From: Sulfuricurvum sp.
GTDB lineage: Bacteria > Campylobacterota > Campylobacteria > Campylobacterales > Sulfurimonadaceae
DNA length: 64,000 nt
Direction: 5' to 3'
Assembly (NCBI GenBank): GCA_020721585.1
Contig: DYMK01000008.1
Span: 1-64,000 of the forward strand
Under the pieces are notes generated by a model that saw nothing but the letters and a program-made list of their open reading frames with translations, was not told the origin of the DNA and did no database searches. Below, in pieces: positions 1-64,000 of this stretch (positions are counted from its first letter, which is position 1; each line of letters starts with the position of its first letter). Made by a program: the position numbers and the translations under genes.

Positions 1-57
1 GCTGAGGCGCAAAACGCCCTTGAAGTGTGGGGGAATCCGTGGGAGGGGTTTAGGTGA
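1..57 (+). CDS. 3' end of an unidentified protein
   Basis: An open frame enters from the left edge and stops at TGA 55-57; its last residues read AEAQNALEVWGNPWEGFR. Only 18 codons are visible, so neither family nor certainty of coding can be given. The stop lies 69 bases before the next start, a spacing compatible with a plus-strand neighbour gene. Confidence 0.35.
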   Translation, partial: AEAQNALEVWGNPWEGFR

Positions 58-126
58 TACCGTATCGTCTCCACTCTTAAACCCATCACTAGGCTACAAT
101 CTCAAAAACGCACAGGAGAAAACACA

Positions 127-651
127 ATGCCCACCCTTTTTGGTCATATTGCAGTCCCTTTGGCAGTAGGGGCGGGATTGGGGAAAAAGGTTATCCCAAA
201 ACGGCTTCTTATCGCAGGGATGATTGGCCCGGTACTGCCTGATTTGGATGTCATCGCGTTTACATTCGGGATTCCTTACGCCTCCATTTGGGGGCATCGG
301 GGGGTTTCGCATTCGATGATGTTTGCGCTGGTCATTGCGTTGCTGAGTATCTTCGCCTTTCGTACGTTTAGGGCATCGCGTCAAAAGACCTTTTGGTTTT
401 TGTTTTCAGTCACCCTCTCGCATACCCTTTTGGATGCGTTGACCAATGGAGGATTGGGGGTCGCGTTACTCTGGCCATTGAGTGAGGCACGGTTTTTTGC
501 CCCATGGCGGGTGATTCAGGTCTCCCCTATCGGAGGTCATTTTTTTTCACTCAAAGGATTAATAGCGGTGTATTCTGAAGTGATATGGGTGTGGTTACCG
601 TGTAGTATCGTAGGTGTGGTATTATTTTTGGGGCGAAAAAAAGAAATTTAA
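127..651 (+). CDS. YdjM/DUF457-type membrane metal-dependent hydrolase
   Basis: A 174-residue inner-membrane protein of the YdjM (LexA-regulated, membrane-bound metal-dependent hydrolase) family. The family signature is visible as GPVLPDLD near residue 34 and HRGVSHS near residue 57, the Asp/His clusters thought to bind metal. Four or so hydrophobic segments follow, for example around residues 65-80 and 145-168. The ATG is preceded by a good AGGAG ribosome site at 114-118. The substrate of this family is not known, so the hydrolase label is by family only. The gene stands alone before a minus-strand tRNA. Confidence 0.75.
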   Translation: MPTLFGHIAVPLAVGAGLGKKVIPKRLLIAGMIGPVLPDLDVIAFTFGIPYASIWGHRGVSHSMMFALVIALLSIFAFRTFRASRQKTFWFLFSVTLSHTLLDALTNGGLGVALLWPLSEARFFAPWRVIQVSPIGGHFFSLKGLIAVYSEVIWVWLPCSIVGVVLFLGRKKEI

Positions 652-666
652 AAAGGAAGATCTTCA

Positions 667-744
667 TGGTCGGAGCGACCTGACTCGAACAGGCGACCTC
701 TACCACCCCAAGGTAGTGCGCTAGCCAAACTGCGCTACGCCCCG
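667..744 (-). tRNA. tRNA-Pro (anticodon GGG)
   Basis: Read on the minus strand this folds as a complete tRNA: acceptor CGGGGCG pairs with CGCTCCG, the D arm has GCGC/GCGC, the anticodon stem CTACC/GGTAG encloses the loop TTGGGGT (anticodon GGG, G at position 37), and the T arm is GCCTG-TTCGAGT-CAGGT with one G-T pair. CCA is encoded (667-669 on the plus strand as TGG). Confidence 0.95.
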
Positions 745-806
745 ACACAACAAATGAAGAGTGGGATTTTAATCAATACAAACTTAAAAGAAGCTATACT
801 TCCCTC

Positions 807-1574
807 ATGAAAAAGTATAACCGTGTTTTAACGCACCATAATGACCTTTTAGCCTGTTTTACAACCCGTTTGGAGGGTGTATCACCCCCCCCTTATCGTG
901 GGTTTAATGTAGCGTTTCATGTGGGGGATAATCCTGATCATGTACGCACCAATCACCAAACCCTTGCAACCTTACTTCACTATGATCGTGCCAAACTGGT
1001 CTATATGAACCAAATTCACTCCGACCATGTCCATATTCTCACCGATGAAGACGATTTTGATCATCCCCCGACCTGCGATGCCCTCATTACCCATCGTCGG
1101 GAGACCCCCTTGATGGTGATGAGTGCCGATTGTATCCCGATCCTCGTGTATGACCCCACCCATGAGGTCATTGCGGCGATTCATGCGGGGCGTGCGGGGG
1201 CATTGTCAGCCATTGTCCCCAAAACCCTACAAACGATGAAAGAGGTGTATGGAAGCCATCTCCACGAACTCCATATCGCCATTGGTCCCTCCATCCAAGG
1301 GTGTTGCTATGAGGTCAATGCCACCATTGCCCATGAAGTAAAAAGCTTAGGGTACGGGACAGCGTTACGCTACGAGGAAGAGAAAATTTTTTTGGATGTC
1401 TATACGATCGTTCAGCAACAGCTCATGACCCTTGGGGTGCTTCATATCGATGTGACACAGTACCACTGCAGTGCGTGCCATCACGATGAGTATTTTTCTT
1501 ATCGTGCCGACCACCAGCGCACAGGGAGGATGGGAGGGGTGATTAGCCTTCAATCCTCTGTGCCAACTGCGTAG
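807..1574 (+). CDS. pgeF: peptidoglycan editing factor PgeF (purine nucleoside phosphorylase/laccase-domain family)
   Basis: 255-residue member of the YfiH/DUF152 family. The metal and active-site signatures are present: MSADCIPIL near residue 109 with the conserved Cys, HAGRAGAL near residue 128 with the conserved His, GPSIQGCCYEV near residue 158, and the C-terminal CSACHHDEYFSYR...TGRMGG block. Family members act on nucleosides and remove aberrant peptidoglycan stem peptides. In many Campylobacterota the tryptophan of HAGWRG is replaced as here. The 3' end overlaps the convergent dxs gene by 32 bases. Length is normal, so the overlap is unlikely to be a start or stop error. Confidence 0.9.
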   Translation: MKKYNRVLTHHNDLLACFTTRLEGVSPPPYRGFNVAFHVGDNPDHVRTNHQTLATLLHYDRAKLVYMNQIHSDHVHILTDEDDFDHPPTCDALITHRRETPLMVMSADCIPILVYDPTHEVIAAIHAGRAGALSAIVPKTLQTMKEVYGSHLHELHIAIGPSIQGCCYEVNATIAHEVKSLGYGTALRYEEEKIFLDVYTIVQQQLMTLGVLHIDVTQYHCSACHHDEYFSYRADHQRTGRMGGVISLQSSVPTA

Positions 1575-3363
1575 GTAACAGCCCAAGCGAGGCTTCGACC
1601 AAGGTCGTATTACCATGGGTGATAAATTCATCGTCATATTCAAACGTTTTGAGGGTGATGCGTTGCAGTAATCCCGCCCCATTGAGCCACTCCAACAAAG
1701 CACTTCCCACCCCCCCTTGAGCCGAAGAGTCACTAAAGACGTACCATTGGGTATAACGCTTCGCTAAATGGGTGAGCATCACGGTATCAAGCGGTTTGAC
1801 AAACCGAAGATCCAGCAATGCGGGTTTTTCTCCCGTGAGATGGGTCATGGTTTGTACCGCCCGCCCCACTCCATTGCCATATCCGATGAAGAGTTTTTCC
1901 CCTTCTCCTTCGTGAATGAGTTGGGAACGACCCAACACAAACGGAGCAAGACTTAAGGGTTCTTCGAGCATAAACGCCCCACGAGGATACCGAATGGCAC
2001 AGGGGGCATCATGCTCCACCACAAACGCCATTGCCGCATGAAAGGAGACCTCATCGCACGGCGCGCACAGGGTCATGTTGGGGATCAGACGTAAAAAACT
2101 CACATCAAATGCCCCTTGGTGGGTCTCTCCATCTTCCCCGACAATCCCCGCGCGATCGATGGCAAAGACCACAGGAAGATTCATGAGACACACATCGTGA
2201 ATCACTTGGTCAAATCCCCGTTGCAAAAAGGTGGAGTAAATCGTACAAAAAGGTTTGAATCCCTCTTTTGCCAACGCTGCCATGGAGGTAACGGCGTGTT
2301 GTTCAGCAATGGCAACATCCCAAAAACGGTCGGGATATTTATCCATCAAGGCACTTAACCCCGTTCCACTGGGCATCGCTGCGGTCACCCCTACGATTTT
2401 TGGATTGATAGAGGCGTGGTGCATCAACGACTCAGAGTAGATTTGGGTGGCACTTTTGAGGGAACTTTTGCTATTTGCCATCCCACTTTTAAGGTCAAAG
2501 GGGGCAACGCCATGCCATTTTTCGTGTTTCCCCTCGGCGATTTCGTACCCTTTGCCTTTGAGCGTTTGAACGTGAATGAGGACGGGTTTTCCCATCCCTT
2601 TGGCGGTGGTGAGAATATCAATCAACGATTTAAGGTCATGACCATCCACCGGACCTATGTACTCAATCCCCATCTCTTCAAATAAAATTCCGGGGGTAAT
2701 AAGCTTTAAGGACTCTTCAAGCCGTTTGGCTAAATAACGCGCCCCTTCTCCGAAATTATCGACAAACGCTTCGGTTCTTTTTTTGAACCGTTGGTAAAAA
2801 GGGCTTGCCATAGCGGAACTGAGAATACGGCTAATGGCTCCAATGGGTTTGGCAATACTCATCTCATTATCATTGAGGATAATGACCATGGGGTATTTAC
2901 GATCCCCCAATTCATTTAACGCCTCATAGACCATCCCTGCTGACATCGAACCATCCCCGATTAGGACAACGGGGAGTCGATGACCTTGTTCCCCTTTGAG
3001 AGCGATGGCTTTGGCTGCCCCCACCCCCAAGGAAATGGACGTAGAACTATGCCCCGCCACAAAATAATCACTGGGCGATTCCGAGGGTTTGGTGTAGCCA
3101 CTTAACCCCTCAAATCGGCGCAACGTCGTAAACGCTTCCCAACGACCACTGAGCAATTTATGGGCATACGCCTGATGGGAAACATCAAAGATAAAAGGGT
3201 CTTGCGTCGCATCAAACACGGCGTGCATCGCCACAATAATCTCCGTCGCCCCCAACGTAGAGCTTAAATGCCCCCCATTGGTACTGACTACCTCCAAAAT
3301 TCGATCCCGAATCTTTTGCGAAAGGGCGTTTAACTCCTCAATGGTATAACTTTTAATATCCAT
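1543..3363 (-). CDS. dxs: 1-deoxy-D-xylulose-5-phosphate synthase
   Basis: 606-residue thiamine-diphosphate enzyme condensing pyruvate and glyceraldehyde-3-phosphate, the entry step of the non-mevalonate isoprenoid pathway. Visible are GGHLSSTLGA near residue 30, the ThDP/Mg motif GDGSMSAGMVYEALNELG starting at residue 136 with its Asn downstream, the transketolase pyrimidine-domain segment with IAEQHAVT, and DRAGIVGEDGETHQGAFD. The length is typical. It follows the fliF-like gene by 10 bases and is the last gene of the minus-strand block. In C. jejuni dxs follows fliF-fliG-fliH; here only a fliF-like gene precedes it. Confidence 0.97.
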   Translation of the reverse strand: MDIKSYTIEELNALSQKIRDRILEVVSTNGGHLSSTLGATEIIVAMHAVFDATQDPFIFDVSHQAYAHKLLSGRWEAFTTLRRFEGLSGYTKPSESPSDYFVAGHSSTSISLGVGAAKAIALKGEQGHRLPVVLIGDGSMSAGMVYEALNELGDRKYPMVIILNDNEMSIAKPIGAISRILSSAMASPFYQRFKKRTEAFVDNFGEGARYLAKRLEESLKLITPGILFEEMGIEYIGPVDGHDLKSLIDILTTAKGMGKPVLIHVQTLKGKGYEIAEGKHEKWHGVAPFDLKSGMANSKSSLKSATQIYSESLMHHASINPKIVGVTAAMPSGTGLSALMDKYPDRFWDVAIAEQHAVTSMAALAKEGFKPFCTIYSTFLQRGFDQVIHDVCLMNLPVVFAIDRAGIVGEDGETHQGAFDVSFLRLIPNMTLCAPCDEVSFHAAMAFVVEHDAPCAIRYPRGAFMLEEPLSLAPFVLGRSQLIHEGEGEKLFIGYGNGVGRAVQTMTHLTGEKPALLDLRFVKPLDTVMLTHLAKRYTQWYVFSDSSAQGGVGSALLEWLNGAGLLQRITLKTFEYDDEFITHGNTTLVEASLGLLPTQLAQRIEG

Positions 3364-3373
3364 AATACCCTCA

Positions 3374-4921
3374 TTAACACAATTTCAATACCGCCTCAAC
3401 CACAAACGATTGAGCCGCTTCTACCTCTTTGATACTGACCGCTTCCAAACACCCAAAAGCGTCCATAAATGCTTTTTTTTCAGTGGGAGACATCACCCCA
3501 TAAAACGCCTCTTTAAGCTCGGGTGAAGAGCTTTTAAGGGCAATCATCACCACGCGATGCTCAAGGGTCAAAAGGATTTTTTGGATCACCTCTTTTTCCA
3601 AATTGACCATCTCTTCAAACAAAAACCCCTCTTTGAACAACGTGACCGTAGGGGTAATCTCCTCGATCAGCTCCTCTTCTTCCCGTGTGTGGGTCAGCGA
3701 TAAGCGTTCATCACTAAAGGGGATAACCCATTTCACGTACATCCAAAGTAGCACCAAAAGCAGCAAGGTATATTGGATAAAGGAGACCATCTTCGCATCC
3801 CGTTTGGTTAACAAATCTCCGGTCGTATCGTTGACCTGAAACGGAAAACTTCCAATCACGACCCGATCGCCACGTGCGGTATTGATCCCCATGGAACGTG
3901 CCACCAAATCATGCACAACGTTGTACGCATCGCCTTCCAATCCCACATACACCCGTTTGCTCGATGAGAGGTTGTATGCACCATCGATGACCACATTGAC
4001 ATGAATCCCTGTAATCTCGGCATATTCTTGTAAAGGAGTTGTTGCCGTGGATAAGGGGGTGATGGGGGAACCATCGCGCCCAAAAAATTCATAATTGAGT
4101 ATCACATGGGCAGTCAAATGCTCTCTTCCCCCTACTAAGGGGGCTAGGAGGGTGATGAGTTTCTCCTCGCGTAACCGCTCCTCTTTGGTCTTATACCGTT
4201 GTTGCGCCAACGACAAACTTCCCTCGATGGCAACGGCATCCCCCTCATCCATCGCTAATCCTTGGGTATCCATCACAAAAACCCGCTCACGGGTGAGTTG
4301 AGGAACGGCAAAAGCGACCAAATCTTTGATCCCTTTGATGGCATCGGTCGTTATTCCCTTTTGTGTCCCATCGATGGAAAGCACCACCAACGCAGAGGGG
4401 AGATGCTGTGCATCCATGAGGGGGGGAATCGTTAACGTTACGGTCGATTTTTGGACAAAAGAGAGGGTATCAATGGAGGAAGCCAACTCTTTTTCGAGGG
4501 TTTTATAAAACGTCAACCCCTCCCCAAAATGGGTTGATTCAAACGTTTGACGATCCAAAAGGGCAAAACCGATGTGATTGGTGTGCAAAAGCCCCAACGA
4601 GGCAATGGTCATACGCAAGGGGTAAAGACGTGTAACGGGTACTTCTAAAATCTCGGTATCTTTTTCGACACGGTAGGGGATATGTTCTTTGTGGAGATAC
4701 CCCTTGACCCGCGCGCTTTGATGGGGGGATAAATACGTAAACAAGCGTTGATACTGCGGTTCGTTGCGGTGGGGAATACTCCAAATCAGCACTACCAAAA
4801 GCGTCCAAAAAACAAGCACCCCAACAACGAATGCCCCCTTAATCAAAGAAGGGTTGTGCAACGATCCTTTGACCCCATCACCCCACTGACGTAAAACGGT
4901 TTTGATGTGCATGGGGTTCAA
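3374..4921 (-). CDS. fliF: FliF-like MS-ring protein fused to a FliG C-terminal-like domain
   Basis: 515-residue two-pass membrane protein. Residues about 29-49 form TM1 and 380-400 form TM2. Between them lies a FliF/YscJ ring region: FTYLSPHQSARVKGYL, IASLGLLHTNHIGFALLD, KTLEKELASSIDTL and the GRDRVVIGSF-like stretch near 350 match the family pattern. After TM2 the usual FliF tail is replaced by residues about 433-514, which read like the FliG C-terminal torque domain (FEEMVNLEKEVIQKIL, IALKSSSPELKEAF, VMSPTEKKAF, EVEAAQSFVVEAVLKL). FliG N and middle domains are absent. Aligned by eye to E. coli FliG, K264 and D288 are kept but R281, D289 and R297 are Thr, Ala and Ser. It sits between hisC and dxs, the flagellar fliF position in C. 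jejuni. A rotary role is doubtful; a non-motile scaffold or decaying relic are alternatives. Confidence 0.8.
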   Translation of the reverse strand: MNPMHIKTVLRQWGDGVKGSLHNPSLIKGAFVVGVLVFWTLLVVLIWSIPHRNEPQYQRLFTYLSPHQSARVKGYLHKEHIPYRVEKDTEILEVPVTRLYPLRMTIASLGLLHTNHIGFALLDRQTFESTHFGEGLTFYKTLEKELASSIDTLSFVQKSTVTLTIPPLMDAQHLPSALVVLSIDGTQKGITTDAIKGIKDLVAFAVPQLTRERVFVMDTQGLAMDEGDAVAIEGSLSLAQQRYKTKEERLREEKLITLLAPLVGGREHLTAHVILNYEFFGRDGSPITPLSTATTPLQEYAEITGIHVNVVIDGAYNLSSSKRVYVGLEGDAYNVVHDLVARSMGINTARGDRVVIGSFPFQVNDTTGDLLTKRDAKMVSFIQYTLLLLVLLWMYVKWVIPFSDERLSLTHTREEEELIEEITPTVTLFKEGFLFEEMVNLEKEVIQKILLTLEHRVVMIALKSSSPELKEAFYGVMSPTEKKAFMDAFGCLEAVSIKEVEAAQSFVVEAVLKLC

Positions 4922-4929
4922 TGGCTCTG

Positions 4930-6024
4930 CTAAACCAGCGGATCAATCAGCTGAAAAAAACGATCATTTTGGATCGAGGTTCCCACCGTTACCCGAATCG
5001 CATTGAGACCATAACTGCTTAAGTTACGGACGATCATCCCCTGCTCCAATAACGCTTGGGCAAGGACACCGCTGTTATGACGCTCAGGGAGTGCAAGGGT
5101 CACAAAATTGGTGTAACTCTCAATCAACGTAATCTGTTTAGCCTGCGCAAACGCTTCATACCGTTTCATCTGCTCAAAATTATCGGCAATGCACCCTTGG
5201 ACAAAATCTTCATCCTCCAATGCCACTGAAGCCGCTTCAAGCGACAAGGTGGTGATATTAAAGGGGGGGCGGATTTTGTACAACGCGTGGATAATGGGTG
5301 CTTGAGCAATCCCATACCCCACACGCATCCCCCCTAATCCATACGCTTTAGAAAACGTCCCCAAAAAGAGGACATTGCTAAAGCGTTTAATCAACGTTTT
5401 GGGATCAATGGCTTTGGAAGGGTCTTTAAATCGGGCATATTCCATGTACGCACCATCGACAATCACCAACGTATCGACATCAATTTTTTCAATAAACGCT
5501 ACCATAGCATCCGCATCAATGGCATCCCCTGTGGGATTATTGGGGGTACACAAGAAAATAATAGCGGGTTTATGCTCACAATAGAGGGCATAAAACTCTT
5601 CCAAATTATGCTCACGTGAGGCAGTGCGGATAATCTGCGCCCCCACGTGTTTGGCATAAATTTCGTACATTGCAAAGGTAACACTGTTCATCAACACCTT
5701 TGCCCCATGATGGGCTTTGGCATGGATGGCAAACTCAATGACTTGATCACTCCCCGCGCCAATCACTACTTCATTTGGGGCAATGGCATATTTATTCGCA
5801 AGGGAATTTTTGAGTTTTGTCATCGAATCATCCGGATACAACGCCATGGCATCAATCATGGAAACGACGGCAGCTTTGACTTTGGGGGAACACCCAAACG
5901 GATTTTCATTACTAGCCAGTTTAACAATCGATTCTTTTTCAATCCCATACTCACGTACCACCAATTCAATGGGTTTGCCCGCTTCATAACTTTGGATTGA
6001 TTCTAACGTAGGGTTAAATTTCAT
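4930..6024 (-). CDS. hisC: histidinol-phosphate aminotransferase
   Basis: 364-residue PLP-dependent class I/II aminotransferase that converts imidazole acetol-phosphate and glutamate to histidinol-phosphate in histidine synthesis. Seen are LASNENPFG near residue 37, [11 protein letters not shown] near 157, VDGAYMEY near 189 and the PLP-lysine segment [17 protein letters not shown] with Lys226. The start overlaps the stop of pheA by four bases (ATGA-type coupling). Some HisC enzymes also transaminate aromatic keto acids, which would fit its place directly after pheA, but that is inference. Confidence 0.95.
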
Positions 6025-7103
6025 AATTCTCCTTTAACATAACTTCCCAACCATGTCACTTCATTGGGGTGTTTGGTCATAATGCGTTGCACCCGTTTTT
6101 CATCAATATGACCAAAAAAATCGATAAAAAACCAGTACATAAAGCCATCATTGTCCCGTGCAGGTCGGCTTTCGATTTTACTTAAATTGATGTTAGCTTT
6201 GTTGAAATCTTCCAAAAAGTGGAACAACGCCCCCGGTTCTTGGGCATCTTTGAGGCGTACCAAAATAGAGGTTTTGTCTTCGCCACTGGAACCATTTTTA
6301 AAATTACTCAAAATAAAAAAACGGGTGGCATTATTGATCGAGTCTTGAATGTTTTCAAACAGCGTCGGCACCCCGTACAATTTGGCAGCGATATGGGAAC
6401 AAATGGCCGCAGAATGGGGATCTTTGGCGGCCAAAACGGCCGCTTTTGCGGTCGATTCGACGGGGATATGCTCGACGCGATCCAACCCATGTTCCAAGAG
6501 AAATTCACGACACTGCCCAAACCCTTTGTCTTTGGAATAGACCCGTTGGATGTCATGAATTTTTTCGGCTTTGGTCGCAAACGCCATGTGAATGGGCATA
6601 TACAACTCTGCCACAATCTTGACACTGCTTTTGCCTAAGAGGTCTAAGGTCTCTCCCACCACTCCATCTCGGGAGTTTTCGATGGGGACGACCCCAAATT
6701 TCGCACGACCGGCTTCGAGGGTTTTGAACACCGATTCAATCGATCCCAACGAAAGGTACTCACTCATCGCCCCAAAACGCGATTCAGCCGCTTGGTGGGT
6801 AAAACTCCCCTCAGGTCCCAAATAGGCCACTTTTTCGGGAAGTTCAAGATTGCGTGCAACGGCAAAAATTTCCAAAAAAATCGCCTCAATCGCCTCTTTG
6901 GTCAAGGCTCCCTTGTCGGCATCACTTAAACGCGTCAACCGTTCGATAATCTCCCGTTCCCGTTCAGGGCGGTAAATGGCTCCCTTGGTCTCATGTTTGA
7001 TCTCCCCTACCCGTCGTACCACTTCCATTCGAGAGTTCAATAATCTGAGCATCTCATTATCCAACAGATCAATCGCCTCTCGGCACGCTTCTAATGTCTC
7101 CAT
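6021..7103 (-). CDS. pheA: bifunctional chorismate mutase/prephenate dehydratase
   Basis: 360-residue P-protein of phenylalanine synthesis. Residues 1-85 form a chorismate mutase domain ([20 protein letters not shown], with the [16 protein letters not shown] segment). From about residue 92 the prephenate dehydratase domain begins with [15 protein letters not shown] and includes [15 protein letters not shown]. The C-terminal ACT domain carries the [19 protein letters not shown] segment, the expected phenylalanine-binding ESRP motif, so feedback inhibition is likely. It overlaps the upstream HAD gene by 13 bases and hisC by four. Confidence 0.96.
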
Positions 7104-7873
7104 AACGCCTCCCCTACTGCTTCCATATCCGCATAGACCCCATCCGGTTGTACCCGTAGTTGGGGTAAAATCTCTTCACGTGAACGATACTTACCACTTA
7201 AGACAAAAATTCCCTGCATCCCCAACGCTTGGGCGGGGAGAATATCTCCCGTAACATCATCGCTTATGATGGTCACATCGCTAAAATTCACCCCTGCACA
7301 CTGCTTAGCTAACGCTTCCAACGCTGTTTCAAAAAAGGTGACACTGGGTTTTCCCACCACCGAATACGGGACGGATGTAGCGGTCTCTAACATCGCTAAA
7401 ATCGCCCCAACGCCGGGATAACGTTTGTGATTTTTGGCATACAAGGAGGTCTCGTGCATCCCCATAAGCGAGGCACCACCTAACAAAAATCCAATCATTT
7501 GGGCGTATTCTTCCCCACTAAAATCCTCTCGAATGGCGACCAATACCACCTCAGGGGCAACAAAATCCAGTACATACCCCATAGATTGCACCACCGCCAA
7601 AAAGGGGTTGGATCCATACGCCGCAATTGTGGTTCCAAGGGGGATATGGTTTTCCAAAACCATCAAGGGATCCAAATAGTGGGAGGGGGAAATCGCCAAT
7701 CCAATGGAGTTGAGATAGGCTAAAAATTCGTGACTGGGGTTTTTGGTGCTGTTGGTAATGACCATGTAAGGGGTTTGGGTTGCATTGAGCCTATCGATAA
7801 ACGCCACCGCCCCCGCAATGGGGAGTTTGGTATGGTCATCAATGAGTGTCCCCTGTACATCAATAAAGAACAT
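7091..7873 (-). CDS. HAD-superfamily hydrolase, NagD-like (Cj0315-type)
   Basis: 260-residue HAD protein of the NagD/IIA type. Motif I is FIDVQGTLIDD at residues 3-13: the nucleophile Asp5 is present but the second Asp of the usual DxD is Gln7. Motif II is VITNSTKNP near residue 38, and the end of the Rossmann core has VTIISDDVTGDILPAQALGMQGIFV-like acidic residues (motif IV). Position between lysA and pheA is shared with C. jejuni as I recall it. The substrate is unknown; the motif I change may lower or alter phosphatase activity. Confidence 0.8.
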   Translation of the reverse strand: MFFIDVQGTLIDDHTKLPIAGAVAFIDRLNATQTPYMVITNSTKNPSHEFLAYLNSIGLAISPSHYLDPLMVLENHIPLGTTIAAYGSNPFLAVVQSMGYVLDFVAPEVVLVAIREDFSGEEYAQMIGFLLGGASLMGMHETSLYAKNHKRYPGVGAILAMLETATSVPYSVVGKPSVTFFETALEALAKQCAGVNFSDVTIISDDVTGDILPAQALGMQGIFVLSGKYRSREEILPQLRVQPDGVYADMEAVGEALWRH

Positions 7874-9075
7874 TAAAGGTACTCACGCTCTAAGGCTATA
7901 AGATCCTCAAACGTCTCCCGCGCACGAATCATCCGCGCTTCCCCCTTTTGGTAGGCGATTTCTGCCGATCGTCCCCGAGTATTGTAATTGCTTCCCATCC
8001 CAAAACCGTACGCCCCTGCACTGTGGACGACCAAAAGATCGTTATGTTCCATCATGGGCAAAAGGGTTGCTTTGGCCAAAAAGTCACCGCTTTCGCACAC
8101 GGGTCCTACGATGTCGGCGACGCTTTCTTCACCCACTTTATCCAACGCCTCAATGCGATGATACGCTTTGTACAAACTGGGACGGAGCAAATCGTTCATT
8201 GCCCCATCGACAACCACAAATCGCTTCTCCCCATTGCGTTTTTCATAAAGGACTTTGGTCAAAAAATAGCCCGCATTGGCGGTCAAAAACCGCCCCGGTT
8301 CAGAGATGATAGTGACATCCAACCCTTTTAATGCCCCCAAAATCGCTTGCGCGTAGTCATAAGGGGTAATGGTCACTTCGTCATTATAACAGACCCCTAC
8401 ACCACCACCAATATCAAAAAATTTCAAATTAACGTCAATGGCACTGAGCGATCGCATCAAATCCGCCACAATCACCGCCGCTTCATAGATCGGTTCAAGT
8501 TGAGTCAATTGACTTCCGATATGAAAATGGATCCCCACCGCTTCCAAAGCAGTAGCGTGTTTGGAACGGATATACATCCGTTTGGCGGTCTCCAAATCAA
8601 CCCCAAATTTGTTATCGTGCAATCCCGTTGAGATGTAAGGGTGAGTTTGCGGATCGATATTGGGATTGACACGGATACTAATACGCGCCACTTTTCCCAA
8701 CTCCTTGGCAATCATCTCCACGCGTCCCAACTCCGCTTCACTCTCCACATTGATATACAAAATATCGCTGATCATCGCTTCACGAATTTCCTCATCCCGT
8801 TTGCCTACCCCACTAAAGAGGATCTTATAAGGGGGAACCCCTGCAAGCAATGCCCGACGCACCTCTCCAATCGAGACACAATCGGCTCCTGCACCCAACG
8901 ACGCAAAGTGTTTAATGACGCTAAGGTTGGAGTTGGCTTTGACCGCATACGCAAGGATCGATTTACGCCCCCGAAACGCCTCTTTGAGTTCATGATACTG
9001 CGATTGCATCGCATCGAAATCATACACATACAATGGTGTTCCGTAGGTATTGGCTAATGGTTGAAATGGGATCAC
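7873..9075 (-). CDS. lysA: diaminopimelate decarboxylase
   Basis: 400-residue fold-III PLP enzyme making lysine from meso-diaminopimelate. The PLP-lysine lies in LAYAVKANSN (Lys46), with the glycine-rich FFDIGGGVG-type segment, EPGRFLTANAG, and CESGDFLAK with the conserved Cys near the C terminus. I choose GTG at 9075: its GTGA overlaps the lptG stop, the spacing to AGGGG is right, and the protein then begins close to the family's TPLYVYDFD. An ATG at 9117 would add 14 residues and overlap lptG by 46 bases. Confidence 0.93.
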   Translation of the reverse strand: MIPFQPLANTYGTPLYVYDFDAMQSQYHELKEAFRGRKSILAYAVKANSNLSVIKHFASLGAGADCVSIGEVRRALLAGVPPYKILFSGVGKRDEEIREAMISDILYINVESEAELGRVEMIAKELGKVARISIRVNPNIDPQTHPYISTGLHDNKFGVDLETAKRMYIRSKHATALEAVGIHFHIGSQLTQLEPIYEAAVIVADLMRSLSAIDVNLKFFDIGGGVGVCYNDEVTITPYDYAQAILGALKGLDVTIISEPGRFLTANAGYFLTKVLYEKRNGEKRFVVVDGAMNDLLRPSLYKAYHRIEALDKVGEESVADIVGPVCESGDFLAKATLLPMMEHNDLLVVHSAGAYGFGMGSNYNTRGRSAEIAYQKGEARMIRARETFEDLIALEREYL

Positions 9076-10169
9076 GCTACCCCTTTTTGTCTTAAATTTA
9101 GGCGCGATTTTATCCAAAACGAGCTTAGATGAAGCGTACTTAGCAACGTTAAGAAAAGAATGGGGGCAACAATGCCCACTTCAGGGGAGAGGGTTTTGTT
9201 ATTTGCAAGTTCTCCCGCGGCAAACAAGACTCCCCACACCAAGAGTGTTACTAAAATAGCACCGAAGCTGTAGAGTGACAAATTCGCAAAACGGGAGCCT
9301 ATGGGGACGTACCCATAAATCAAAATAATCATCACTAACGCAAACCACGGAGTGATAAAATTACGGTACAACGAGCTTTTCACTTTGGAAAGATCGACAT
9401 TTTGGGATTTTAAAAGATGCAACGCGTCCAACGCATCCATAATGGTGTAATTAACTTTTCCCTCATAGATTTGATCCAAAATTTTAGGTCTAAAATCTTT
9501 GAGGACTTTCACGTTTTGGACATTACGGATCGTAATCCCTCCCCCTTTGAGATCCATGGTGGGGGGGGGAGTGATGATATGGGCGTGTTGGATGTTCCAG
9601 TAATGGTTTGCGTAATAGGCATTGTCTGCACTAAGGGTCTCTTTGAGTTTTCCCTTTTCAAAGGTAAATAACCGAATATCATGCGCCTCTTGACTTAAGG
9701 GATTGAGGGTACCAAAATAGAGGTAATTCCCCTCGTGGGTAAAAAAGAGGTTATTGGTGGGGGTCAAAAATTCAGATGATTGACGTAAATTATCGGCATA
9801 CTCATTGGCACGGGCAAACGAAGTGGCGTGCACTCCAATATATCCTACCAATAAGGTTACCACCACGGTGAGAATCGGAGATAAGACTTTGAGCCTAGAG
9901 TACCCAAGGGCATAAAAAGAGGTCAACGCATTGGAACGGATCAACTCCACAATGGTCGCAATAAACCCAAAAATAAGGGAAATGGGGGTCATCATATCCA
10001 CAGCATACAGCCATTTATAGACTCCATAAATGATCAATAAATTCGCCGATTTAGGGAGGGTTTCCCCATTGCTTAACAGATCAAAGCCCAGCATAAATCC
10101 ACTCAAAGCAATCAAAATAATAAAAAAATAACGAAGGTATAACACTGAAACCATTTTAAAAAAAAGCAT
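9072..10169 (-). CDS. lptG: LptF/LptG-family LPS export permease
   Basis: 365-residue YjgP/YjgQ family protein, the inner-membrane permease part of the Lpt machine that lifts lipopolysaccharide toward the outer membrane. The family layout is clear: two N-terminal membrane spans (around 10-32 and 55-72), one near 95-115, a periplasmic beta-rich region of about 150 residues containing YLYFGTLNPLSQEAHDIRLF, then three C-terminal spans (275-345). It lies between pth and lysA, as in C. jejuni. LptF versus LptG cannot be settled by eye; the symbol is provisional. Confidence 0.82.
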   Translation of the reverse strand: MLFFKMVSVLYLRYFFIILIALSGFMLGFDLLSNGETLPKSANLLIIYGVYKWLYAVDMMTPISLIFGFIATIVELIRSNALTSFYALGYSRLKVLSPILTVVVTLLVGYIGVHATSFARANEYADNLRQSSEFLTPTNNLFFTHEGNYLYFGTLNPLSQEAHDIRLFTFEKGKLKETLSADNAYYANHYWNIQHAHIITPPPTMDLKGGGITIRNVQNVKVLKDFRPKILDQIYEGKVNYTIMDALDALHLLKSQNVDLSKVKSSLYRNFITPWFALVMIILIYGYVPIGSRFANLSLYSFGAILVTLLVWGVLFAAGELANNKTLSPEVGIVAPILFLTLLSTLHLSSFWIKSRLNLRQKGVA

Positions 10170-10178
10170 CTCTCTACC

Positions 10179-10745
10179 TCATTTATTTGGGGATAACACG
10201 AACCCTTTAGACGAACATTTAGAAGCGACGGTGGTACAATCTGAGGTTAACAACAACTTCACCGCATGGGCTGCGTGTTCAATCCATTGGGCTAAAAATG
10301 ACTCCTCTTCAGGAGAAAAAGGGTGAAGAACGTAATCCGCTACTTGCGATTTATGCAATGGTTTGCCAATCCCCATCCGTACTCGCACGTATTCAACCCC
10401 AATGGCACCATCGGTCGATTTAAGCCCATTATGCCCCCCATGACCGCCCCCCCGTTTAAAGCGCAATGCCCCAAAAGGGAGATCCAAATCATCGTGAATC
10501 ACAATCACGTCATCCACTTTATAAAAATTTTTGACCGCAACAATCGATTTACCCGAAAGGTTCATGTAAGTAGTGGGTTTGAGGAGATAGTGTTCTCCCA
10601 TTTTAAACAATTCCCCCTGAAAGGAACTCTTTGAAATAGGATTTGCACGATACGAAGCAGCGAGATGGTCAATGACCCTAAAGCCAATATTGTGGCGTGT
10701 GGAGGCGTACGCCGCTCCAGGATTTCCCAGACCGACGATAAGCAT
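10179..10745 (-). CDS. pth: peptidyl-tRNA hydrolase
   Basis: 188-residue Pth that releases peptides from drop-off peptidyl-tRNA. Key residues are in MLIVGLGNPGAAYASTRHNIGF (Asn8, the catalytic His19), LLKPTTYMNLSGKS, VIHDDLDLPFG with the catalytic Asp, and RFKRGGGHGGHNGLKS. It starts two bases after rplY, so the two are translated from one message. Confidence 0.97.
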   Translation of the reverse strand: MLIVGLGNPGAAYASTRHNIGFRVIDHLAASYRANPISKSSFQGELFKMGEHYLLKPTTYMNLSGKSIVAVKNFYKVDDVIVIHDDLDLPFGALRFKRGGGHGGHNGLKSTDGAIGVEYVRVRMGIGKPLHKSQVADYVLHPFSPEEESFLAQWIEHAAHAVKLLLTSDCTTVASKCSSKGFVLSPNK

Positions 10746-10747
10746 CC

Positions 10748-11284
10748 TTATTTCGCTTTGATAACGCTTAGAACCGATACACGATCGGCATCGGTAAACG
10801 TAACATTATCAATACGTGCTACATCACGAAGCAATACGGAATCACCCAATTCAAGTCCTGCAACATCAATTTCGATGGCATTGGGGATATTTTCGATTGC
10901 CGCTTTAACACGAAGACGTTTTTTAGCTACGAACAACATCCCTTTGCTTTTCAAACCAATCGGCGTTCCAACAGGTTTAACAGGGATATGGTAATGGGTG
11001 ACGACACCTGTTTGTGCTATCATCAAATCAACGTGTAACAAATTGCCCGAAACAGGATGAGACTCATACCCTTGAACGACAAGGTTCAATTCTTGACCTG
11101 CAATGCTTACAGGGAAAGCAACGGTTGTTTTGTTACGTACGGTGCGGATAAAGTCGTTCATTTTGAACGCAGCGTGAATGTTTTCAAGCCCTTTTCCGTA
11201 GATGTTGGCAATAAGATAACCATCACGGCGAAGCTTTTTAGTAATAGGCTTGCCAATACTCTCTCTAACGATGCCTTCTAGCAT
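10748..11284 (-). CDS. rplY: 50S ribosomal protein L25/general stress protein Ctc
   Basis: 178-residue two-domain L25 (Ctc/TL5 type) that binds 5S rRNA. The N-terminal L25 domain has ITKKLRRDGYLIANIYGKG; the C-terminal beta domain contains HVDLMIAQTGVVTHYHIPV and LELGDSVLLRDV. It is the first gene of the minus-strand block that runs to dxs, with about 70 bases upstream holding an AT-rich stretch that may carry the promoter. The rplY-pth pairing is common in bacteria. Confidence 0.95.
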   Translation of the reverse strand: MLEGIVRESIGKPITKKLRRDGYLIANIYGKGLENIHAAFKMNDFIRTVRNKTTVAFPVSIAGQELNLVVQGYESHPVSGNLLHVDLMIAQTGVVTHYHIPVKPVGTPIGLKSKGMLFVAKKRLRVKAAIENIPNAIEIDVAGLELGDSVLLRDVARIDNVTFTDADRVSVLSVIKAK

Positions 11285-11353
11285 AGTGTGTCCTTTAAAA
11301 ATAAAATGGGGCGGATTATACTTAAAAAATACTTAGTCTACCCTAAAAAATAG

Positions 11354-12526
11354 TTACTTTTTTAACCCAAAAACTTCATCTTCGGAAAATTTGCGTGGTC
11401 CTTTTTCACCAGCTTCTTTATCCACGCCGCCACCAAGACCACCCATACGAAGTTTAAGGTCTGAGGGCGAGGTGGCATTGGAAAGGGCATCTTCTTTACT
11501 TACGCGTCCTTCTAAATAGAGATCCAATAATGCCTGATCGAAGGTTTGGGAACCATACAGCTCTTTCCCATCAAAAATCGCATCGGGAATTTCGTTATCA
11601 CAGTTTTCGGCAATGAGTTGCTCAATCCGTGCGGTACGTACCAAGACTTCCAAGACCGCTGCTCGTTTACCATCAACCGTACGGGCAAGACGCTGAGAAA
11701 TAACCCCAGCCAACGCTGAAGAGAGGGTTTTACGGATACGGTTTTGTTCCAACGGAGGGAAAGCCGAGATAATACGGTTAATGGTCTCTTTGGCATCCAC
11801 GGTGTGGAGGGTGGAAAAAACCAAGTGTCCCGTATCGGCAGCATGAAGGGCAATTTCGATGGTCTCCATATCCCGCATCTCCCCAATGAGGATAATATCA
11901 GGGTCTTCCCGTAACGCTGCTCGCAACGCAAATGCAAAACTTTTGGTATCTTGTCCGATACTGCGTTGATTAAAGAGCGATTGTTTATCCGGATGGACAA
12001 ACTCAATGGGGTCTTCAATGGTGATAATGTGCTTTTGTTTGGTCTCATTGATCTCATTGATGATCGCAGCAAGGGTGGTTGATTTTCCACTCCCTGTTAC
12101 CCCCGTAACCGTGACAAGACCCCGTTCTACTTCGACAAAACTGTAGACCACTTTGGGAAGATTAAGCTCCGCAAGGGTCAAAATTTTGACGGGAATGACC
12201 CGTAAAACCGCCGAAACCCCATTCATTTGAAAGAAAATATTGACACGGAAACGGGTATTTTCATCGAAAGGATAGACCAAATCGAGCTCTTTTTTCTCTA
12301 CAAATTCATCAAAACGATCTTGCAATAACTCTTGGGCAAAAATTAACGCATTGGCGGGGGAAAGGATGTCTTTTCCCAAGGGGGTAATACGCCCTTGAAT
12401 TCGCGCACGGATCACGCCGCCGGCTTTGATGTGCATATCACTCCCTTTGAGTTCAACCATTTTCATCAAATACGAGCGGATAACATTGAGAACTTTAAAC
12501 GGGGTAGCGGGGGGAATGTGACTCAT
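11354..12526 (-). CDS. pilT: PilT-type retraction ATPase
   Basis: 390-residue secretion/pilus ATPase. It has the PilT N-domain (GSDMHIKAGGVIRARIQG), Walker A GVTGSGKSTT near residue 142, the Asp box IITIEDPIEFVH, Walker B IILIGEMRDMETI, and the His box HAADTGHLVFSTLHT. These are the diagnostic elements of the pilus retraction family rather than PilB. No other pilus gene lies nearby. The ATG overlaps the tal stop by four bases, so the two are co-translated; a functional link with the pentose pathway is not evident. Confidence 0.9.
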   Translation of the reverse strand: MSHIPPATPFKVLNVIRSYLMKMVELKGSDMHIKAGGVIRARIQGRITPLGKDILSPANALIFAQELLQDRFDEFVEKKELDLVYPFDENTRFRVNIFFQMNGVSAVLRVIPVKILTLAELNLPKVVYSFVEVERGLVTVTGVTGSGKSTTLAAIINEINETKQKHIITIEDPIEFVHPDKQSLFNQRSIGQDTKSFAFALRAALREDPDIILIGEMRDMETIEIALHAADTGHLVFSTLHTVDAKETINRIISAFPPLEQNRIRKTLSSALAGVISQRLARTVDGKRAAVLEVLVRTARIEQLIAENCDNEIPDAIFDGKELYGSQTFDQALLDLYLEGRVSKEDALSNATSPSDLKLRMGGLGGGVDKEAGEKGPRKFSEDEVFGLKK

Positions 12527-13515
12527 TGTGTAACCTCCAAGGTAGTTAAAATATCGGTAAAGGCAACTTTAAACGCCTCTAACCCTTCGGCAATTTGGGT
12601 AGCGATAACCGCTTCCATGTCCACCCCTGCGTTGGCAACGTTGCGGGTATGTTCGTCGATCTCCTCTATGGATAAGGGGAGTTTCATGGTCACATCACTC
12701 CCCTGAAGATAAGCTTCAATCGTCGCAATGGGAGCAGTATTAACGCTGTTGGGGGCAAGAAGTTCATCAATGTAATACGATCCTCTTAGATCATCCCCCT
12801 TAACCCCCGTACTGGCAAACAACACCCGACACGAGGGGACATTCATCGCCATCACCCCCTGATAAATCGCCGCTGCATTGATAATTCCCATACGACTCAC
12901 CCTGCATCCTGCTGCGGCTAAGTGCGAATCAATCGCACGGTCAATACGGCTTACAAAGACGCTAATGACCGTATCGACGGCTCTATCAGAGTTTTGTGAC
13001 GCTTTTTCAAACGCACTGGCACACGATAACGCTTGCTCCATCGAGAAAACCAATGTCGCATTCACCGCAATGCCACGCGACGCTAAAACGTTCATCGCCT
13101 CATATCCCTCAGGGGTCGCGGGAATTTTGATCATCACATTGGGTCGATCAATCCTGCTGTGCAGTCGAATCCCCTCTTCAATCGTGGCGTGGGTATCATC
13201 GCACAAAAACGGATCGACTTCGATGCTCACATACCCATCATCCCCCCTGTCGTACAACGGTCGTAAAATATCCGCTGCCCGTTGAATATCCTGAAGTGCC
13301 AACGCTTCGTAACGCCCTTTGGGGGTTAACGAAGCAAGCGTAGAGAGCTGCTGTTTGTACGCCGGTGAGGTTAAAATCGCTTGTTTAAAAATCGCAGGAT
13401 TCGAGGTTGCCCCATTGATAATCCCTTTGGCTATGAGGTCTTGAAAAGCCTCTTCCAAAAAAGTTCGCTCGATAAAATCTGCCCATAATGAAAAACGTGA
13501 TTCGGGAATCATCAT
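12523..13515 (-). CDS. tal: transaldolase
   Basis: 330-residue transaldolase of the longer Campylobacterota/actinobacterial type, moving a dihydroxyacetone unit between sugar phosphates. Seen are FSLWADFIERTFLEEAF, INGATSNPAIFK and PNVMIKIPATPEGYEAM with the Schiff-base Lys, and VFASTGVKGDDLRGSYY. An open frame extends upstream to 13671, but I start at ATG 13515: GGAG lies nine bases before it and the family's FSLW segment follows at once. ATG 13512 is possible. Confidence 0.92.
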   Translation of the reverse strand: MMIPESRFSLWADFIERTFLEEAFQDLIAKGIINGATSNPAIFKQAILTSPAYKQQLSTLASLTPKGRYEALALQDIQRAADILRPLYDRGDDGYVSIEVDPFLCDDTHATIEEGIRLHSRIDRPNVMIKIPATPEGYEAMNVLASRGIAVNATLVFSMEQALSCASAFEKASQNSDRAVDTVISVFVSRIDRAIDSHLAAAGCRVSRMGIINAAAIYQGVMAMNVPSCRVLFASTGVKGDDLRGSYYIDELLAPNSVNTAPIATIEAYLQGSDVTMKLPLSIEEIDEHTRNVANAGVDMEAVIATQIAEGLEAFKVAFTDILTTLEVTQ

Positions 13516-13691
13516 AACTGTTAGCTCCAAACGTTTAAATGGGACGATTATGCCGAAAAATGGTTTAAACCTGCCAAGAGTCGAATAACGTGTAAAGATT
13601 TCGCTCTTTTTTCGACATGGGATTTTACCTATATCCCTTTGACAGAGGCAAAAAGCTATGATACTTGCCAATTTTCCGCAAAAGGGTGACT

Positions 13692-14588
13692 ATGAGTACG
13701 ATTATAGGATTGATTTTTGATTTCGATATTACCCTCTCTCCCGAGTTTCAGCAACAGGTGCTTTTTGATGCGTGGGGGGTGGATGCGACCACGTTTTGGG
13801 GGGAGTGTAAAACGCTTATCGATGCGGGTTACGATATGGAACACGCTTATATGCGCAATCTCATCGATTATGGGCGGAAAAATCCCTTCTATGCGTTGAG
13901 CAATGCAATGCTTGAAACTTTTGGTCATCAGGTCGATTTGTACGAGGGTCTGAGTCGTCAAAACGGGAAAAAGTCGATTTTTGATGATATTTATACGTTG
14001 TTGCATCAACCCAAGTTTGCCAAGCATGGGATCCAATGTGAGTGTTATTGCATCAGCGGTGGACTCAAACCGATGATTGAGGGGGCATTGGAAGCGCATG
14101 GTCTCAGTGGCTATTTCAAAGAGGTGTTTGCGTGCGATTTTGATAACGATAGCAGTGGTAAATTAGGGTACATCAAAGAGACGGTTGGTCACACCATCAA
14201 AACCCAAAAATTATTTATGATTGCCAAGGGGATTTCCCCTAGACAAGGGGATCATCCCACCCGCGTCAATGACATTACCCACACGTATCGAATCCCCTTT
14301 GAGCAGATGATTTTTGTGGGGGATGGACAAACCGATATTCCCGCGTTTGCTTTGGTGAATAAAAAAGGGGGAAAATCGATTGCGGTCTATCGGGAAGAAA
14401 AAAATCCCGATGGGAGTATTGATGAAGCGCGTACCCTTAAAAGTTACCTCAATGGATATAAGCTTGCGGTGGAGGCAAAGCGCTCAGAGCAACTCCTTCC
14501 TGCGGATTATTCCAGTGGAAAACCGCTGAAAATGGCGTTATTGGGGTATGTGGAGAGTATTGCAACCCATATTGTAAGTCGGCTCTAA
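13692..14588 (+). CDS. HAD-family phosphatase (phosphoserine phosphatase-like)
   Basis: 298-residue HAD hydrolase. Motif I is LIFDFDITLS at residues 6-15 with both Asp residues, motif II is CYCISGGLKP near 115 with the Ser, a Lys follows near 168, and motif IV is FVGDGQTDIPAF near 212. The long cap between motifs I and II resembles the phosphoserine phosphatase group. The open frame begins at 13665, but ATG 13692 has an AAAGGG site five bases upstream and starts just before motif I. It diverges from tal; substrate unknown. Confidence 0.78.
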   Translation: MSTIIGLIFDFDITLSPEFQQQVLFDAWGVDATTFWGECKTLIDAGYDMEHAYMRNLIDYGRKNPFYALSNAMLETFGHQVDLYEGLSRQNGKKSIFDDIYTLLHQPKFAKHGIQCECYCISGGLKPMIEGALEAHGLSGYFKEVFACDFDNDSSGKLGYIKETVGHTIKTQKLFMIAKGISPRQGDHPTRVNDITHTYRIPFEQMIFVGDGQTDIPAFALVNKKGGKSIAVYREEKNPDGSIDEARTLKSYLNGYKLAVEAKRSEQLLPADYSSGKPLKMALLGYVESIATHIVSRL

Positions 14589-14644
14589 GTGCTAAGATGA
14601 CAAGGGGGAGGTACGATTTAGCCTTTTTGGGTTAAAATGGCACC

Positions 14645-15520
14645 ATGCGAATAGAAAAAAAAGCCACCCTTATCTCCACCTTTGTTGCGTTGGTGCTTGT
14701 AACGTTTAAACTTACCGTCGGTATGATCAGTGGTTCGGTCGCGGTCTTGGCATCGGCGGTTGATTCGTTATTGGACATGGTCGTCTCCGCGTTTAATTAT
14801 TTCGCCCTTCACAATGCGGAAAAAGAGCCTGATGAACGGTTTAATTTTGGTCGTCGTAAACTTGAACCCCTTGCTGCGGTGATTGAGGGGACAATCATTA
14901 GTCTCTCCGCCCTCTTTATCCTCTACGAAGCCATCTCCAAAATGATACATAACGAACCGCTTAAACATCTCACCCTCTCGGTGTGGGTAATGGTAGGATC
15001 GATGGTCATTACGGCGGGATTGGTCTTTTTCCTCATGATCGTGGCAAAAAAAACGGGGAATATGGTGATCAAAGCCGATGCCCTCCATTACCAAACCGAT
15101 CTTTTGAGTAACGCTGCGGTACTGCTGTCGTTATTGCTCATCCATCTCACGGGCTTTAGTATCATTGACCCTTTTATGGGGATTGGGATTGGGGCGTATA
15201 TGATTTACTCGGCGTTTCCCTTAATCAAAGAGGGGATTTTGATGCTGCTCGATGTGGCATTGGAACCCAACGATGTGGCAAAAATCATTACCGTTTTAGA
15301 CAACGAAAATGGGATCACCTCCTACCATGACCTCTTAACGCGCCATGCGGGAGGTGATATTTACATTACCGTCCATTTGGTCTTTAGTGTGAGTACGTCG
15401 TTATTTGATGCTCATCTTGTGGGGGATAAAGTGGAACTAGCCCTCAAAAAATGTTTTCCTAACAATACCGTCCATCCCCTTATTCACCTTGATCCGTATG
15501 ATGATTCACACGGGGAGTAA
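14645..15520 (+). CDS. cation diffusion facilitator (FieF/CzcD-type) transporter
   Basis: 291-residue CDF protein exporting divalent metal (Fe, Zn, Mn or Co) by proton exchange. Six membrane spans are predicted from hydrophobicity. TM2 carries DSLLDMVVSAFN (D-x3-D metal site) and TM5 carries HYQTDLLSNAAVL (H-x3-D), the HD-DD arrangement of the Zn/Fe group. RRKLEPLAAV is typical of the loop after TM2. The cytoplasmic C-terminal domain (from residue 205) contains the HAGGDIYITVHLVF segment. Metal choice cannot be read from sequence. Confidence 0.92.
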   Translation: MRIEKKATLISTFVALVLVTFKLTVGMISGSVAVLASAVDSLLDMVVSAFNYFALHNAEKEPDERFNFGRRKLEPLAAVIEGTIISLSALFILYEAISKMIHNEPLKHLTLSVWVMVGSMVITAGLVFFLMIVAKKTGNMVIKADALHYQTDLLSNAAVLLSLLLIHLTGFSIIDPFMGIGIGAYMIYSAFPLIKEGILMLLDVALEPNDVAKIITVLDNENGITSYHDLLTRHAGGDIYITVHLVFSVSTSLFDAHLVGDKVELALKKCFPNNTVHPLIHLDPYDDSHGE

Positions 15521-15561
15521 AAGAAACGAGATTCCCATTCTCTAGGGAATGAAAAAAGTAT

Positions 15562-16011
15562 TTAGAAAATGGATTTGAGGCGAGGTTTGCGTCGTTGGAT
15601 GGCGTGTATCACGTGTGTGTTGTTTTGAAAGAGTGCAATGTCGCTTGGGGTCATCCCCTCTTTACTCATGGCTAATGGGGAGGCTCCCTGTTCCAAAAGG
15701 TACAACGCAATAGCGGTATGTCTTTTCCAAATGGCTAAGTGCAACGCCGTAGCATTGCTTGCATCGGTGGCATTGACATCGGCTCCATGGGAGACAAGCC
15801 ACTCTACGGCTTGGTAATTCCCGACCCACGAAGCGTACATCAAAATGGTTTTGTTGTTATCAGGGCGTTTGGCATTGGCATCTTGGGGGGTAGTGACCAT
15901 CGAGACAAATCCGGTGGTATCGTTACGGTCAAGCGTCCCCACCAGTGCCAAAATATCGGCACAGTGACCATAGACGCTTAGGAGCAGTAAAAAAACGATC
16001 CCTTTTTTCAT
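15562..16011 (-). CDS. exported ankyrin-repeat protein
   Basis: 149 residues: a signal peptide of about 17 residues (MKKGIVFLLLLSVYGHC, ending with a possible Cys or A-D cleavage) and three ankyrin repeats, seen as TILMYASWVGNYQAVEWLVSHGADV, TALHLAIWKRHTAIALYLLEQGASP (shown here only to mark repeat limits at about residues 54-110), and a third weaker repeat. It begins inside the stop of the ferritin-like gene (ATGA overlap). Exported ankyrin proteins near catalase genes assist haem enzymes in some Campylobacterota; a similar helper role for the ferritin-like partner is inference. Confidence 0.75.
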   Translation of the reverse strand: MKKGIVFLLLLSVYGHCADILALVGTLDRNDTTGFVSMVTTPQDANAKRPDNNKTILMYASWVGNYQAVEWLVSHGADVNATDASNATALHLAIWKRHTAIALYLLEQGASPLAMSKEGMTPSDIALFQNNTHVIHAIQRRKPRLKSIF

Positions 16012-16514
16012 GCTTTAAACTGGGCAATAAAATCATCAATATCATCGAAAAGGGATTGAAGATCCTCTTCATGTTCCACTTCATCCGCCAAAATTTGGGA
16101 GACCAGATCATAAGTGACGATGTCTTTATCTCTGAGTTGTTCGGCTAAAGAGGAGTAGGTGCTAATGGCACACTGTTCCCCTTTGACCGCTTGCTCCAAG
16201 ATAGCACGGACATCAAAATTGGTGGGAGCATCATAGCCACAGTTGCTGTGGGTGAGCCACTGGCTTGGGTGGAGGATAGGGGTGCCACCCAGTTGGATAA
16301 TACGATTACTAATGAGCGTAGCATGACGCAGTTCATCCGCACCGTGGAGGTTTAACTCCGCAACGACCGCATCTTTCATGAGTCCTTTAATGACCCGCGC
16401 TTCACTAAAATATTGGTAATACGCCAACCACTCATCACAATAGGCTTTGTTTAACAGATCGATAACCGTTTGTGCCTCTATCCCCTTAAGGATCGATATA
16501 CCCCGTTGTGCCAT
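16008..16514 (-). CDS. ferritin-like/Dps-like iron-binding protein
   Basis: 168-residue four-helix protein with the ferritin-type diiron residues: Glu in CDEWLAYYQYF near residue 28, E-L-R-H-A near 61-65, GEQCAISTYSSL near 116, and EVEHEEDLQSL near 149. This spacing fits the bacterioferritin/DPS-like (DPSL) group that stores iron or removes peroxide. There is no obvious Met haem ligand that I can place. It is co-translated with the exported ankyrin protein. Upstream lies a clean AAGGAGTTTCGC site for the ATG at 16514. Confidence 0.8.
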   Translation of the reverse strand: MAQRGISILKGIEAQTVIDLLNKAYCDEWLAYYQYFSEARVIKGLMKDAVVAELNLHGADELRHATLISNRIIQLGGTPILHPSQWLTHSNCGYDAPTNFDVRAILEQAVKGEQCAISTYSSLAEQLRDKDIVTYDLVSQILADEVEHEEDLQSLFDDIDDFIAQFKA

Positions 16515-16580
16515 GCGAAACTCCTTTGATTTGATGGGGGAGAGTATAGTCTTGTGGCTCTTAAAGGGGGATAATAAGGG

Positions 16581-17204
16581 TTAGTTATACGCTTGAAGCT
16601 TTGTTAGGTTAAGAATCTCAAAATGTTTGTGGGGTTGGTAGGCGATGAGACCCTCTTTTTTAAGCTTAGTCAGGGTGCGAGAGAGGGTTTCGGGGGTCAT
16701 TCCAAGGGTAGTGGAAAGCTCTTTGCCGGTGAGTTGGGTAAAAAGATGGGGGCGTTGAAGCATCAAACGGACAACTTTGGTGAGGCTATTGGGGGCATTG
16801 AGCTGTTCGATGGTACGCTCTAGGGTGCCAATTTTGGTCATTAATGACCGCATCATCGCGATACTCAGACCCGCATCACGCTCAAGGAGTTCGATAAAAG
16901 GGACTTTAGCGATTTTTAAGAGGGTGCAGGGAGTTAAGGTTTCAGCGGTGGCGGGGAACGCTAAGGCGTTGAGGGTGGCAACTTCCGCAATCATTGAAGG
17001 GGCGATAAAACGGTGAAGGTGGAGGATCTCGTGGTCGTTGGTTTTGTACAATGACACTTCCCCGTGGAGGAGAAAATGGAAGTAATCACTTGCGTCTCCC
17101 TGATAAAAAAGGATCTCCCCCCCCTCATAATGGCGAAGTATCGAAATCTCCTCAAGGTGTTTGCGTTGGCTGGGGGTGAGGTGGTGAAAAATATCCATTA
17201 GCAC
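16581..17204 (-). CDS. Crp/Fnr-family transcription regulator
   Basis: 207 residues: an N-terminal cyclic-nucleotide-type beta barrel (GGEILFYQGDASDYFHFLLHGEVSL) and a C-terminal winged helix (LTGKELSTTLGMTPETLSRTLTKL, residues about 157-180). The four-Cys iron-sulfur set of true FNR is absent, so it is not a classical oxygen sensor; the effector is unknown. The start overlaps the end of the uracil-DNA glycosylase-like gene by seven bases. The adjacent ferritin-like gene on the same strand could be a target, by inference. Confidence 0.85.
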   Translation of the reverse strand: MLMDIFHHLTPSQRKHLEEISILRHYEGGEILFYQGDASDYFHFLLHGEVSLYKTNDHEILHLHRFIAPSMIAEVATLNALAFPATAETLTPCTLLKIAKVPFIELLERDAGLSIAMMRSLMTKIGTLERTIEQLNAPNSLTKVVRLMLQRPHLFTQLTGKELSTTLGMTPETLSRTLTKLKKEGLIAYQPHKHFEILNLTKLQAYN

Positions 17205-17869
17205 TCAAGGAGAAAATTTTTGATGCTTTGTAAATCCCGCAGAGCTTCTTTTTTGAACGAAGGGTTGCGAACCAAAAACGCGGGATGGTAAAGCGGGATA
17301 ACCGTATACCCCCCAAACGGGATACGCTGCCCTCGAACCTGTTCAAAATCACCCTCATCGTGGGTTAACAGGCGATACGCCTGATCCCCCAACGCGATGA
17401 TAAGTTTGGGGGAGAGGAGGGTGAGCTGTTGGTGCAAAAAAGGGGAACAGCTACGGCATTCACTGGGGGAGGGTTTTTGAAATCCATAAGGTTTGCATTT
17501 CACCGCATGGGTAAAATAGACCTCGTCTACAGAGAGTTGCAGTACTTTTTCGATCATATCGCGCAGCATTGTCCCTGACCGTCCTACATAATAGCCATTG
17601 GAACTGTCCTCTGCTGCTGAGACCACTTCATCCACGATCACCACTTTGGGGTGTGGATTGCCAAACCCAACCATACTTTGCGTGCGTGATTTACTCAAAT
17701 CACACAAATGGCACTGGGAAATCGTCGCGCATAAGGTCTCATACGAATCGGCTAAGGGGAGTATTTTGGGTTGAAACGCATTGGGTTGGATGGGATCAAC
17801 GTAGGAAAAGCCCAACGCTTTAAGGCGGTATAAATTTTGGAGGAAGGCGATATTTTGATAAGAGTTCAT
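17198..17869 (-). CDS. uracil-DNA glycosylase-like protein (family 4 type) with altered motif A
   Basis: 223 residues. Cysteines of the 4Fe-4S type family are present: CHLC near residue 53 and C-x-P...ECRSC near 130-145. Motif A, normally GE-A/G-PG-x3-D, reads DEVVSAAEDSSNGYYVGRSG, keeping the Glu and the late E-D but losing both glycines and the proline. Motif B is intact as YHPAFLVRNPSFKKE. It may be a base-excision repair enzyme of changed activity or a non-catalytic relative. The ATG is at 17869, followed upstream by a 167-base gap to the K+ channel gene. Confidence 0.75.
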   Translation of the reverse strand: MNSYQNIAFLQNLYRLKALGFSYVDPIQPNAFQPKILPLADSYETLCATISQCHLCDLSKSRTQSMVGFGNPHPKVVIVDEVVSAAEDSSNGYYVGRSGTMLRDMIEKVLQLSVDEVYFTHAVKCKPYGFQKPSPSECRSCSPFLHQQLTLLSPKLIIALGDQAYRLLTHDEGDFEQVRGQRIPFGGYTVIPLYHPAFLVRNPSFKKEALRDLQSIKNFLLEC

Positions 17870-17967
17870 GAGGGAAAGTATACGGTATGTGGGATTAATG
17901 GGTTCTAAAGATACCGTGAACTTCTTTGTTACGAAATCTCACATGACACATCATAATCGTTGATCTC

Positions 17968-18017
17968 ACGCTAACACCCTACCCTTTTTATGTTAGCGTT
18001 AGTGTAAGGCGTTACAC
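17968..18017. promoter_or_regulatory. two palindromes upstream of the K+ channel gene
   Basis: A perfect 9-bp inverted repeat ACGCTAACA (17968-17976) / TGTTAGCGT (17991-17999) is followed at once by GTGTAAGGCGTTACAC (18002-18017, 6-bp arms). They end 20 bases before the ATG of the channel gene and do not carry a T-run at the right place for a terminator, so they look like operators or a structured leader. This is inference from symmetry only. Confidence 0.45.
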
Positions 18018-18036
18018 GTAAAAAAAAGGGCAGTTT

Positions 18037-18423
18037 ATGAAAAAAATTATTAACAAAATCACCAAGAGACCTTTATGGATTTTGTACATTTATTTCGTTA
18101 GTGTTGTGATAAGTTCATTGCTATTTTCCTATTTTGAACAAAAACCGCTATTGGATTCGATTTATTGGAGCTTTATTACCGCACTCACGATTGGCTATGG
18201 TGACCTTAGCCCAGCAACGGTTGAGGGGAGATTGGTAGGGATTATCTTTTCCCATTTTTGGATATTTTTACTCATACCTATGATTATTGCTAATTTAATC
18301 AACAACATCATAGAAGATAAAAATGAGTTTACTGATGCTGAACAGGTATGGCAAAGAGAGACACTCGAAAGACTTTCTAAAAAACTGGAAATAGAAATTT
18401 TGCCCTATCCCAAGAAGAGATAA
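18037..18423 (+). CDS. two-helix potassium channel (KcsA/MthK-pore type)
   Basis: 128-residue protein with TM1 (about 13-31), a pore helix and the K+ selectivity filter TIGYGD near residue 50, and TM2 (about 66-90). A short charged cytoplasmic tail follows with no RCK domain. It is AT-richer than its neighbours and stands alone, which hints at separate acquisition. Two palindromes precede it. Potassium flux is a safe family inference; the gating signal is unknown. Confidence 0.88.
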   Translation: MKKIINKITKRPLWILYIYFVSVVISSLLFSYFEQKPLLDSIYWSFITALTIGYGDLSPATVEGRLVGIIFSHFWIFLLIPMIIANLINNIIEDKNEFTDAEQVWQRETLERLSKKLEIEILPYPKKR

Positions 18424-18450
18424 GCACTACTTTTCTTCCAAAATAGTTTT

Positions 18451-18537
18451 TTACTCCACATCGTCATGCGTCCCAATACTCAAAGGGATGATCTCTTTAT
18501 CCACAATAAGGGTAACAATAATCTTTTGCGTTTTTTG
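18451..18537 (-). pseudogene. C-terminal scrap of a RelE/YafQ-like toxin gene
   Basis: Between the K+ channel gene and the phospholipase gene, the minus strand reads KIIVTLIVDKEIIPLSIG followed by THDDVE and a stop. Beta-strand/IGTHD endings of this kind are typical of RelE/YafQ-family mRNA interferase toxins. Only 28 codons remain, opening just after the stop codon of the phospholipase gene, so there is no start and no antitoxin. Read as a degraded remnant; confidence is limited by the short length. Confidence 0.4.
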
Positions 18538-19806
18538 TTAAAAAACATCCCGCGAAAACGAGAATCCCCCCACAATTTTCGTCACAGAGCGGTCATAGTC
18601 GATGAGACTCTCCCCATAGCCACTAAATAATTTTAGATATAAAAAGGTATTTTTGGAGTTAAAATAGGGGTATGACCAGTGCAAATCGACCGCGCCACGT
18701 GGCATCCCTCCGCTTCCGAAGTTATAGCGCAACAACGCCCCCACTTCATGATCCCCATAGAGATATTTTAAGCGTACATCGCCGTATCCCAAATAATGTT
18801 GGATCAGAGGATTATCATCCCCCGATGCGTTGGGTTGATAGACACCTGTGGCGGGATTGACTGCGCCGGTATAATACCCTTCATATTTTCGTTGTTCAGG
18901 GAGACGATACCATGCGCGGGTTGCCATAAAGAAGTTATTAAACTGCCACGCTCCACTAAGATACAACCGATTCCACGAACGGGAACGGTACCCCTCTTGA
19001 CCATTGGATTCATGAATAAACCCAAATTTCACCATTTTAAGACCAATATGGTCATCAATGTACTCCGACGTGGGAAGACTCATAAACACTTCGGGCAAAT
19101 AGTTGGTCTCTCGGAAAGGGCCAGAGGGGCTATACAGTTGCCACCACACCCGTTGGGTATAGGCAGCATTAAGCGATTCATTCCACCCAAACAGGTTATA
19201 TGTCAACATTTTGGTTAAACTAAATTGAAACTGCACTTCCATGTTTTTATCGTAATGCCCCCCCTCTTGCTGCTGCGCTAGCGAATAGTTACCGTAATAA
19301 ATTCCCGGATCAATACGGGGGTACTTGTGGGTTGCATACCCTATTGGGAGGAGAAAATTGGTCTCGTAGGGGCGCAAGCCAAAAAAGTCACCATTAAAAT
19401 GCGCTCCCATCAATTTTTTGGTTTCAGGGGTTTTCGTATCCATTTTGTGCAATAAAAACGCGTTTCCCTCTTTGTTGGTAGAGGGATCCATTTGATCTTC
19501 GAGCCGCTCCACTAAGGTTTTTTGGGATTTGGTGAGGTTGTTGTCCCCCTCTACCGCGTAACGGTATTCGGAGGCAGCTTGCTTGAACCAATAGGCGGCT
19601 TTTTCATAATTGACCTCCGTACCCAGACCATTTTGGTACAAATAGCCCAACTGATACATGGAGGCTTTAAGCCCTTTGTGCGCCTCTTGTTCTACCGCAG
19701 CAAACTCTTGGGCAGAGACAGTATCATCATCTGACCACACAGGGGATAAAGACCCCATCCCTAAAAAGGAGACCAACGCCAAAGAGAGAGAAATACGCTT
19801 TTTCAT
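18538..19806 (-). CDS. pldA: outer-membrane phospholipase A with N-terminal Sel1 repeat
   Basis: 422 residues: signal peptide (about 1-25), a Sel1-like repeat (residues about 40-80, with MYQLGYLYQNGLG and EKAAYWFKQAA), a linker, then a phospholipase A1 beta barrel (about 135-422). The active-site block is HESNGQEGYRSRSWNR with the catalytic His, Ser and Asn region, and GYGESLIDYD is a family barrel motif. It would hydrolyse outer-membrane phospholipids when they reach the outer leaflet. Classical PldA is about 290 residues; the extra N-terminal repeat is unusual. The barrel ends in Phe, as expected for BAM export. Confidence 0.88.
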   Translation of the reverse strand: MKKRISLSLALVSFLGMGSLSPVWSDDDTVSAQEFAAVEQEAHKGLKASMYQLGYLYQNGLGTEVNYEKAAYWFKQAASEYRYAVEGDNNLTKSQKTLVERLEDQMDPSTNKEGNAFLLHKMDTKTPETKKLMGAHFNGDFFGLRPYETNFLLPIGYATHKYPRIDPGIYYGNYSLAQQQEGGHYDKNMEVQFQFSLTKMLTYNLFGWNESLNAAYTQRVWWQLYSPSGPFRETNYLPEVFMSLPTSEYIDDHIGLKMVKFGFIHESNGQEGYRSRSWNRLYLSGAWQFNNFFMATRAWYRLPEQRKYEGYYTGAVNPATGVYQPNASGDDNPLIQHYLGYGDVRLKYLYGDHEVGALLRYNFGSGGMPRGAVDLHWSYPYFNSKNTFLYLKLFSGYGESLIDYDRSVTKIVGGFSFSRDVF

Positions 19807-19825
19807 AAAAACCTCATAAAAATAC

Positions 19826-20062
19826 TTAACGCAAATAACACAAAGCCAACAAAGGGGTAAGATTGAACAGGAGAATGGTCACTTTATAAAACGCCATCCC
19901 CGCATAATGAACGGTATCAAACCCCTCAACACTCAGCCTAAACCATCGACTATGGAGACGATAAAGAGATTCATGACCCCAACTAAACGCGATAAACCAA
20001 ACCAGTAAAATGGCATAATTAATCGCCAAAGAGATCTCTAAAAACGCTTTAATAGTATCCAT
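19826..20062 (-). CDS. small DUF6868-type membrane protein
   Basis: 78 residues from ATG 20062, with two hydrophobic segments (about 8-28 and 53-76) separated by the conserved block LYRLHSRWFRLSVEGFD then HYAGMAFYK. This pattern matches a family of short two-span proteins of unknown function (DUF6868). An open frame reaches 20116, but the extra residues overlap rnpB's 3' end and are unlikely. ATG 20068 is also possible. No function is proposed. Confidence 0.7.
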   Translation of the reverse strand: MDTIKAFLEISLAINYAILLVWFIAFSWGHESLYRLHSRWFRLSVEGFDTVHYAGMAFYKVTILLFNLTPLLALCYLR

Positions 20063-20106
20063 GACCATAGACCTTTTTTGACCAATTCTGGGGGGAAGAG
20101 AAGACG

Positions 20107-20440
20107 TGAGGTACACGTAAGCCGGGTTCTGGATAAAGTGATAATTAATCTACTACCATGATCACGCATGGTCTCTAGCGAAACAATAGCGATGTAGGAC
20201 GCTAACCATCTGTTTCTTGCTGCCCGGTTGGGTTTACATAGCTCTCACGATTACTCGTCAGACTGGTGGGCTCTTACCCCGCCGTTTCACCCTCACCAAA
20301 ACTTTCATTTTGGCGGTCTACTCTCTGTTGCACTGTCCCTCATGTTACCATGGCCATCCGTTAGATGGAACCGTGTCCTACAGCAGCCCGGACTTTACCT
20401 CTTGGGATTACTAGTTCCAAGCTATCACCTGTGTACCTCG
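20107..20440 (-). ncRNA. rnpB: RNase P RNA
   Basis: Read on the minus strand, the RNA opens with GAGGTACAC (20431-20439) and closes with GTGTACCTC (20108-20116), a nine-pair P1 helix. Conserved family segments are GAGGTAAAGTCCGGGCT near the 5' end, the ACAGTGCAACAGAGAG core, GGTGAAACGGCGGGGTAAGAG as P10-P12 region, AACCCAACCGGGCAG and the terminal AGAACCCGGCTTAC. The RNA processes tRNA 5' ends. About 334 bases is a normal size for bacterial type A. Confidence 0.95.
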
Positions 20441-20444
20441 TAAC

Positions 20445-20450
20445 ATTATA
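20445..20450 (-). promoter_or_regulatory. -10 box of rnpB
   Basis: On the minus strand TATAAT lies six to seven bases before the RNase P RNA 5' end, in an AT-rich context and without a clear -35, as is usual for Campylobacterota. Confidence 0.7.
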
Positions 20451-20598
20451 AATAAAAATGGATTAGAGGGGGCTTGTGTGCAAAAAATGGAATTTGACGA
20501 CACGACTACCCCAAGGAATCAAACGCTAAAAGATTTATAGTGAACTGACAGGTATGGATGGTAGAATGTTGGCAATGGGTATCACTTAATGACTGATG

Positions 20599-20740
20599 TT
20601 ACGCACTTAATTTTTTTTCCCGTCATCCTCGTGCTTGGTCAGCGGGATCCATCCCCATAAAGCGAAGCTGGATTCCCGCCTTCGCGGGAATGACGAAAGA
20701 AAAGATGACGTTCTTGAGCTTAAATTGACAAAGTGCGTAA
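20599..20740. repeat. 142-bp element bounded by 10-bp inverted repeats, with internal palindrome
   Basis: TTACGCACTT (20599-20608) and AAGTGCGTAA (20731-20740) are perfect inverted ends. Inside are CGTCATCCTCGTGCTTGG at 20621 and the palindromic GATTCCCGCCTTCGCGGGAA at 20671-20690, followed by TGACG. Related stretches occur at 30311, 39112, 42029 and 46430, so this is a dispersed repeat family; the bounded form here is the most complete copy. The remaining part of the 20441-20783 gap holds nothing else I can identify. Confidence 0.7.
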
Positions 20741-20783
20741 GGTCAGGTAATGATCCGAAATCTCATAAAAATAAGGAAAAAAG

Positions 20784-21683
20784 ATGAAATGGTTTTGGAA
20801 AATAGTATTGGTCGTGGTGATCGTCATTGCGGTGGACATTGGGCGATACCTTTTTTACCCCAGTGTGGGGGCGTTAAAAACCCATCACCCCATCCCAACG
20901 GCGTTTATGGAGTACCGTCAAGCGCAATGGACGGAGGAAAACCGTGAGATGAAAATCACCCAAAAATGGGTCAGTATGGATCGTATCTCCCCCAATATCA
21001 TTAAAGCAGTACTTATCGGCGAAGATGATGGATTTTATCATCATGAAGGATTTGATGTTAAGGGGATGGAAAACGCCATCGAACGCAGTATCCAAAAAGG
21101 GACTTTAGCGGGGGGGAGTACCATCTCGCAGCAATTGGCAAAAAATCTCTATCTTTCCCCCAGCAAAAATCCCGTGCGAAAACTCAAAGAGGCGATTTTG
21201 ACGTGGCGGATTGAAAAAACCCTCTCCAAACGGCAAATCTTGGAAAACTATCTCAATGTTGCGGAGTGGGGAGATGGTATTTTTGGGATTGAAGCTGCCG
21301 CGCGACATTACTATCATAAAAGTGCTAAACATTTAACGGGGAAAGAAGCAGCCACTTTAGCCGCGGTGTTACCCAACCCCATTGCCTACAATGCACTGGG
21401 GCATCAAGCCTACGTGGTCAATCGCGCCCATATTATCTATAAAACAATGCGCCGACGAGGGATTATTGAGTCGATTTACCAAGAGGTGATGACCAAACCC
21501 AAAGGGGAAGTAGAAAGGGAAGTAGAAGGTATCGAAGAGTCAAACCAAAGCAATGATTCGATGGAATCCCTCTTTGGAAACGATGAATCCCCCATTGAGA
21601 GTAGTTCGGTCACACCGACTGATCCAAGTGATCCGATTATGGTAACACCATCTCCATCGGACGCAAACGAGACGCAACCGTAG
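20784..21683 (+). CDS. mtgA: monofunctional biosynthetic peptidoglycan transglycosylase
   Basis: 299-residue GT51 glycosyltransferase polymerising lipid II. One N-terminal membrane anchor (residues 3-22) is followed by the catalytic domain with IGEDDGFYHHEGFD (catalytic Glu), GGSTISQQLAKNLYLS, RKLKEAILTWRIEKTLSK and ILENYLNVAEWGDGIFGIEAAA. No transpeptidase domain follows; instead a low-complexity Ser/Glu/Pro-rich tail of about 60 residues extends the protein beyond the usual 230-240. The last 47 bases overlap the convergent glycosyltransferase gene, encoded in that tail. Confidence 0.95.
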   Translation: MKWFWKIVLVVVIVIAVDIGRYLFYPSVGALKTHHPIPTAFMEYRQAQWTEENREMKITQKWVSMDRISPNIIKAVLIGEDDGFYHHEGFDVKGMENAIERSIQKGTLAGGSTISQQLAKNLYLSPSKNPVRKLKEAILTWRIEKTLSKRQILENYLNVAEWGDGIFGIEAAARHYYHKSAKHLTGKEAATLAAVLPNPIAYNALGHQAYVVNRAHIIYKTMRRRGIIESIYQEVMTKPKGEVEREVEGIEESNQSNDSMESLFGNDESPIESSSVTPTDPSDPIMVTPSPSDANETQP

Positions 21684-22764
21684 CGACGAGTTTGATGCGC
21701 AGTTGTTCAAATTGCTTTTTGGCTTCAAACGCCTCCATCGCTTTGTGTTTGGCAGCGGTGGAAAAAGCAATACGTCGGTGAGGATGGTGGGCTAAGACCC
21801 CTAAAATATCCGCTAAATCTTTTTGGTCAGAGGTTTTGAATAACAGCCCTGTAATTCCATCATCAATAATCTCCAAAGGTCCTCCACTATCACTGGCAAC
21901 CACACAGACTCCACTCATCATCGCCTCGACCAATACTAATCCAAACGTCTCATTATCGGTAGCTAAGACGATCACATCGCACAATTGCATCATTGATTGC
22001 GCCTCTTTGGTGAAACCTGTGAAAACTCCCACCGAATGGTACTGCTCTTTGAGTTGGGTAAGATATCCCTCATCCATGGCGTGACCTACAATGAGTGCTT
22101 TGGCATCCAATCCCTCATCGGAGAGGTGTTTTACCGCACCTAAGACCAAATGTTGCCCTTTGGTTTTTTCGATACGCCCTACGATCCCTACCGTAAACGC
22201 ATCCCCAAGTCCCCATCGTCTTCGCTGTGAGCGTTTCTCTTCGATACCCAATTGTGTGGGAATCTCCGCACCACTGTAGAGTAATTCTACTTTGGGACGG
22301 ATGTCATTGGGGATAAATTTTTTCACTTGTTTTTGAACTTGTTGGGTAATGGCGATAATCAGATCCAAATTTTTGTATAAAAAGCGGTGATACACATCGT
22401 CTTTGAAGCGTGTCATCCGCATATGTCGGGTTTGAACCACGGAGGGTTTTCGCTTGGAGAGCAATTTTGCCATCACCGCGATATGGAGATCTTTCGTCCA
22501 GTGAACGTGGATAAGATCAATGCCCTCTTGATCGATAAAGTGGGCAAACTGACGCGCACTGCGCCACGCAAACAACATATTTTGACGCTTAAGGGTGGTA
22601 TAGGGGAGAGATTCTTTATCAAATTGCCCTTTGAGTTTTCCCGTTTCATTGATAACGGCTACGCACGCTTCTTTCTCCCCCAAATAGCGTGTAGCACGTA
22701 ACATATACAACTCTAATCCCCCTAAATCGGGAGAGAGACACAGTTCACAGATCTTAATTTTCAT
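21637..22764 (-). CDS. GT4-family glycosyltransferase
   Basis: 375 residues with the GT-B fold of family 4: N-terminal CLSPDLGGLELYMLR (donor/acceptor loop), VGIVGRIEKTKGQHLVLGAV in the middle hinge, and the C-terminal ATDNETFGLVLVEAMMSGVCVV block with its E-x7-E retaining signature. It likely adds a sugar to LPS core or capsule. A clear AAAGGA site precedes ATG 22764, and it overlaps the GT2 gene by 11 bases, making a three-gene unit with the deacetylase. Confidence 0.9.
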   Translation of the reverse strand: MKIKICELCLSPDLGGLELYMLRATRYLGEKEACVAVINETGKLKGQFDKESLPYTTLKRQNMLFAWRSARQFAHFIDQEGIDLIHVHWTKDLHIAVMAKLLSKRKPSVVQTRHMRMTRFKDDVYHRFLYKNLDLIIAITQQVQKQVKKFIPNDIRPKVELLYSGAEIPTQLGIEEKRSQRRRWGLGDAFTVGIVGRIEKTKGQHLVLGAVKHLSDEGLDAKALIVGHAMDEGYLTQLKEQYHSVGVFTGFTKEAQSMMQLCDVIVLATDNETFGLVLVEAMMSGVCVVASDSGGPLEIIDDGITGLLFKTSDQKDLADILGVLAHHPHRRIAFSTAAKHKAMEAFEAKKQFEQLRIKLVATVASRLRPMEMVLP

Positions 22765-23515
22765 GGTTTCCTTTCACGTCAAGGTTCATTTCATAGAGTT
22801 TGATGTATTTGTAAAAATTGGTAGCCGCATGGGAAAAAGCGATAATCAACCCCGCATAGCCATCCAAAAATCCCCGTTTGAGTACATACGTCCGAAAAAA
22901 GGAGTACAGACCATTAAAAAAAGCTTTAGCAGGGGATGAACGACGTTTTCCCACATTGTCTTGAGCAAAAAGGGTGGAATAGCGATCTAATTTTACAATA
23001 AAATCGGAGATACTGCTATAACTGTAGTGTTTCATATTCCCCTCAATGGGAGCTTTGGTCATCCCCTCATCGATAATGTTTTCATGCACCGCATTGTCAT
23101 TAAAGCGGGTTACCGTCTTGTTATAAAGGCGACGAATTTTTTGGTTATTCCAACCACTGTAGCGAATCGGAATCTCTTTGTAATACGCCAAAAAATTGAC
23201 GATGTAAATGGTATTTGGATCAAGTTTTTTGGTTTGAAGGGCTTGCAGTAATGCCTCATCCACCACTTCATCGCTGTCGATGATTAAGACCCAATCGTGT
23301 TTGGTATACGCAGCAGCACGGTTTTTGGTTGTCCCAAACCCATCAAAAAATCCCTCAATCACACGAACATTGGGAAAGTCTTTGACGATGGTGAGGGTAC
23401 CATCGGTTGAGCCATTATCGTAAACGATCACATCATCAAACGCACTAAGGGACTCCAAGGATCGACGAATCGTTTTTGCCCCATTGCGTACAATCATCAC
23501 AGCAGATACGGTCAT
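22754..23515 (-). CDS. GT2-family glycosyltransferase (WaaE/KdtX-like)
   Basis: 253-residue GT-A enzyme. MTVSAVMIVRNGAKTIRRSL opens the nucleotide-binding fold, VYDNGSTDGT near residue 32 and VLIIDSDEVVDEALL near 77 (the D-x-D site) are diagnostic, and RYSGWNNQKIRRLYNK fits the WaaE-type lipopolysaccharide core glucosyltransferases. A C-terminal hydrophobic stretch may attach it to the membrane. The acceptor cannot be stated. Confidence 0.88.
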   Translation of the reverse strand: MTVSAVMIVRNGAKTIRRSLESLSAFDDVIVYDNGSTDGTLTIVKDFPNVRVIEGFFDGFGTTKNRAAAYTKHDWVLIIDSDEVVDEALLQALQTKKLDPNTIYIVNFLAYYKEIPIRYSGWNNQKIRRLYNKTVTRFNDNAVHENIIDEGMTKAPIEGNMKHYSYSSISDFIVKLDRYSTLFAQDNVGKRRSSPAKAFFNGLYSFFRTYVLKRGFLDGYAGLIIAFSHAATNFYKYIKLYEMNLDVKGNHEN

Positions 23516-23516
23516 A

Positions 23517-24245
23517 TTAGTGTTTTATCCTTTTAAGATAGGTTTTACCCCAAAATCCTAACTGTTTAAGGGGGCGAAACAGGGCATCGGGAGAGGTCAA
23601 AGCATCCCCTTTAATCCGATAGAGCATCCCCCCCATCCCTTCCCACGAAGGATTCAGGGCATTGCCGATCCGAAACACATAGGGGTAATGACGTTTGGCA
23701 TGGGTGATCACTGACGCATGGTATTTGCCATAGGGCAAGACAAACGAATCAATCCTTACCCCCAGTTTTTCTTCTAATACCGCTTTGGAGGTGATGAGTT
23801 CCTCGTCCAAATTCACCCCCTCTTGCGTTAAATTCACATGATTCATGGAGTGGGAAGCGATTTGGACATACCCACTGTGTACCATCTCCCGCAACTCTTC
23901 GTAAGTACAAAAGGGGGCATGGGTCATAGCATTTTCGTAAATTTGAGCGTGGGTGAGGGACAAGCGTTGCTGGGCTGAGAGGGTTGTTGCCTCCAAAATA
24001 TACGCCGTTGGTACCGCTAAAAGGGCTTTGAGGTGATATTTTTGAAGCAATGGGAACACGTAATGGTAAAAATCAAAATAACCATCATCGAAGGTTAAGC
24101 AGATCCCATGGGGAACATTTTCCCCTGGAAATACCGTGGTGTAGCGTTGCGCAATAAGGGCTAAATGGGCTTCCATCATCTCCAACGTATTGGATAAGGG
24201 CAAATCGTCACTGTTAATATGATGATACATGACCACGGTAATCAC
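23517..24245 (-). CDS. polysaccharide deacetylase family protein
   Basis: 242-residue carbohydrate esterase 4-type protein. The catalytic/metal motifs are CLTFDDGYFDF (motif 1) near residue 48 and ASHSMNHVNL (motif 2, H-x3-H) near residue 134, with FVLPYGKYHASV as motif 3. There is no signal peptide, so it may act on cytoplasmic or membrane-bound glycan intermediates rather than on peptidoglycan outside. First gene of the unit with the GT2 and GT4 enzymes. Confidence 0.87.
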   Translation of the reverse strand: MITVVMYHHINSDDLPLSNTLEMMEAHLALIAQRYTTVFPGENVPHGICLTFDDGYFDFYHYVFPLLQKYHLKALLAVPTAYILEATTLSAQQRLSLTHAQIYENAMTHAPFCTYEELREMVHSGYVQIASHSMNHVNLTQEGVNLDEELITSKAVLEEKLGVRIDSFVLPYGKYHASVITHAKRHYPYVFRIGNALNPSWEGMGGMLYRIKGDALTSPDALFRPLKQLGFWGKTYLKRIKH

Positions 24246-24316
24246 AGATGGCTCCCCTTTTTTAGCAACAATAAAGTATCATACCATACCCTCACTTAAG
24301 GACTTTGCCAAACACC

Positions 24317-25090
24317 ATGCGTATTCAATGTGAATTTCCCTCCCCTTATGCCCCTTTGGAGAACCAATTTAACCACATAGATCGTCTTTTTATCGCCGAT
24401 AAGACCACCATTCACAAAGCCCGTAATGAACTCAAAATTATTCAATTGGGGCATCTTCAAACGGTGGTCAAATCGTTTAAAGTTCCCCATCTGCTTAATC
24501 GGTTGATCTATACGTTTTTTCGCGCCAGCAAAGCCCATAAGTCCTATCATAATGCCCTAAAACTTCAAGCATTGGGGATTCTAACCCCACAACCCATCGC
24601 ACTAATCGAATATTTTTCAGCAGGTTTGCTCGAAAAAAGTTTTTTTGTGAGTGAACATTTTGCCTACGATTGTACGATTCGTACCCCCCTGCTGGAAGAT
24701 GTAGCCGACCGTGACGCTATTTTTAAGCACTTTGCGGCGTATACCTACGATCTTCACCAAAAAGGGGTGTGGCATTTGGATTATTCCCCCGGCAATATCC
24801 TCATCAAAAAAACGTCTACAGGATATGATTTTGCCATTGTCGACATTAATCGGATGGTATTTAGACCCATTACCCCCTTGCAAGGGTGTGAAAATTTTAA
24901 TAAATTATGGGCAAGTGATGAGCAATTGGCGATTATGGGGAGAGAATATGCCTATCTAAGCAAAGCAGATGCGTCCTTGATTATTTCAGAAATGCAACGA
25001 CACAATAACGCCAACAAACGGGTGAAAAATTTCAAAAAACGGCTTAAAAACTTGCTAAAAGGCGACGTTTCAACGCCTCTTTCACCGTAA
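24317..25090 (+). CDS. lipopolysaccharide kinase-like protein (WaaP/InaA type)
   Basis: 257 residues of protein-kinase-like fold. The catalytic loop is HLDYSPGNILIKK near residue 153 (His-x-Asp...Asn) and the metal-binding DFG equivalent is AIVDINRM near 175; FVSEHFAYDCTIRT fits the hinge. Such enzymes phosphorylate Kdo or heptose in the LPS inner core. Starts at TTG 24305 and ATG 24317 are both in frame; neither has ideal spacing from AAGGA at 24298, and I prefer the ATG. Its 3' end overlaps the convergent GT9 gene by 47 bases. Confidence 0.8.
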   Translation: MRIQCEFPSPYAPLENQFNHIDRLFIADKTTIHKARNELKIIQLGHLQTVVKSFKVPHLLNRLIYTFFRASKAHKSYHNALKLQALGILTPQPIALIEYFSAGLLEKSFFVSEHFAYDCTIRTPLLEDVADRDAIFKHFAAYTYDLHQKGVWHLDYSPGNILIKKTSTGYDFAIVDINRMVFRPITPLQGCENFNKLWASDEQLAIMGREYAYLSKADASLIISEMQRHNNANKRVKNFKKRLKNLLKGDVSTPLSP

Positions 25091-26015
25091 AAAACATCAT
25101 TTTTCGCCCCTCAGGATCATGGGGGATCATAAAAGGGTGTTGTTTGTGCGGGTCTCCAATGCTTTTCCATCGTGCGGCTGAAGCAAACAAGGAATCCCCA
25201 AAAAAAGTGAATGTTTCACACCCTACCGCACTGGCAAGATGATAGGTTCCTGTGGAGGTGCTAATAAAGAGGCTAAAGCGACTCACTAATGCAGCAAACT
25301 CGACCAGTGAACCTTTGGATGGGTAGATAATAACCCGACTTTTCCCCAAATATCCTTTGGTTTCGGCACATAATTGCTCTTCATCAGGGCCAAAGGTGAT
25401 CACAATGTCAATCTCGGTATGCTCTAAAGCGAGGGTGATGAGTTCAATGTATTCCCGTACGCTCCAATTGGCCTCCGTTGATCCCCCTGAACCTGGATGA
25501 AACGCAATGATGGGTTTGTGTAGATGATGGATGCGACAAAAGGTCTCAAATAAGGTTGATTCAAAGGTTAATAAAGGTTGAGGAAACACCACAGAAACAC
25601 GGGGAAAGAGAGGGTGAATGAGGGCTAAATTGTACTCAAACTCTGCCATTTTGGCTTCACTGCGACGCTGAACGATTCGATGGGTATAAAAAATTTGGGC
25701 TATTTTGGTCGCAGGGGCAATCCGCAGGGGGATACGGGCTAACCACTGCGCAAGGGCGACACGGGTAGTGGAAAAAAGGGTGATGGAGGCATCAAAGTTT
25801 TTTTTCGTGAGGTGTTGTGCCAATGTCAGGGGATGCTCCCCATAATCGACGATCACTTCATCGATAAACGGACACGATTGGGCTAATTCTTGATTTAAGG
25901 GGGCGACTAAAGCGACAATCGTATTGGCGGGATTATGGTGTTTTAACACATAAAATGTCGGTAATGCTGTGATAAAATCACCCAACTTATCGTTACGAAC
26001 GACTAAGATTTTCAT
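25044..26015 (-). CDS. GT9-family heptosyltransferase
   Basis: 323 residues, ADP-heptose:LPS transferase family. MKILVVRNDKLGDFITALPT at the N terminus is the family opening with the catalytic Asp, IIAFHPGSGGSTEANWSVREY carries the donor-binding HPG loop, and FISTSTGTYHLASAVGC is the C-terminal S-x2-TG-x2-H motif. The start lies 23 bases inside the 3' end of the acyltransferase gene, so the two are coupled. The exact heptose position is not readable. Confidence 0.88.
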   Translation of the reverse strand: MKILVVRNDKLGDFITALPTFYVLKHHNPANTIVALVAPLNQELAQSCPFIDEVIVDYGEHPLTLAQHLTKKNFDASITLFSTTRVALAQWLARIPLRIAPATKIAQIFYTHRIVQRRSEAKMAEFEYNLALIHPLFPRVSVVFPQPLLTFESTLFETFCRIHHLHKPIIAFHPGSGGSTEANWSVREYIELITLALEHTEIDIVITFGPDEEQLCAETKGYLGKSRVIIYPSKGSLVEFAALVSRFSLFISTSTGTYHLASAVGCETFTFFGDSLFASAARWKSIGDPHKQHPFMIPHDPEGRKMMFFTVKEALKRRLLASF

Positions 26016-28059
26016 CCAATGCTCCTTTTGCGGGGGATTGAGGGAGTAATCCCCTCGTAGTTAGTTGGGATAAAGCGTGTTGTATCACCAAATCTGCCCC
26101 AATGATAGAGAGATGACCTGTATTGTTATAAACCGAGCCTTGGGCGGTAATCAAAAGACACTGATGTCCCTGATGGTTACACAATACCTCTTTGGGATAG
26201 ACTTTGATGAGATGAGGATGATCGGGAATCTCTAAAGCTTTATCGGTTTTGGTCGCTTGAGCATACGCATCATACCCCATATACTGGGATTTAACTTCCG
26301 TTGATTGATCAACTTTATGGCGCAACAAGGTATGAAAATAGATCGGCATGGGATCCACATCGGGTTTGGGTACCGAAAAGATCATAACAACAATATGCCC
26401 TTGGGACAACAACGATGCAATACGTCCTTTATACGATTGATACGCTTTTTGGGGATCAACCGTCTCTCCTCCGGTTCGATTATCTCTCCCATCGTTTGCA
26501 GGATCAGCCGTCCGTTTTTTGGGGGTCTCAAAAAGGGATTCATCCGCAGCGACAATCACGATTTTTGGCGCTTTAAACGTCTCCATTAGATGCGCTCTTT
26601 TTTCATTGATAATGGGGCATTCAGCCACACTTCCAAACCACAGATCAGGGGAGATAAAAGGGCATTGTTCGTAACTTAAACTGATCAACCCTTCATGATA
26701 GGGGATTAGTCGCCGTTGTAAAGCGGTCTCATAGTGCCCCACAAAACTGTCTCCCAAGGTCACAAATTTTTCGTTTCCAAATCGGCACGCATCCTCAGGA
26801 TCGCGCATCCCGCACGAAGTGGTTTTTTGTTGGGTTTTAAAATTACGTCCTAAAGTGTCACTCTCTAAGCGTTTGAATTCGACGATAGAAAACTCTTTTT
26901 TATAGTAATGCGCATCCGTAGAGGTTAGGCGAAAATCGTCCCCTTGGTGGGTATAGATAAAGCCCATTAACCCTACAATCACCACCGTTATCGCACTGAT
27001 AATAGCCCAAAACATTTTGCGGGAGAGTTTAAATCGAAAGGGGCGTTCGACCAAAAAATAGGTGAGGGTTGCAAGTATCATGGCAATGAGGATTAACCCA
27101 AATTTTTTTTCCGTATTAGGTGTTTTTCCCGCTATTTTGAGAAAGGAAAAAATAATCCAATGCCACAAATACAACGAATACGAAATAAGCCCTATGGCGA
27201 CAAAAGGTTTGGTGCGTAACACATCGGTGACCAACTCCTCTGCGCGAGCGTACCAAATGAAGATCATCGCCCCAAGCACAGGAATCAAAGTGATAAACGA
27301 GGGGTGCTGGGTGGTATGATCGAAGAAAATTGCCGCATGAAGGATCATGAATACCCCAATGGCGGGCATAACGGTGCTGGTCACAGAGTATTTGGTTCGA
27401 TCTCTCCCCAGCTCAAATTTGGCAAGCAATGCCCCTCCTGCAAGTTCCCACGCCCGCATGGGGAGAAGGTAAAAGGCAGCATCAGGAAAATTGACTACCA
27501 TATAATCCGCCAGTTGCAAGGAGAGTAACCCCAAAACAACGATAAGACTCAAAAGATAGTGTTTTTTATACTTATAAAAAAAGACCAAAAGCAGGGGAAA
27601 AAAGATGTAAAACTGCTCTTCGATTGAGAGTGACCATGTGTGCAAAAACGGTTTAACCGCACTGGCTTCGGCACTGTATCCATCTTCTTTCCAAAACCAA
27701 AAGTTCGAGATGGAGACCAATGCCGATAAAACCGATCCCGAATATTCATGAAGTGCTTTGGGGGTCATCCACAAATACGCCAAGGGCAACGAGGTGAGGA
27801 TAACCGCATAAAGGGCAGGGAGGATACGTCGAACCCGTTTTTCATAAAACCGTACAAAACTAAACGTACCGTTTTGGAGTTCGCGTAAGATAATGGAGGT
27901 GATAAGATACCCTGAGATGACAAAAAAGACATCTACTCCGATATAACCTCCAGGGAAAAGGCGATACCCTCCCATCATTATCTCCGCATGATACACAATC
28001 ACCATCATGATGGCCAAGGCGCGGAGACCATCAATTTCGGTTCTATAGGCTAATTTCAC
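25993..28059 (-). CDS. O-acyltransferase with SGNH domain (OafA/YrhL type)
   Basis: 688 residues. Residues about 5-365 form an acyltransferase-3 membrane domain with ten spans, opening with EIDGLRALAIMMVIVYHAE (catalytic His), then GGYIGVDVFFVISGYLI and HTWSLSIEEQFYIFFP. Residues about 410-680 form a periplasmic SGNH esterase-like domain with FVTLGDSFVGHYE (block I Ser). The final block is NNTGHLSIIGADL, where the usual D-x-x-H Asp reads Asn. Such two-domain proteins O-acetylate O-antigen or peptidoglycan. Genetic context (LPS genes) favours O-antigen or core decoration. Confidence 0.88.
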   Translation of the reverse strand: MKLAYRTEIDGLRALAIMMVIVYHAEIMMGGYRLFPGGYIGVDVFFVISGYLITSIILRELQNGTFSFVRFYEKRVRRILPALYAVILTSLPLAYLWMTPKALHEYSGSVLSALVSISNFWFWKEDGYSAEASAVKPFLHTWSLSIEEQFYIFFPLLLVFFYKYKKHYLLSLIVVLGLLSLQLADYMVVNFPDAAFYLLPMRAWELAGGALLAKFELGRDRTKYSVTSTVMPAIGVFMILHAAIFFDHTTQHPSFITLIPVLGAMIFIWYARAEELVTDVLRTKPFVAIGLISYSLYLWHWIIFSFLKIAGKTPNTEKKFGLILIAMILATLTYFLVERPFRFKLSRKMFWAIISAITVVIVGLMGFIYTHQGDDFRLTSTDAHYYKKEFSIVEFKRLESDTLGRNFKTQQKTTSCGMRDPEDACRFGNEKFVTLGDSFVGHYETALQRRLIPYHEGLISLSYEQCPFISPDLWFGSVAECPIINEKRAHLMETFKAPKIVIVAADESLFETPKKRTADPANDGRDNRTGGETVDPQKAYQSYKGRIASLLSQGHIVVMIFSVPKPDVDPMPIYFHTLLRHKVDQSTEVKSQYMGYDAYAQATKTDKALEIPDHPHLIKVYPKEVLCNHQGHQCLLITAQGSVYNNTGHLSIIGADLVIQHALSQLTTRGLLPQSPAKGALDENLSRS

Positions 28060-28170
28060 AATTCAGTACCATCCATATTTTTTAACTATTGGTGCCATTG
28101 TATAGAAAATTATCTTTGACAAAAGAGGACTTCCCTACCAAACCTACCCATGAATGGTTATAATAACATC

Positions 28171-29343
28171 ATGAAAAAACCGTTTGCATGGGATTACTAT
28201 TCCGATCAACCCGCCATTATCCGTGACAAAAAGCTCAAACGACAGATGCGTCGGGAAGCATTAGGATCGTTATTCAAAACCTTTTTGGTGGCATTGGTGA
28301 CCCTTCCTGTTGCGTTTTTCATCATCCGTTTTCTCCCCCGAAAAAAGATTAACGGAAGCGAATTTTTCGGGATGGGGGTCAATCTCGATAAAGAACCCAA
28401 TACGAGTGGCTATCTCCTTGAGGAGCTTGGGGTGAACAAACTCCTTATCCGCATTCCCTTATGGGAGATGGAGCAACTTCCCCAGTATGTCCGATTTATC
28501 CGCAGTTTTCACGACAAAACCATCACCATTGCGCTGTTACAAGATCGAGAACACATCACCTCAGCTTCGCTCACGCGTGATCATCTGATCCAAATTTTTG
28601 ATGCGTTGGAGGGGGTATGCGATACCTATGTGATCGGTTCGACCATCAACCGTGCCAAATGGGGGTGTATGAGTGTCACTGAATATTTGGATTTTTTTGC
28701 CGTTGCGTATACCCTCAAACGTACCCGATATCCCCATCTTACCCTCATTGGGTCACAGGTGATTGATTTTGAATTTCACTTTACCGCCCACACGCTGTTT
28801 CATTGTCACGCCATTAGGTACGATGCGGTGGGGAGTTTGTTGTACGTCGACCGTCGGGGCGCGCCTGAAAATACCCAAATGGGATTTGATCTTATGGGGA
28901 AAATCAATCTTCTCTATGCCCTAATCACCCTCAGTCCCAAAACAGCCAATAAACTTATCATCACCGAAACCAACTGGCCTCTTCAAAAAACCGCCCCCTA
29001 CGCCCCCACCAGTGAAAGTGAGTGTGTCAGTGAAGCATCGTATGCCGATTATATGGTGCGGTACCATCTTTTGGCGTTTGCATCCCAAAAAGTGGCGTGT
29101 GTCTATTGGCATCAGTTAATTGCCATTGGGTATGGTTTGGTCGATAATCGGGAGGGGATTCGCAAGCGCAGTGCGTTTGAGGCGTACCGTACGATGGTTA
29201 TGCATCTCCATGATGCGACGTTTGAGGGGTATCGTCTTGCTCATGGGGAACATTGTTTGACCTGTGTGACACCACGCGGTGAACTTACCATCACGTGGCG
29301 CGATGAGAGTTCCCCCATCTACACCTATAAAGACCTTTCATGA
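28171..29343 (+). CDS. membrane-anchored TIM-barrel-like protein, possible glycoside hydrolase
   Basis: 390 residues from ATG 28171 (a frame-mate ATG at 28150 adds seven residues). One membrane span (about residues 33-55) is followed by an extracytoplasmic domain with the feel of a glycoside-hydrolase barrel: GMGVNLDKEPNTSGYLLEEL, TLIGSQVIDFEF, and ITETNWPLQ with a Glu at the end of a predicted strand, as in clan GH-A enzymes. I do not recognise a specific family. Its ATGA overlap with waaF and the flanking LPS genes suggest a role in surface glycan metabolism. TATAAT at 28160-28165 lies too close to the start to be its usual promoter. Confidence 0.6.
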   Translation: MKKPFAWDYYSDQPAIIRDKKLKRQMRREALGSLFKTFLVALVTLPVAFFIIRFLPRKKINGSEFFGMGVNLDKEPNTSGYLLEELGVNKLLIRIPLWEMEQLPQYVRFIRSFHDKTITIALLQDREHITSASLTRDHLIQIFDALEGVCDTYVIGSTINRAKWGCMSVTEYLDFFAVAYTLKRTRYPHLTLIGSQVIDFEFHFTAHTLFHCHAIRYDAVGSLLYVDRRGAPENTQMGFDLMGKINLLYALITLSPKTANKLIITETNWPLQKTAPYAPTSESECVSEASYADYMVRYHLLAFASQKVACVYWHQLIAIGYGLVDNREGIRKRSAFEAYRTMVMHLHDATFEGYRLAHGEHCLTCVTPRGELTITWRDESSPIYTYKDLS

Positions 29344-30308
29344 CTCTTTTGATTATTCTCCCCAATTGGTTAGGCGATGCGGTGATGGCGACCCCTGCCA
29401 TTGAAAGTTTATGCGCTGTTTATCCCGAAGTACAACTGACCTTGGTCGGATCGTATGTGGCGATTGAAGCGCTCAAATATCATCCCAACTGTGTGCGTCA
29501 TTATGTCGATACGACCAAAAAGGGGGGGAACCGTTTTCGTAATACCTACCGTTTTGCCCAACTGTTGGGGAGACACGACCGTGCGATCACGTTTCGTAAT
29601 CAGCTCCATTCGTCGTTGTTGCTTTTGTGGAGCGGTACCCCCCTAACTCTTGGGCGAAAAAGTTGGCATTCGTCGATGTTGCTTTCCCATCCTATCGCCC
29701 CTAAGCACCCGTTGCATTTGGTTGAGCAATACGCCGCCATCGCCCAAGGATTGGAAAAATACCCCCTCCCCATGGGAAAACTCACCCTTTTTATCCCCCC
29801 TCATCGCTATGAACGTCCCACATTGGGGATTAATCCGGGAGCGACCTATGGCAGTGCTAAACGGTGGTATCCCGAAAAATTTGCCGACGTGGCACGCTCC
29901 TTGAGTGATCGGTATGCTATTGTGTTGTTCGGCGGAGTCAATGAAGTGGCGATGGCAGGTGCGATTGAAGCAGCATTAGAGGGGATTGGTGTGACCAATC
30001 TTGCGGGAAAAACGTCTATTGAGCAACTGTGCGCCATGATCGGTGGATTGGATCTTTTTATCACCAATGACAGTGGTCCCATGCACGTCGCAGGGGCGTA
30101 TCAGGTTCCCACTGTCGCCATTTTTGGCTCCACCAATTACACCGAAACCTCACAATGGGGTAACCCAAAAAATATCATCGTGCGTCATGACTTGGCGTGT
30201 TCCCCGTGCATGAAGCGCGAATGCCCCCTCAAACACCATGAGTGTATGAAAGGGATTACCGCTGAGGAAGTCATTGGGGCGGTGGAAACATTACGGTTGA
30301 TTCACTGA
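29340..30308 (+). CDS. waaF: ADP-heptose:LPS heptosyltransferase II
   Basis: 322-residue GT9 enzyme transferring the second heptose of the inner core. The N terminus LIILPNWLGDAVMATPAIE, the loop LGINPGATYGSAKRWYPEKFA, and FITNDSGPMHVAGAYQVPTVAIFGSTNYTET-type region (S-G-P-x-H-x-A-G) are the WaaF signature, with the Cys-rich tail CSPCMKRECPLKHHECM also typical. Starts inside the stop of the preceding barrel gene. Confidence 0.92.
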   Translation: MTLLIILPNWLGDAVMATPAIESLCAVYPEVQLTLVGSYVAIEALKYHPNCVRHYVDTTKKGGNRFRNTYRFAQLLGRHDRAITFRNQLHSSLLLLWSGTPLTLGRKSWHSSMLLSHPIAPKHPLHLVEQYAAIAQGLEKYPLPMGKLTLFIPPHRYERPTLGINPGATYGSAKRWYPEKFADVARSLSDRYAIVLFGGVNEVAMAGAIEAALEGIGVTNLAGKTSIEQLCAMIGGLDLFITNDSGPMHVAGAYQVPTVAIFGSTNYTETSQWGNPKNIIVRHDLACSPCMKRECPLKHHECMKGITAEEVIGAVETLRLIH

Positions 30309-30310
30309 GA

Positions 30311-30384
30311 TTACGCGCTTTTAAGTTGTGTGTCCGTTTTGTCATTCCTCAAAGAACGAGAATCCAGCTAGCATTTTTTTGCTA
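30311..30384. repeat. degraded copy of the dispersed GTCATTC repeat
   Basis: TTACGCGCTTTTAAGT at 30311 resembles the left end of the 20599 element; then GTCATTCC at 30340, GAGAATCCAGC at about 30359, and the hairpin CTAGCA-TTTTT-TGCTAG follow. The right inverted end is not evident. The rest of 30309-30443 shows nothing else. Confidence 0.5.
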
Positions 30385-30443
30385 GGAAGTGAGGAAATTG
30401 CAGTCTAAACGTGATGCAAAAATGTAATTTTGAACGAAATCTA

Positions 30444-30472
30444 TTGACATTCTACCATGAACCCGCTATAAT
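30444..30472 (+). promoter_or_regulatory. consensus sigma-70 promoter for tRNA-Lys/tRNA-Glu
   Basis: TTGACA at 30444-30449 and TATAAT at 30467-30472 are both perfect with a 17-base spacer. Transcription would start about 30480, 32 bases before tRNA-Lys. A full -35 is uncommon in Campylobacterota, so this marks strong expression. Confidence 0.85.
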
Positions 30473-30511
30473 TCCCATCCACAAATTGTTTCGACAATAG
30501 CGTGCGTTTGT

Positions 30512-30587
30512 GTCCCGTTAGCTCAGTCGGTAGAGCATTTCACTTTTAATGAAGGGGTCGATGGTTCGAGTCCATCACGGGACACCA
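30512..30587 (+). tRNA. tRNA-Lys (anticodon TTT)
   Basis: Acceptor GTCCCGT pairs with ACGGGAC; D arm GCTC/GAGC; anticodon stem TTTCA/TGAAG around CTTTTAA; T arm GATGG-TTCGAGT-CCATC; CCA is encoded at 30585-30587. It shares one transcript with the next tRNA. Confidence 0.96.
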
Positions 30588-30598
30588 CTTTTTACTAT

Positions 30599-30673
30599 GG
30601 CTCCATCATCTAACGGTTAGGATTTCAGGTTTTCATCCTGGCCACAGGGGTTCAAATCCCCTTGGAGTCACCA
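30599..30673 (+). tRNA. tRNA-Glu (anticodon TTC)
   Basis: Acceptor GGCTCCA pairs with TGGAGTC (one G-T pair); anticodon stem TCAGG/CCTGG around TTTTCAT; T arm AGGGG-TTCAAAT-CCCCT; CCA encoded at 30671-30673. Only 11 bases separate it from tRNA-Lys. Confidence 0.95.
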
Positions 30674-30789
30674 TCTTTTTTTATTCCTCACTTAAATCAA
30701 CAAAATAATTTTTTAACTCCTTAATAAAGCAATTTTTGTGTGTTACAATGCCGACGTTTTTAATTTCATACACTTAAAAGGAAAACTAT

Positions 30790-31386
30790 ATGCTCGTTAC
30801 TAAAAAAGCACCCGACTTTACCGCTACTACCGTTCTTGGGAACAACCAAATCGTTGATAACTTCAACTTGTACGAAAACTTAGGGCCAAAAGGTGCCGTA
30901 TTGTTTTTCTACCCATTGGACTTTACGTTTGTGTGTCCTTCGGAGTTGATCGCGTTTGATCACCGTTTGGAGTCTTTTACTGAGCGTGGCATCAATGTCA
31001 TTGGGGTATCCGTTGACTCTCAATTTAGTCACTTTGCATGGAAAAACACCCCCGTAAATCAAGGCGGTATCGGTCAAGTTCGTTACCCCCTCGTAGCGGA
31101 TTTGAACAAACAAATTTCACGCGATTATGATGTACTATTGGGTGACTCTGTCGCGCTTCGTGGATCATTCTTGATCGATGCAGATGGTACCGTTCGTCAT
31201 GCAGTAGTCAATGATCTTCCTTTGGGTCGTAACATTGATGAGATGCTTCGTATGATCGATGCAATGCTGTTCACCAACGAATTTGGTGAAGTATGTCCTG
31301 CCGGTTGGGCAAAAGGGGATGCAGGTATGAAAGCCAGTACCGAAGGTGTAGCTGAGTATCTTACTGAACACGCAGAAGCGTTATAA
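30790..31386 (+). CDS. 2-Cys peroxiredoxin (AhpC/Tsa type)
   Basis: 198 residues. The peroxidatic Cys lies in DFTFVCPSELIAF near residue 49 and the resolving Cys in GEVCPAGWAKGD near residue 170, the typical 2-Cys arrangement. LYPLDFTF-like and PLVADLNKQISRDYDVL segments also match. It reduces peroxides using thioredoxin. A TACAAT -10 lies at 30744-30749 and an AAAAGGAAAA site precedes the ATG. It is the kind of gene controlled by CosR in Campylobacter, and a CosR-like regulator lies 4 kb away. A small hairpin (31397-31412) follows. Confidence 0.95.
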   Translation: MLVTKKAPDFTATTVLGNNQIVDNFNLYENLGPKGAVLFFYPLDFTFVCPSELIAFDHRLESFTERGINVIGVSVDSQFSHFAWKNTPVNQGGIGQVRYPLVADLNKQISRDYDVLLGDSVALRGSFLIDADGTVRHAVVNDLPLGRNIDEMLRMIDAMLFTNEFGEVCPAGWAKGDAGMKASTEGVAEYLTEHAEAL

Positions 31387-31441
31387 TTTTTCCTTTTTCC
31401 CCGCTTGGGGAATCCCTTATCCCATCAAACGGGGCATCCTT

Positions 31442-31729
31442 ATGAAAACTCTCCCTTATAAAACCATTGCAAATGTTACATTGATCCTTGGGATTGTTAG
31501 TTATATCGCTATTTTTCTTGTTTTGACTGTAGTCGATTGTGGACTGTGGGGAACCTTGGGGGTTGTTTTTTACGGAATGTCCCTTATTTGGATACTAAGT
31601 ATCCTCTCATCACTGTCTCGTATCGTGTTTCTGTACCAATCCCCTGATGATCGAACATGGAAGCAGATGGTTTTAGTGTTGGTTGCCCTCATCCCGTTGG
31701 GAGCGGGTTTAGTGGAGATGCTCTTTTAG
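31442..31729 (+). CDS. small three-span membrane protein, function unknown
   Basis: 95 residues with three hydrophobic segments (about 10-30, 35-58, 73-93) and a charged loop QSPDDRTWKQ before the third. I recognise no family. The ATG follows a CATCCTT stretch with no strong ribosome site, but the frame is intact and codon use matches neighbours. It ends in a four-base overlap with the convergent lipoprotein gene. Confidence 0.55.
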   Translation: MKTLPYKTIANVTLILGIVSYIAIFLVLTVVDCGLWGTLGVVFYGMSLIWILSILSSLSRIVFLYQSPDDRTWKQMVLVLVALIPLGAGLVEMLF

Positions 31730-32856
31730 CAATTAAATGGGGGAAACTCCCCATCTAAAAGCTTTAACTGAAGTTTGATGGGTTTAAAATCAAATTTTTT
31801 GCCATTGATGAGAAGCGATGGTAACAGCACGCTCACTTCTGAATCACGTTCTTCTCCCAGCGATCCATTAAGATAAATAGACGCAAAACCTTTAATCTCA
31901 CCCAATGGGGCATGCACCACACTGGTAAAAGGGACTTCGTAATTTCCCGTGTGAAGATAGAGGGTTCCTATGTTCCGCTTTTGCAGGTCACCTTTTTCAA
32001 GGTCTTTGAGGAGAATGGCATTGGGGTTAAACCTCCATGGGTGTAGTGAAGTCACGACCATATCGTTTACCCCCACTCCGATTAAACCCTTCCACCCCCC
32101 AACACGACCTGTGATATTAAAATCCTCTTTAACCAGAGTAAACCCCTCCGGATAGATTTCTAAAAGCGTAGCACAACGGCGTTTTGGGGTCTCGTGAAGA
32201 CATCGTTCGTATTTTTGTTGGCGTAGTGCTTCGATGGAGGGGGTCACATAATTTTTATCCCCGTGAACCGTTTTGGCATGAAGGACGATGGGATCGAAAC
32301 GCACCTCTTTTTCCCCTTCGACAAGAAGGTTGGGGAAGTGCAGCTCAAGGGTATTGGGTTCAAAACCTGTGTCGTGTTGATCCCGAAGCCAAAACCATAC
32401 CCCCATAGAGGGTTCTTGATGGGTTTGTTGGAGGGTTGCACGTGAGATGGGAAGGAGAGAGAGAAGAGTAATGGTGGCGTTGCCATCGATGTGTCCAGTC
32501 GCCCCCACGCTAAGGGTTTTGGGCATTATCGCCAAGGAGTGTTTACCGATCACTGTGATGTGATCGGACACAAAAGCGACTTCAACCCCTTTTGGAATCG
32601 TCATCGTGAGGAGAAAAGGGTGCTTGAATCCACCGCTATACCCTGATGAATAGGCCGTTTTGATCGCAACGGTAATCCCTTGGGGCAACTGAAATCGTAT
32701 CCCAGAGGAGGGACCTGAATACCCATGGCACTCTTCTCGAATTACTTGGGTGGTCGCATCCTCGTAGAAGGGTTGATAATACGGACCATAGGGGATCGGG
32801 ATGGGAAGACATCCCCCCCCAAATAGTATGACAACCAACCCCATTACCCTTTTCAT
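31726..32856 (-). CDS. predicted lipoprotein, function unknown
   Basis: 376 residues with a short signal peptide and a lipobox-like FGGGC ending at Cys16, so probably a lipoprotein. The body is rich in beta-type segments and Gly/Pro, for example LPISRATLQQTHQEPSMGVW and LHLHTGNYEVPF-like strands, and contains repeated patterns of the form VRFDPIVLHAKT and FDFKPIKLQLKL. I do not recognise the family. It sits between two plus-strand membrane genes and is probably transcribed alone. Confidence 0.6.
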   Translation of the reverse strand: MKRVMGLVVILFGGGCLPIPIPYGPYYQPFYEDATTQVIREECHGYSGPSSGIRFQLPQGITVAIKTAYSSGYSGGFKHPFLLTMTIPKGVEVAFVSDHITVIGKHSLAIMPKTLSVGATGHIDGNATITLLSLLPISRATLQQTHQEPSMGVWFWLRDQHDTGFEPNTLELHFPNLLVEGEKEVRFDPIVLHAKTVHGDKNYVTPSIEALRQQKYERCLHETPKRRCATLLEIYPEGFTLVKEDFNITGRVGGWKGLIGVGVNDMVVTSLHPWRFNPNAILLKDLEKGDLQKRNIGTLYLHTGNYEVPFTSVVHAPLGEIKGFASIYLNGSLGEERDSEVSVLLPSLLINGKKFDFKPIKLQLKLLDGEFPPFNC

Positions 32857-32922
32857 CGTGTTTCCCTTTGGTCGAAAGTTTAACCTCTTGCGTGGTATTG
32901 TACCCCAAATTTTTGAGGGGGG

Positions 32923-33672
32923 ATGATGCAGTACTCTTTTTTAGCTTCGTATCTTCTTATTATTTTTGCGTTGTGGTATTCACGGCGTGAGCAGTTTGGG
33001 TTGGAAAAGACGATCGTGACCAACTCTATTTTAGCGATGGTGCAACTGGGGTTGTTGGGATATGCCCTTGTCTATTTGTTTAAAATGCAGCACCCCTCAT
33101 GGCTTTTTTTGGTGCTGTTGGGGATGGTGACCTTTGGGGCGTATACCGCCAAAAAACGCTCTCCCTTGGGAAAAGAGAGTTTTAGAATAGCCTTTTTTAG
33201 CCTTGGAGCCTCTTTTGGGATCGTGTTTGGCTCCATGATGGTATTTGGGGTGATTCATCTGATCCCTCATGAGATGATTCCCATTGGGGGGATGATTATT
33301 GGTAATGCCCTCAATGTCTATACCCAAAGCATCGAGCGGTTTCGTGCCGAGGTGAAAAATACCCTAGAGACCATCGAGGGGATGGTAGCACTGGGTGCAC
33401 CGATCAAAGAAGCATTATCGTGTGCCTCCAAGGCCTCCGTTAAAGCTTCTATGATCCCTACGCTCAATATGCTCCAAACGGTTGGAATCATCCATATCCC
33501 CGGAATCACGACGGGGATGCTTCTTGCCGGCGCCGATCCCCTCAAAGCAATCTCCTATCAGTTGGCGGTAATGTACATGATGGTGGCGGTTGCCTTACTC
33601 TCAGCGGTGTTTAGTGTCCTCTTTTCGTATAAAATTATTATTGCATCGGCAGTGCATCACGAGGCGTTATAG
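32923..33672 (+). CDS. fetB: FetB-like ABC transporter permease (UPF0014)
   Basis: 249-residue membrane protein of the YbbM/FetB family, linked in E. coli to iron export and peroxide resistance. Seven hydrophobic spans are visible; the family's IPIGGMIIGNALNVYTQSIERF near residue 122 and IPGITTGMLLAGADPLKAISYQ near 198 are clear. The usual ATPase partner FetA is not adjacent, so its subunit would be encoded elsewhere. ATG 32923 has GAGGGGGGATG immediately upstream; ATG 32926 is an alternative. Confidence 0.83.
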   Translation: MMQYSFLASYLLIIFALWYSRREQFGLEKTIVTNSILAMVQLGLLGYALVYLFKMQHPSWLFLVLLGMVTFGAYTAKKRSPLGKESFRIAFFSLGASFGIVFGSMMVFGVIHLIPHEMIPIGGMIIGNALNVYTQSIERFRAEVKNTLETIEGMVALGAPIKEALSCASKASVKASMIPTLNMLQTVGIIHIPGITTGMLLAGADPLKAISYQLAVMYMMVAVALLSAVFSVLFSYKIIIASAVHHEAL

Positions 33673-33726
33673 GGTGACACAATGGTATAATTGCCTCCTA
33701 ATAACGGGTAGAAGGTAGAACAACAG

Positions 33727-34734
33727 ATGAAATTATGGTTTGAAAAAGGTGCATGGGCATCGACAAAAGCACACACGATCGCCAAGGGACTCTCCCCTCA
33801 AAGCGTTCGTTCGATAGCGATTATTCGTCATGCTGCGATTGGGGATATGATGGTCTTACGCCCTTTTTTACTTCAAGCGCGTACCTTTTTCCCCAATGCG
33901 ACCATCACGCTTAGTATCGTGAACAATTACCGTTACGGTACCCCCGTTGATTTGGTGGATCGTGTCCATATCGTACACAAAAAAAAGGGGGATCAAAAAA
34001 CCTCTTTTGCCGCGCGTTGGGGGGATATTCGTGCGTTGGGCGCGCATGATATTGTGTTTGATATGGCAGATACCGCTCTTTCGGGATTATTGACGTTGGT
34101 CACCCTCAGCAAACTTAAACTGGGGTTTCCCTATCGCACGATCAAAAATCACCTTTTTTATGACATTGGAATCCATCGATCCGATTTGGTTCCCGAAGTA
34201 GAGACCCTTTTACAGATGCTTTATATTTTGGGCGCCCCTAAATTTGATACGATCGACTATGGGTATCCAGCGTACAGTCGCAAGGGTGAGCGACCCTATA
34301 TCGTCTATTTTACCAGTGCCTCTTTGGGGTGGAAATGGTGGCCCACGGAGCATTTTAAGGTACTCATTGCCCAAATGGCAGCGCAGTATCCGCAGTACGA
34401 TCATATCATCTTGGAGGGGATTCACCCTGAAGAGAAGGTGGATGGATTGATGAAGTCACTGAGTGGGTTTACCAATGTCCATAAACAAGCCCCTTTACCC
34501 CTAGAGACCATCATCCCCTTTTTGGGAGAATCAACGTTGGTGGTCAGCGGCGATACGGGGATTCGTAATATGGCGATTGCCGCCCAAGCTCCCACATTGG
34601 GGATCTTTTTCTTTACGGTTCCTTATCGCTATTTGCCCATTGATCCACGGCATCGTGCGGTCTTTAATCCCGAGGGGAGTGTCCCGTGTGTTGAGGAGGT
34701 TGCGTTGGTGTTAAAAGAGATGATAGAGGGGTAA
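33727..34734 (+). CDS. GT9-family glycosyltransferase
   Basis: 335 residues. IAIIRHAAIGDMMVLRPFLL near residue 31 is the GT9 opening with the catalytic Asp replaced in position by the G-D-M pair, and VVSGDTGIRNMAIAAQAPTLG near 275 is the donor motif with Arg in place of the usual His after TG. It is therefore a divergent heptosyltransferase-like enzyme. Spacing of 54 bases from the fetB-like gene and an AGAAGG-type site suit its own or shared message. A weak hairpin overlaps its stop (34725-34743). Confidence 0.78.
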   Translation: MKLWFEKGAWASTKAHTIAKGLSPQSVRSIAIIRHAAIGDMMVLRPFLLQARTFFPNATITLSIVNNYRYGTPVDLVDRVHIVHKKKGDQKTSFAARWGDIRALGAHDIVFDMADTALSGLLTLVTLSKLKLGFPYRTIKNHLFYDIGIHRSDLVPEVETLLQMLYILGAPKFDTIDYGYPAYSRKGERPYIVYFTSASLGWKWWPTEHFKVLIAQMAAQYPQYDHIILEGIHPEEKVDGLMKSLSGFTNVHKQAPLPLETIIPFLGESTLVVSGDTGIRNMAIAAQAPTLGIFFFTVPYRYLPIDPRHRAVFNPEGSVPCVEEVALVLKEMIEG

Positions 34735-34771
34735 AATCCCTCTTTGTCAGAGAGATTTTTGAAGCGTTAGA

Positions 34772-35446
34772 TTAGCTGATTTCTTTAGGGAAACAAAAAC
34801 GGTATCCACGACGACGTACCGTTTCGATGGTCGTAATCCCAAGAGGTTTGTCCATTTTTTGACGAATTTGGTTAATAGCAACCTCAATAACATTAGGGGT
34901 AACCAATTCAGGCTCTTCCCAAATCGCATCAAGCAATTGCTCTTTGGAGACGATTTGATCACGATGACGGGCAAGGTGTGTCAACACTTCAAAAGGTTTA
35001 CCTTTGAGTTCAATCTCTTTTTCTTTGTAGATAATTTTCTCTTCTTCAGGATTGATAATCAAGTCATCAATTTCAATGATATTGCTTCCACCAAAACGCA
35101 AACGGGCTTCAATACGGGCAATAAGAACATCAAACTCAAAGGGCTTACGAATATAATCATCCGCTCCAGAGCGTAACGCCTGAATTTCACTTTCATAGTC
35201 ATCACGAGCCGATAAAACGACCACGACGGTTTTAGGCGTTTTGCGCTTAATATCAGGGATAATATCAACACTGTTCCCATCAGGAAGCATCCAATCCATT
35301 AGGATAAGATCATAGTTTCGGATGTCAAGATAATATTCACCATCTTTTAGGGTCTCTACAACATCACTTTGGTAACCAAACTCTTTTAAACCCTCCGCAA
35401 GGGTCTTATTGAGGGTTATTTCATCTTCGATAATTAAAATGCGCAT
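34772..35446 (-). CDS. cosR: CosR/HsrA-type response regulator (HP1043/Cj0355 family)
   Basis: 224 residues: receiver (1-120) and OmpR-type DNA-binding domain (about 125-220). The second half is the hallmark of this family: GKPFEVLTHLARHRDQIVSK, then LDAIWEEPELVTPNVIEVA and IETVRRRGYRFC. In H. pylori HP1043 and C. jejuni CosR the receiver lacks the phospho-acceptor Asp. Here the receiver is canonical: acidic IIEDE, Asp51 in LMDWMLPDG, Ser in VVLSARDD and Lys in YIRKPF. The family controls oxidative stress and is essential in its best-known hosts. No histidine kinase is adjacent. Confidence 0.9.
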   Translation of the reverse strand: MRILIIEDEITLNKTLAEGLKEFGYQSDVVETLKDGEYYLDIRNYDLILMDWMLPDGNSVDIIPDIKRKTPKTVVVVLSARDDYESEIQALRSGADDYIRKPFEFDVLIARIEARLRFGGSNIIEIDDLIINPEEEKIIYKEKEIELKGKPFEVLTHLARHRDQIVSKEQLLDAIWEEPELVTPNVIEVAINQIRQKMDKPLGITTIETVRRRGYRFCFPKEIS

Positions 35447-35476
35447 TTACGTTCCTCAGAGCGAATTTTTCCCGAA

Positions 35477-35531
35477 ATGATACCATAACTTTAGGAATTT
35501 TTAAACTATTTTTAAACTATTTTTAAAAAAT
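35477..35531 (-). promoter_or_regulatory. likely cosR promoter with phased AT tracts
   Basis: On the minus strand, a TATCAT box (35477-35482) lies about 30 bases before the CosR start. Upstream are three near-identical copies of AAAAATAGTTT spaced 11 bases apart (35496-35531). Periodic AT tracts in place of a -35 are characteristic of Campylobacterota housekeeping promoters. Confidence 0.55.
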
Positions 35532-35849
35532 GAAGCGATTTTCTACCCCAACCGTACAATTTTGAAGGATATTGGGCTTACGAAGGGTGAGTTGCAGTTC
35601 CTTGATGGGAGGAAAGAGGTTTTTTAGTGTCTCTCCCAGATGGTCAAGTGCCTCTTCGAGGAGGTAAAATTGCTCCTGTTGGACGATGGTTTCAATCGCT
35701 TGGGCAACGTGGGCGTAATTAATGAAGTTTTTTTCGAGGTAGTCATACTCAATATGACAGTCGATAAGGAGAGTTTGCGCGGTGATGCGCTCCTGTGGCA
35801 AGATGCCGATGATGGCATCAAATGTGAGATTCTCAATGAGAATTTTCAT
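35523..35849 (-). CDS. folB: dihydroneopterin aldolase-family protein
   Basis: 108-residue FolB-type tunnel-fold enzyme for the folate pathway (dihydroneopterin to hydroxymethyl-dihydropterin). The N terminus MKILIENLTFDAIIGILPQE is the family's (I/V)G-x3-E-R segment with the substrate Glu; the QTLLIDCHIEYD stretch and LTLRKPNILQNCTVGVE tail also match. It overlaps plsY's stop by four bases. Length is short but within family range. Confidence 0.85.
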   Translation of the reverse strand: MKILIENLTFDAIIGILPQERITAQTLLIDCHIEYDYLEKNFINYAHVAQAIETIVQQEQFYLLEEALDHLGETLKNLFPPIKELQLTLRKPNILQNCTVGVENRFIF

Positions 35850-36460
35850 GCGACTTGCTTCTCTTCCCCTTGGAAAAGACGGATGAAATTGGGGATATGT
35901 TTGTAAAAAAGGATAAACGCAACGACCAACACAGGGGCGTGTAACATTTCAGGGTAAAGGACGAACGCAGCAACAATCAACGCTAAAAGTCCCAGCATAG
36001 ACGAAAGGGATGAGATACGGATCGTTTTTGCCGCAACGCCCCAAACAATCAACGCTATGACGGTAGGGATAGGGAGCATTACCGCCATAACGCCCATGCC
36101 AGTTGCGACCCCTTTGCCCCCCTCAAACCACATATAAGGGCTAAAGCAATGCCCCATGACCGCTAAAACCGCTACCGTCCATTGGATACTCTCACTCATC
36201 CCCACATATTTGGCAACCACAACAATAATAATCCCTTTAAGGGCATCAAGCGCGAGGGTCGCAATCCCCAACTTTTTGGCTAATGTAGGATTGGTCTCTT
36301 TGACCACCCGTAAGACATTGGTGGCACCAATACTCCCAGAACCCGATGCGGTGATATTCACCCCCGCAAAAAATTTGGCTAAGAGAAGACCAAAGGGGAT
36401 CCCCCCCAAAAGATACGCGATAAGATAAAAATGTACGTTATGATTAAATAGCATCTCCAT
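35846..36460 (-). CDS. plsY: glycerol-3-phosphate acyltransferase PlsY
   Basis: 204-residue integral membrane enzyme that acylates glycerol-3-phosphate from acyl-phosphate, the first step of phospholipid synthesis. Signature pieces are LLGGIPFGLLLAK, ASGSGSIGATNVLRV, GHCFSPYMWFEGGKGVATGMG and HIPNFIRLFQGEE. Five spans fit the family. Operon with folB. Confidence 0.95.
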   Translation of the reverse strand: MEMLFNHNVHFYLIAYLLGGIPFGLLLAKFFAGVNITASGSGSIGATNVLRVVKETNPTLAKKLGIATLALDALKGIIIVVVAKYVGMSESIQWTVAVLAVMGHCFSPYMWFEGGKGVATGMGVMAVMLPIPTVIALIVWGVAAKTIRISSLSSMLGLLALIVAAFVLYPEMLHAPVLVVAFILFYKHIPNFIRLFQGEEKQVA

Positions 36461-36564
36461 GATGTTTCCTTTTGTTCGTATATAGGGGAGAATTATAATC
36501 CACCCATCGTTACAGAGAACTAAAAAAGATATAATAACGGCTTAATGATTGCAAAGGAACCGTT

Positions 36565-37563
36565 GTGAACTATACCCAAGAAGTATATAAAGAGAAAATT
36601 TTAGCACTAAAAAGTCGCCTAAGTGTTACGGTCGTAGCCCACTTTTATCAGCGAGATGAAGTGTTTGAGATGGGGGACATTGTGGGCGATTCGCTTGAAT
36701 TGGCCAAAAAAGCGATGGCAGATGATAAAGCGTTTGTGGTCTTTTGTGGGGTGGGATTTATGGGGCAAAGTCTCAAAATTCTCAGTCCTGAAAAACGGGT
36801 GGTTATGCCCAAAATCGCCTGTTGTGCGATGGCAAAAATGATTAATGGGCTTTATTACGATCAATCAATCCAAAAACTCGAAGATGCTGGGATCAAGAGT
36901 GAGGATATCTTACCGATCACCTACATCAACTCCGATGCGGCGGTAAAAGCGCGCGTGGGAAAAATGGGGGGGATGGTCTGTACCAGTGCCAATGCCCAAA
37001 TGATTATCACCAAAGCTCTTGCTGAGGGGAAAAAGATTTTGTTCGTCCCCGATCGCTGTTTGGGGCAAAACATTGCCAACATGATGGGCTTAAAATCGTG
37101 TGTTATCGGCGATGGGAGTGATCCCAAAGAATCCGATATTATCTGTTATGATGGATTTTGTTCGGTGCATCAGCTCTTTAGCGTCGAGGACATCGCGTTT
37201 TACCGCAACAAATATCCCGGAATTTTGATTGCGGTTCACCCTGAGTGCGACCCTGCTATTTGTGACCGTGCCGATTTTGTGGGGTCTACCTCACAACTTA
37301 TCAACTACATCCAAGCCCTTCCCGCTGATCAAAAAGTAGCTGTGGGGACGGAGTTTAACATGGTCAATCGCCTTCGTCCCGCCAACACCTATATCCTTTC
37401 CAGCACCAAACCCGAATGTCCGACGATGAATGAGACGACCTTGGAAGATTTGTACCTCACCCTCAAAGCCATTGACGAGGGTGCGCCGATTAATGAAATT
37501 TTTGTCGATGAGGATACCGCCTATTGGGCGAAAATCGCTTTAGAGCGGATGATGGCACTCTAA
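36565..37563 (+). CDS. nadA: quinolinate synthase
   Basis: 332-residue 4Fe-4S enzyme making quinolinate from iminoaspartate and dihydroxyacetone phosphate, in NAD synthesis. VVAHFYQRDEVFEMGDIVGDSLEL opens the protein; cluster cysteines lie in MPKIACCAMAKM, GMVCTSANAQ, and IAVHPECDPAICDRADFVGSTSQLI. The start is GTG at 36565 with AAAGGAA six bases upstream. It ends in a four-base overlap with a convergent membrane gene. Confidence 0.95.
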   Translation: MNYTQEVYKEKILALKSRLSVTVVAHFYQRDEVFEMGDIVGDSLELAKKAMADDKAFVVFCGVGFMGQSLKILSPEKRVVMPKIACCAMAKMINGLYYDQSIQKLEDAGIKSEDILPITYINSDAAVKARVGKMGGMVCTSANAQMIITKALAEGKKILFVPDRCLGQNIANMMGLKSCVIGDGSDPKESDIICYDGFCSVHQLFSVEDIAFYRNKYPGILIAVHPECDPAICDRADFVGSTSQLINYIQALPADQKVAVGTEFNMVNRLRPANTYILSSTKPECPTMNETTLEDLYLTLKAIDEGAPINEIFVDEDTAYWAKIALERMMAL

Positions 37564-39044
37564 GAACGATTCCCATCCTCTGTGGTGGGAAGCGTGGGGA
37601 GATCATACGGTTCCCCTTTGTAGTAAAAATGGTTATCCCCATAGCGATTGATGAGCTGACACGCCCCCCAGTGGTAGCTCATGGGATGGTCACAGCTCTC
37701 CCGAAACCGAACCGGCATAGAGAGTCTTAGATTCGGGATCGTACGGATGATGGGCAGGGCATCAAGGGAGAGATTGGCGATCATCTGGGTATCCAACGCT
37801 TGGGGGTTGGCGCGAAACTGCTCTACGTTGTGTTTGGCGACGCAATAATCGATATTGATCGAGGCTACGATTGTAAAGGCACCCACCCCACACACGATCA
37901 CCGTATTGATAATGGTCGTGAACGATTTGTGAAGCAGGGTAAAGGCGATTCCAATCATCAGTACGGCAATCACAAAATATTCAAACCACTCCACATAATA
38001 GCGCAAGGGGGTAACCCCCAAGAGTGACTGATAGAGAACCATTTTTTTCAGCGAAGCAATGCCAATGATGATCGTTTGTCCCATCAACGCACTGATCAAG
38101 AGTTTAATGGGCATCTCCCCCTTAAATCGGTGCATCACCACAAAAAAGATCCCCACAACCAATCCCATGACCCATGCCAGTTGAAAAAAACCTTGTCGCG
38201 CAAATTCGGAAGGTTCCATCCCTGTCTGATGCAGATAACTCTCTCCGCCAAAAAGATACCCGATTTGAAAGGTTAAAAAAGTGATAAACAGCAGATTTAA
38301 CATCCCCAAAAAAATCCCCACAATGACCACATCAAAAGGTTGGGTCTCCCCAAGGGGATTGCGGGATGCACGGTTCAAAAATCCGTAGATAAAAAACCAC
38401 AAAAAGAGGAAAAAATACAGTGGTATCATAATCAAATCTTCCAGTGAGGGGAGGATCAAAAACTGGATGAGATGGTCAATGGCGTGACGAAATTGAGGGT
38501 CGGCATCGATAAAAAGGGCTAAAAAGAGGGCGATAAAAGGAACCGTAATTACCAACCCAATCACAATCCGTTTATAAAGGGCATCGTTGGTCTGAACACT
38601 CACAAAATGGCTCAATAGGGTCTTGAGATAGAGGATCGGAGCCAAGGGGATCACCCCTTTGGGAATGAGAATTTGGTACAACGCGCTGGGGGTATGATTG
38701 TGGGTGAGATAGAGGATGAAGATACTTATCACGACCAACGAGGGGAGAAAATTTTGGGTCAGGTCATTGGTATAGATAAAAATATCGACAATCCATATCG
38801 CGATGGGAAGGACAAACCATCGGGTGTAAGGATTAGAACGATTGGGGCGCAATGAGGCGTAGGCAAGGGGGGTAAGGAGGAGAAGATAGACCAAAATATC
38901 ACTCAGTCCCATTACCTCTGAGGTGACAAACATTTGATAGATAATCGCTAATAGGAGACTCACCCCCACCAACAACAGGGTAAAACGGGTATCTTCAAAC
39001 CGTTTTTTGACCCACCACTCATTCTCTTGGATTGCATCACTCAT
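37560..39044 (-). CDS. DUF4173/DUF4153-type polytopic membrane protein
   Basis: 494 residues with about 11 to 12 membrane spans and a soluble C-terminal tail of about 80 residues. EFARQGFFQLAWVMGLVVG near residue 275 is the characteristic (Y/F)AR-x-GFFQL motif of the DUF4153/DUF4173 group. The function is unknown. There is no gene upstream for 540 bases, so it has its own promoter, which I could not pin down. Confidence 0.75.
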   Translation of the reverse strand: MSDAIQENEWWVKKRFEDTRFTLLLVGVSLLLAIIYQMFVTSEVMGLSDILVYLLLLTPLAYASLRPNRSNPYTRWFVLPIAIWIVDIFIYTNDLTQNFLPSLVVISIFILYLTHNHTPSALYQILIPKGVIPLAPILYLKTLLSHFVSVQTNDALYKRIVIGLVITVPFIALFLALFIDADPQFRHAIDHLIQFLILPSLEDLIMIPLYFFLFLWFFIYGFLNRASRNPLGETQPFDVVIVGIFLGMLNLLFITFLTFQIGYLFGGESYLHQTGMEPSEFARQGFFQLAWVMGLVVGIFFVVMHRFKGEMPIKLLISALMGQTIIIGIASLKKMVLYQSLLGVTPLRYYVEWFEYFVIAVLMIGIAFTLLHKSFTTIINTVIVCGVGAFTIVASINIDYCVAKHNVEQFRANPQALDTQMIANLSLDALPIIRTIPNLRLSMPVRFRESCDHPMSYHWGACQLINRYGDNHFYYKGEPYDLPTLPTTEDGNRS

Positions 39045-39111
39045 GAGGTACTCCTTAGGTTGCTTTGGGGTATTTTAGCTTATTTTGGCTGTACGCATTC
39101 CCCAACGTGAT

Positions 39112-39152
39112 TCTCGTCATTCCCGCGAAGGCGAGAATCCAGCTAGATTCAG
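39112..39152. repeat. dispersed palindromic repeat, GTCATTCCCGCG type
   Basis: TCTCGTCATTCCCGCGAAGG then CGAGAATCCAGC. The core TTCCCGCGAAGGCGAGAA is an imperfect palindrome and matches in inverse orientation the copy at 20671. Confidence 0.7.
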
Positions 39153-39210
39153 TGTCTTTAATTAATGATAGTTGTATGGGGGGCAAGGAGTAAAACCCCT
39201 TGGCACTGCG

Positions 39211-39270
39211 CTAATGCAACAGCGATGCAAAAATGCACATAAGTAGTAGTGTGAGTAACAACTTATCCAT
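39211..39270 (-). CDS. candidate 19-residue hydrophobic peptide
   Basis: ATG at 39270 reads MDKLLLTLLLMCIFASLLH and stops at TAG 39213-39211. GAAGGGGG lies seven bases upstream and is a fair ribosome site. The peptide would be a single membrane helix, like type I toxins of the Ibs/Ldr kind (about 19 residues, hydrophobic). Its message would carry the nested palindrome described next, whose 5' arm complements part of this ORF. Coding is not proved; a peptide this short could arise by chance. Confidence 0.4.
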   Translation of the reverse strand: MDKLLLTLLLMCIFASLLH

Positions 39271-39381
39271 AAAGACCCCCTTCTATTGAAACTTTGGAGG
39301 GTAAAAAAAAAGGTCGAGGGTTAATTACTCCCCCGACCTTAATCTTACCGCTCCATTGTTTCAACAGAAAGTGTTACTCAC
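39251..39381. repeat. 131-bp nested palindrome
   Basis: Four pairs of arms are nested symmetrically: GTGAGTAACA (39251) with TGTTACTCAC (39372-39381); TTGAAAC (39286) with GTTTCAA (39358-39364); GGAG plus GGTAA (39296-39304) with TTACC and CTCC (39345-39354); and AAGGTCG (39310) with CGACCTT (39334-39340) around the loop. All are perfect. The order and spacing make one long folded RNA possible. It overlaps the 5' half of the peptide ORF. Confidence 0.85.
39302..39340 (-). terminator. intrinsic terminator, minus strand
   Basis: On the minus strand the stem AAGGTCGGGG...CCCTCGACCTT is followed by nine consecutive T, an orthodox rho-independent terminator. It lies between the TATAAT at 39389-39394 and the peptide ORF, so transcripts from that box would end as an RNA of about 75 bases unless they read through. 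Confidence 0.75.
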
Positions 39382-39388
39382 GAGGAAA

Positions 39389-39394
39389 ATTATA
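39389..39394 (-). promoter_or_regulatory. -10 box ahead of the nested palindrome
   Basis: Minus-strand TATAAT preceded by TGTGG. A start seven bases downstream would fall at about 39382, exactly at the outer arm of the palindrome. No convincing -35 is present. Confidence 0.5.
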
Positions 39395-39436
39395 CCACAA
39401 TTTATTCCTGAATCCAGCTCAGTGTGACAAAGCCTC

Positions 39437-39524
39437 TTAGGGACAGTTTAATCCCTCTTCGTACGTCTTTTTAAACTTCCGCATTACGTCTACCATCGGT
39501 TTTGGGGTTAGTGTTGCCGAGACC
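39437..39524 (-). pseudogene. degraded gene end, copy A
   Basis: The minus strand reads KVSATLTPKPMVDVMRKF followed by KKTYEEGLNCP and a stop. The last 15 or so codons are identical in protein to copy B at 40143-40280, with the DNA differing at several sites and four codons missing relative to B. No start codon or upstream body is visible. I do not recognise the parent protein. Confidence 0.55.
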
Positions 39525-39583
39525 TTTTGACATATTTGCGTTATAATAGCTACAAATGTCGTACTTAAAAAAAGAGGTTTTAT

Positions 39584-40135
39584 ATGTCAAATTTAGCGTA
39601 TGTCGAGTTATACGATAAAAACGATTATTATCAGTGGGAAGGGGATTGGGAACTTATTCATGGATCTGCTTACGCAATGTCCCCCTCTCCAATGTTTAAT
39701 CATCAGTTTATTAATTTAAAAATATCACGTCAGTTGGATGAGAAGCTTGATAATTGCCCTGAATGTTATGCAATCTTTGAGACCGATTTGGAACTTAGTG
39801 ATGATACGGTTTTACGACCTGACTGTATGGTTATTTGCTACGAGCCCCAAGAGCGACTCAATAAAGCCCCTGAGATTGTTTTTGAAGTGATTTCAAAAGG
39901 GACAGCAAAGCGAGATGAGCATCTGAAGTTTGAACTCTATCAAAGTGAGGGGATTAAATATTATATTCTCGTCTATCCCATGGGAAATAAAGCCAAAGTT
40001 TACAAACTCAAAGAGGACAAATACGTCAAAGTAGGCGATTTTACCGATGAACACTATACGTTCGAGCTTGAAAAATGCAGTATTGATTTTGATTTTAGTT
40101 TTATTTGGCGCAAGGGTGTTACCCATCAAGGTTAG
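39584..40135 (+). CDS. Uma2-family (DUF820) PD-(D/E)XK-like protein
   Basis: 183 residues. The DUF820 pattern is present: YELIHGSAYAMSPSP-type N-terminal segment (here WELIHGSAYAMSPSPMFNHQ), ETDLELSDDTVLRPDCMVI with the catalytic Asp, and PEIVFEVISKGTAKRDEHLKFELY with the E-x-K-like residues and the Lys. Family members have a restriction-endonuclease fold, but their targets are unknown. AGAGG precedes the ATG; a TATAAT box is at 39542-39547. The gene lies between two fragments of one other gene and close to an IS3 scrap. Confidence 0.8.
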   Translation: MSNLAYVELYDKNDYYQWEGDWELIHGSAYAMSPSPMFNHQFINLKISRQLDEKLDNCPECYAIFETDLELSDDTVLRPDCMVICYEPQERLNKAPEIVFEVISKGTAKRDEHLKFELYQSEGIKYYILVYPMGNKAKVYKLKEDKYVKVGDFTDEHYTFELEKCSIDFDFSFIWRKGVTHQG

Positions 40136-40142
40136 TAACCTC

Positions 40143-40280
40143 TTAGGGACAGTTTAATCCCTCTTCGTAGGTTTTTTTAAACTTGCGCATTACGGTTTTA
40201 ATCTGCTTTACCATCGGTTTTGGGATATTTTCTAGGGGTGCCGTGCGGTAGGTGATGGTTTTGTTGTTCGCAAAATAATT
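40143..40280 (-). pseudogene. degraded gene end, copy B
   Basis: The minus strand reads FANNKTITYRTAPLENIPKP then MVKQIKTVMRKFKKTYEEG and LNCP before a stop. It is open for 45 codons after an in-frame stop but has no start. It is the longer of the two related fragments that flank the Uma2 gene. Confidence 0.55.
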
Positions 40281-40303
40281 TTACCTAAAACATCGAGAAA
40301 TAT

Positions 40304-40396
40304 ATGTATAAATACAACTTTAAGAGATTTCATTCATCCATTGACTATCAAAAACCTATGAATGTTTATCTTGAATATGTCAAAAGTGTGGCATAA
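40304..40396 (+). mobile_element. IS3-family transposase C-terminal remnant
   Basis: The plus strand reads YNFKRFHSSIDYQKPMNVYL in frame with a stop at 40394-40396. The YN-x-R-x-HSS-x-x-Y-x-P motif is the C-terminal end of the IS3 OrfB integrase-type transposase. Only about 30 codons remain and no terminal inverted repeats are evident, so this is an insertion scar. The rest of the 40281-40519 gap is AT-rich and shows nothing else. Confidence 0.75.
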
Positions 40397-40519
40397 AGTT
40401 GCAGGTGCTAGGTGGAAATAAAATGAAAGATCAAGTTGTCTTGACAAATAAGGGCATTATAGTCTTCTTGAATGGTGATGTGACTATACAAACGAAGGAA
40501 TTTTTTATTTTATTTTTTT

Positions 40520-40987
40520 TTAAAAAGACTTGCCAAGCACAAATGAAGCAACACAAGTTAGTATAAATATACCCAATGCATAGCGTTCAATAATCGGATT
40601 TCGAATAAAATACTTAGGCAGTGATACCAGCGAAATTAGCACAAGACCAATGCTTACGAAACTACTTAAAAAAATTTGGATATATGGCTCACTCACGCCA
40701 TCATTGAATAAATAATTGAAAAAAATAAATAATGTTATGAAGCTTACTGGCATAATCGATATAACAAGAAAAGTCATAATAAATACCAAAAAACTAACTT
40801 TTGATACCAAGAGCCAAGACTTCTCTTGCGCCATAAATGCAATTATTCCAAACAGTAGGAAGCAACTTTTCAGCGTATATGAAATTGGATATGTCAATGT
40901 TAAAAAAGCTGTAGTTGCTAATATCGTAACAAAAGCCAAAATTAGCAAAACCTTATTCATGACAACTTTATTCCATATTTCTTTCAT
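40520..40987 (-). CDS. four-span membrane protein, function unknown
   Basis: 155 residues from ATG 40987, which has AAGGGAG eight bases before it. Four hydrophobic segments alternate with Lys-rich loops. The open frame runs up to 41164, but that extension translates a dispersed repeat and is rejected. The gene is AT-rich. No family is recognised; it may have travelled with the adjacent accessory genes. Confidence 0.6.
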   Translation of the reverse strand: MKEIWNKVVMNKVLLILAFVTILATTAFLTLTYPISYTLKSCFLLFGIIAFMAQEKSWLLVSKVSFLVFIMTFLVISIMPVSFITLFIFFNYLFNDGVSEPYIQIFLSSFVSIGLVLISLVSLPKYFIRNPIIERYALGIFILTCVASFVLGKSF

Positions 40988-41053
40988 AAAATCTCCCTTC
41001 GTTAAATAGCATTTTTTGACTGGTTCCCTATCTCCTGATGGGGAACCAACAGG

Positions 41054-41152
41054 CCCGTCATTGCGGACTCGATCCGCAATCTTAGACCCTGAGTCAAGCT
41101 CAGGGTGACGGGTTAGATACTCAGGGTGACGGATTGTTAAGTACAGGGTGAG
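41054..41152. repeat. composite palindromic repeat (GTCATTGCGGA and CAGGGTGACGG types)
   Basis: ATTGCGGA-CTCGA-TCCGCAAT at 41060-41080 is a perfect 8-bp inverted repeat. GACCCTGAGTCAAGCTCAGGGTG follows (a GACCCTGA/TCAGGGT palindrome), and then CAGGGTGACGG recurs twice. Similar CAGGGTGAC units lie at 41975-42085, 43019 and, inverted, at 46362. Confidence 0.7.
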
Positions 41153-41160
41153 GGGAAAAA

Positions 41161-41577
41161 TCATTTTGGTTCTGATCGTATCTCATCAATGGAAATCTTA
41201 AGCAGGGTGCAGACATGGTCTAAAAGGTAATCAGCGAATGCTAAGACTTTTTTGATTTCCTCTCTGGGGGGGAGATTTCTGTGGGGAGTGGGATAAGAAC
41301 CTTTGATATGGTACGTTGTTATCACGACCATTAAGCGTTCTTCATCCACAGAAAAAGATAAGTTTTCTTCTAATAATTTTGCCAGTTCATTGATGTCATG
41401 CGTTTTGAGGATTTTTTTATTTTCATACGCGAGTATGGATTTGAGTGTGATTTCAACGGCATAATGGAGATCAACGGCAATGACATCCGTATAATGTTGA
41501 ACTTGATACAAAAGAGCCGCAGAGCTGTAATGATGCCATGCTTTTGTTAACCACTCTTTAGCTGCTGTTTCGTTCAT
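41161..41577 (-). CDS. HEPN-domain protein (partner of MNT nucleotidyltransferase)
   Basis: 138 residues from ATG 41577 with AAAGG seven bases upstream. The four-helix HEPN pattern is visible: KAWHHYSSAALLYQ, HYAVEITLKSILAY and KTHDINELAKLLEE. The R-x4-6-H catalytic motif of toxic HEPN ribonucleases is not evident, so it may be an inactive or differently acting member. The start lies inside the preceding MNT gene (20-base overlap). Together they form a MNT/HEPN toxin-antitoxin-like pair, by family knowledge. Confidence 0.75.
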   Translation of the reverse strand: MNETAAKEWLTKAWHHYSSAALLYQVQHYTDVIAVDLHYAVEITLKSILAYENKKILKTHDINELAKLLEENLSFSVDEERLMVVITTYHIKGSYPTPHRNLPPREEIKKVLAFADYLLDHVCTLLKISIDEIRSEPK

Positions 41578-41896
41578 ACAGTACCTTTCCCTTTTGCAAA
41601 ATATCAATTTTATAGAAATAATCCTCTCGGCTTGTGAGGAAACTACTTGACGCAGATAATAAATCAATACCATTCGTTTTATATTTACGCATCAAACCCA
41701 GTAGGTTCATTTTAGCTTCTATTTCGTATTGGTTGTATGCATCGTCACTCAGACCGTTTTTGACCAAAAACAGATCAATATCGCTCTCGTCGGTCGGGGT
41801 TCCATACGCATACGAACCAAACAGGATGATTTTATCGGGATCAAGGGGTTTGAGACGTTCGACGATTTCATGTTTGATTACTTCGATATTGACCAT
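41558..41896 (-). CDS. minimal nucleotidyltransferase (MNT, antitoxin-like)
   Basis: 112 residues with the GS-x10-D-x-D motif of the Pol-beta/MNT family: GSYAYGTPTDESDIDLFLV at residues 27-45, catalytic Asp39 and Asp41. In HepT/MntA systems this protein adds AMP to the HEPN toxin. It precedes the HEPN gene, the usual order. Confidence 0.85.
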   Translation of the reverse strand: MVNIEVIKHEIVERLKPLDPDKIILFGSYAYGTPTDESDIDLFLVKNGLSDDAYNQYEIEAKMNLLGLMRKYKTNGIDLLSASSSFLTSREDYFYKIDILQKGKVLYERNSS

Positions 41897-41970
41897 TTTC
41901 CCCCCCTATTTTAGGATGGAAGATTATACAGTAAAACGGCTAAAGGGGTAAACGTGATCCGCACTCTCAA

Positions 41971-42085
41971 GACCTTGAATCAAGTTCAGGGTGACGGGTT
42001 GTTAAGTTCAGGGTGACAAGCCGCGTCATTCCCGCGCAGGCGGGAATCCAGCTCTTTTAAGCCTGAATAACGTTCAGGGTGACAA
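41971..42085. repeat. cluster of dispersed repeats before the Fic gene
   Basis: GACCTTGAATCAAGTTCAGG opens the cluster, then TTCAGGGTGAC occurs three times, and between copies lies GTCATTCCCGCGCAGGCGGG followed by AATCCAGC, a palindrome of the same family as 20671 and 39112. The rest of 41897-42215 has only an AT-rich run before the Fic start. Confidence 0.7.
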
Positions 42086-42215
42086 AAACCAAAAAAAGGA
42101 ATAGCATGAAAAATGGTGGTGGATTCGTCTTGGTATGATGTATGAATGATTGGTTTCGTGCTTTTTGTAAACATTTATGCTAAAATTGAGCATTTCACAG
42201 CAAAAAAGGTCTAGT

Positions 42216-42929
42216 ATGATTTTGGATATTCAAAAGATTAATGCTATTGACACAACCAATCTCACGTTTCAACCCGACAAAAAGCGGTATCTCTTTTTAG
42301 CGAAAAAAGACAAAATTGATTTTGTCTACAACACCTCCGCTCTTGAGGGCAATGCCATGACCTATCCTGAGGTCGAAACGCTGCTGGAGGGCATTACGGT
42401 TGGTGGTCATAAACTAAGCGATGAGCAACAGGTGCTCAACCAAAACCGAAGTATCCAGTTACTTTTTTCTATGCTTGATCACAATCGATTTGACCTAAAT
42501 AAACACATACTTTGTGCGTTGCACGCTGAAGTTGCTCGGGAAGAGGCTCTGAGCTGGGGAGTGTTTCGTGATGGAAATGTGAATATCGGTGGAACGGATT
42601 ATCTTCCTCCCTCATCTGAGCAACTGGAGGCTATTTTTGAGGAGGGGAGTAATGAGATCAAACACATCAAACATCCTATCCTCCAAGCCTTGAGTTATCT
42701 TTTGTTTGGGGCTAGAACACAATTTTTTTACGGTGGTAACAAACGCATCTCTAGGCTCATGATGAACGGAATCTTACTGGGAGCTGGATATCCCATGCTC
42801 AACATCAAAGCAAAAGATAAATTGGAGTTCAATACACAGATGATTGCATTTTATGATTCTGGCGATTATGTGAGAGCTTTAGACTATTTATGCAACTACT
42901 ACGCTCTAAAAAATAATCATATAAAGTAA
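42216..42929 (+). CDS. Fic-family protein with substituted active-site motif
   Basis: 237 residues from ATG 42216 (AAGG seven bases upstream; an earlier frame start at 42177 is unlikely). TSALEGN at residues 40-46 fits the class II inhibitory helix (S/T-x3-E-G/N). The Fic core HxFx(D/E)GNGRxxR aligns with QFFYGGNKRISR at 169-180: catalytic His is Gln, the acidic residue is Gly, the second Gly is Lys. It may have lost AMP transfer or belong to a known divergent subgroup in which the QFF-x-GNKR form recurs. Terminator at 42974. Confidence 0.8.
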   Translation: MILDIQKINAIDTTNLTFQPDKKRYLFLAKKDKIDFVYNTSALEGNAMTYPEVETLLEGITVGGHKLSDEQQVLNQNRSIQLLFSMLDHNRFDLNKHILCALHAEVAREEALSWGVFRDGNVNIGGTDYLPPSSEQLEAIFEEGSNEIKHIKHPILQALSYLLFGARTQFFYGGNKRISRLMMNGILLGAGYPMLNIKAKDKLEFNTQMIAFYDSGDYVRALDYLCNYYALKNNHIK

Positions 42930-42973
42930 AGGTATACCACGAAAGCCACTACACAATGATTGTGGTTTTCGTC

Positions 42974-43004
42974 ATGCCGTACGTGATACGGCATCTTTTT
43001 TCTT
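42974..43004 (+). terminator. intrinsic terminator of the Fic gene
   Basis: ATGCCGTA-CGTGA-TACGGCAT followed by CTTTTTTCTT. The stem is perfect over eight pairs. The same stem occurs between grpE and dnaK (46397-46417) in inverse form, so it is also part of a dispersed repeat. Confidence 0.8.
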
Positions 43005-43052
43005 AGACCCAAAATCCCGTTCAGGGTGACAAAACCTGTTCATCTTGTAGTG

Positions 43053-44255
43053 TCAAAAAGCAAGCGGCATTACGTCCGATTGCATCTCAAAATGGCTGTG
43101 ACTTCCTTGAGGGGAAAGTACCAGTTTCAGGTGCGAATGCAGATGGATAAAGGGTTGGGTGAGGTGATAGTGCTGTTTTAATAGGGTTGGATTGGTCTGT
43201 GCGTGGGTGAGATCAACGTTGATCTTGGTACGGTTAAAATCGGTGTTAAGGGTGGTGGTCACTTCTCCTTGGAGTACGGCGGGTAAGGAGGCAAGGGCAA
43301 ACACTTTTCCGGCATCGGCGTGTTTTATCGTAAGATGCGCATAAACGGGTTTAAGTCGATGGAAAGATACCCGGGCTAAGGCTATGCCCTGTGCGACATG
43401 GGCAGTTCCATGAAGCGCGAGTTGATGCGATGATCCCTCCAGTCTGAGGTGCGCTTGAAGCGGCGTTTTAAGGGGATAATGGACGAATTGCTCCACAATC
43501 CCCAACTCATCAAGGGTCACGCTCAGATCACCGTGGAGACGAAAGGGGTGAATTTTCCCCTGATTATCCGCCAAGAGTGACCAGAGACTAAAACTTTGGT
43601 TATCGTCTGTGTCCATGGGCGAGGACTTAAACGTATGGGTCGTGGCGTGAAGTCTCCCCAAAATCTGAAAATCACGGGTTTTAATACCACTAATCCCTAG
43701 ATGACCATTGAGTACCGTATCGCTGGAGTGGGTATGGTGGAGTGCTTCCATGATGGGTTGATAGGGGAGATTATGGAGCGTCACGTTGCAATCACGCAGA
43801 TGGTTCCACTGGAGTGTGGCGTGATAGGTGGCGTTTCCCTCAAAAAGCGATGCTCTCCCTGTGAGGATGAGTTGCGGGGCATTTCCTGCCACTTTTCCCG
43901 TGATACTTAGGGGAAGAGGGGTGGTATTGATCCCCTGATGGGGGGAGAGATGGGTCACATACTGGGCTTCAAGGGTGGGGGGAACGAGGTGATAGTTACC
44001 CCATAGGGTGAGGGTATTGGGGGTGTGGTCATCCACGGTAAGGGTAAAATGGCTGGGGGTAAGGGTAAAGGTTTTGACATGGATGGGGTAATGAAGCTTT
44101 TGGGTAAGGCTCTTTTGGATCATTGGGGCTACCAAATCATTCCCCTTTTGGGTAAAGAGGAGACCATACAGACCAAACAACCCCATAAAAACGGCAAAGA
44201 CAAACGCGATACGGAGTTTATCCCGTCGGCTTAGCGGGTGATGAAGAGTATCCAT
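43053..44255 (-). CDS. AsmA/DUF748-like periplasmic protein
   Basis: 400 residues with one N-terminal span (about 15-34) and a long periplasmic region of beta-rich repeats, such as LTPSHFTLTV, VLNGHLGISGI and HLRLEGSSHQLALHGTAHV. The make-up resembles AsmA/TamB-family envelope proteins, which aid lipid or protein traffic. The C terminus ends abruptly next to a repeat (43007-43034), so truncation is possible. It overlaps the upstream transporter gene by 25 bases. Confidence 0.55.
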   Translation of the reverse strand: MDTLHHPLSRRDKLRIAFVFAVFMGLFGLYGLLFTQKGNDLVAPMIQKSLTQKLHYPIHVKTFTLTPSHFTLTVDDHTPNTLTLWGNYHLVPPTLEAQYVTHLSPHQGINTTPLPLSITGKVAGNAPQLILTGRASLFEGNATYHATLQWNHLRDCNVTLHNLPYQPIMEALHHTHSSDTVLNGHLGISGIKTRDFQILGRLHATTHTFKSSPMDTDDNQSFSLWSLLADNQGKIHPFRLHGDLSVTLDELGIVEQFVHYPLKTPLQAHLRLEGSSHQLALHGTAHVAQGIALARVSFHRLKPVYAHLTIKHADAGKVFALASLPAVLQGEVTTTLNTDFNRTKINVDLTHAQTNPTLLKQHYHLTQPFIHLHSHLKLVLSPQGSHSHFEMQSDVMPLAF

Positions 44256-45637
44256 GGGGTTCCTATCAGTACAAAAATAGCGAAATTTAACGCGGTGACC
44301 GCCCCCCCATAGAGGTAAATTTCACGGGCAGTGAGGTAACCGGAACTGAGATAGATCGCATTGGCTGAAGAGCCTTGGGGGGTGATCATCGCATTAAAAT
44401 TGGTCGCAAAGAGCAACATCATCGCCATAAGCTCCTTGGGAACCCCTGCATGAATCGCGACGGTGAGAAAAAGCCCAAATAAGGCGATAAGATGCGCGCT
44501 TTGGGAGACGAAAAAATAGTGAATGAGGACATAGATCAACGTCAAAAGGAGATACACTTCACCCCAGGGCATCCCCACCAAATAGCCACTGGCATGATGG
44601 GCAATCGCCTCCATAAAGCCCAATTGCCCCAACTGCGTACTCATAGCAAACAAAATCGCAAACCATATTAGGGTACTTAGTGCCTCCCCTTGGTGTTTGA
44701 AATCCTCTACTTTAAAGATTCTAAAGAGCATCAAAATCGCCAATCCCCCAAACGCAACCGCCGTTTTATCGATGGGAAACACGCCCGATAGTGACCACAA
44801 GATAAGCATCCCCACAAAAACCCCTGCCGTAATCCACTCATTGCGAGTCCTGGAACCCATGGTTGATAACGCATCTACCGCCATTTTGGGGGCGTGTGGG
44901 GTTGCGGTGAGTTCGGGGGAAAAAATACGGTACAGCACGTAGGGAAGGGTGATAAATGCTACCGCAGTGGGGAGAATGGAAGCCAAAAGCCACGAAAAAA
45001 AGGTGATCTCAACCCCCATGGTCTGGGCGATATGTACTCCGATGGGATTGACCGCCATGGCGGTGAGCCAAAGCCCTGAGGAGAGGGTAAGTCCTGCCAT
45101 GGAGGTCATCATGAGATACGCCCCCGCACGACGCGCGGTGCCATCGGCGACTTTGGAACCGCAATCGTACGCCAATCCGTACGCAATGGGGTACAAAACG
45201 CCTGAACGGGCGGTATTGCTAGGAAATGCGGGGGCAATGAGCATATCGGTCGCGATGAGACTGTACCCTAATCCCAGCGTCGAGTGACCAAAATGGCGGA
45301 TGATGTGCAGTGAGAGTCGTTTGCCCAATCCTGAGGTATGCACCGCATGGGAGACCAAAAACGCTGCAACGATAAGGAGGATAAAACTCTCCGAAAATCC
45401 CGCATACGCCTCTTTGGGATCCATTACCCCACTGAAGACCGCTACGGTCATCGCAAGGATGGAGGCGGTGATAATGGGGAGAAGATTGAGTAAAATCGAC
45501 ACAATGGCGGTGATAAAAATGGTGAATAAGCTCCACGCTTTGGGGGTAATCTCCAACGGGGGTGGGGTAAAAAAGAGCGTTAACGCAAAGAGAACCAGAC
45601 CAAGGGTGGAAAACAGGGGTTTAGAAGAAAGGGTCAT
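44231..45637 (-). CDS. DASS/SLC13-family anion transporter
   Basis: 468 residues from ATG 45637 (an AGAGG site is nearby; the frame is open further up). About 11 spans. DASS signature pieces are MTVAVFSGVMDPKEAYAGFSES, FPSNTARSGVLYPIAYGLA (the S-N-T sodium/substrate motif) and the second SNT-equivalent FNAMITPQGSSANAIYLSSGY near the end. It would import dicarboxylates or sulfate with sodium, by family. The context gives no clue to the anion. Confidence 0.87.
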   Translation of the reverse strand: MTLSSKPLFSTLGLVLFALTLFFTPPPLEITPKAWSLFTIFITAIVSILLNLLPIITASILAMTVAVFSGVMDPKEAYAGFSESFILLIVAAFLVSHAVHTSGLGKRLSLHIIRHFGHSTLGLGYSLIATDMLIAPAFPSNTARSGVLYPIAYGLAYDCGSKVADGTARRAGAYLMMTSMAGLTLSSGLWLTAMAVNPIGVHIAQTMGVEITFFSWLLASILPTAVAFITLPYVLYRIFSPELTATPHAPKMAVDALSTMGSRTRNEWITAGVFVGMLILWSLSGVFPIDKTAVAFGGLAILMLFRIFKVEDFKHQGEALSTLIWFAILFAMSTQLGQLGFMEAIAHHASGYLVGMPWGEVYLLLTLIYVLIHYFFVSQSAHLIALFGLFLTVAIHAGVPKELMAMMLLFATNFNAMITPQGSSANAIYLSSGYLTAREIYLYGGAVTALNFAIFVLIGTPWILFITR

Positions 45638-45748
45638 GGTGCCTCTTTGGGGTGTTTTGATCGTTCTATTATAGCATTGAATGGGGGGTTTTTTTATACT
45701 TGATAACAATAGACTAAACTATTCTTAGTAAAAATAGTCATATAGCTC

Positions 45749-45778
45749 TTGACAATAGGTGGCTCAATGGTTTATAAT
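45749..45778 (+). promoter_or_regulatory. promoter of grpE-dnaK
   Basis: TTGACA (45749-45754) and TATAAT (45773-45778) with an 18-base spacer, 36 bases before the grpE ATG. A small ACTAA/TTAGT inverted repeat lies just upstream. No CIRCE element (TTAGCACTC repeat) is evident. Confidence 0.75.
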
Positions 45779-45813
45779 GACGCTGGATTTCAAAAAAGGA
45801 GCTTTGAACGATT

Positions 45814-46353
45814 ATGTCAACTGAGATAAACGAAGAACAAATAGAATCAGAAGAGGTGGTTCCTACCGAAGAACCATGTAGCGAACCTGAAGTAAAAAGT
45901 GAATTGGAGATCGTTGGCGAAGAGTTAGCCGCCCTCAAAGATAAATACGCCCGTGTTCATGCCGATTTTGATAACATCAAAAAACGTCTTGAGCGGGAAA
46001 AATACAGCGCATTGGAGTACGCAAACGAAAAATTTGCCAAAGATTTGATCCCTGTGGTCGATTCGCTTTCGATGGCGATTGGGGCAAGTGCGAGTGAAGC
46101 GGAAGCGACCGTGTTGTTGGAAAAACTCAAAGAGGGTGTGGAATTGACCATGAAACAGCTTCTAAGCGTTTTGGAAAAACACGGGGTCACCCCTGTGGAT
46201 GAAGCTGAACCCTTTGATCCCAATATTCACAATGCAGTGCAAAAAGTGGACAGCGAAGAACACGAAAGTGGTGCTATTGTCACGACGTTCCAAAAAGGGT
46301 TTCGCTATAAAGAACGCACGCTTAGAGATGCGATGGTCGTTATAGCCAATTAA
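45814..46353 (+). CDS. grpE: nucleotide exchange factor GrpE
   Basis: 179 residues. N-terminal acidic segment, long coiled coil (about 38-95, with YARVHADFDNIKKRLERE), and the C-terminal beta wing with HGVTPVDEAEPFDPNIHNAV and KGFRYKERTLRDAMVVI. It releases ADP from DnaK. hrcA, which usually precedes grpE in Campylobacterota, is not upstream here. About 130 bases including two repeat types separate it from dnaK. Confidence 0.95.
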   Translation: MSTEINEEQIESEEVVPTEEPCSEPEVKSELEIVGEELAALKDKYARVHADFDNIKKRLEREKYSALEYANEKFAKDLIPVVDSLSMAIGASASEAEATVLLEKLKEGVELTMKQLLSVLEKHGVTPVDEAEPFDPNIHNAVQKVDSEEHESGAIVTTFQKGFRYKERTLRDAMVVIAN

Positions 46354-46358
46354 CGTGT

Positions 46359-46452
46359 TTTGTCACCCTGAGCTTGACTCAGGGTCTAATAAAAAGATGC
46401 CGTATCAAGTACGGCATGATGAGACTTTTCCCGTCTTCGCGGGGATGACGAA
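46359..46452. repeat. composite dispersed repeat between grpE and dnaK
   Basis: TTTTGTCACCCTGAGCTTGA then CTCAGGGTC (palindrome), ATGCCGTA-TCAAG-TACGGCAT (46397-46417), and CCCGTCTTCGCGGGGATGACG (46429). All three repeat types of the window occur together here. The stem at 46397 has an A-run at its left and would act as a terminator only on the minus strand. Confidence 0.7.
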
Positions 46453-46481
46453 AATAATAAATTTAAAATTAAGGAAACAAA

Positions 46482-48356
46482 ATGTCAAAAGTAATTGGAA
46501 TCGATTTAGGAACTACCAACTCATGTGTTGCGGTCTATGAAGGCGGCGAAGCAAAAATCATCCCCAATAAAGAGGGAAAAAACACGACTCCATCCGTAGT
46601 AGCATTTACCGACAAAGGGGAAATCCTCGTAGGAGATCCAGCAAAACGTCAAGCAATCACAAATCCGGATAAAACGATCTACTCGGTCAAACGTATCATG
46701 GGTCTTATGATGAACGAAGAGAAAGCCAAAGAAGCGCACGACAAAGTTACCTACAAAATCGTCGATAAAAACGGTATGGCAGCGGTTGATGTGGCGGGTA
46801 AAGTATACACACCGCAAGAAATTTCGGCAAAAATTCTCTCAAAACTCAAAGCAGACGCAGAGTCATACTTGGGTCAAGCGGTCACCGATGCGGTTATTAC
46901 TGTCCCTGCGTACTTCAATGACGCGCAACGTAAAGCGACCAAAGAGGCGGGAACCATCGCAGGTCTTAACGTCCTTCGTATCATCAACGAGCCGACGGCT
47001 TCTGCATTGGCGTACGGTTTGGATTCCAAAGGGGATGAAAAAGTTCTCGTGTACGATCTAGGGGGCGGAACGTTCGACGTTACGGTTCTTGAGATCAGCG
47101 AGGGGACATTTGAGGTTCTTTCAACCGATGGAAACGCCTTTTTGGGTGGGGATGATTTTGATAATAAAATCGTTGACTTTTTAGCAAGCGAGTTCAAATC
47201 CGATCACGGAATCGATCTCAAAGCGGATAAAATGGCACTCCAACGTCTTAAAGACGCGGCAGAAAACGCCAAAAAAGAGCTTTCCAGTGCAGAAGAGACC
47301 GAAATTAACTTGCCTTTTATCACCGCCGATGCGACCGGTCCTAAACACTTGGTCGTGAAATTGACCCGTGCGAAATTTGAGGGGATGATTGATACTCTTG
47401 TAAAAGAGACCATCAGCCACATCAAAACCGCGATGAAAGATGCGGGGATGAAAAACAGCGAGATCAACGAAGTAATCATGGTCGGAGGATCCACACGTCT
47501 TCCCATCGCCCAAAAAATGGTTTCTGATGAGTTCAGCGGTAAAACATTGAACAAAGGGGTCAATCCGGATGAAGTCGTAGCCGCAGGTGCTGCGATTCAA
47601 GGGGGCGTTTTACGCGGCGATGTTAAAGACGTATTGTTGCTTGACGTTACGCCATTGTCTTTGGGGATCGAAACCCTTGGCGGTGTAGCAACCAAAATCA
47701 TCGAAAAAGGGACGACGATTCCGGTTAAAAAATCGCAAGTGTTCTCCACTGCTGAAGATAACCAACCCGCAGTAAGCATCAGCGTTGTCCAAGGTGAGCG
47801 TGAGTTTGCCCGTGATAACAAATCCCTTGGATTATTTGAATTGACAGGTATCCCCGCTGCACGCCGTGGAGTTCCTCAAATCGAAGTGACCTTTGACATC
47901 GATGCCAATGGTATCCTAACGGTTAGCTCGACGGATAAAGGGACCGGTAAATCCCAATCGATCACGATTTCTGGAAGCTCAGGACTCAGTGAAGAAGAGA
48001 TCAATAAAATGGTGCAAGACGCTGAAAATCATAAAGCAGAAGATGCCAAACGCAAAGAGGTAGTCGAACTTCGTAACCAAGCCGATGCCCTCTCCAGCCA
48101 AACCGAAAAAGCCCTCGAAGAGAATGGGGATAAAATTGATGCAAGCGAAAAAGCGGCGATCGAAAGCGCGCTAAGTGAACTTAAAGCGGTGGTTAAAAAC
48201 ACCGATGCCACCAAAGAAGAACTTGAAGCCGCTACCAAAAAATTGGCAGATGCAAGCCATAAAATGGCAGAGCAAATGTACAAAAACGAAGGGGGCGAAG
48301 CAGCAGCTTCATCCGCGAAAAAAGAGGATGACGTGATCGACGCAGAGATCGAGTAA
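46482..48356 (+). CDS. dnaK: molecular chaperone DnaK
   Basis: 624-residue Hsp70. Signature blocks are [46 protein letters not shown], and the substrate domain's [13 protein letters not shown]. The final residues are acidic (DDVIDAEIE), as in other DnaK. It folds and protects proteins with GrpE and DnaJ. No dnaJ lies next to it. AAGGAAAC precedes the ATG. A stem-loop terminator follows. Confidence 0.98.
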
Positions 48357-48368
48357 CGTTTTTTTGAA

Positions 48369-48404
48369 GAAGAGGGGAGGGGTTTTATCTCTCCCTCTCT
48401 TTTA
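48369..48404 (+). terminator. terminator after dnaK
   Basis: AGAGGGGAGG pairs with CTCTCCCTCT across a short TTTTAT loop and is followed by TTTT. It sits in the 60-base gap between dnaK and the convergent oxidoreductase gene. Confidence 0.65.
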
Positions 48405-48416
48405 ATCCACACGTTT

Positions 48417-49610
48417 TTACCGTCGTTTCCCAATTGCACTTCGACGACGCAAGGGTGCGGTGTAGAGCCAAAAAATCGCTTTTTTGATCACATACGCCAA
48501 ATACCCTTTGACTTTAATTCCTCCGGGTAAAATCCCTGCACCGTACTCTCCCCCAAGGGCAATCATCACCCCTTTAGGGCTAAAGTGAAAGCTCTCTTTG
48601 GCTTTTCCCTGACGTGCGTTGAGGATATTTTTTGCGACGTGTTCCGCGCTTCGTTGGGCTAATTGGGCGGTGGGGGGGATCATTTTTCCCTCCTCATTGC
48701 AAATATGGGCGATGTCGCCAATGGCGTAAATATTCGTATGACCTTGTACATTAAGATGGTCATTTACCTCTAAATGCCCTTTGGGATTGGTGGGTAATCC
48801 CAGATGTTGGGTTAGGGTCGAAGCGACAATCCCCCCCGTAAAGATCATAAACTCAAAGGGTAATATTTTCCCATTATCCAAAATAATCTCCCGCTCCAAG
48901 ACCTCTTTGATCCGATTGTTGTGCCACACATGAACCCCCAGTTTAAGGAGCCGTTGATGGGAACTGTCAATCAAAAACGGATCCATCCCAAACAAGATAC
49001 TCTCATACGCATCGATGAGGTACACATCCACCCCGCGACACCCAAAATTACCGTGTTGATAAAATTGGTTGGCGTACGCTGCCATCTCAGCGGCAATTTC
49101 GACCCCTGAAAGTCCCGCTCCGCCGATAACGATATTAAAGGGTTGGATGTCATCCCCTTGACTGTGGGTTTCGATACGGTTGAGCAATGCCCGTTCAAAC
49201 TGTTGTTTGAAATTGAGAGCAATGGGGATATTTTTTACCCCATGAGCGTAGGTTCGTAAGCCGTGGATAAAATGGGGAAAATAGGTTCGACTCCCCGTAG
49301 CAAGGATGAGCTGATCGTACCCAATGGTATACGTGGGGGTATGAATTTGGTGCGTGTGAGTATTGATGCTGCGAATCTCTTCGCAAATAAAGGTCGCATG
49401 GGCAAAACTTTTAATTAGCGAGGGGAGATCAATCATAATATGGGACATATCGACTTTGTTCGCCATGAAGTCATAGACCTCCGTTTGGAGATTATGATAG
49501 GGGTGTTTATCGATGAGCGTTAGGGTAATATTAGGGTGTTTAGAGAGGGATTGAAGGGCGCGAATACCACCGTATCCCCCACCGATGATCACTACATGGA
49601 TTGATTTCAA
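48417..49610 (-). CDS. NDH-2-like FAD-dependent NADH:quinone oxidoreductase
   Basis: 397-residue two-dinucleotide-binding protein. FAD Rossmann at the start (VVIIGGGYGGIRAL), a second Rossmann NIVIGGAGLSGVEIAAEMA near residue 158 for NAD(P)H, and the FAD-binding IYAIGDIAHICNEEGKMIPPTAQLAQR tail near 295. A basic, hydrophobic C terminus (VIKKAIFWLYTAPLRRRSA) suits membrane association. It probably feeds electrons to quinone without proton pumping; sulfide:quinone reductase is less likely because the redox Cys pair is not evident. Confidence 0.85.
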   Translation of the reverse strand: MKSIHVVIIGGGYGGIRALQSLSKHPNITLTLIDKHPYHNLQTEVYDFMANKVDMSHIMIDLPSLIKSFAHATFICEEIRSINTHTHQIHTPTYTIGYDQLILATGSRTYFPHFIHGLRTYAHGVKNIPIALNFKQQFERALLNRIETHSQGDDIQPFNIVIGGAGLSGVEIAAEMAAYANQFYQHGNFGCRGVDVYLIDAYESILFGMDPFLIDSSHQRLLKLGVHVWHNNRIKEVLEREIILDNGKILPFEFMIFTGGIVASTLTQHLGLPTNPKGHLEVNDHLNVQGHTNIYAIGDIAHICNEEGKMIPPTAQLAQRSAEHVAKNILNARQGKAKESFHFSPKGVMIALGGEYGAGILPGGIKVKGYLAYVIKKAIFWLYTAPLRRRSAIGKRR

Positions 49611-49684
49611 TACAGAATCCTCAATTTTTGTGCAATGGTAGCCAAATGGCTATAATGCGATACTTAGAGTAAAATAGGATATGA

Positions 49685-50395
49685 ATGAGACTGGATAGTT
49701 ATTTAGTAGAGTGTGGATTCGTGGAAAGTCGTACCAAAGCGCAACAATTGATCAAAGATCATGCTGTGAGTGTGGAGGGGAAAATTATTGATAAAGTATC
49801 GTTTGAAGCCGATGCGACGATGAAGGTGACCATTGCGGATGTGGCGTTGTATGTGAGTCGTGCCGCTATTAAGCTTAAAGGGTTTCTCCCGTACACGTCG
49901 TGGGAGTTGGAAGGGTTGCGCGCGCTGGATATTGGCTCAAGTACGGGGGGATTTACCCAAGTATTGTTAGAAAATGGGGTCTCTCATGTCACCTGTGTCG
50001 ATGTAGGGAGCGATCAGCTTCATCCCAGTTTACGTAGTGATGGACGGGTCAGTGTCCATGAAAATACCGATATTCGCACCTTTGTCAGTGAAACACCTTT
50101 TGAGATCGTGACGTGCGATGTGGCATTTATCCCCCTTGAACTGATTCTTGATTCAATGGATCGTCTCTCTTCACGCTATATCGTCATCCTCTTTAAACCG
50201 CAGTTTCAAGTAGGGCGTGAAGCCAAACGGGACAAAAATGGGGTGGTCAAAGACAACAGTGCCATTGGCAAAGCGATGATCCGCTTTGAAGATGCGTGTG
50301 CGTTGATGGGATGGCAATTGATTGCCAAAGAGACCGCCCATATCGCAGGTAAAGAGGGAAATCAGGAGACGTGTTATGGGTTTATCAAAAAATAA
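49685..50395 (+). CDS. tlyA: TlyA-family rRNA methyltransferase
   Basis: 236 residues: N-terminal S4 RNA-binding domain (RLDSYLVECGFVESRTKAQQ, SVEGK), then a Rossmann methyltransferase with LDIGSSTGGFTQVLLE (SAM loop), VTCVDVGSDQLHP and VTCDVAFIPLELIL. It ends with FKPQFQVGRE...GKEGNQETCYGFIKK. Members 2'-O-methylate 16S/23S rRNA. In C. jejuni tlyA is followed directly by ribF; here 2.1 kb of a foreign-looking module separates them. Confidence 0.95.
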   Translation: MRLDSYLVECGFVESRTKAQQLIKDHAVSVEGKIIDKVSFEADATMKVTIADVALYVSRAAIKLKGFLPYTSWELEGLRALDIGSSTGGFTQVLLENGVSHVTCVDVGSDQLHPSLRSDGRVSVHENTDIRTFVSETPFEIVTCDVAFIPLELILDSMDRLSSRYIVILFKPQFQVGREAKRDKNGVVKDNSAIGKAMIRFEDACALMGWQLIAKETAHIAGKEGNQETCYGFIKK

Positions 50396-50513
50396 TACAT
50401 AAATGGGTAAAAAGTAATCAGTTTAAAGATAATAACGTCTATATTTGAATAAATTATACAAAAAACAAGTTTATTATGATATATTCAATCTAAGATTATT
50501 TAAGGAGTAAGAT

Positions 50514-51788
50514 ATGTTACTTCAATTTAGTGTCAATAATTTCAAATCCATTAAAGACACAGTTACATTTAGTATGGCAACCTCTTCAAAAGACACCAAT
50601 AATGCTTTTTCAATTAGAAAATATGAATTGTTGAATAGTGCAATTTTGTATGGAGCCAATGCGAGTGGCAAAAGTAATTTTTTAAGAGCGATGGCGTTTA
50701 TGGGACGCTTAGTCTTAAACAAAGACAAAATTATTCAATCAGCAGATACTTTACCTCATTATCCATTTAAACTTAGTACAGAAACAGAGAATGCATCTAG
50801 TACATTTGAAATTGTATTTTTTATTGATGATATTAAATATCGATATGGTTTTGAAGTTGATGAGACAACAGTTTATACTGAATGGTTATTTGCAGATGAA
50901 AAAGGAAAAGAAGCAAAACTTTTTTATCGTGAAGTTGGTAAAGAGGAATATGTAAATCCTATTTTTAAAGAAGGGTATGGATTCTTTGATAAAAAGAATT
51001 CGAAAATTTCTATTTCTAAGAATCAACTTTTTATTTGGAAATGTGATCGAGAAGATAATGCAGTTATTTCCAAAGGCATTTTACATTGGTTTAGTCGTTT
51101 TAATTTTATTGATGGTATGGATCATCAAGGTTATATCAATTATACGATGAAACAAATGGAGAATGAAACATTTAGAAATGAAATAGTTAAACTCATTAAA
51201 ACAGCAGATATTGGAATTGAAGATATCACCTTAACAGAAGAGGATATTCCTTTAGATGTATTAGAAAAAATTCCTTTTCCTGATGAGATTAAACAAGAAA
51301 TTATCAAAGATGGTGGATGGAAACAAGTTTCTTTGAATACTTTACATAAGAAATATGATGTGCATAACCATGAAGTGGGAAATGTTGTTTTTGAATTAGA
51401 CGATGAAGAATCCAAAGGAACACGTAAATTTTTTAAAATGTCAGCTCCAATTATCAACACTTTAGAAGAGGGAAAAATTTTAATGATTGATGAATTGGAT
51501 GCCAGTTTACATCCTATGATGACGCGTCATCTTATCAAACTTTTTCATGATAAAAATATTAATACTAAAAATGCACAACTTATCTTTGCTACTCATGATA
51601 CTAATTTACTTTTAAATACGTTATTTAGACGAGATCAAATTTGGCTAACGGAAAAAGATCAATTTGGGGTTACCGATATGTATTCTTTGGCTCAATTTAA
51701 AAATGTACGTCCAAAAGAAGATTTTGAAAAACATTATTTACAAGGAAAGTATGGGGCTGTTCCTTATCTTGGAAAGTTTGAGTTTTGA
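50514..51788 (+). CDS. RloA-like AAA ATPase (AbiL-type defence module)
   Basis: 424 residues. The N-terminal part has the SMC-like opening LLQFSVNNFKSIKDTVTFS and Walker A GANASGKSN at 47-55; Walker B is ILMIDELDASLHPMMTRHL near 326 with a D-loop, and the switch segment is IFATHDTNLL. The middle is an insertion of about 250 residues. ATPases of this kind pair with RloB-type proteins in R-linked and AbiL loci. DNA is AT-rich compared with tlyA and ribF, suggesting acquisition. TAAGGAG lies six to seven bases before the ATG. Confidence 0.85.
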   Translation: MLLQFSVNNFKSIKDTVTFSMATSSKDTNNAFSIRKYELLNSAILYGANASGKSNFLRAMAFMGRLVLNKDKIIQSADTLPHYPFKLSTETENASSTFEIVFFIDDIKYRYGFEVDETTVYTEWLFADEKGKEAKLFYREVGKEEYVNPIFKEGYGFFDKKNSKISISKNQLFIWKCDREDNAVISKGILHWFSRFNFIDGMDHQGYINYTMKQMENETFRNEIVKLIKTADIGIEDITLTEEDIPLDVLEKIPFPDEIKQEIIKDGGWKQVSLNTLHKKYDVHNHEVGNVVFELDDEESKGTRKFFKMSAPIINTLEEGKILMIDELDASLHPMMTRHLIKLFHDKNINTKNAQLIFATHDTNLLLNTLFRRDQIWLTEKDQFGVTDMYSLAQFKNVRPKEDFEKHYLQGKYGAVPYLGKFEF

Positions 51789-51790
51789 CG

Positions 51791-52552
51791 ATGGCGAGAC
51801 GACGAGAAAACACAATTCGCAATAGAAAAAATGAACTTAAAAAACAAGATTTTCAACGAAAAAAAGCTGACAAATTCACTATTCCCGATGTAATTATTGC
51901 TTGTGAGGATAGCGTATCGTCTCCAACATATTTTAAAATGATTATTCAAGATTTAATGAACAAAAGAATTATTACATATGACTCTTTTGTTATAGCCAAT
52001 TATAAGCATAGTAATCCAAGTGGCGTACTGAAAGATTTAGAAAACCATAAATGTGATAATGGGAAAACGTATAAAAATTTTGATCATAAATGGATAGTGA
52101 TTGATCGAGATAGTGAACGGGTAGGTGGTGGTGGGCATACAGCTGAAGATTTTAATAATGCTTTGCGAGCTGCTGAAAAATTAAAAGTTAATGTTGCTTA
52201 TTCAAATGATTCATTTGAATTATGGTATTTACTCCATTTTAACTATAGAGAAACTGCCATTTTAAGAGATATACTATTAACTCAGATAATTGAGAAACTT
52301 AAAGCTAAAAATCAATCTAAATTTTCCAAACTTGACAAAGATACTATAAAACAAAAAGAGTATACACAACTAATTTTTAATGAAATTTTGGAACTTCAAG
52401 AAACAGCAATCAAAAATGCTGAAACCCTTTTGTTATCCTACGAGGATTCTCATAATCCAGAAAAAGACAACCCTTCAACTACCGTGCATAAGTTAGTAAA
52501 AATACTCAACAGTTTGGGAAAAAAAGAAGAAGAGGAGCAAATTGAAGAATAA
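51791..52552 (+). CDS. RloB-family protein
   Basis: 253 residues from ATG 51791 (TTG 51785 also in frame). The RloB signature appears as IIACEDSVSSPTYFKMII (CE...T/S-x-P-x-YF), HKWIVIDRDSERVGG with the acidic pair, and YSNDSFELWYLLHFNY (S-N-x-x-FE-L-W-LLHF). These residues suggest a TOPRIM-like metal fold. The start is two to eight bases after the ATPase stop, so the genes form a unit. By analogy it acts with the ATPase in anti-phage abortive infection; this is inference. The 3' end contains the ribosome site of ribF. Confidence 0.83.
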   Translation: MARRRENTIRNRKNELKKQDFQRKKADKFTIPDVIIACEDSVSSPTYFKMIIQDLMNKRIITYDSFVIANYKHSNPSGVLKDLENHKCDNGKTYKNFDHKWIVIDRDSERVGGGGHTAEDFNNALRAAEKLKVNVAYSNDSFELWYLLHFNYRETAILRDILLTQIIEKLKAKNQSKFSKLDKDTIKQKEYTQLIFNEILELQETAIKNAETLLLSYEDSHNPEKDNPSTTVHKLVKILNSLGKKEEEEQIEE

Positions 52553-53366
52553 TATTGATGCTATCGCCATTGGCGGATTTGATGGGATGCACGTGGGGCA
52601 TCAAGCGTTGTTTGATGCGTTGGGTAAACATGGTGCCATTGTGGTGATTGAAACGGGGTATGCCAACCTTACACGGGGGCGTGAGCGAGAACACTACACC
52701 CATTATCCGATTTATTATTACGATCTTGAGGAAATTCGCCATTTAGAAGGAAGAGAATTCTTAGCAATGCTCACCCAAAAATTTCCCCAGTTACGGAAAA
52801 TCGTGGTGGGGTATGATTTTCATTTTGGAAAAAATCGCCGTTGTTCGCATCGTGCTTTAGGAGAACTGTTTTCAGGAGAAGTAAAAGTAGTCGAACAGGT
52901 GTGTATTGAGGGGGATTCAGTCCATTCGCATAAAATTCGTACCAAAATTCAAATCGGGGACATCGCCGAAGCCAATCACTTTTTGGGGCATAATTATCAA
53001 ATCAAAGGGAAAGTGGTCACAGGTCAGGGGATTGGTAAAACCGATTTGGTACCGACGATCAATATAGAAGCTCCCGAATTTTTGTTACCGTGTGAGGGGG
53101 TGTATGCGGCTTTAACCCGAGTGGATGGGGAAGAACATTTTTACCCTTCGGTGGTTTTTGTGGGGCATCGCTTTAGCACCGATGGAACCTACGCCATCGA
53201 GAGTCACATTTTAGAGAAGACGATCCCTGCGTGTACGCACGTTACGATTAGTTTTGTACAATTTTTACGCAAAAATCGGAAGTTTGACTCCTTGGAAACC
53301 CTTAAAAATGCGATTGCTGATGATATAGTATATGCTAAGCGTACCTTGACCCATTTGAGTTTATAG
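52542..53366 (+). CDS. ribF: bifunctional riboflavin kinase/FAD synthetase
   Basis: 274 residues. The FAD synthetase domain carries [18 protein letters not shown] (the HxGH nucleotide motif) and [21 protein letters not shown]; the riboflavin kinase domain begins about residue 150 and includes [14 protein letters not shown] accept TTG 52542 as start because GAGGAG lies five bases before it. The RNA upstream is the end of rloB, and the reading frames overlap by 11 bases. It makes FMN and FAD. Confidence 0.92.
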
Positions 53367-53427
53367 GAATTTAATCTCAAAAGCGATAGAATTCGCCCAT
53401 TCATACCACCACAAAGGGACATACCAA

Positions 53428-54105
53428 ATGGGCGAATTGTTTACTTTCTTCGGGCTATTAGGTCACGATCACGCTTTTATTTTTTTAACACATATGTTAT
53501 TAACCGCAGCCATTGTGTTGTTAATCGCTAAAATGGCAACCAGCAGTATGCGTCTTGTCCCTACAGGGACACAGAACGTCATGGAAGCCTACTTAAGTGG
53601 GGTTTTAGCCATGGGTGCAGATGTTATGGGGAGAGAAGAGGCACGCCGTTATCTTCCCCTTGTCGCAACCATTGGTCTGTTTGTGGGTATTGCTAATATC
53701 GTTGGGGTTATCCCTGGCTTTGAAGCACCCAGTGCTTTTTTGGATTTTACCCTTGCTTTGGCATTGGTTGTATTTTTCTATTATAACTTCGAGGGGATTC
53801 GCCGTAATGGTTTAATCACCTACTTCAAACATTTTATGGGACCTGTATGGTGGTTGGCGTGGTTGATGTTCCCCATCGAAATCGTTTCACACATTTCTCG
53901 TATTATCTCTTTGAGCTTCCGATTATTCGGTAACGTTAAAGGGGACGATATGTTCTTGATGGTTATTCTTATGTTGGCTCCTTGGTTGTTGCCCATGATC
54001 CCATTTGCCCTCTTGACCTTTATGGCATTTTTGCAAGCGTTTATCTTTATGATGCTTACTTACGTTTATCTTGGTGGTGCGGTGCTGTTAAGCGACGATC
54101 ACTAA
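53428..54105 (+). CDS. atpB: F0F1 ATP synthase subunit a
   Basis: 225 residues with five to six spans. [20 protein letters not shown] carries the family's essential Arg (in SFRLFGN), and the last span reads [18 protein letters not shown]. It forms the proton half-channels of F0. In Campylobacterota the atp genes are split across loci, so isolation is expected. AAAGGGACAT precedes the ATG. Confidence 0.95.
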
Positions 54106-54117
54106 GGGTATCAGTGT

Positions 54118-54444
54118 ATGAAACCTCCCGCATCCAACAATAAGTTGGTTAGCTTTTTAAGTGGTGCCTCTTGGGCATTCACCGTTGTTGGAGTATGGGT
54201 CACTTTTCAATCTTTCCTTTTTTTGGGATGGTTTAACGCCCTGCTGTTTACCTTTTTGTTTCTTTTTTTAGCGTTTTTGATCCTTTCTCTTTTGGATCAT
54301 ATTATCCTTTCGCGGGAACACTACGAAGAGACCCTCAAACAAACGGCAATTCTTGAGGAAATTCGTGAGAATAGCAACAACGCTTTTTCTCGGGAACATT
54401 TCCTTGTTCAAACAGAGTTTCTCCCTTCTCATCTCTCTTCGTGA
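54118..54444 (+). CDS. two-span membrane protein following atpB
   Basis: 108 residues, two membrane spans (about 18-38 and 40-63) and a charged cytoplasmic tail with ILSREHYEETLKQTAILEEIRE. A similar small protein follows atpB in other Campylobacterota as I recall. Its role is unknown; link with ATP synthase assembly is guesswork. It starts 12 bases after the atpB stop. Confidence 0.6.
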   Translation: MKPPASNNKLVSFLSGASWAFTVVGVWVTFQSFLFLGWFNALLFTFLFLFLAFLILSLLDHIILSREHYEETLKQTAILEEIRENSNNAFSREHFLVQTEFLPSHLSS

Positions 54445-54470
54445 GCCTTCGCGCTCATTGGTAATTTTTA

Positions 54471-55040
54471 GTGAAATTACACTCGTATCTCATCACCGAT
54501 CCTGCTTTGTATGGTACGGATGTGGATACACTGAACGCATCCCTCCCTTGGGTATTGTCAAAAGTTGTCCCCGATTTTGCCCTTTTTCGGGATAAAACAA
54601 CGGCGATTTATCCCCTTCTCGCACACCGTTTTATCCGTATCTGTCGCCAGTACGGTGTACAAAAAATCATCCTTCATGGGGATTATTCCCTTGCCCATCG
54701 CTTGGGCGCTGATGGGGTACATCTGATGTCAACGCAGTGTGACGCGATTGCTGCGGCTAAAGCCTTAGGACTCTATGTCATTATCAGTACCCATACCCAT
54801 CAAGAGGGGCAAAACGCGTATCACTTAGGTGCCGATGCGATTACCTACAGCCCAATTTTCCCCTCTCCCAACAAAGGAACCCCCAAGGGTTTAGAGGATT
54901 TAAAAGAAATAGTGGCTAAAATAGAACTACCTATTTTTGCGTTGGGGGGAATTACGACCCAAGCGCAGATAACTGCGGTCAAAGAGTGTGGAGCCTACGG
55001 CTTTGCCTCCATCCGTTATTTTATATCAATCAAGGAATAA
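54471..55040 (+). CDS. ThiE/TenI-family protein
   Basis: 189 residues, TIM-barrel thiamine phosphate synthase family. KLHSYLITDPALYG begins the fold, LHGDYSLAHRLGADGVHL is the family's phosphate-side motif, and IFALGGITTQAQITAVKECGAYGFASI ends it. The exact set of catalytic ThiE residues is not fully evident, so it may be a TenI-like protein. GTG start at 54471; no strong ribosome site. It is followed by gatB after six bases. Confidence 0.78.
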   Translation: MKLHSYLITDPALYGTDVDTLNASLPWVLSKVVPDFALFRDKTTAIYPLLAHRFIRICRQYGVQKIILHGDYSLAHRLGADGVHLMSTQCDAIAAAKALGLYVIISTHTHQEGQNAYHLGADAITYSPIFPSPNKGTPKGLEDLKEIVAKIELPIFALGGITTQAQITAVKECGAYGFASIRYFISIKE

Positions 55041-55046
55041 ATCATT

Positions 55047-56477
55047 ATGTTTGAAACCATTATCGGTTTGGAAGTACACGTCCAACTTAACACGCAGTCT
55101 AAACTTTTTTGTTCGTGTCCCACCAGTTTTAACCACACCCAAAATTCCAATACCTGTCCCACCTGTTTAGCCCTTCCGGGGGCATTGCCGGTGTTAAACA
55201 AAGAAGCAGTACGCAAAGCGGGGATGTTTGGAACGGCGGTGAATGCCACGGTCAATCGTACCAGTTATTTTGACCGTAAAAGCTATTTTTATCCCGACAG
55301 TCCCAGCGCGTATCAAATCACGCAACTTTATACTCCTATCGTCGAGCATGGGGAGTTGGTGATCGATTTTGACGATGGTCGTCACAAAATGATTCGGATT
55401 AATCGCGCCCACATCGAAGCGGATGCCGGAAAAAACATCCATGAGGGGGCAATCTCCAAAGTGGATCTCAATCGTGCGGGAACACCGTTACTGGAGATCG
55501 TCTCTGAGCCGGATATGCGCTGTGCCGAAGAGGCAATTTTGTACCTTAAAAAACTTCACTCGATTGTCCGCTACATCGATATTAGTGATGCCAATATGCA
55601 AGAAGGATCGTTTCGGGTTGACGTGAATGTCTCGATCCGTCCCAAAGGGGAGGAGAAACTCTACACCCGTGTTGAGATCAAAAACATCAACAGCTTCCGC
55701 TTTATCCAAAAAGCGATTGAGCTGGAAGTGGCGCGTCAGCGTGAAGCGTGGGAAGATGGGGTGTATGAGAGCGAAATCGTCCAAGAGACCCGATTGTTTG
55801 ACCAAGCCAAACAAGAGACCCGCTCGATGCGCGGTAAAGAAGAAGCCGCTGATTATCGCTATTTTCCTGAACCCGATTTGCTCAAAGTGGTGGTCGATGA
55901 AGCGATGTATGGTGATATGTGCGCCATTCCTGAACTTCCCGATGCGAAAAAAGAGCGTTTGGTGCGAGAGTTCGGTCTTCGTGAATACGATGCGATCGTT
56001 ATTACCGCAGAACTGGAAACCGCCCACTATTTTGAGGCAATGTTACACGAGGGGATTAGTGCGCGTAATGCGGTCACATGGCTTACCGTCGAGCTTCAAG
56101 GTCGTCTTAAGGGGGGGATGGGAGCGCACGAATCGTGTGTGAGTGCTGCAATGCTGGGAACCTTAGTCAAACGGATCGAAGAAAATATCATCAGTGGAAA
56201 AGCGGCCAAAGAGATTTTGGATTATTTGATTGAGCATAAAGGTGGCGATATTGATGCGATTATCGAAACATTAGGTCTTAAACAAGTGAGTGATACGGGT
56301 GCTTTGGAAGCATTGATTGAAGAGATTTTGAATGCTAACGTTGATAAAGTGGCGGAGTATAAATCGGGTAAAGATAAATTGTTTGGTTTCTTTGTCGGTC
56401 AAGCGATGAAAGCCTCCAAAGGTTCAGCAAATCCGAATACCTTGAATGAAATTCTCCAAGCTAAATTAGCACAATAG
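55047..56477 (+). CDS. gatB: Asp-tRNA(Asn)/Glu-tRNA(Gln) amidotransferase subunit B
   Basis: 476 residues. The catalytic GatB part has [37 protein letters not shown] and [18 protein letters not shown]-like sequences; the C-terminal YqeY-type tail is present, ending with [19 protein letters not shown], so the protein is complete. It transamidates misacylated tRNAs with GatA and GatC. gpsA follows in C. jejuni; here a K+ channel pair lies between. Confidence 0.96.
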
Positions 56478-56484
56478 GATATTA

Positions 56485-58044
56485 ATGCTCTCTAGGTATG
56501 TAGTAAATATCGCCTATTTTCTCCATACATGCCATCCGTATCAACGGATTAAAATCTTTTTTTATAATCTGCTCGAAAATCAACATTACCGTTATAAAAA
56601 GTATTTCGATTATTTTATGATGGGGTTAATTTTACTGAGTGTCTATATTTTGATTCGCTCGGTTAAACATGAACTTTCGCACGATTGGCTCATTTTTAAC
56701 AACTATATTATTTCATTGATTTTTCTGATTGAGTATCTTTTACGTTTTTGGGTCTATAATAATACGTCAAAAATGGTTATTGATCAGTATGAACATGACC
56801 TTTTTTTGCATCGAGAGTTTTCTTTTTCTAAGGTTTTAAAAGCGATAGTCAAAGAAAAATTTGAATATGTTACCTCTCCTATGGCAATCATTGATATTTT
56901 AGCGATTATGCCGTTCTTCCACGAATTGCGGATATTTAGAATCTTTATCCTCTTTCGTGTGTTGAAATTCTTCCGTTATGCGAAAAGTCTTCGTCGGTTA
57001 ATCTCGATACTTGCCAGTAAAAAATTTGAGATTATGACGTTGGTGATTTTCGCCCTTATCATGATTATGGTCTCCTCGGTTCTCATCTATGTGATGGAAG
57101 CGAATAATCCCGATTCTCCTGTCAATACCCTCTTTGATGCCCTTTATTGGTCGGTTGTGACTATCTTTACTGTCGGGTATGGTGATATCGTCCCTGTTAC
57201 CCATGAGGGGCGTAGTGTCGCTATGCTGATTATTATCTCAGGGATTGCGGTGATTTCGGTAGCGACCTCTATCGTTGTGTCAGCATTTGCAGAGAAGATT
57301 GATGAGATTAAAGAGGAGAAATTTCTCGATAAAGCAACCAAGTTGGAGCGTTTTTATCTGGTTTGCGGTTATTCACCCCTCACGTATGAGGTGATTCGAA
57401 AGCTTCACAAGCAACGATTACCTATCGTTATTTTAGAAAAAGATCCGCAAAAGATTGAACAAGCACGTGCTCAGGGGCTGTTGGTTATCGGATACGATTC
57501 TGCTTCGTTGCACACCTATCATTTATTAAAAGTAAATTTCGAACAGCAGGTGGAAGCGGTTATTCTCCTCCATGAGAGTGATGTTGCCAATATTTATGCG
57601 GCACTTACGATACGAGAGTTGACGAAAAGCATCCCCCTTTATTCGATTTTGCACCACCCTGAAAATCGTCGTAAACTTTCACTTGCGGGGATTAATTCAA
57701 TCATCAATCCTCATGAGATAATAGGGCTGATGAGTAAGATCGTCTCGACGCAACCCGTCGCTTTTGAGGTAATCCATGCGTTGCGCTCCGAGGAGACCTC
57801 GACGGTAGTAGAAGAGATTTGGCTTGATTCGGGGATGAGCGAACGATTTTTTGCATTATTGCATGATTCGTTATTCTATCAACGCTTTAGTGTGTTGGGG
57901 ATTTATAAATATGCGACGGAAGAGTTTTTATTTAACCCCAACCCTGATATTAAGATTAAAGCAGGTGATGTGGCGATAGTAATTGCCAACCGATCATTGG
58001 TGGATGAATTTAGAACTAAACTTCACCGAAAGCAGAAAAAATGA
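56485..58044 (+). CDS. voltage-sensor type K+ channel with RCK domain
   Basis: 519 residues. Six spans: S1-S2 (about 44-58 and 70-95), S4 rich in Arg (ELRIFRIFILFRVLKFFRYAKSLRRL, residues about 150-175), then S5, pore with TVGYGD near residue 229 and S6. After the pore comes an RCK/TrkA-N domain from about 290 (FYLVCGYSPLTYEVI) to residue 500. It probably conducts K+ under voltage and ligand control. It starts seven bases after gatB and overlaps the next RCK gene by four bases. Confidence 0.85.
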   Translation: MLSRYVVNIAYFLHTCHPYQRIKIFFYNLLENQHYRYKKYFDYFMMGLILLSVYILIRSVKHELSHDWLIFNNYIISLIFLIEYLLRFWVYNNTSKMVIDQYEHDLFLHREFSFSKVLKAIVKEKFEYVTSPMAIIDILAIMPFFHELRIFRIFILFRVLKFFRYAKSLRRLISILASKKFEIMTLVIFALIMIMVSSVLIYVMEANNPDSPVNTLFDALYWSVVTIFTVGYGDIVPVTHEGRSVAMLIIISGIAVISVATSIVVSAFAEKIDEIKEEKFLDKATKLERFYLVCGYSPLTYEVIRKLHKQRLPIVILEKDPQKIEQARAQGLLVIGYDSASLHTYHLLKVNFEQQVEAVILLHESDVANIYAALTIRELTKSIPLYSILHHPENRRKLSLAGINSIINPHEIIGLMSKIVSTQPVAFEVIHALRSEETSTVVEEIWLDSGMSERFFALLHDSLFYQRFSVLGIYKYATEEFLFNPNPDIKIKAGDVAIVIANRSLVDEFRTKLHRKQKK

Positions 58045-58745
58045 AGCAAACGTGTGCAGCGATTTTCGGATATAACGAGTATTCGAAGCAGATAATAGAA
58101 AAAATCAAAGGGCTTTATCATAATGTAGGGGTATTTGTCCTCACTGATGAAGAGTTGCTTATTGCTCAAAATCATGGGGTTCTTGCCGATAAATTTGACT
58201 TAAGCGATCATTGGCAAACGATAGAAGAGCGTTTTGATGTCGGTAATTTGGTCGTTTTTTGTGCACTCAATGATGATGCGGAAAATGTCTTTTTAACGAT
58301 TTCTCTTCGGGCAACATTTGAAAATCTCTCAATTATTGCATTGGCAAAAGATAATGAGAGTATGATGAAGATGAAAAGTGCGGGGGCAAACAAGGTGATG
58401 CCGATTTTACAAATTGCATCGAATGTAATCAGTGATATATTGACTAAACCTATCGTCACTGAAGTACTTCATAATGTCCTTTATGAAGATAGTGATTTGA
58501 GTATTATGGAGGTTGAAGTAACGGAGAATTCACCGCTGTGCGGAACTTACTTGCACGATACCCATTTTAAACAAGAGTTCGACGTTATTTTACTAGCGGT
58601 GGTCGATAATGAGTTGGGAACTACATTTAGTTTTGCTTCTCATGGGCATAATCACCATATCAATGCGGGGGATATTCTCGTCGCGATAGGGTATAAAGAG
58701 AAGCTAGAATATCTCAAACGCTGGATTCGAGGGGAAATACTATGA
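58041..58745 (+). CDS. TrkA/RCK-type potassium regulatory protein
   Basis: 234 residues: RCK N domain (CAAIFGYNEYSKQIIEKIKG, VFVLTDEELLIAQ) and a TrkA-C-type C domain (about 145-225, NSPLCGTYLHDTHF, NAGDILVAIGY). It has no membrane span and would form a regulatory ring with the channel gene upstream, with which it overlaps four bases (ATGA). The NAD ribose-binding Gly pattern is only partial, so nucleotide choice is unknown. Confidence 0.83.
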   Translation: MKQTCAAIFGYNEYSKQIIEKIKGLYHNVGVFVLTDEELLIAQNHGVLADKFDLSDHWQTIEERFDVGNLVVFCALNDDAENVFLTISLRATFENLSIIALAKDNESMMKMKSAGANKVMPILQIASNVISDILTKPIVTEVLHNVLYEDSDLSIMEVEVTENSPLCGTYLHDTHFKQEFDVILLAVVDNELGTTFSFASHGHNHHINAGDILVAIGYKEKLEYLKRWIRGEIL

Positions 58746-59629
58746 AAATAGGGATTATTGGGGCAGGAAAATGGGGAGAGGCATTAGCCTTTGCCCTCAG
58801 TGACAAAAATGAGGTGATCATCACTTCCAAAACATCCCGCGATTGGGATAATTTTAAACCGCTGGATGAGGTGTTGGCGTGTCCTTATCTTATCATTACC
58901 GTTCCCGCTCAACAGATTGCGCAATGGTTAGCGGAGCATTTTAGGTTTAGTGGTCAAAAAATTTTGGTCGCTTCCAAAGGGATTGAAGCCTCCAGTGGAC
59001 GGTTTTTAAATGAAATCTACGCGCAGTACGTCCCCTTAGATAATTTAGCTTTTTTATCCGGCCCTTCGTTTGCGGTTGAGGTGATGGCATCGTTGCCAAC
59101 TGCGGTGGTCATTAATGCGCACTCTACTACGACCGCGTTGGAATTTGCGACTTTTTTCCCCCGTTTTATCCGTACCTATACCAGTACGGATGTCATTGGG
59201 GCAGAGATTGCAGGGGCGTATAAAAACGTGATTGCCATCGCCGCAGGGATTTGTGCGGGGTTGGGATTGGGAAACAATGCTTCCGCTGCCTTGATCGCAC
59301 GGGGATTGGTAGAGATGCAACGCTTTGGCAAAACCTACGGTGCCAATGATGAGACGTTTTTGGGACTGAGTGGGGCGGGGGATCTGTTTTTGACCGCCAG
59401 TTCGTCGATGTCCCGTAACTATCGTGTGGGATTGGGGCTTGCTGAGGGGAAAACCAAAGAGGTCATTTGTGCGGCAATCGGAGAGGTGAGTGAGGGGATT
59501 GGCACGGCATACGCGTTGCATGAAATCGCCCTTACACGAGGGATATATCTCCCCATCGCCGCAGAGGTGTATGCCATTTTGGAGGGAAAACTACCCCAAG
59601 AGAGTTTACGGGATCTTATAGAGCATTAA
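58742..59629 (+). CDS. gpsA: glycerol-3-phosphate dehydrogenase [NAD(P)+]
   Basis: 295 residues. Rossmann motif KIGIIGAGKWGEALAFAL, LVASKGIEASSG, LSGPSFAVEVMASLPTA and the catalytic Lys region GAYKNVIAIAAGICAGLGLG. It makes sn-glycerol-3-phosphate for phospholipids. Overlaps the RCK gene by four bases, so it is cotranscribed with gatB and the channel genes. Confidence 0.96.
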   Translation: MKIGIIGAGKWGEALAFALSDKNEVIITSKTSRDWDNFKPLDEVLACPYLIITVPAQQIAQWLAEHFRFSGQKILVASKGIEASSGRFLNEIYAQYVPLDNLAFLSGPSFAVEVMASLPTAVVINAHSTTTALEFATFFPRFIRTYTSTDVIGAEIAGAYKNVIAIAAGICAGLGLGNNASAALIARGLVEMQRFGKTYGANDETFLGLSGAGDLFLTASSSMSRNYRVGLGLAEGKTKEVICAAIGEVSEGIGTAYALHEIALTRGIYLPIAAEVYAILEGKLPQESLRDLIEH

Positions 59630-59682
59630 GGGATAAATTTAGGGTAAAATGGCACCCATAACTACGTCATAAAGGGGAAGCC

Positions 59683-59976
59683 ATGTTAGTCCATATTGTC
59701 ATGTTTGTATTTAAAGATGAGAACAAAGCCCAAAATATGATTCGGGTAAAAGGTCTTTTGGAGGCGTTACCCCTGTGCATTGAGACCCTTGATTCGATGG
59801 AGGTGGGGATCGACATCAGTTCAAGTGATCGTTCCTTTGATATGGTCTTGGTCGCACTGTTCGATGATCACGAAGGGTTGGAATTTTATGCGACCCATCC
59901 CGCCCATTTGGAGGTGGTTGAGGTGATTAAATCGCTCACGACCCTTTCTAGGGTGGTCGATTATGTGCGGGATTAG
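59683..59976 (+). CDS. Dabb-family (stress-responsive A/B barrel) protein
   Basis: 97 residues with the ferredoxin-like dimeric barrel pattern: LVHIVMFVFKDE, MEVGIDISSSDRSFDMVL and FYATHPAHLEVVEVIKSL. Function unknown in bacteria. AAGGGGAAGCC precedes the ATG. It ends four bases into the convergent SIMPL gene. Confidence 0.8.
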   Translation: MLVHIVMFVFKDENKAQNMIRVKGLLEALPLCIETLDSMEVGIDISSSDRSFDMVLVALFDDHEGLEFYATHPAHLEVVEVIKSLTTLSRVVDYVRD

Positions 59977-60653
59977 GGTTTAGTACAGCTATAGGTGACC
60001 GTGGCATCCAGCGAGGTTTTTTGATCTTGCTGAAGGGGGCTTTGGGTAGGTACAGCCGTATCGGAAAAGCTGACCGATTTTGCCATCATCATAGGGTGTG
60101 TCATGGGGATGGCGTTCCCCCCAAAATTAACCGAAGTCACTTCGCACGATAGGGCAGTCGTTTTGGAAAATGCCTGAGCTTGAGATTGGGCGGTTTGCAG
60201 CAAAGCATTTCGCAAGGCACGTTGGGCGGTTAACCGTTGTTGCTCACTCACCCCCCATGAGAGAGACCCTTCATTTTTATGGACATTTTTTTTGATAACG
60301 GGGTTAATTTTCTCCAATAGGGCATTGTACTGCTCAATGTTGGAAAATTCGCACTCAAAAAAGAGGGAACCACTGTAACCGCTAAAGACTTGTTTTTGGT
60401 CGGTATAGGTGTATTGGGGGGAAAGTTGGTATCCTCCCCCTTGACATTGTTTGGCGTTGGGATCGAACTTTTTGACCTGTACAATGATGGCATTGAGGTC
60501 TTCTTTGATGAGATTAGGGTTTTTGTTTTGTTCATCAAAATTTAATGACCCTTGCAGTACATCAGGAGTAAGGGTGGTGGAGACGTGTTCGTTGGTGGTG
60601 ATGGTCATGGTCGCCATAGCCATCAGGGGAAGGGTCAAAAGGATCAATTTCAT
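59973..60653 (-). CDS. SIMPL (DUF541)-domain exported protein
   Basis: 226 residues with a signal peptide (about 1-18) and the DUF541 fold: LMAMATMTITTNEHVSTTL, ALRNALLQTAQSQAQAFSK and a C-terminal VTYSCTKP with a possible disulfide. Family members lie in the periplasm and relate to envelope stress; exact role unknown. Its start overlaps the mutarotase stop by four bases. Confidence 0.75.
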   Translation of the reverse strand: MKLILLTLPLMAMATMTITTNEHVSTTLTPDVLQGSLNFDEQNKNPNLIKEDLNAIIVQVKKFDPNAKQCQGGGYQLSPQYTYTDQKQVFSGYSGSLFFECEFSNIEQYNALLEKINPVIKKNVHKNEGSLSWGVSEQQRLTAQRALRNALLQTAQSQAQAFSKTTALSCEVTSVNFGGNAIPMTHPMMMAKSVSFSDTAVPTQSPLQQDQKTSLDATVTYSCTKP

Positions 60654-61537
60654 TTGGTACTCCAGTAGGTGGTTTTGAGGGTAAAGGATTCATTGGGGTG
60701 AAGGGTGATGGAATCTTCTCCGATAGTGGCACTTTCGACACAGACCATTTTTTGGTAATCCTGAGCGTCTAAATCGGCTTTTTGCGCACACACACGAATC
60801 CATGGATTCCATACGACCGCTGTTTTAGACCCTTCTGAGGCAATGTGGAGGGTGCGCGTTTCCTCCTCAATACCGATCTCTCCCCCATCATAGTGATACA
60901 CCCGATCCACTTCCCCCGTAATGGTGATAGGGTCATGGTCTCTTTTTTCCGCTCCATGATCCGTTTTATCGCTGTACACACACCCTTCCAATCCGCGAAT
61001 CGTTGTTTGGGTGATGTCATGGAGACTAAAATAGGTATGGAGTGCTTGGGTAATGGTAAAGGGGACGGTATCGTCATTGTGGGTGGTGAGTTCCATAGTG
61101 AGTTTTTTCCCTACGGTCACACGGAGGGTAAGGGTAAAACGGTGCGCCCACAGCGCGTAGGTTTGGGGGGTGTCGGTGAGTTCAAACGTTAGTGCGCATT
61201 CGTCATTTTCCAACAGCTCCGAGTCAATGACGCTCCACATCCGTGATCGCGCTACTCCATGGTCGGGGCTATGGTCGCGTGACCCAAACCACGGCCAACA
61301 GATGGGGACACCGCCACGTATAGGGGTGCCTTCTTGGAAGATCGCTTTTTCGCTGAGAAACAGCACATCTCGTCCATCGGTATGGGGACGGTAGGAGAGA
61401 AGATGCGCCCCATACAAGGTGATGACCGCAGTGGCATCGGGGGTGGTGATGAGGGCGAGGGGAAAACCATTCTCCTTGTGGGTAAAGGTGACCCATCCTG
61501 CATGGGAATAAAGCGAATTAAGGGTTTCGATGTCCAT
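60650..61537 (-). CDS. D-hexose-6-phosphate mutarotase (YeaD type)
   Basis: 295 residues from ATG 61537, preceded by GGAG. Aldose-epimerase fold with GAHLLSYRPHTDGRDVLFLS, GTPIRGGVPICWPWFG (motif with His/Asp nearby: SRDHSPDHGVARSRMW) and YFSLHDITQTTIRGLEG. It interconverts alpha- and beta-glucose-6-phosphate. The upstream 44 codons of the longer frame overlap the end of the ABC-F gene and are rejected. Confidence 0.88.
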   Translation of the reverse strand: MDIETLNSLYSHAGWVTFTHKENGFPLALITTPDATAVITLYGAHLLSYRPHTDGRDVLFLSEKAIFQEGTPIRGGVPICWPWFGSRDHSPDHGVARSRMWSVIDSELLENDECALTFELTDTPQTYALWAHRFTLTLRVTVGKKLTMELTTHNDDTVPFTITQALHTYFSLHDITQTTIRGLEGCVYSDKTDHGAEKRDHDPITITGEVDRVYHYDGGEIGIEEETRTLHIASEGSKTAVVWNPWIRVCAQKADLDAQDYQKMVCVESATIGEDSITLHPNESFTLKTTYWSTK

Positions 61538-61547
61538 GGTGGTCTCC

Positions 61548-63506
61548 TTAGCTGTTTTTGAGGGATTCAATGTGTTCTTGTTTCTCTTCAATGGTGAGCA
61601 GTTCGTCGACCTTTTCCTCATAGAGGGCTTTGGTTTTTTCCAGCTCATCGGCCAACACACTGATCCCAATTTTTTCGTACTTTTTGGGATCGGCTAATGA
61701 GGTGTTAAGGTCATCGATTTTTTTCTCTAATGCATCAATTTCATCGGGGAGTGTCGCTAAGGCTTTTTGTTCGTTAAAGGTGAGTTTGACCGCTTTGGGT
61801 TTGTCGATGATTACGCTTGCCGTAGCGGTCTGGGCGTGGGCAAATTCCGCTTCCATCGCCTCTACCTCGTGCAACTCTTTTTCATCTTCGAGGTATTCGC
61901 TGTAGGGTTTGTAGCTCTCTTGAATCGTCCCATCCCCTTTGAAAATAAAGAGTTTTTTGGCAATTTTATCGACAAAATAACGGTCATGACTGACCAAAAT
62001 CACCGCGCCGGTAAAATTTTGGAGTTTCTCTTCGAGGATATTGATGGTGGGAATGTCCAAATCGTTGGTGGGTTCATCCAAAATCAAAATGTCCACTTTT
62101 TTGGTAAAGAGCAGCGCAAGGGCGACACGATTTTTTTCTCCACCGCTTAAAACGCCCACTTTTTTGTCCAAAAACTCTCTGGGGAAGAGGAAGTTTTTGA
62201 GATACCCATAGACATGATAATCTTGACCTTGGGCATCGACTCGATCCCCTCCATGGGGGCAAAACGTTTCGATGAGGTTGAGATTATCATCCAGCATCTC
62301 ACGGTGTTGGTCGAAATACCCAATGGCAAGCTCCCCCATTTTGATGATTCCACGGGTGGGTTTGAGTCGTCCCAAAAGGGCTTTAAGGAGGGTCGATTTA
62401 CCACTTCCATTGGGACCTACGATGGCGATGACATCTTTTTGCAAAATTCGGGTCGAAAAATCGGTGATGAGGACTTTGTCCCCCAACGTGAGGTTGAGAT
62501 GTTCCACATCAAAAAGCATTTTTTGGCGATTCATCCCTTCCGAGCGGTTAAAGTGTTTGGCTTCCCGTTCGAGTTCCAGCTTCATTTTACGGATTTTACT
62601 GGGGTTGTTTTTGGCATCTTCGCGCAGTTGTAAGACTCGCTGTTTACGCCCTTCGTTCCGTTTGAGTCGGGCTTTGACCCCGCGACGAAGCCACTCATTT
62701 TCGGTTTTGAGAAGTTTGAGGAGATTGTCATGCTGTTGCGCCATGGTACGTAAAAGCTCTTGCTTTTGTTCCAAATAGATACTGTACCCCCCGTTAAACT
62801 CTCGAAGCGAACACTCCTCGACTTCGATGGTCTTGGTCGCAATTTGGTCGATGAAATATCGGTCGTGGGAGATAAAAAGGAGGGTAAATTTCTCTTTGAG
62901 AATCAGCTCTTCGAGAAACTCCACCATGTAAACATCGAGATGGTTGGTGGGTTCGTCCAGTAAAAGAATATCGGGTTTAAGCAGTAGCAGGGAGGCGAGG
63001 GCAACACGCCGTTGCTCCCCACCGCTGAGGAGATGAACGTTTTTATGCTCATACGCTTTGAGCATAAAGTGGTGCATCACCCGCTCAATTTTATCGTCCA
63101 AATTCCACGCATTGTGATGATCCAAAAAGGTGGTGAGGCGCGATTGTTCGTGCAGAAGCATTTCGTTGTCAACGTGTTGGGCAAGTAATACGGAAATTTC
63201 ATCAAAACGGACTTTTGCGGTTCGTAATTCCCCCAATCCCGCTTCAATCGCTTCTCGAACCGAGTGGGAGGGGTCAAATTGGGGGACTTGGGAGAGCATT
63301 TTAATCTCAATGCCCTGCCGATTGATCCGTTCCCCCTCATCAGTCTCCAGTGATCCATGGACGATTTTCATCAATGTCGACTTACCACTGCCATTTTTTC
63401 CGACGATAACGATCCTCTCCCCCTCATCGATGTGAAAATTAATATGTTCTAAAATTTTTTGGGCTTCATAGTGTTTGGAGACGTTGAGAAGATCGACTAA
63501 TGCCAT
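61548..63506 (-). CDS. uup: ABC-F ATPase, Uup-like
   Basis: 652 residues with two ABC domains and no membrane span. First domain: Walker A GKNGSGKSTLM, signature LLSGGEQRRVALA; second: GPNGSGKSTLLK, VLSGGEKNRVALA. A linker of about 70 residues and a C-terminal coiled coil (about 575-640, LADELEKTKALYEEKVDEL) fit Uup rather than EttA. The family acts on stalled ribosomes or DNA structures. The last gene of a minus-strand run with the mutarotase. Confidence 0.92.
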   Translation of the reverse strand: MALVDLLNVSKHYEAQKILEHINFHIDEGERIVIVGKNGSGKSTLMKIVHGSLETDEGERINRQGIEIKMLSQVPQFDPSHSVREAIEAGLGELRTAKVRFDEISVLLAQHVDNEMLLHEQSRLTTFLDHHNAWNLDDKIERVMHHFMLKAYEHKNVHLLSGGEQRRVALASLLLLKPDILLLDEPTNHLDVYMVEFLEELILKEKFTLLFISHDRYFIDQIATKTIEVEECSLREFNGGYSIYLEQKQELLRTMAQQHDNLLKLLKTENEWLRRGVKARLKRNEGRKQRVLQLREDAKNNPSKIRKMKLELEREAKHFNRSEGMNRQKMLFDVEHLNLTLGDKVLITDFSTRILQKDVIAIVGPNGSGKSTLLKALLGRLKPTRGIIKMGELAIGYFDQHREMLDDNLNLIETFCPHGGDRVDAQGQDYHVYGYLKNFLFPREFLDKKVGVLSGGEKNRVALALLFTKKVDILILDEPTNDLDIPTINILEEKLQNFTGAVILVSHDRYFVDKIAKKLFIFKGDGTIQESYKPYSEYLEDEKELHEVEAMEAEFAHAQTATASVIIDKPKAVKLTFNEQKALATLPDEIDALEKKIDDLNTSLADPKKYEKIGISVLADELEKTKALYEEKVDELLTIEEKQEHIESLKNS

Positions 63507-63667
63507 TGTGGGGGGATTCCTTATAAAAGATAACAGGGTGAATTATAGCCAATTATGGTTTCTTTGAAGATTTTCAGTTTGATATAGGGACGACCCTTAT
63601 TGTGGCGGCAAATCTCACCATGTCGGTGATTTGGATGTTTGCCCGTAAATCGTGAGCTTTCAAATTG

Positions 63668-63748
63668 AATAAAGGGGACGGGCTACTTTTTTTATTTCTT
63701 CATTTTATGCGATAATTATACTGCAAAAAGTAGCCTGTCCCCTTTATT
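63668..63748. repeat. 24-bp inverted repeat, REP/IS200-associated type
   Basis: AATAAAGGGGACGGGCTAC plus TTTTT (63668-63691) and AAAAAGTAGCCTGTCCCCTT plus TATT (63725-63748) are inverted repeats with one mismatch across a 33-base AT-rich loop. The GTAGCCTGTCCCC core resembles repeats I associate with REP-type (Y1/IS200-like) transposases in many bacteria; no transposase is in the window. The rest of 63507-63769 holds only AT-rich DNA. Confidence 0.75.
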
Positions 63749-63769
63749 TCCTTTTTGCTCTCTATAATG

Positions 63770-64000
63770 TTAAATCAAACCTTGTGAAATAAGATTTTGA
63801 AGTGCTTTGTTCGCGTCCTTATCTCCATGTTTTACAGCTTCCTTATACCAATATTCTGCATTTTGATAATCCTGTAAATTTTTATACGTTATACCTAAAT
63901 TATACATCGCAGCAGACTCTTTATCGAAAAGTGCCGATTTCTTGTACAACTCAATTGCTTTGGTCGTATTTCCAATCATATCATAGGCGTATCCATAACC
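63770..64000 (-). CDS. TPR-repeat protein, truncated by window edge
   Basis: The minus-strand frame stays open to the right edge, reading GYGYAYDMIGNTTKAIELYK and onward, so the start is outside. At least two tetratricopeptide repeats are visible (KAIELYKKSALFDKESAAMY and NAEYWYKEAVKHGDKDANKA). The C terminus is QNLISQGLI. It probably mediates protein-protein contacts; partner unknown. Confidence 0.8.
   Translation of the reverse strand, partial: GYGYAYDMIGNTTKAIELYKKSALFDKESAAMYNLGITYKNLQDYQNAEYWYKEAVKHGDKDANKALQNLISQGLI

Follow-up and report, generated by a model that had tools for sequence, protein, structure and literature searches.

The window analyzed here, a stretch of 64,000 nucleotides from a Sulfuricurvum sp. 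contig, carries on its reverse strand a gene in which a FliF-like protein runs on into the C-terminal domain of FliG. The gene, its parts and its neighbors are as follows.

3374..4912 (-), fliF::fliG(C) fusion, encoding 512 aa when started at ATG 4912 and 515 aa when the open frame is read from TTG 4921
4778..4852 (-), first membrane-spanning helix of FliF, modeled at residues 24-48 (515-aa numbering) and aligned to FliF TM1
4259..4765 (-), FliF RBM1-RBM2, YscJ_FliF, residues 53-221
4025..4081 (-), where the beta-collar is missing; 19 residues, compared with 80 in the flagellated relative G029 and 12 in G267
3839..4030 (-), what is left of FliF RBM3, residues 298-361, matching YscJ_FliF_C over profile positions 92-147 only
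3722..3820 (-), second membrane-spanning helix of FliF, within predicted helix 368-430, from alignment and structure model
3632..3685 (-), fusion junction, at about residues 413-430
3380..3634 (-), C-terminal domain of FliG, residues 430-514, from its MFxF-like motif onward
4930..6024 (-), hisC, upstream neighbor, the same in flagellated relatives
1543..3363 (-), dxs, downstream neighbor; in relatives fliG and fliH intervene

Profile searches against Pfam identified one intact protein encoded at 3374-4912(-), with a FliF part followed by FliG_C. YscJ_FliF matches residues 53-221 (1.1e-34), YscJ_FliF_C matches residues 298-361 with the last third of its profile (3.1e-6), and FliG_C (PF01706) matches residues 430-514 with an E value of 2.8e-14 and 53.7 bits against a cut-off of 23.3. 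With NCBIfam models the protein scores above the FliF cut-off (TIGR00206, 152.8 bits versus 129.75) and far below the FliG cut-off (TIGR00207, 46 bits versus 226.7), the latter model being matched over positions 234-320 only. FliG_C crystal structures match residues 432-513, Salmonella MS-ring FliF is a Foldseek match of the FliF part, and in a single-chain structure prediction of the full protein the FliG(C) part is folded at a pLDDT of about 90. An earlier sequence-only reading of this DNA had proposed such a fusion, a FliG_C search at residues 430-515 as a check on it, and the absence of the FliG N and M domains; all of this is borne out, PF01706 being the only FliG match of the protein in Pfam. 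An ordinary FliF tail was considered for the C-terminal 85 residues and rejected, since they match FliG_C and not that tail. The same reading placed the gene at 3374-4921. The single open frame is confirmed; because the FliF of relatives begins at a Met aligned with the ATG at 4912, this ATG, and not the TTG at 4921, is most likely the start.

The beta-collar of RBM3 is absent from the fusion, with PF08345 (YscJ_FliF_C) unmatched below position 92, a loss that the sequence-only reading had not noted. Also absent is the FliG-binding C-terminal tail of FliF, since FliF similarity stops at about residue 491 of the approximately 570 in relatives. FliG(C) is not the part of FliG known to bind FliF. 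On E. coli FliG numbering, the torque residues of the fusion read K264=K, R281=T, D288=D, D289=A and R297=S, in agreement with the proposal that three of the five charges (R281, D289 and R297) are replaced.

In G029, a flagellated genome of the same genus, the locus reads hisC, fliF (573 aa), fliG (341 aa), fliH (258 aa), dxs. The flanks are identical in order here, where the locus is hisC-[fliF::fliGc]-dxs, with 17 bases before the ATG, 10 bases from the stop to dxs and no fliH between the fusion and dxs. The fusion tracks the FliF of relatives to about residue 491, just beyond the second membrane span, and then follows FliG from about residue 229. Because relatives have the order hisC-fliF-fliG-fliH-dxs, the gene arose from a neighboring fliF-fliG pair, and the parsimonious origin is an in-frame deletion of the FliF tail and FliG domains N and M, with fliH also lost. 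Ordinary Campylobacterota FliF and FliG, such as those of G029, are like the fusion in chromosomal place, domains and genus in the tree. They differ in being two proteins, a FliF with collar and tail and a FliG with domains N and M, accompanied by a fliH, at 38% identity. In the tree the FliF part of the fusion is placed among its own genus (support 82/95) on a very long branch, and a horizontal origin is therefore not supported. An assembly artefact was also rejected, as the gene is internal to a contig of 71 kb, follows the family gene order and has just about 38% identity to any normal copy.

The fusion is known from one genome only. Each of the other 40 genomes in the genus yields a match, none of them a fusion; complete FliF matches among them are open frames of 568-581 aa. 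No second fusion of the FliF::FliG(C) kind is among the matches listed for the 228 genomes of the family, and no such fusion is among the best matches listed for the 399 genomes of the order; these negatives rest on the matches listed, near the top of which a full-length homologue would rank. This is the phylogenetic survey that the sequence-only reading had recommended.

FliG_C is found in other settings as well. G029 has a second full-length FliG, an orphan at L068:9431-10456(+), far from its fliF-fliG-fliH locus, and a second FliG_C match is also present in G016, G020 and others. In G004 the extra FliG_C matches were considered as fusions of the same kind and rejected, as they are esterase-FliG_C proteins: on contigs 5 and 6 (L062:8939-10417(-) and L063:8708-9748(+)) an esterase-like N-terminal part is joined to a FliG_C-like stretch, in one of the two with an extra C-terminal domain that is HD-type by eye. 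G004 also has normal FliF and FliG, and its esterase proteins put FliG_C outside a flagellar context.

The host genome, which is 99.9% complete, is non-flagellated and without chemotaxis by every gene tested. What it contains, and in what order, agrees with Campylobacterota, probably the Sulfurimonas/Sulfuricurvum group. Nowhere in it did we find a match to FlhA or any FHIPEP (FlhA/SctV) protein, to FliMN_C (FliN/SctQ) as expected of FliM, FliN or FliY, to the Flg_bb_rod proteins of rod and hook, to FlgG or to CheW-domain proteins. MotA was not found either; only ExbB/TolQ-type channels remain, three proteins of the usual kinds that flagellated relatives have too. For FlhG, the genome has just matches of about 29-32% to other ParA-type proteins, kinds which also occur in flagellated G029 alongside its FlhG. 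The survey thus covered FlhA, Flg_bb_rod, FliM/N/Y, MotA, FlhG, FlgG and CheW-domain proteins, which are all present in the flagellated comparison genomes of the genus. As to fliG, the fusion holds the sole FliG_C match in the whole genome, which completes the set of genes (fliG, fliM, fliN, motA and flhA) that the earlier reading had suggested surveying.

One further flagellar gene is retained, at a separate locus. Relatives have the cluster aroQ-folK-flhF-flhG-x-fliA-fliM-fliY-LOG-mnmA, and the host has aroQ-folK-flhF-LOG-mnmA; flhG, fliA, fliM and fliY are cleanly gone beside the retained flhF. The match of this protein to TIGR03499 is 165 bits, just under the cut-off of 174, and its identity as FlhF was assigned by synteny and motifs. 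The P-loop, DTYR, DTMG and TKLDE GTPase motifs are all intact, and identity to FlhF of flagellated relatives is 84% over the first 51 residues, 25% in the linker and 64% in the GTPase part. The host thus has both FlhF and the MS-ring protein FliF, the pair associated with division control in C. jejuni.

The fusion has 512 codons without a stop, for which the chance is about 2e-12 at its base composition, and its GC by codon position resembles that of its neighbors. Divergence from G029 is highest at third codon positions (0.69), followed by first (0.52) and second positions (0.39). The FliF part is 38.6% identical to that of G029 as compared to 82% for FliF within the genus, while next to it hisC, pheA and dxs share 78-82% identity with G029 (57-82% in the wider neighborhood); judged by these identities, constraint on the fusion is therefore weaker than, or different from, that on normal FliF. 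From this one genome, function appears more likely than decay. A torque role for FliG(C) seems unlikely because there is no MotA and because of R281T, D289A and R297S.

A parallel case was found in G267, the complete genome of a non-flagellated relative from another genus of the family (L127:8340-11067(+) and L151:6752-12546(+)). Its FliF (454 aa) is also collarless, its FliG (342 aa) is otherwise complete, and a 110-aa remnant lies at the fliH position. The second cluster in G267 reads aroQ-folK-flhG-fliM-fliY-LOG-mnmA, with flhF and fliA gone, and no match to FlhA, MotA, FlgG, FlhF or CheW-domain proteins was found in this genome. The G267 FliF falls within its own genus in the tree, as the fusion does, and because of these placements the tree indicates that the FliF collar is lost twice independently. 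Three more genomes were observed with isolated components: G230, of a third genus mostly without FliF, has an FlhG-like ATPase (L152:9203-10024(+)) and no FliF match; G041, of another family, has an FlhF-like GTPase (L153:9386-10453(+)) and no FliF match; and G577, from a genus otherwise without FliF, has a weak match of FliF/FliG type (4.4e-20), possibly another reduced ring.

A FliF-FliG fusion as such is already known, since a natural one has been reported in Chlamydiaceae (Bergeron 2016, PMC4768692). There too a truncated FliF runs into a piece of FliG behind its second membrane span, and the organisms likewise have no flagella (PMC4768692). However, Chlamydiaceae FliF has just part of the SctJ region and no SpoIIIAG-like domain, whereas the present protein retains RBM1, RBM2 and a portion of RBM3, and the chlamydial fusion carries the FliG M domain in place of domain C. 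Chlamydiaceae also have FlhA and an injectisome, and the host here has neither. Engineered FliF-FliG fusions from Salmonella and Vibrio share the direct joining of the two proteins, and the Vibrio one forms rings (PMC11481574); these are laboratory constructs keeping far more of FliG, and with the Salmonella one the motor still rotates (PMC7355467). Within the open-access literature, the FliF::FliG(C) arrangement appears to be new, as do its clear derivation from two adjacent genes, the persistence of FlhF beside it in the genome and the parallel collarless ring of G267.

Work on polar flagella suggests how such a protein might be placed. In Vibrio cholerae FliF is brought to the pole by FlhF (PMC7226244). 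Rings of Vibrio FliF form upon co-expression with FlhF or with FliG, or upon fusion to FliG, and FlhF binds the FliF N-terminus (PMC11481574); by itself, H. pylori FliF stays monomeric in vitro (PMC8786727). The S-ring, made of RBM3 and the collar, is the FliF contact site for the rod proteins FliE and FlgB (PMC11481574). In C. jejuni, minicells are produced by flhF, flhG, fliF, fliM and fliN mutants and not by rpoN or rod mutants, with little effect of export mutants (PMC3228812); a later study added fliG and fliY to this set, and fliH and fliI do not belong to it (PMC6946799). The host resembles this FlhF/FlhG-MS ring-C ring division-site system (PMC3228812, PMC6946799) in keeping FlhF and FliF, and differs from it in missing FlhG, FliM, FliN and FliY. 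G267 keeps a nearly full division set with FlhG, FliM and FliY, but FlhF is absent.

Since an intact, fast-evolving fusion and FlhF persist after loss of the flagellum and chemotaxis, our findings suggest that the ring has been retained for a purpose unrelated to swimming. A lineage that lost the rest would then have preserved the initial, membrane-anchored stage in the building of a polar flagellum. The GTPase FlhF may take the fusion to the pole, where it could assemble into a putative MS ring lacking collar, rod, export gate, C ring and stators, with FliG(C) serving as a cytoplasmic docking face and not as a torque element. Such a ring could act as a pole marker or scaffold that keeps division away from the poles or sets pole identity, the role that FlhF and the MS ring have in Campylobacter jejuni; that FlhF and the ring are kept, and FlhG and the C ring are not, leads us to infer a landmark of this kind. 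We give a polar collarless ring placed by FlhF, most likely with a role in division or pole identity, an about even chance of being correct, and division control is the leading but unproven candidate for its task. Several observations stand against it. FlhG, the route from ring to division in C. jejuni, is absent together with FliM, FliN and FliY, and the C. jejuni mechanism therefore cannot operate here in its known form. Identity to relatives is just 23% over the FliF N-terminus and TM1, the part reported to bind FlhF in Vibrio, and the very long tree branch also fits relaxed constraint.

Relaxed constraint is what one would expect of a slowly decaying relic, whose place between hisC and dxs shields it from polar breaks and whose frame stays open by drift with no present function. 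The operon shared with these two genes, the lost torque charges and the very fast divergence of the FliF part, next to flanking genes that mostly retain about 70-82% identity, would all fit such decay. Decay fits less well with the open codons, the neighbor-like GC and the conservation of position 2, with an intact FlhF conserved domain by domain at a separate locus, with the clean removal of the remaining flagellar genes from both loci, or with the parallel collarless ring in G267, and we consider a relic rather unlikely. The sequence-only reading had left the choice between a relic in a non-flagellated lineage and a re-used ring; the lineage is indeed non-flagellated, and the intact frame, the patterned conservation of FlhF and the ring of G267 favor re-use without proving it.

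A polar scaffold still placed by FlhF and dedicated to another task, such as pili, envelope growth or chromosome anchoring, shares all evidence for the pole marker and has the advantage that the FlhG and C ring required for the known division role are missing. No candidate partner gene was found for it, however, and the lack of CheW-domain proteins rules out chemotaxis arrays as its clients, so that we regard it as unlikely. It is also conceivable that FliG(C), the stator-facing domain, takes the three ExbB/TolQ-type proton channels that remain as its partners instead of MotA, in a re-used rotor or energised ring. This is very improbable in a genome with no MotA, with three of five torque charges lost and with channels that are the usual ones of flagellated relatives too. 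There is also a precedent for reading the fusion as the base of a non-flagellar type III secretion system, a role proposed for the FliF-FliG fusion of Chlamydia, which has been discussed together with the chlamydial injectisome (PMC4768692), yet this reading is already contradicted by the genome-wide lack of FHIPEP and FliMN_C matches and is hardly credible here.

Returning to the pole marker, it may be one instance of something wider. Tentatively, and with somewhat less than even expectation, we propose that flagellum loss in Campylobacterota repeatedly leaves a working collarless MS ring with FlhF or FlhG as a free-standing pole organizer, of which FliF::FliG(C) would be the most reduced form. 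The fusion and FlhF would represent a natural experiment separating the MS ring from swimming, and if both are still under selection, the role of the polar flagellar base in division or pole identity could be tested without motility defects. It would also mean that, in the dismantling of a large machine, the earliest-assembled, pole-placing step was the last to go, and that this happened twice with different partners kept.
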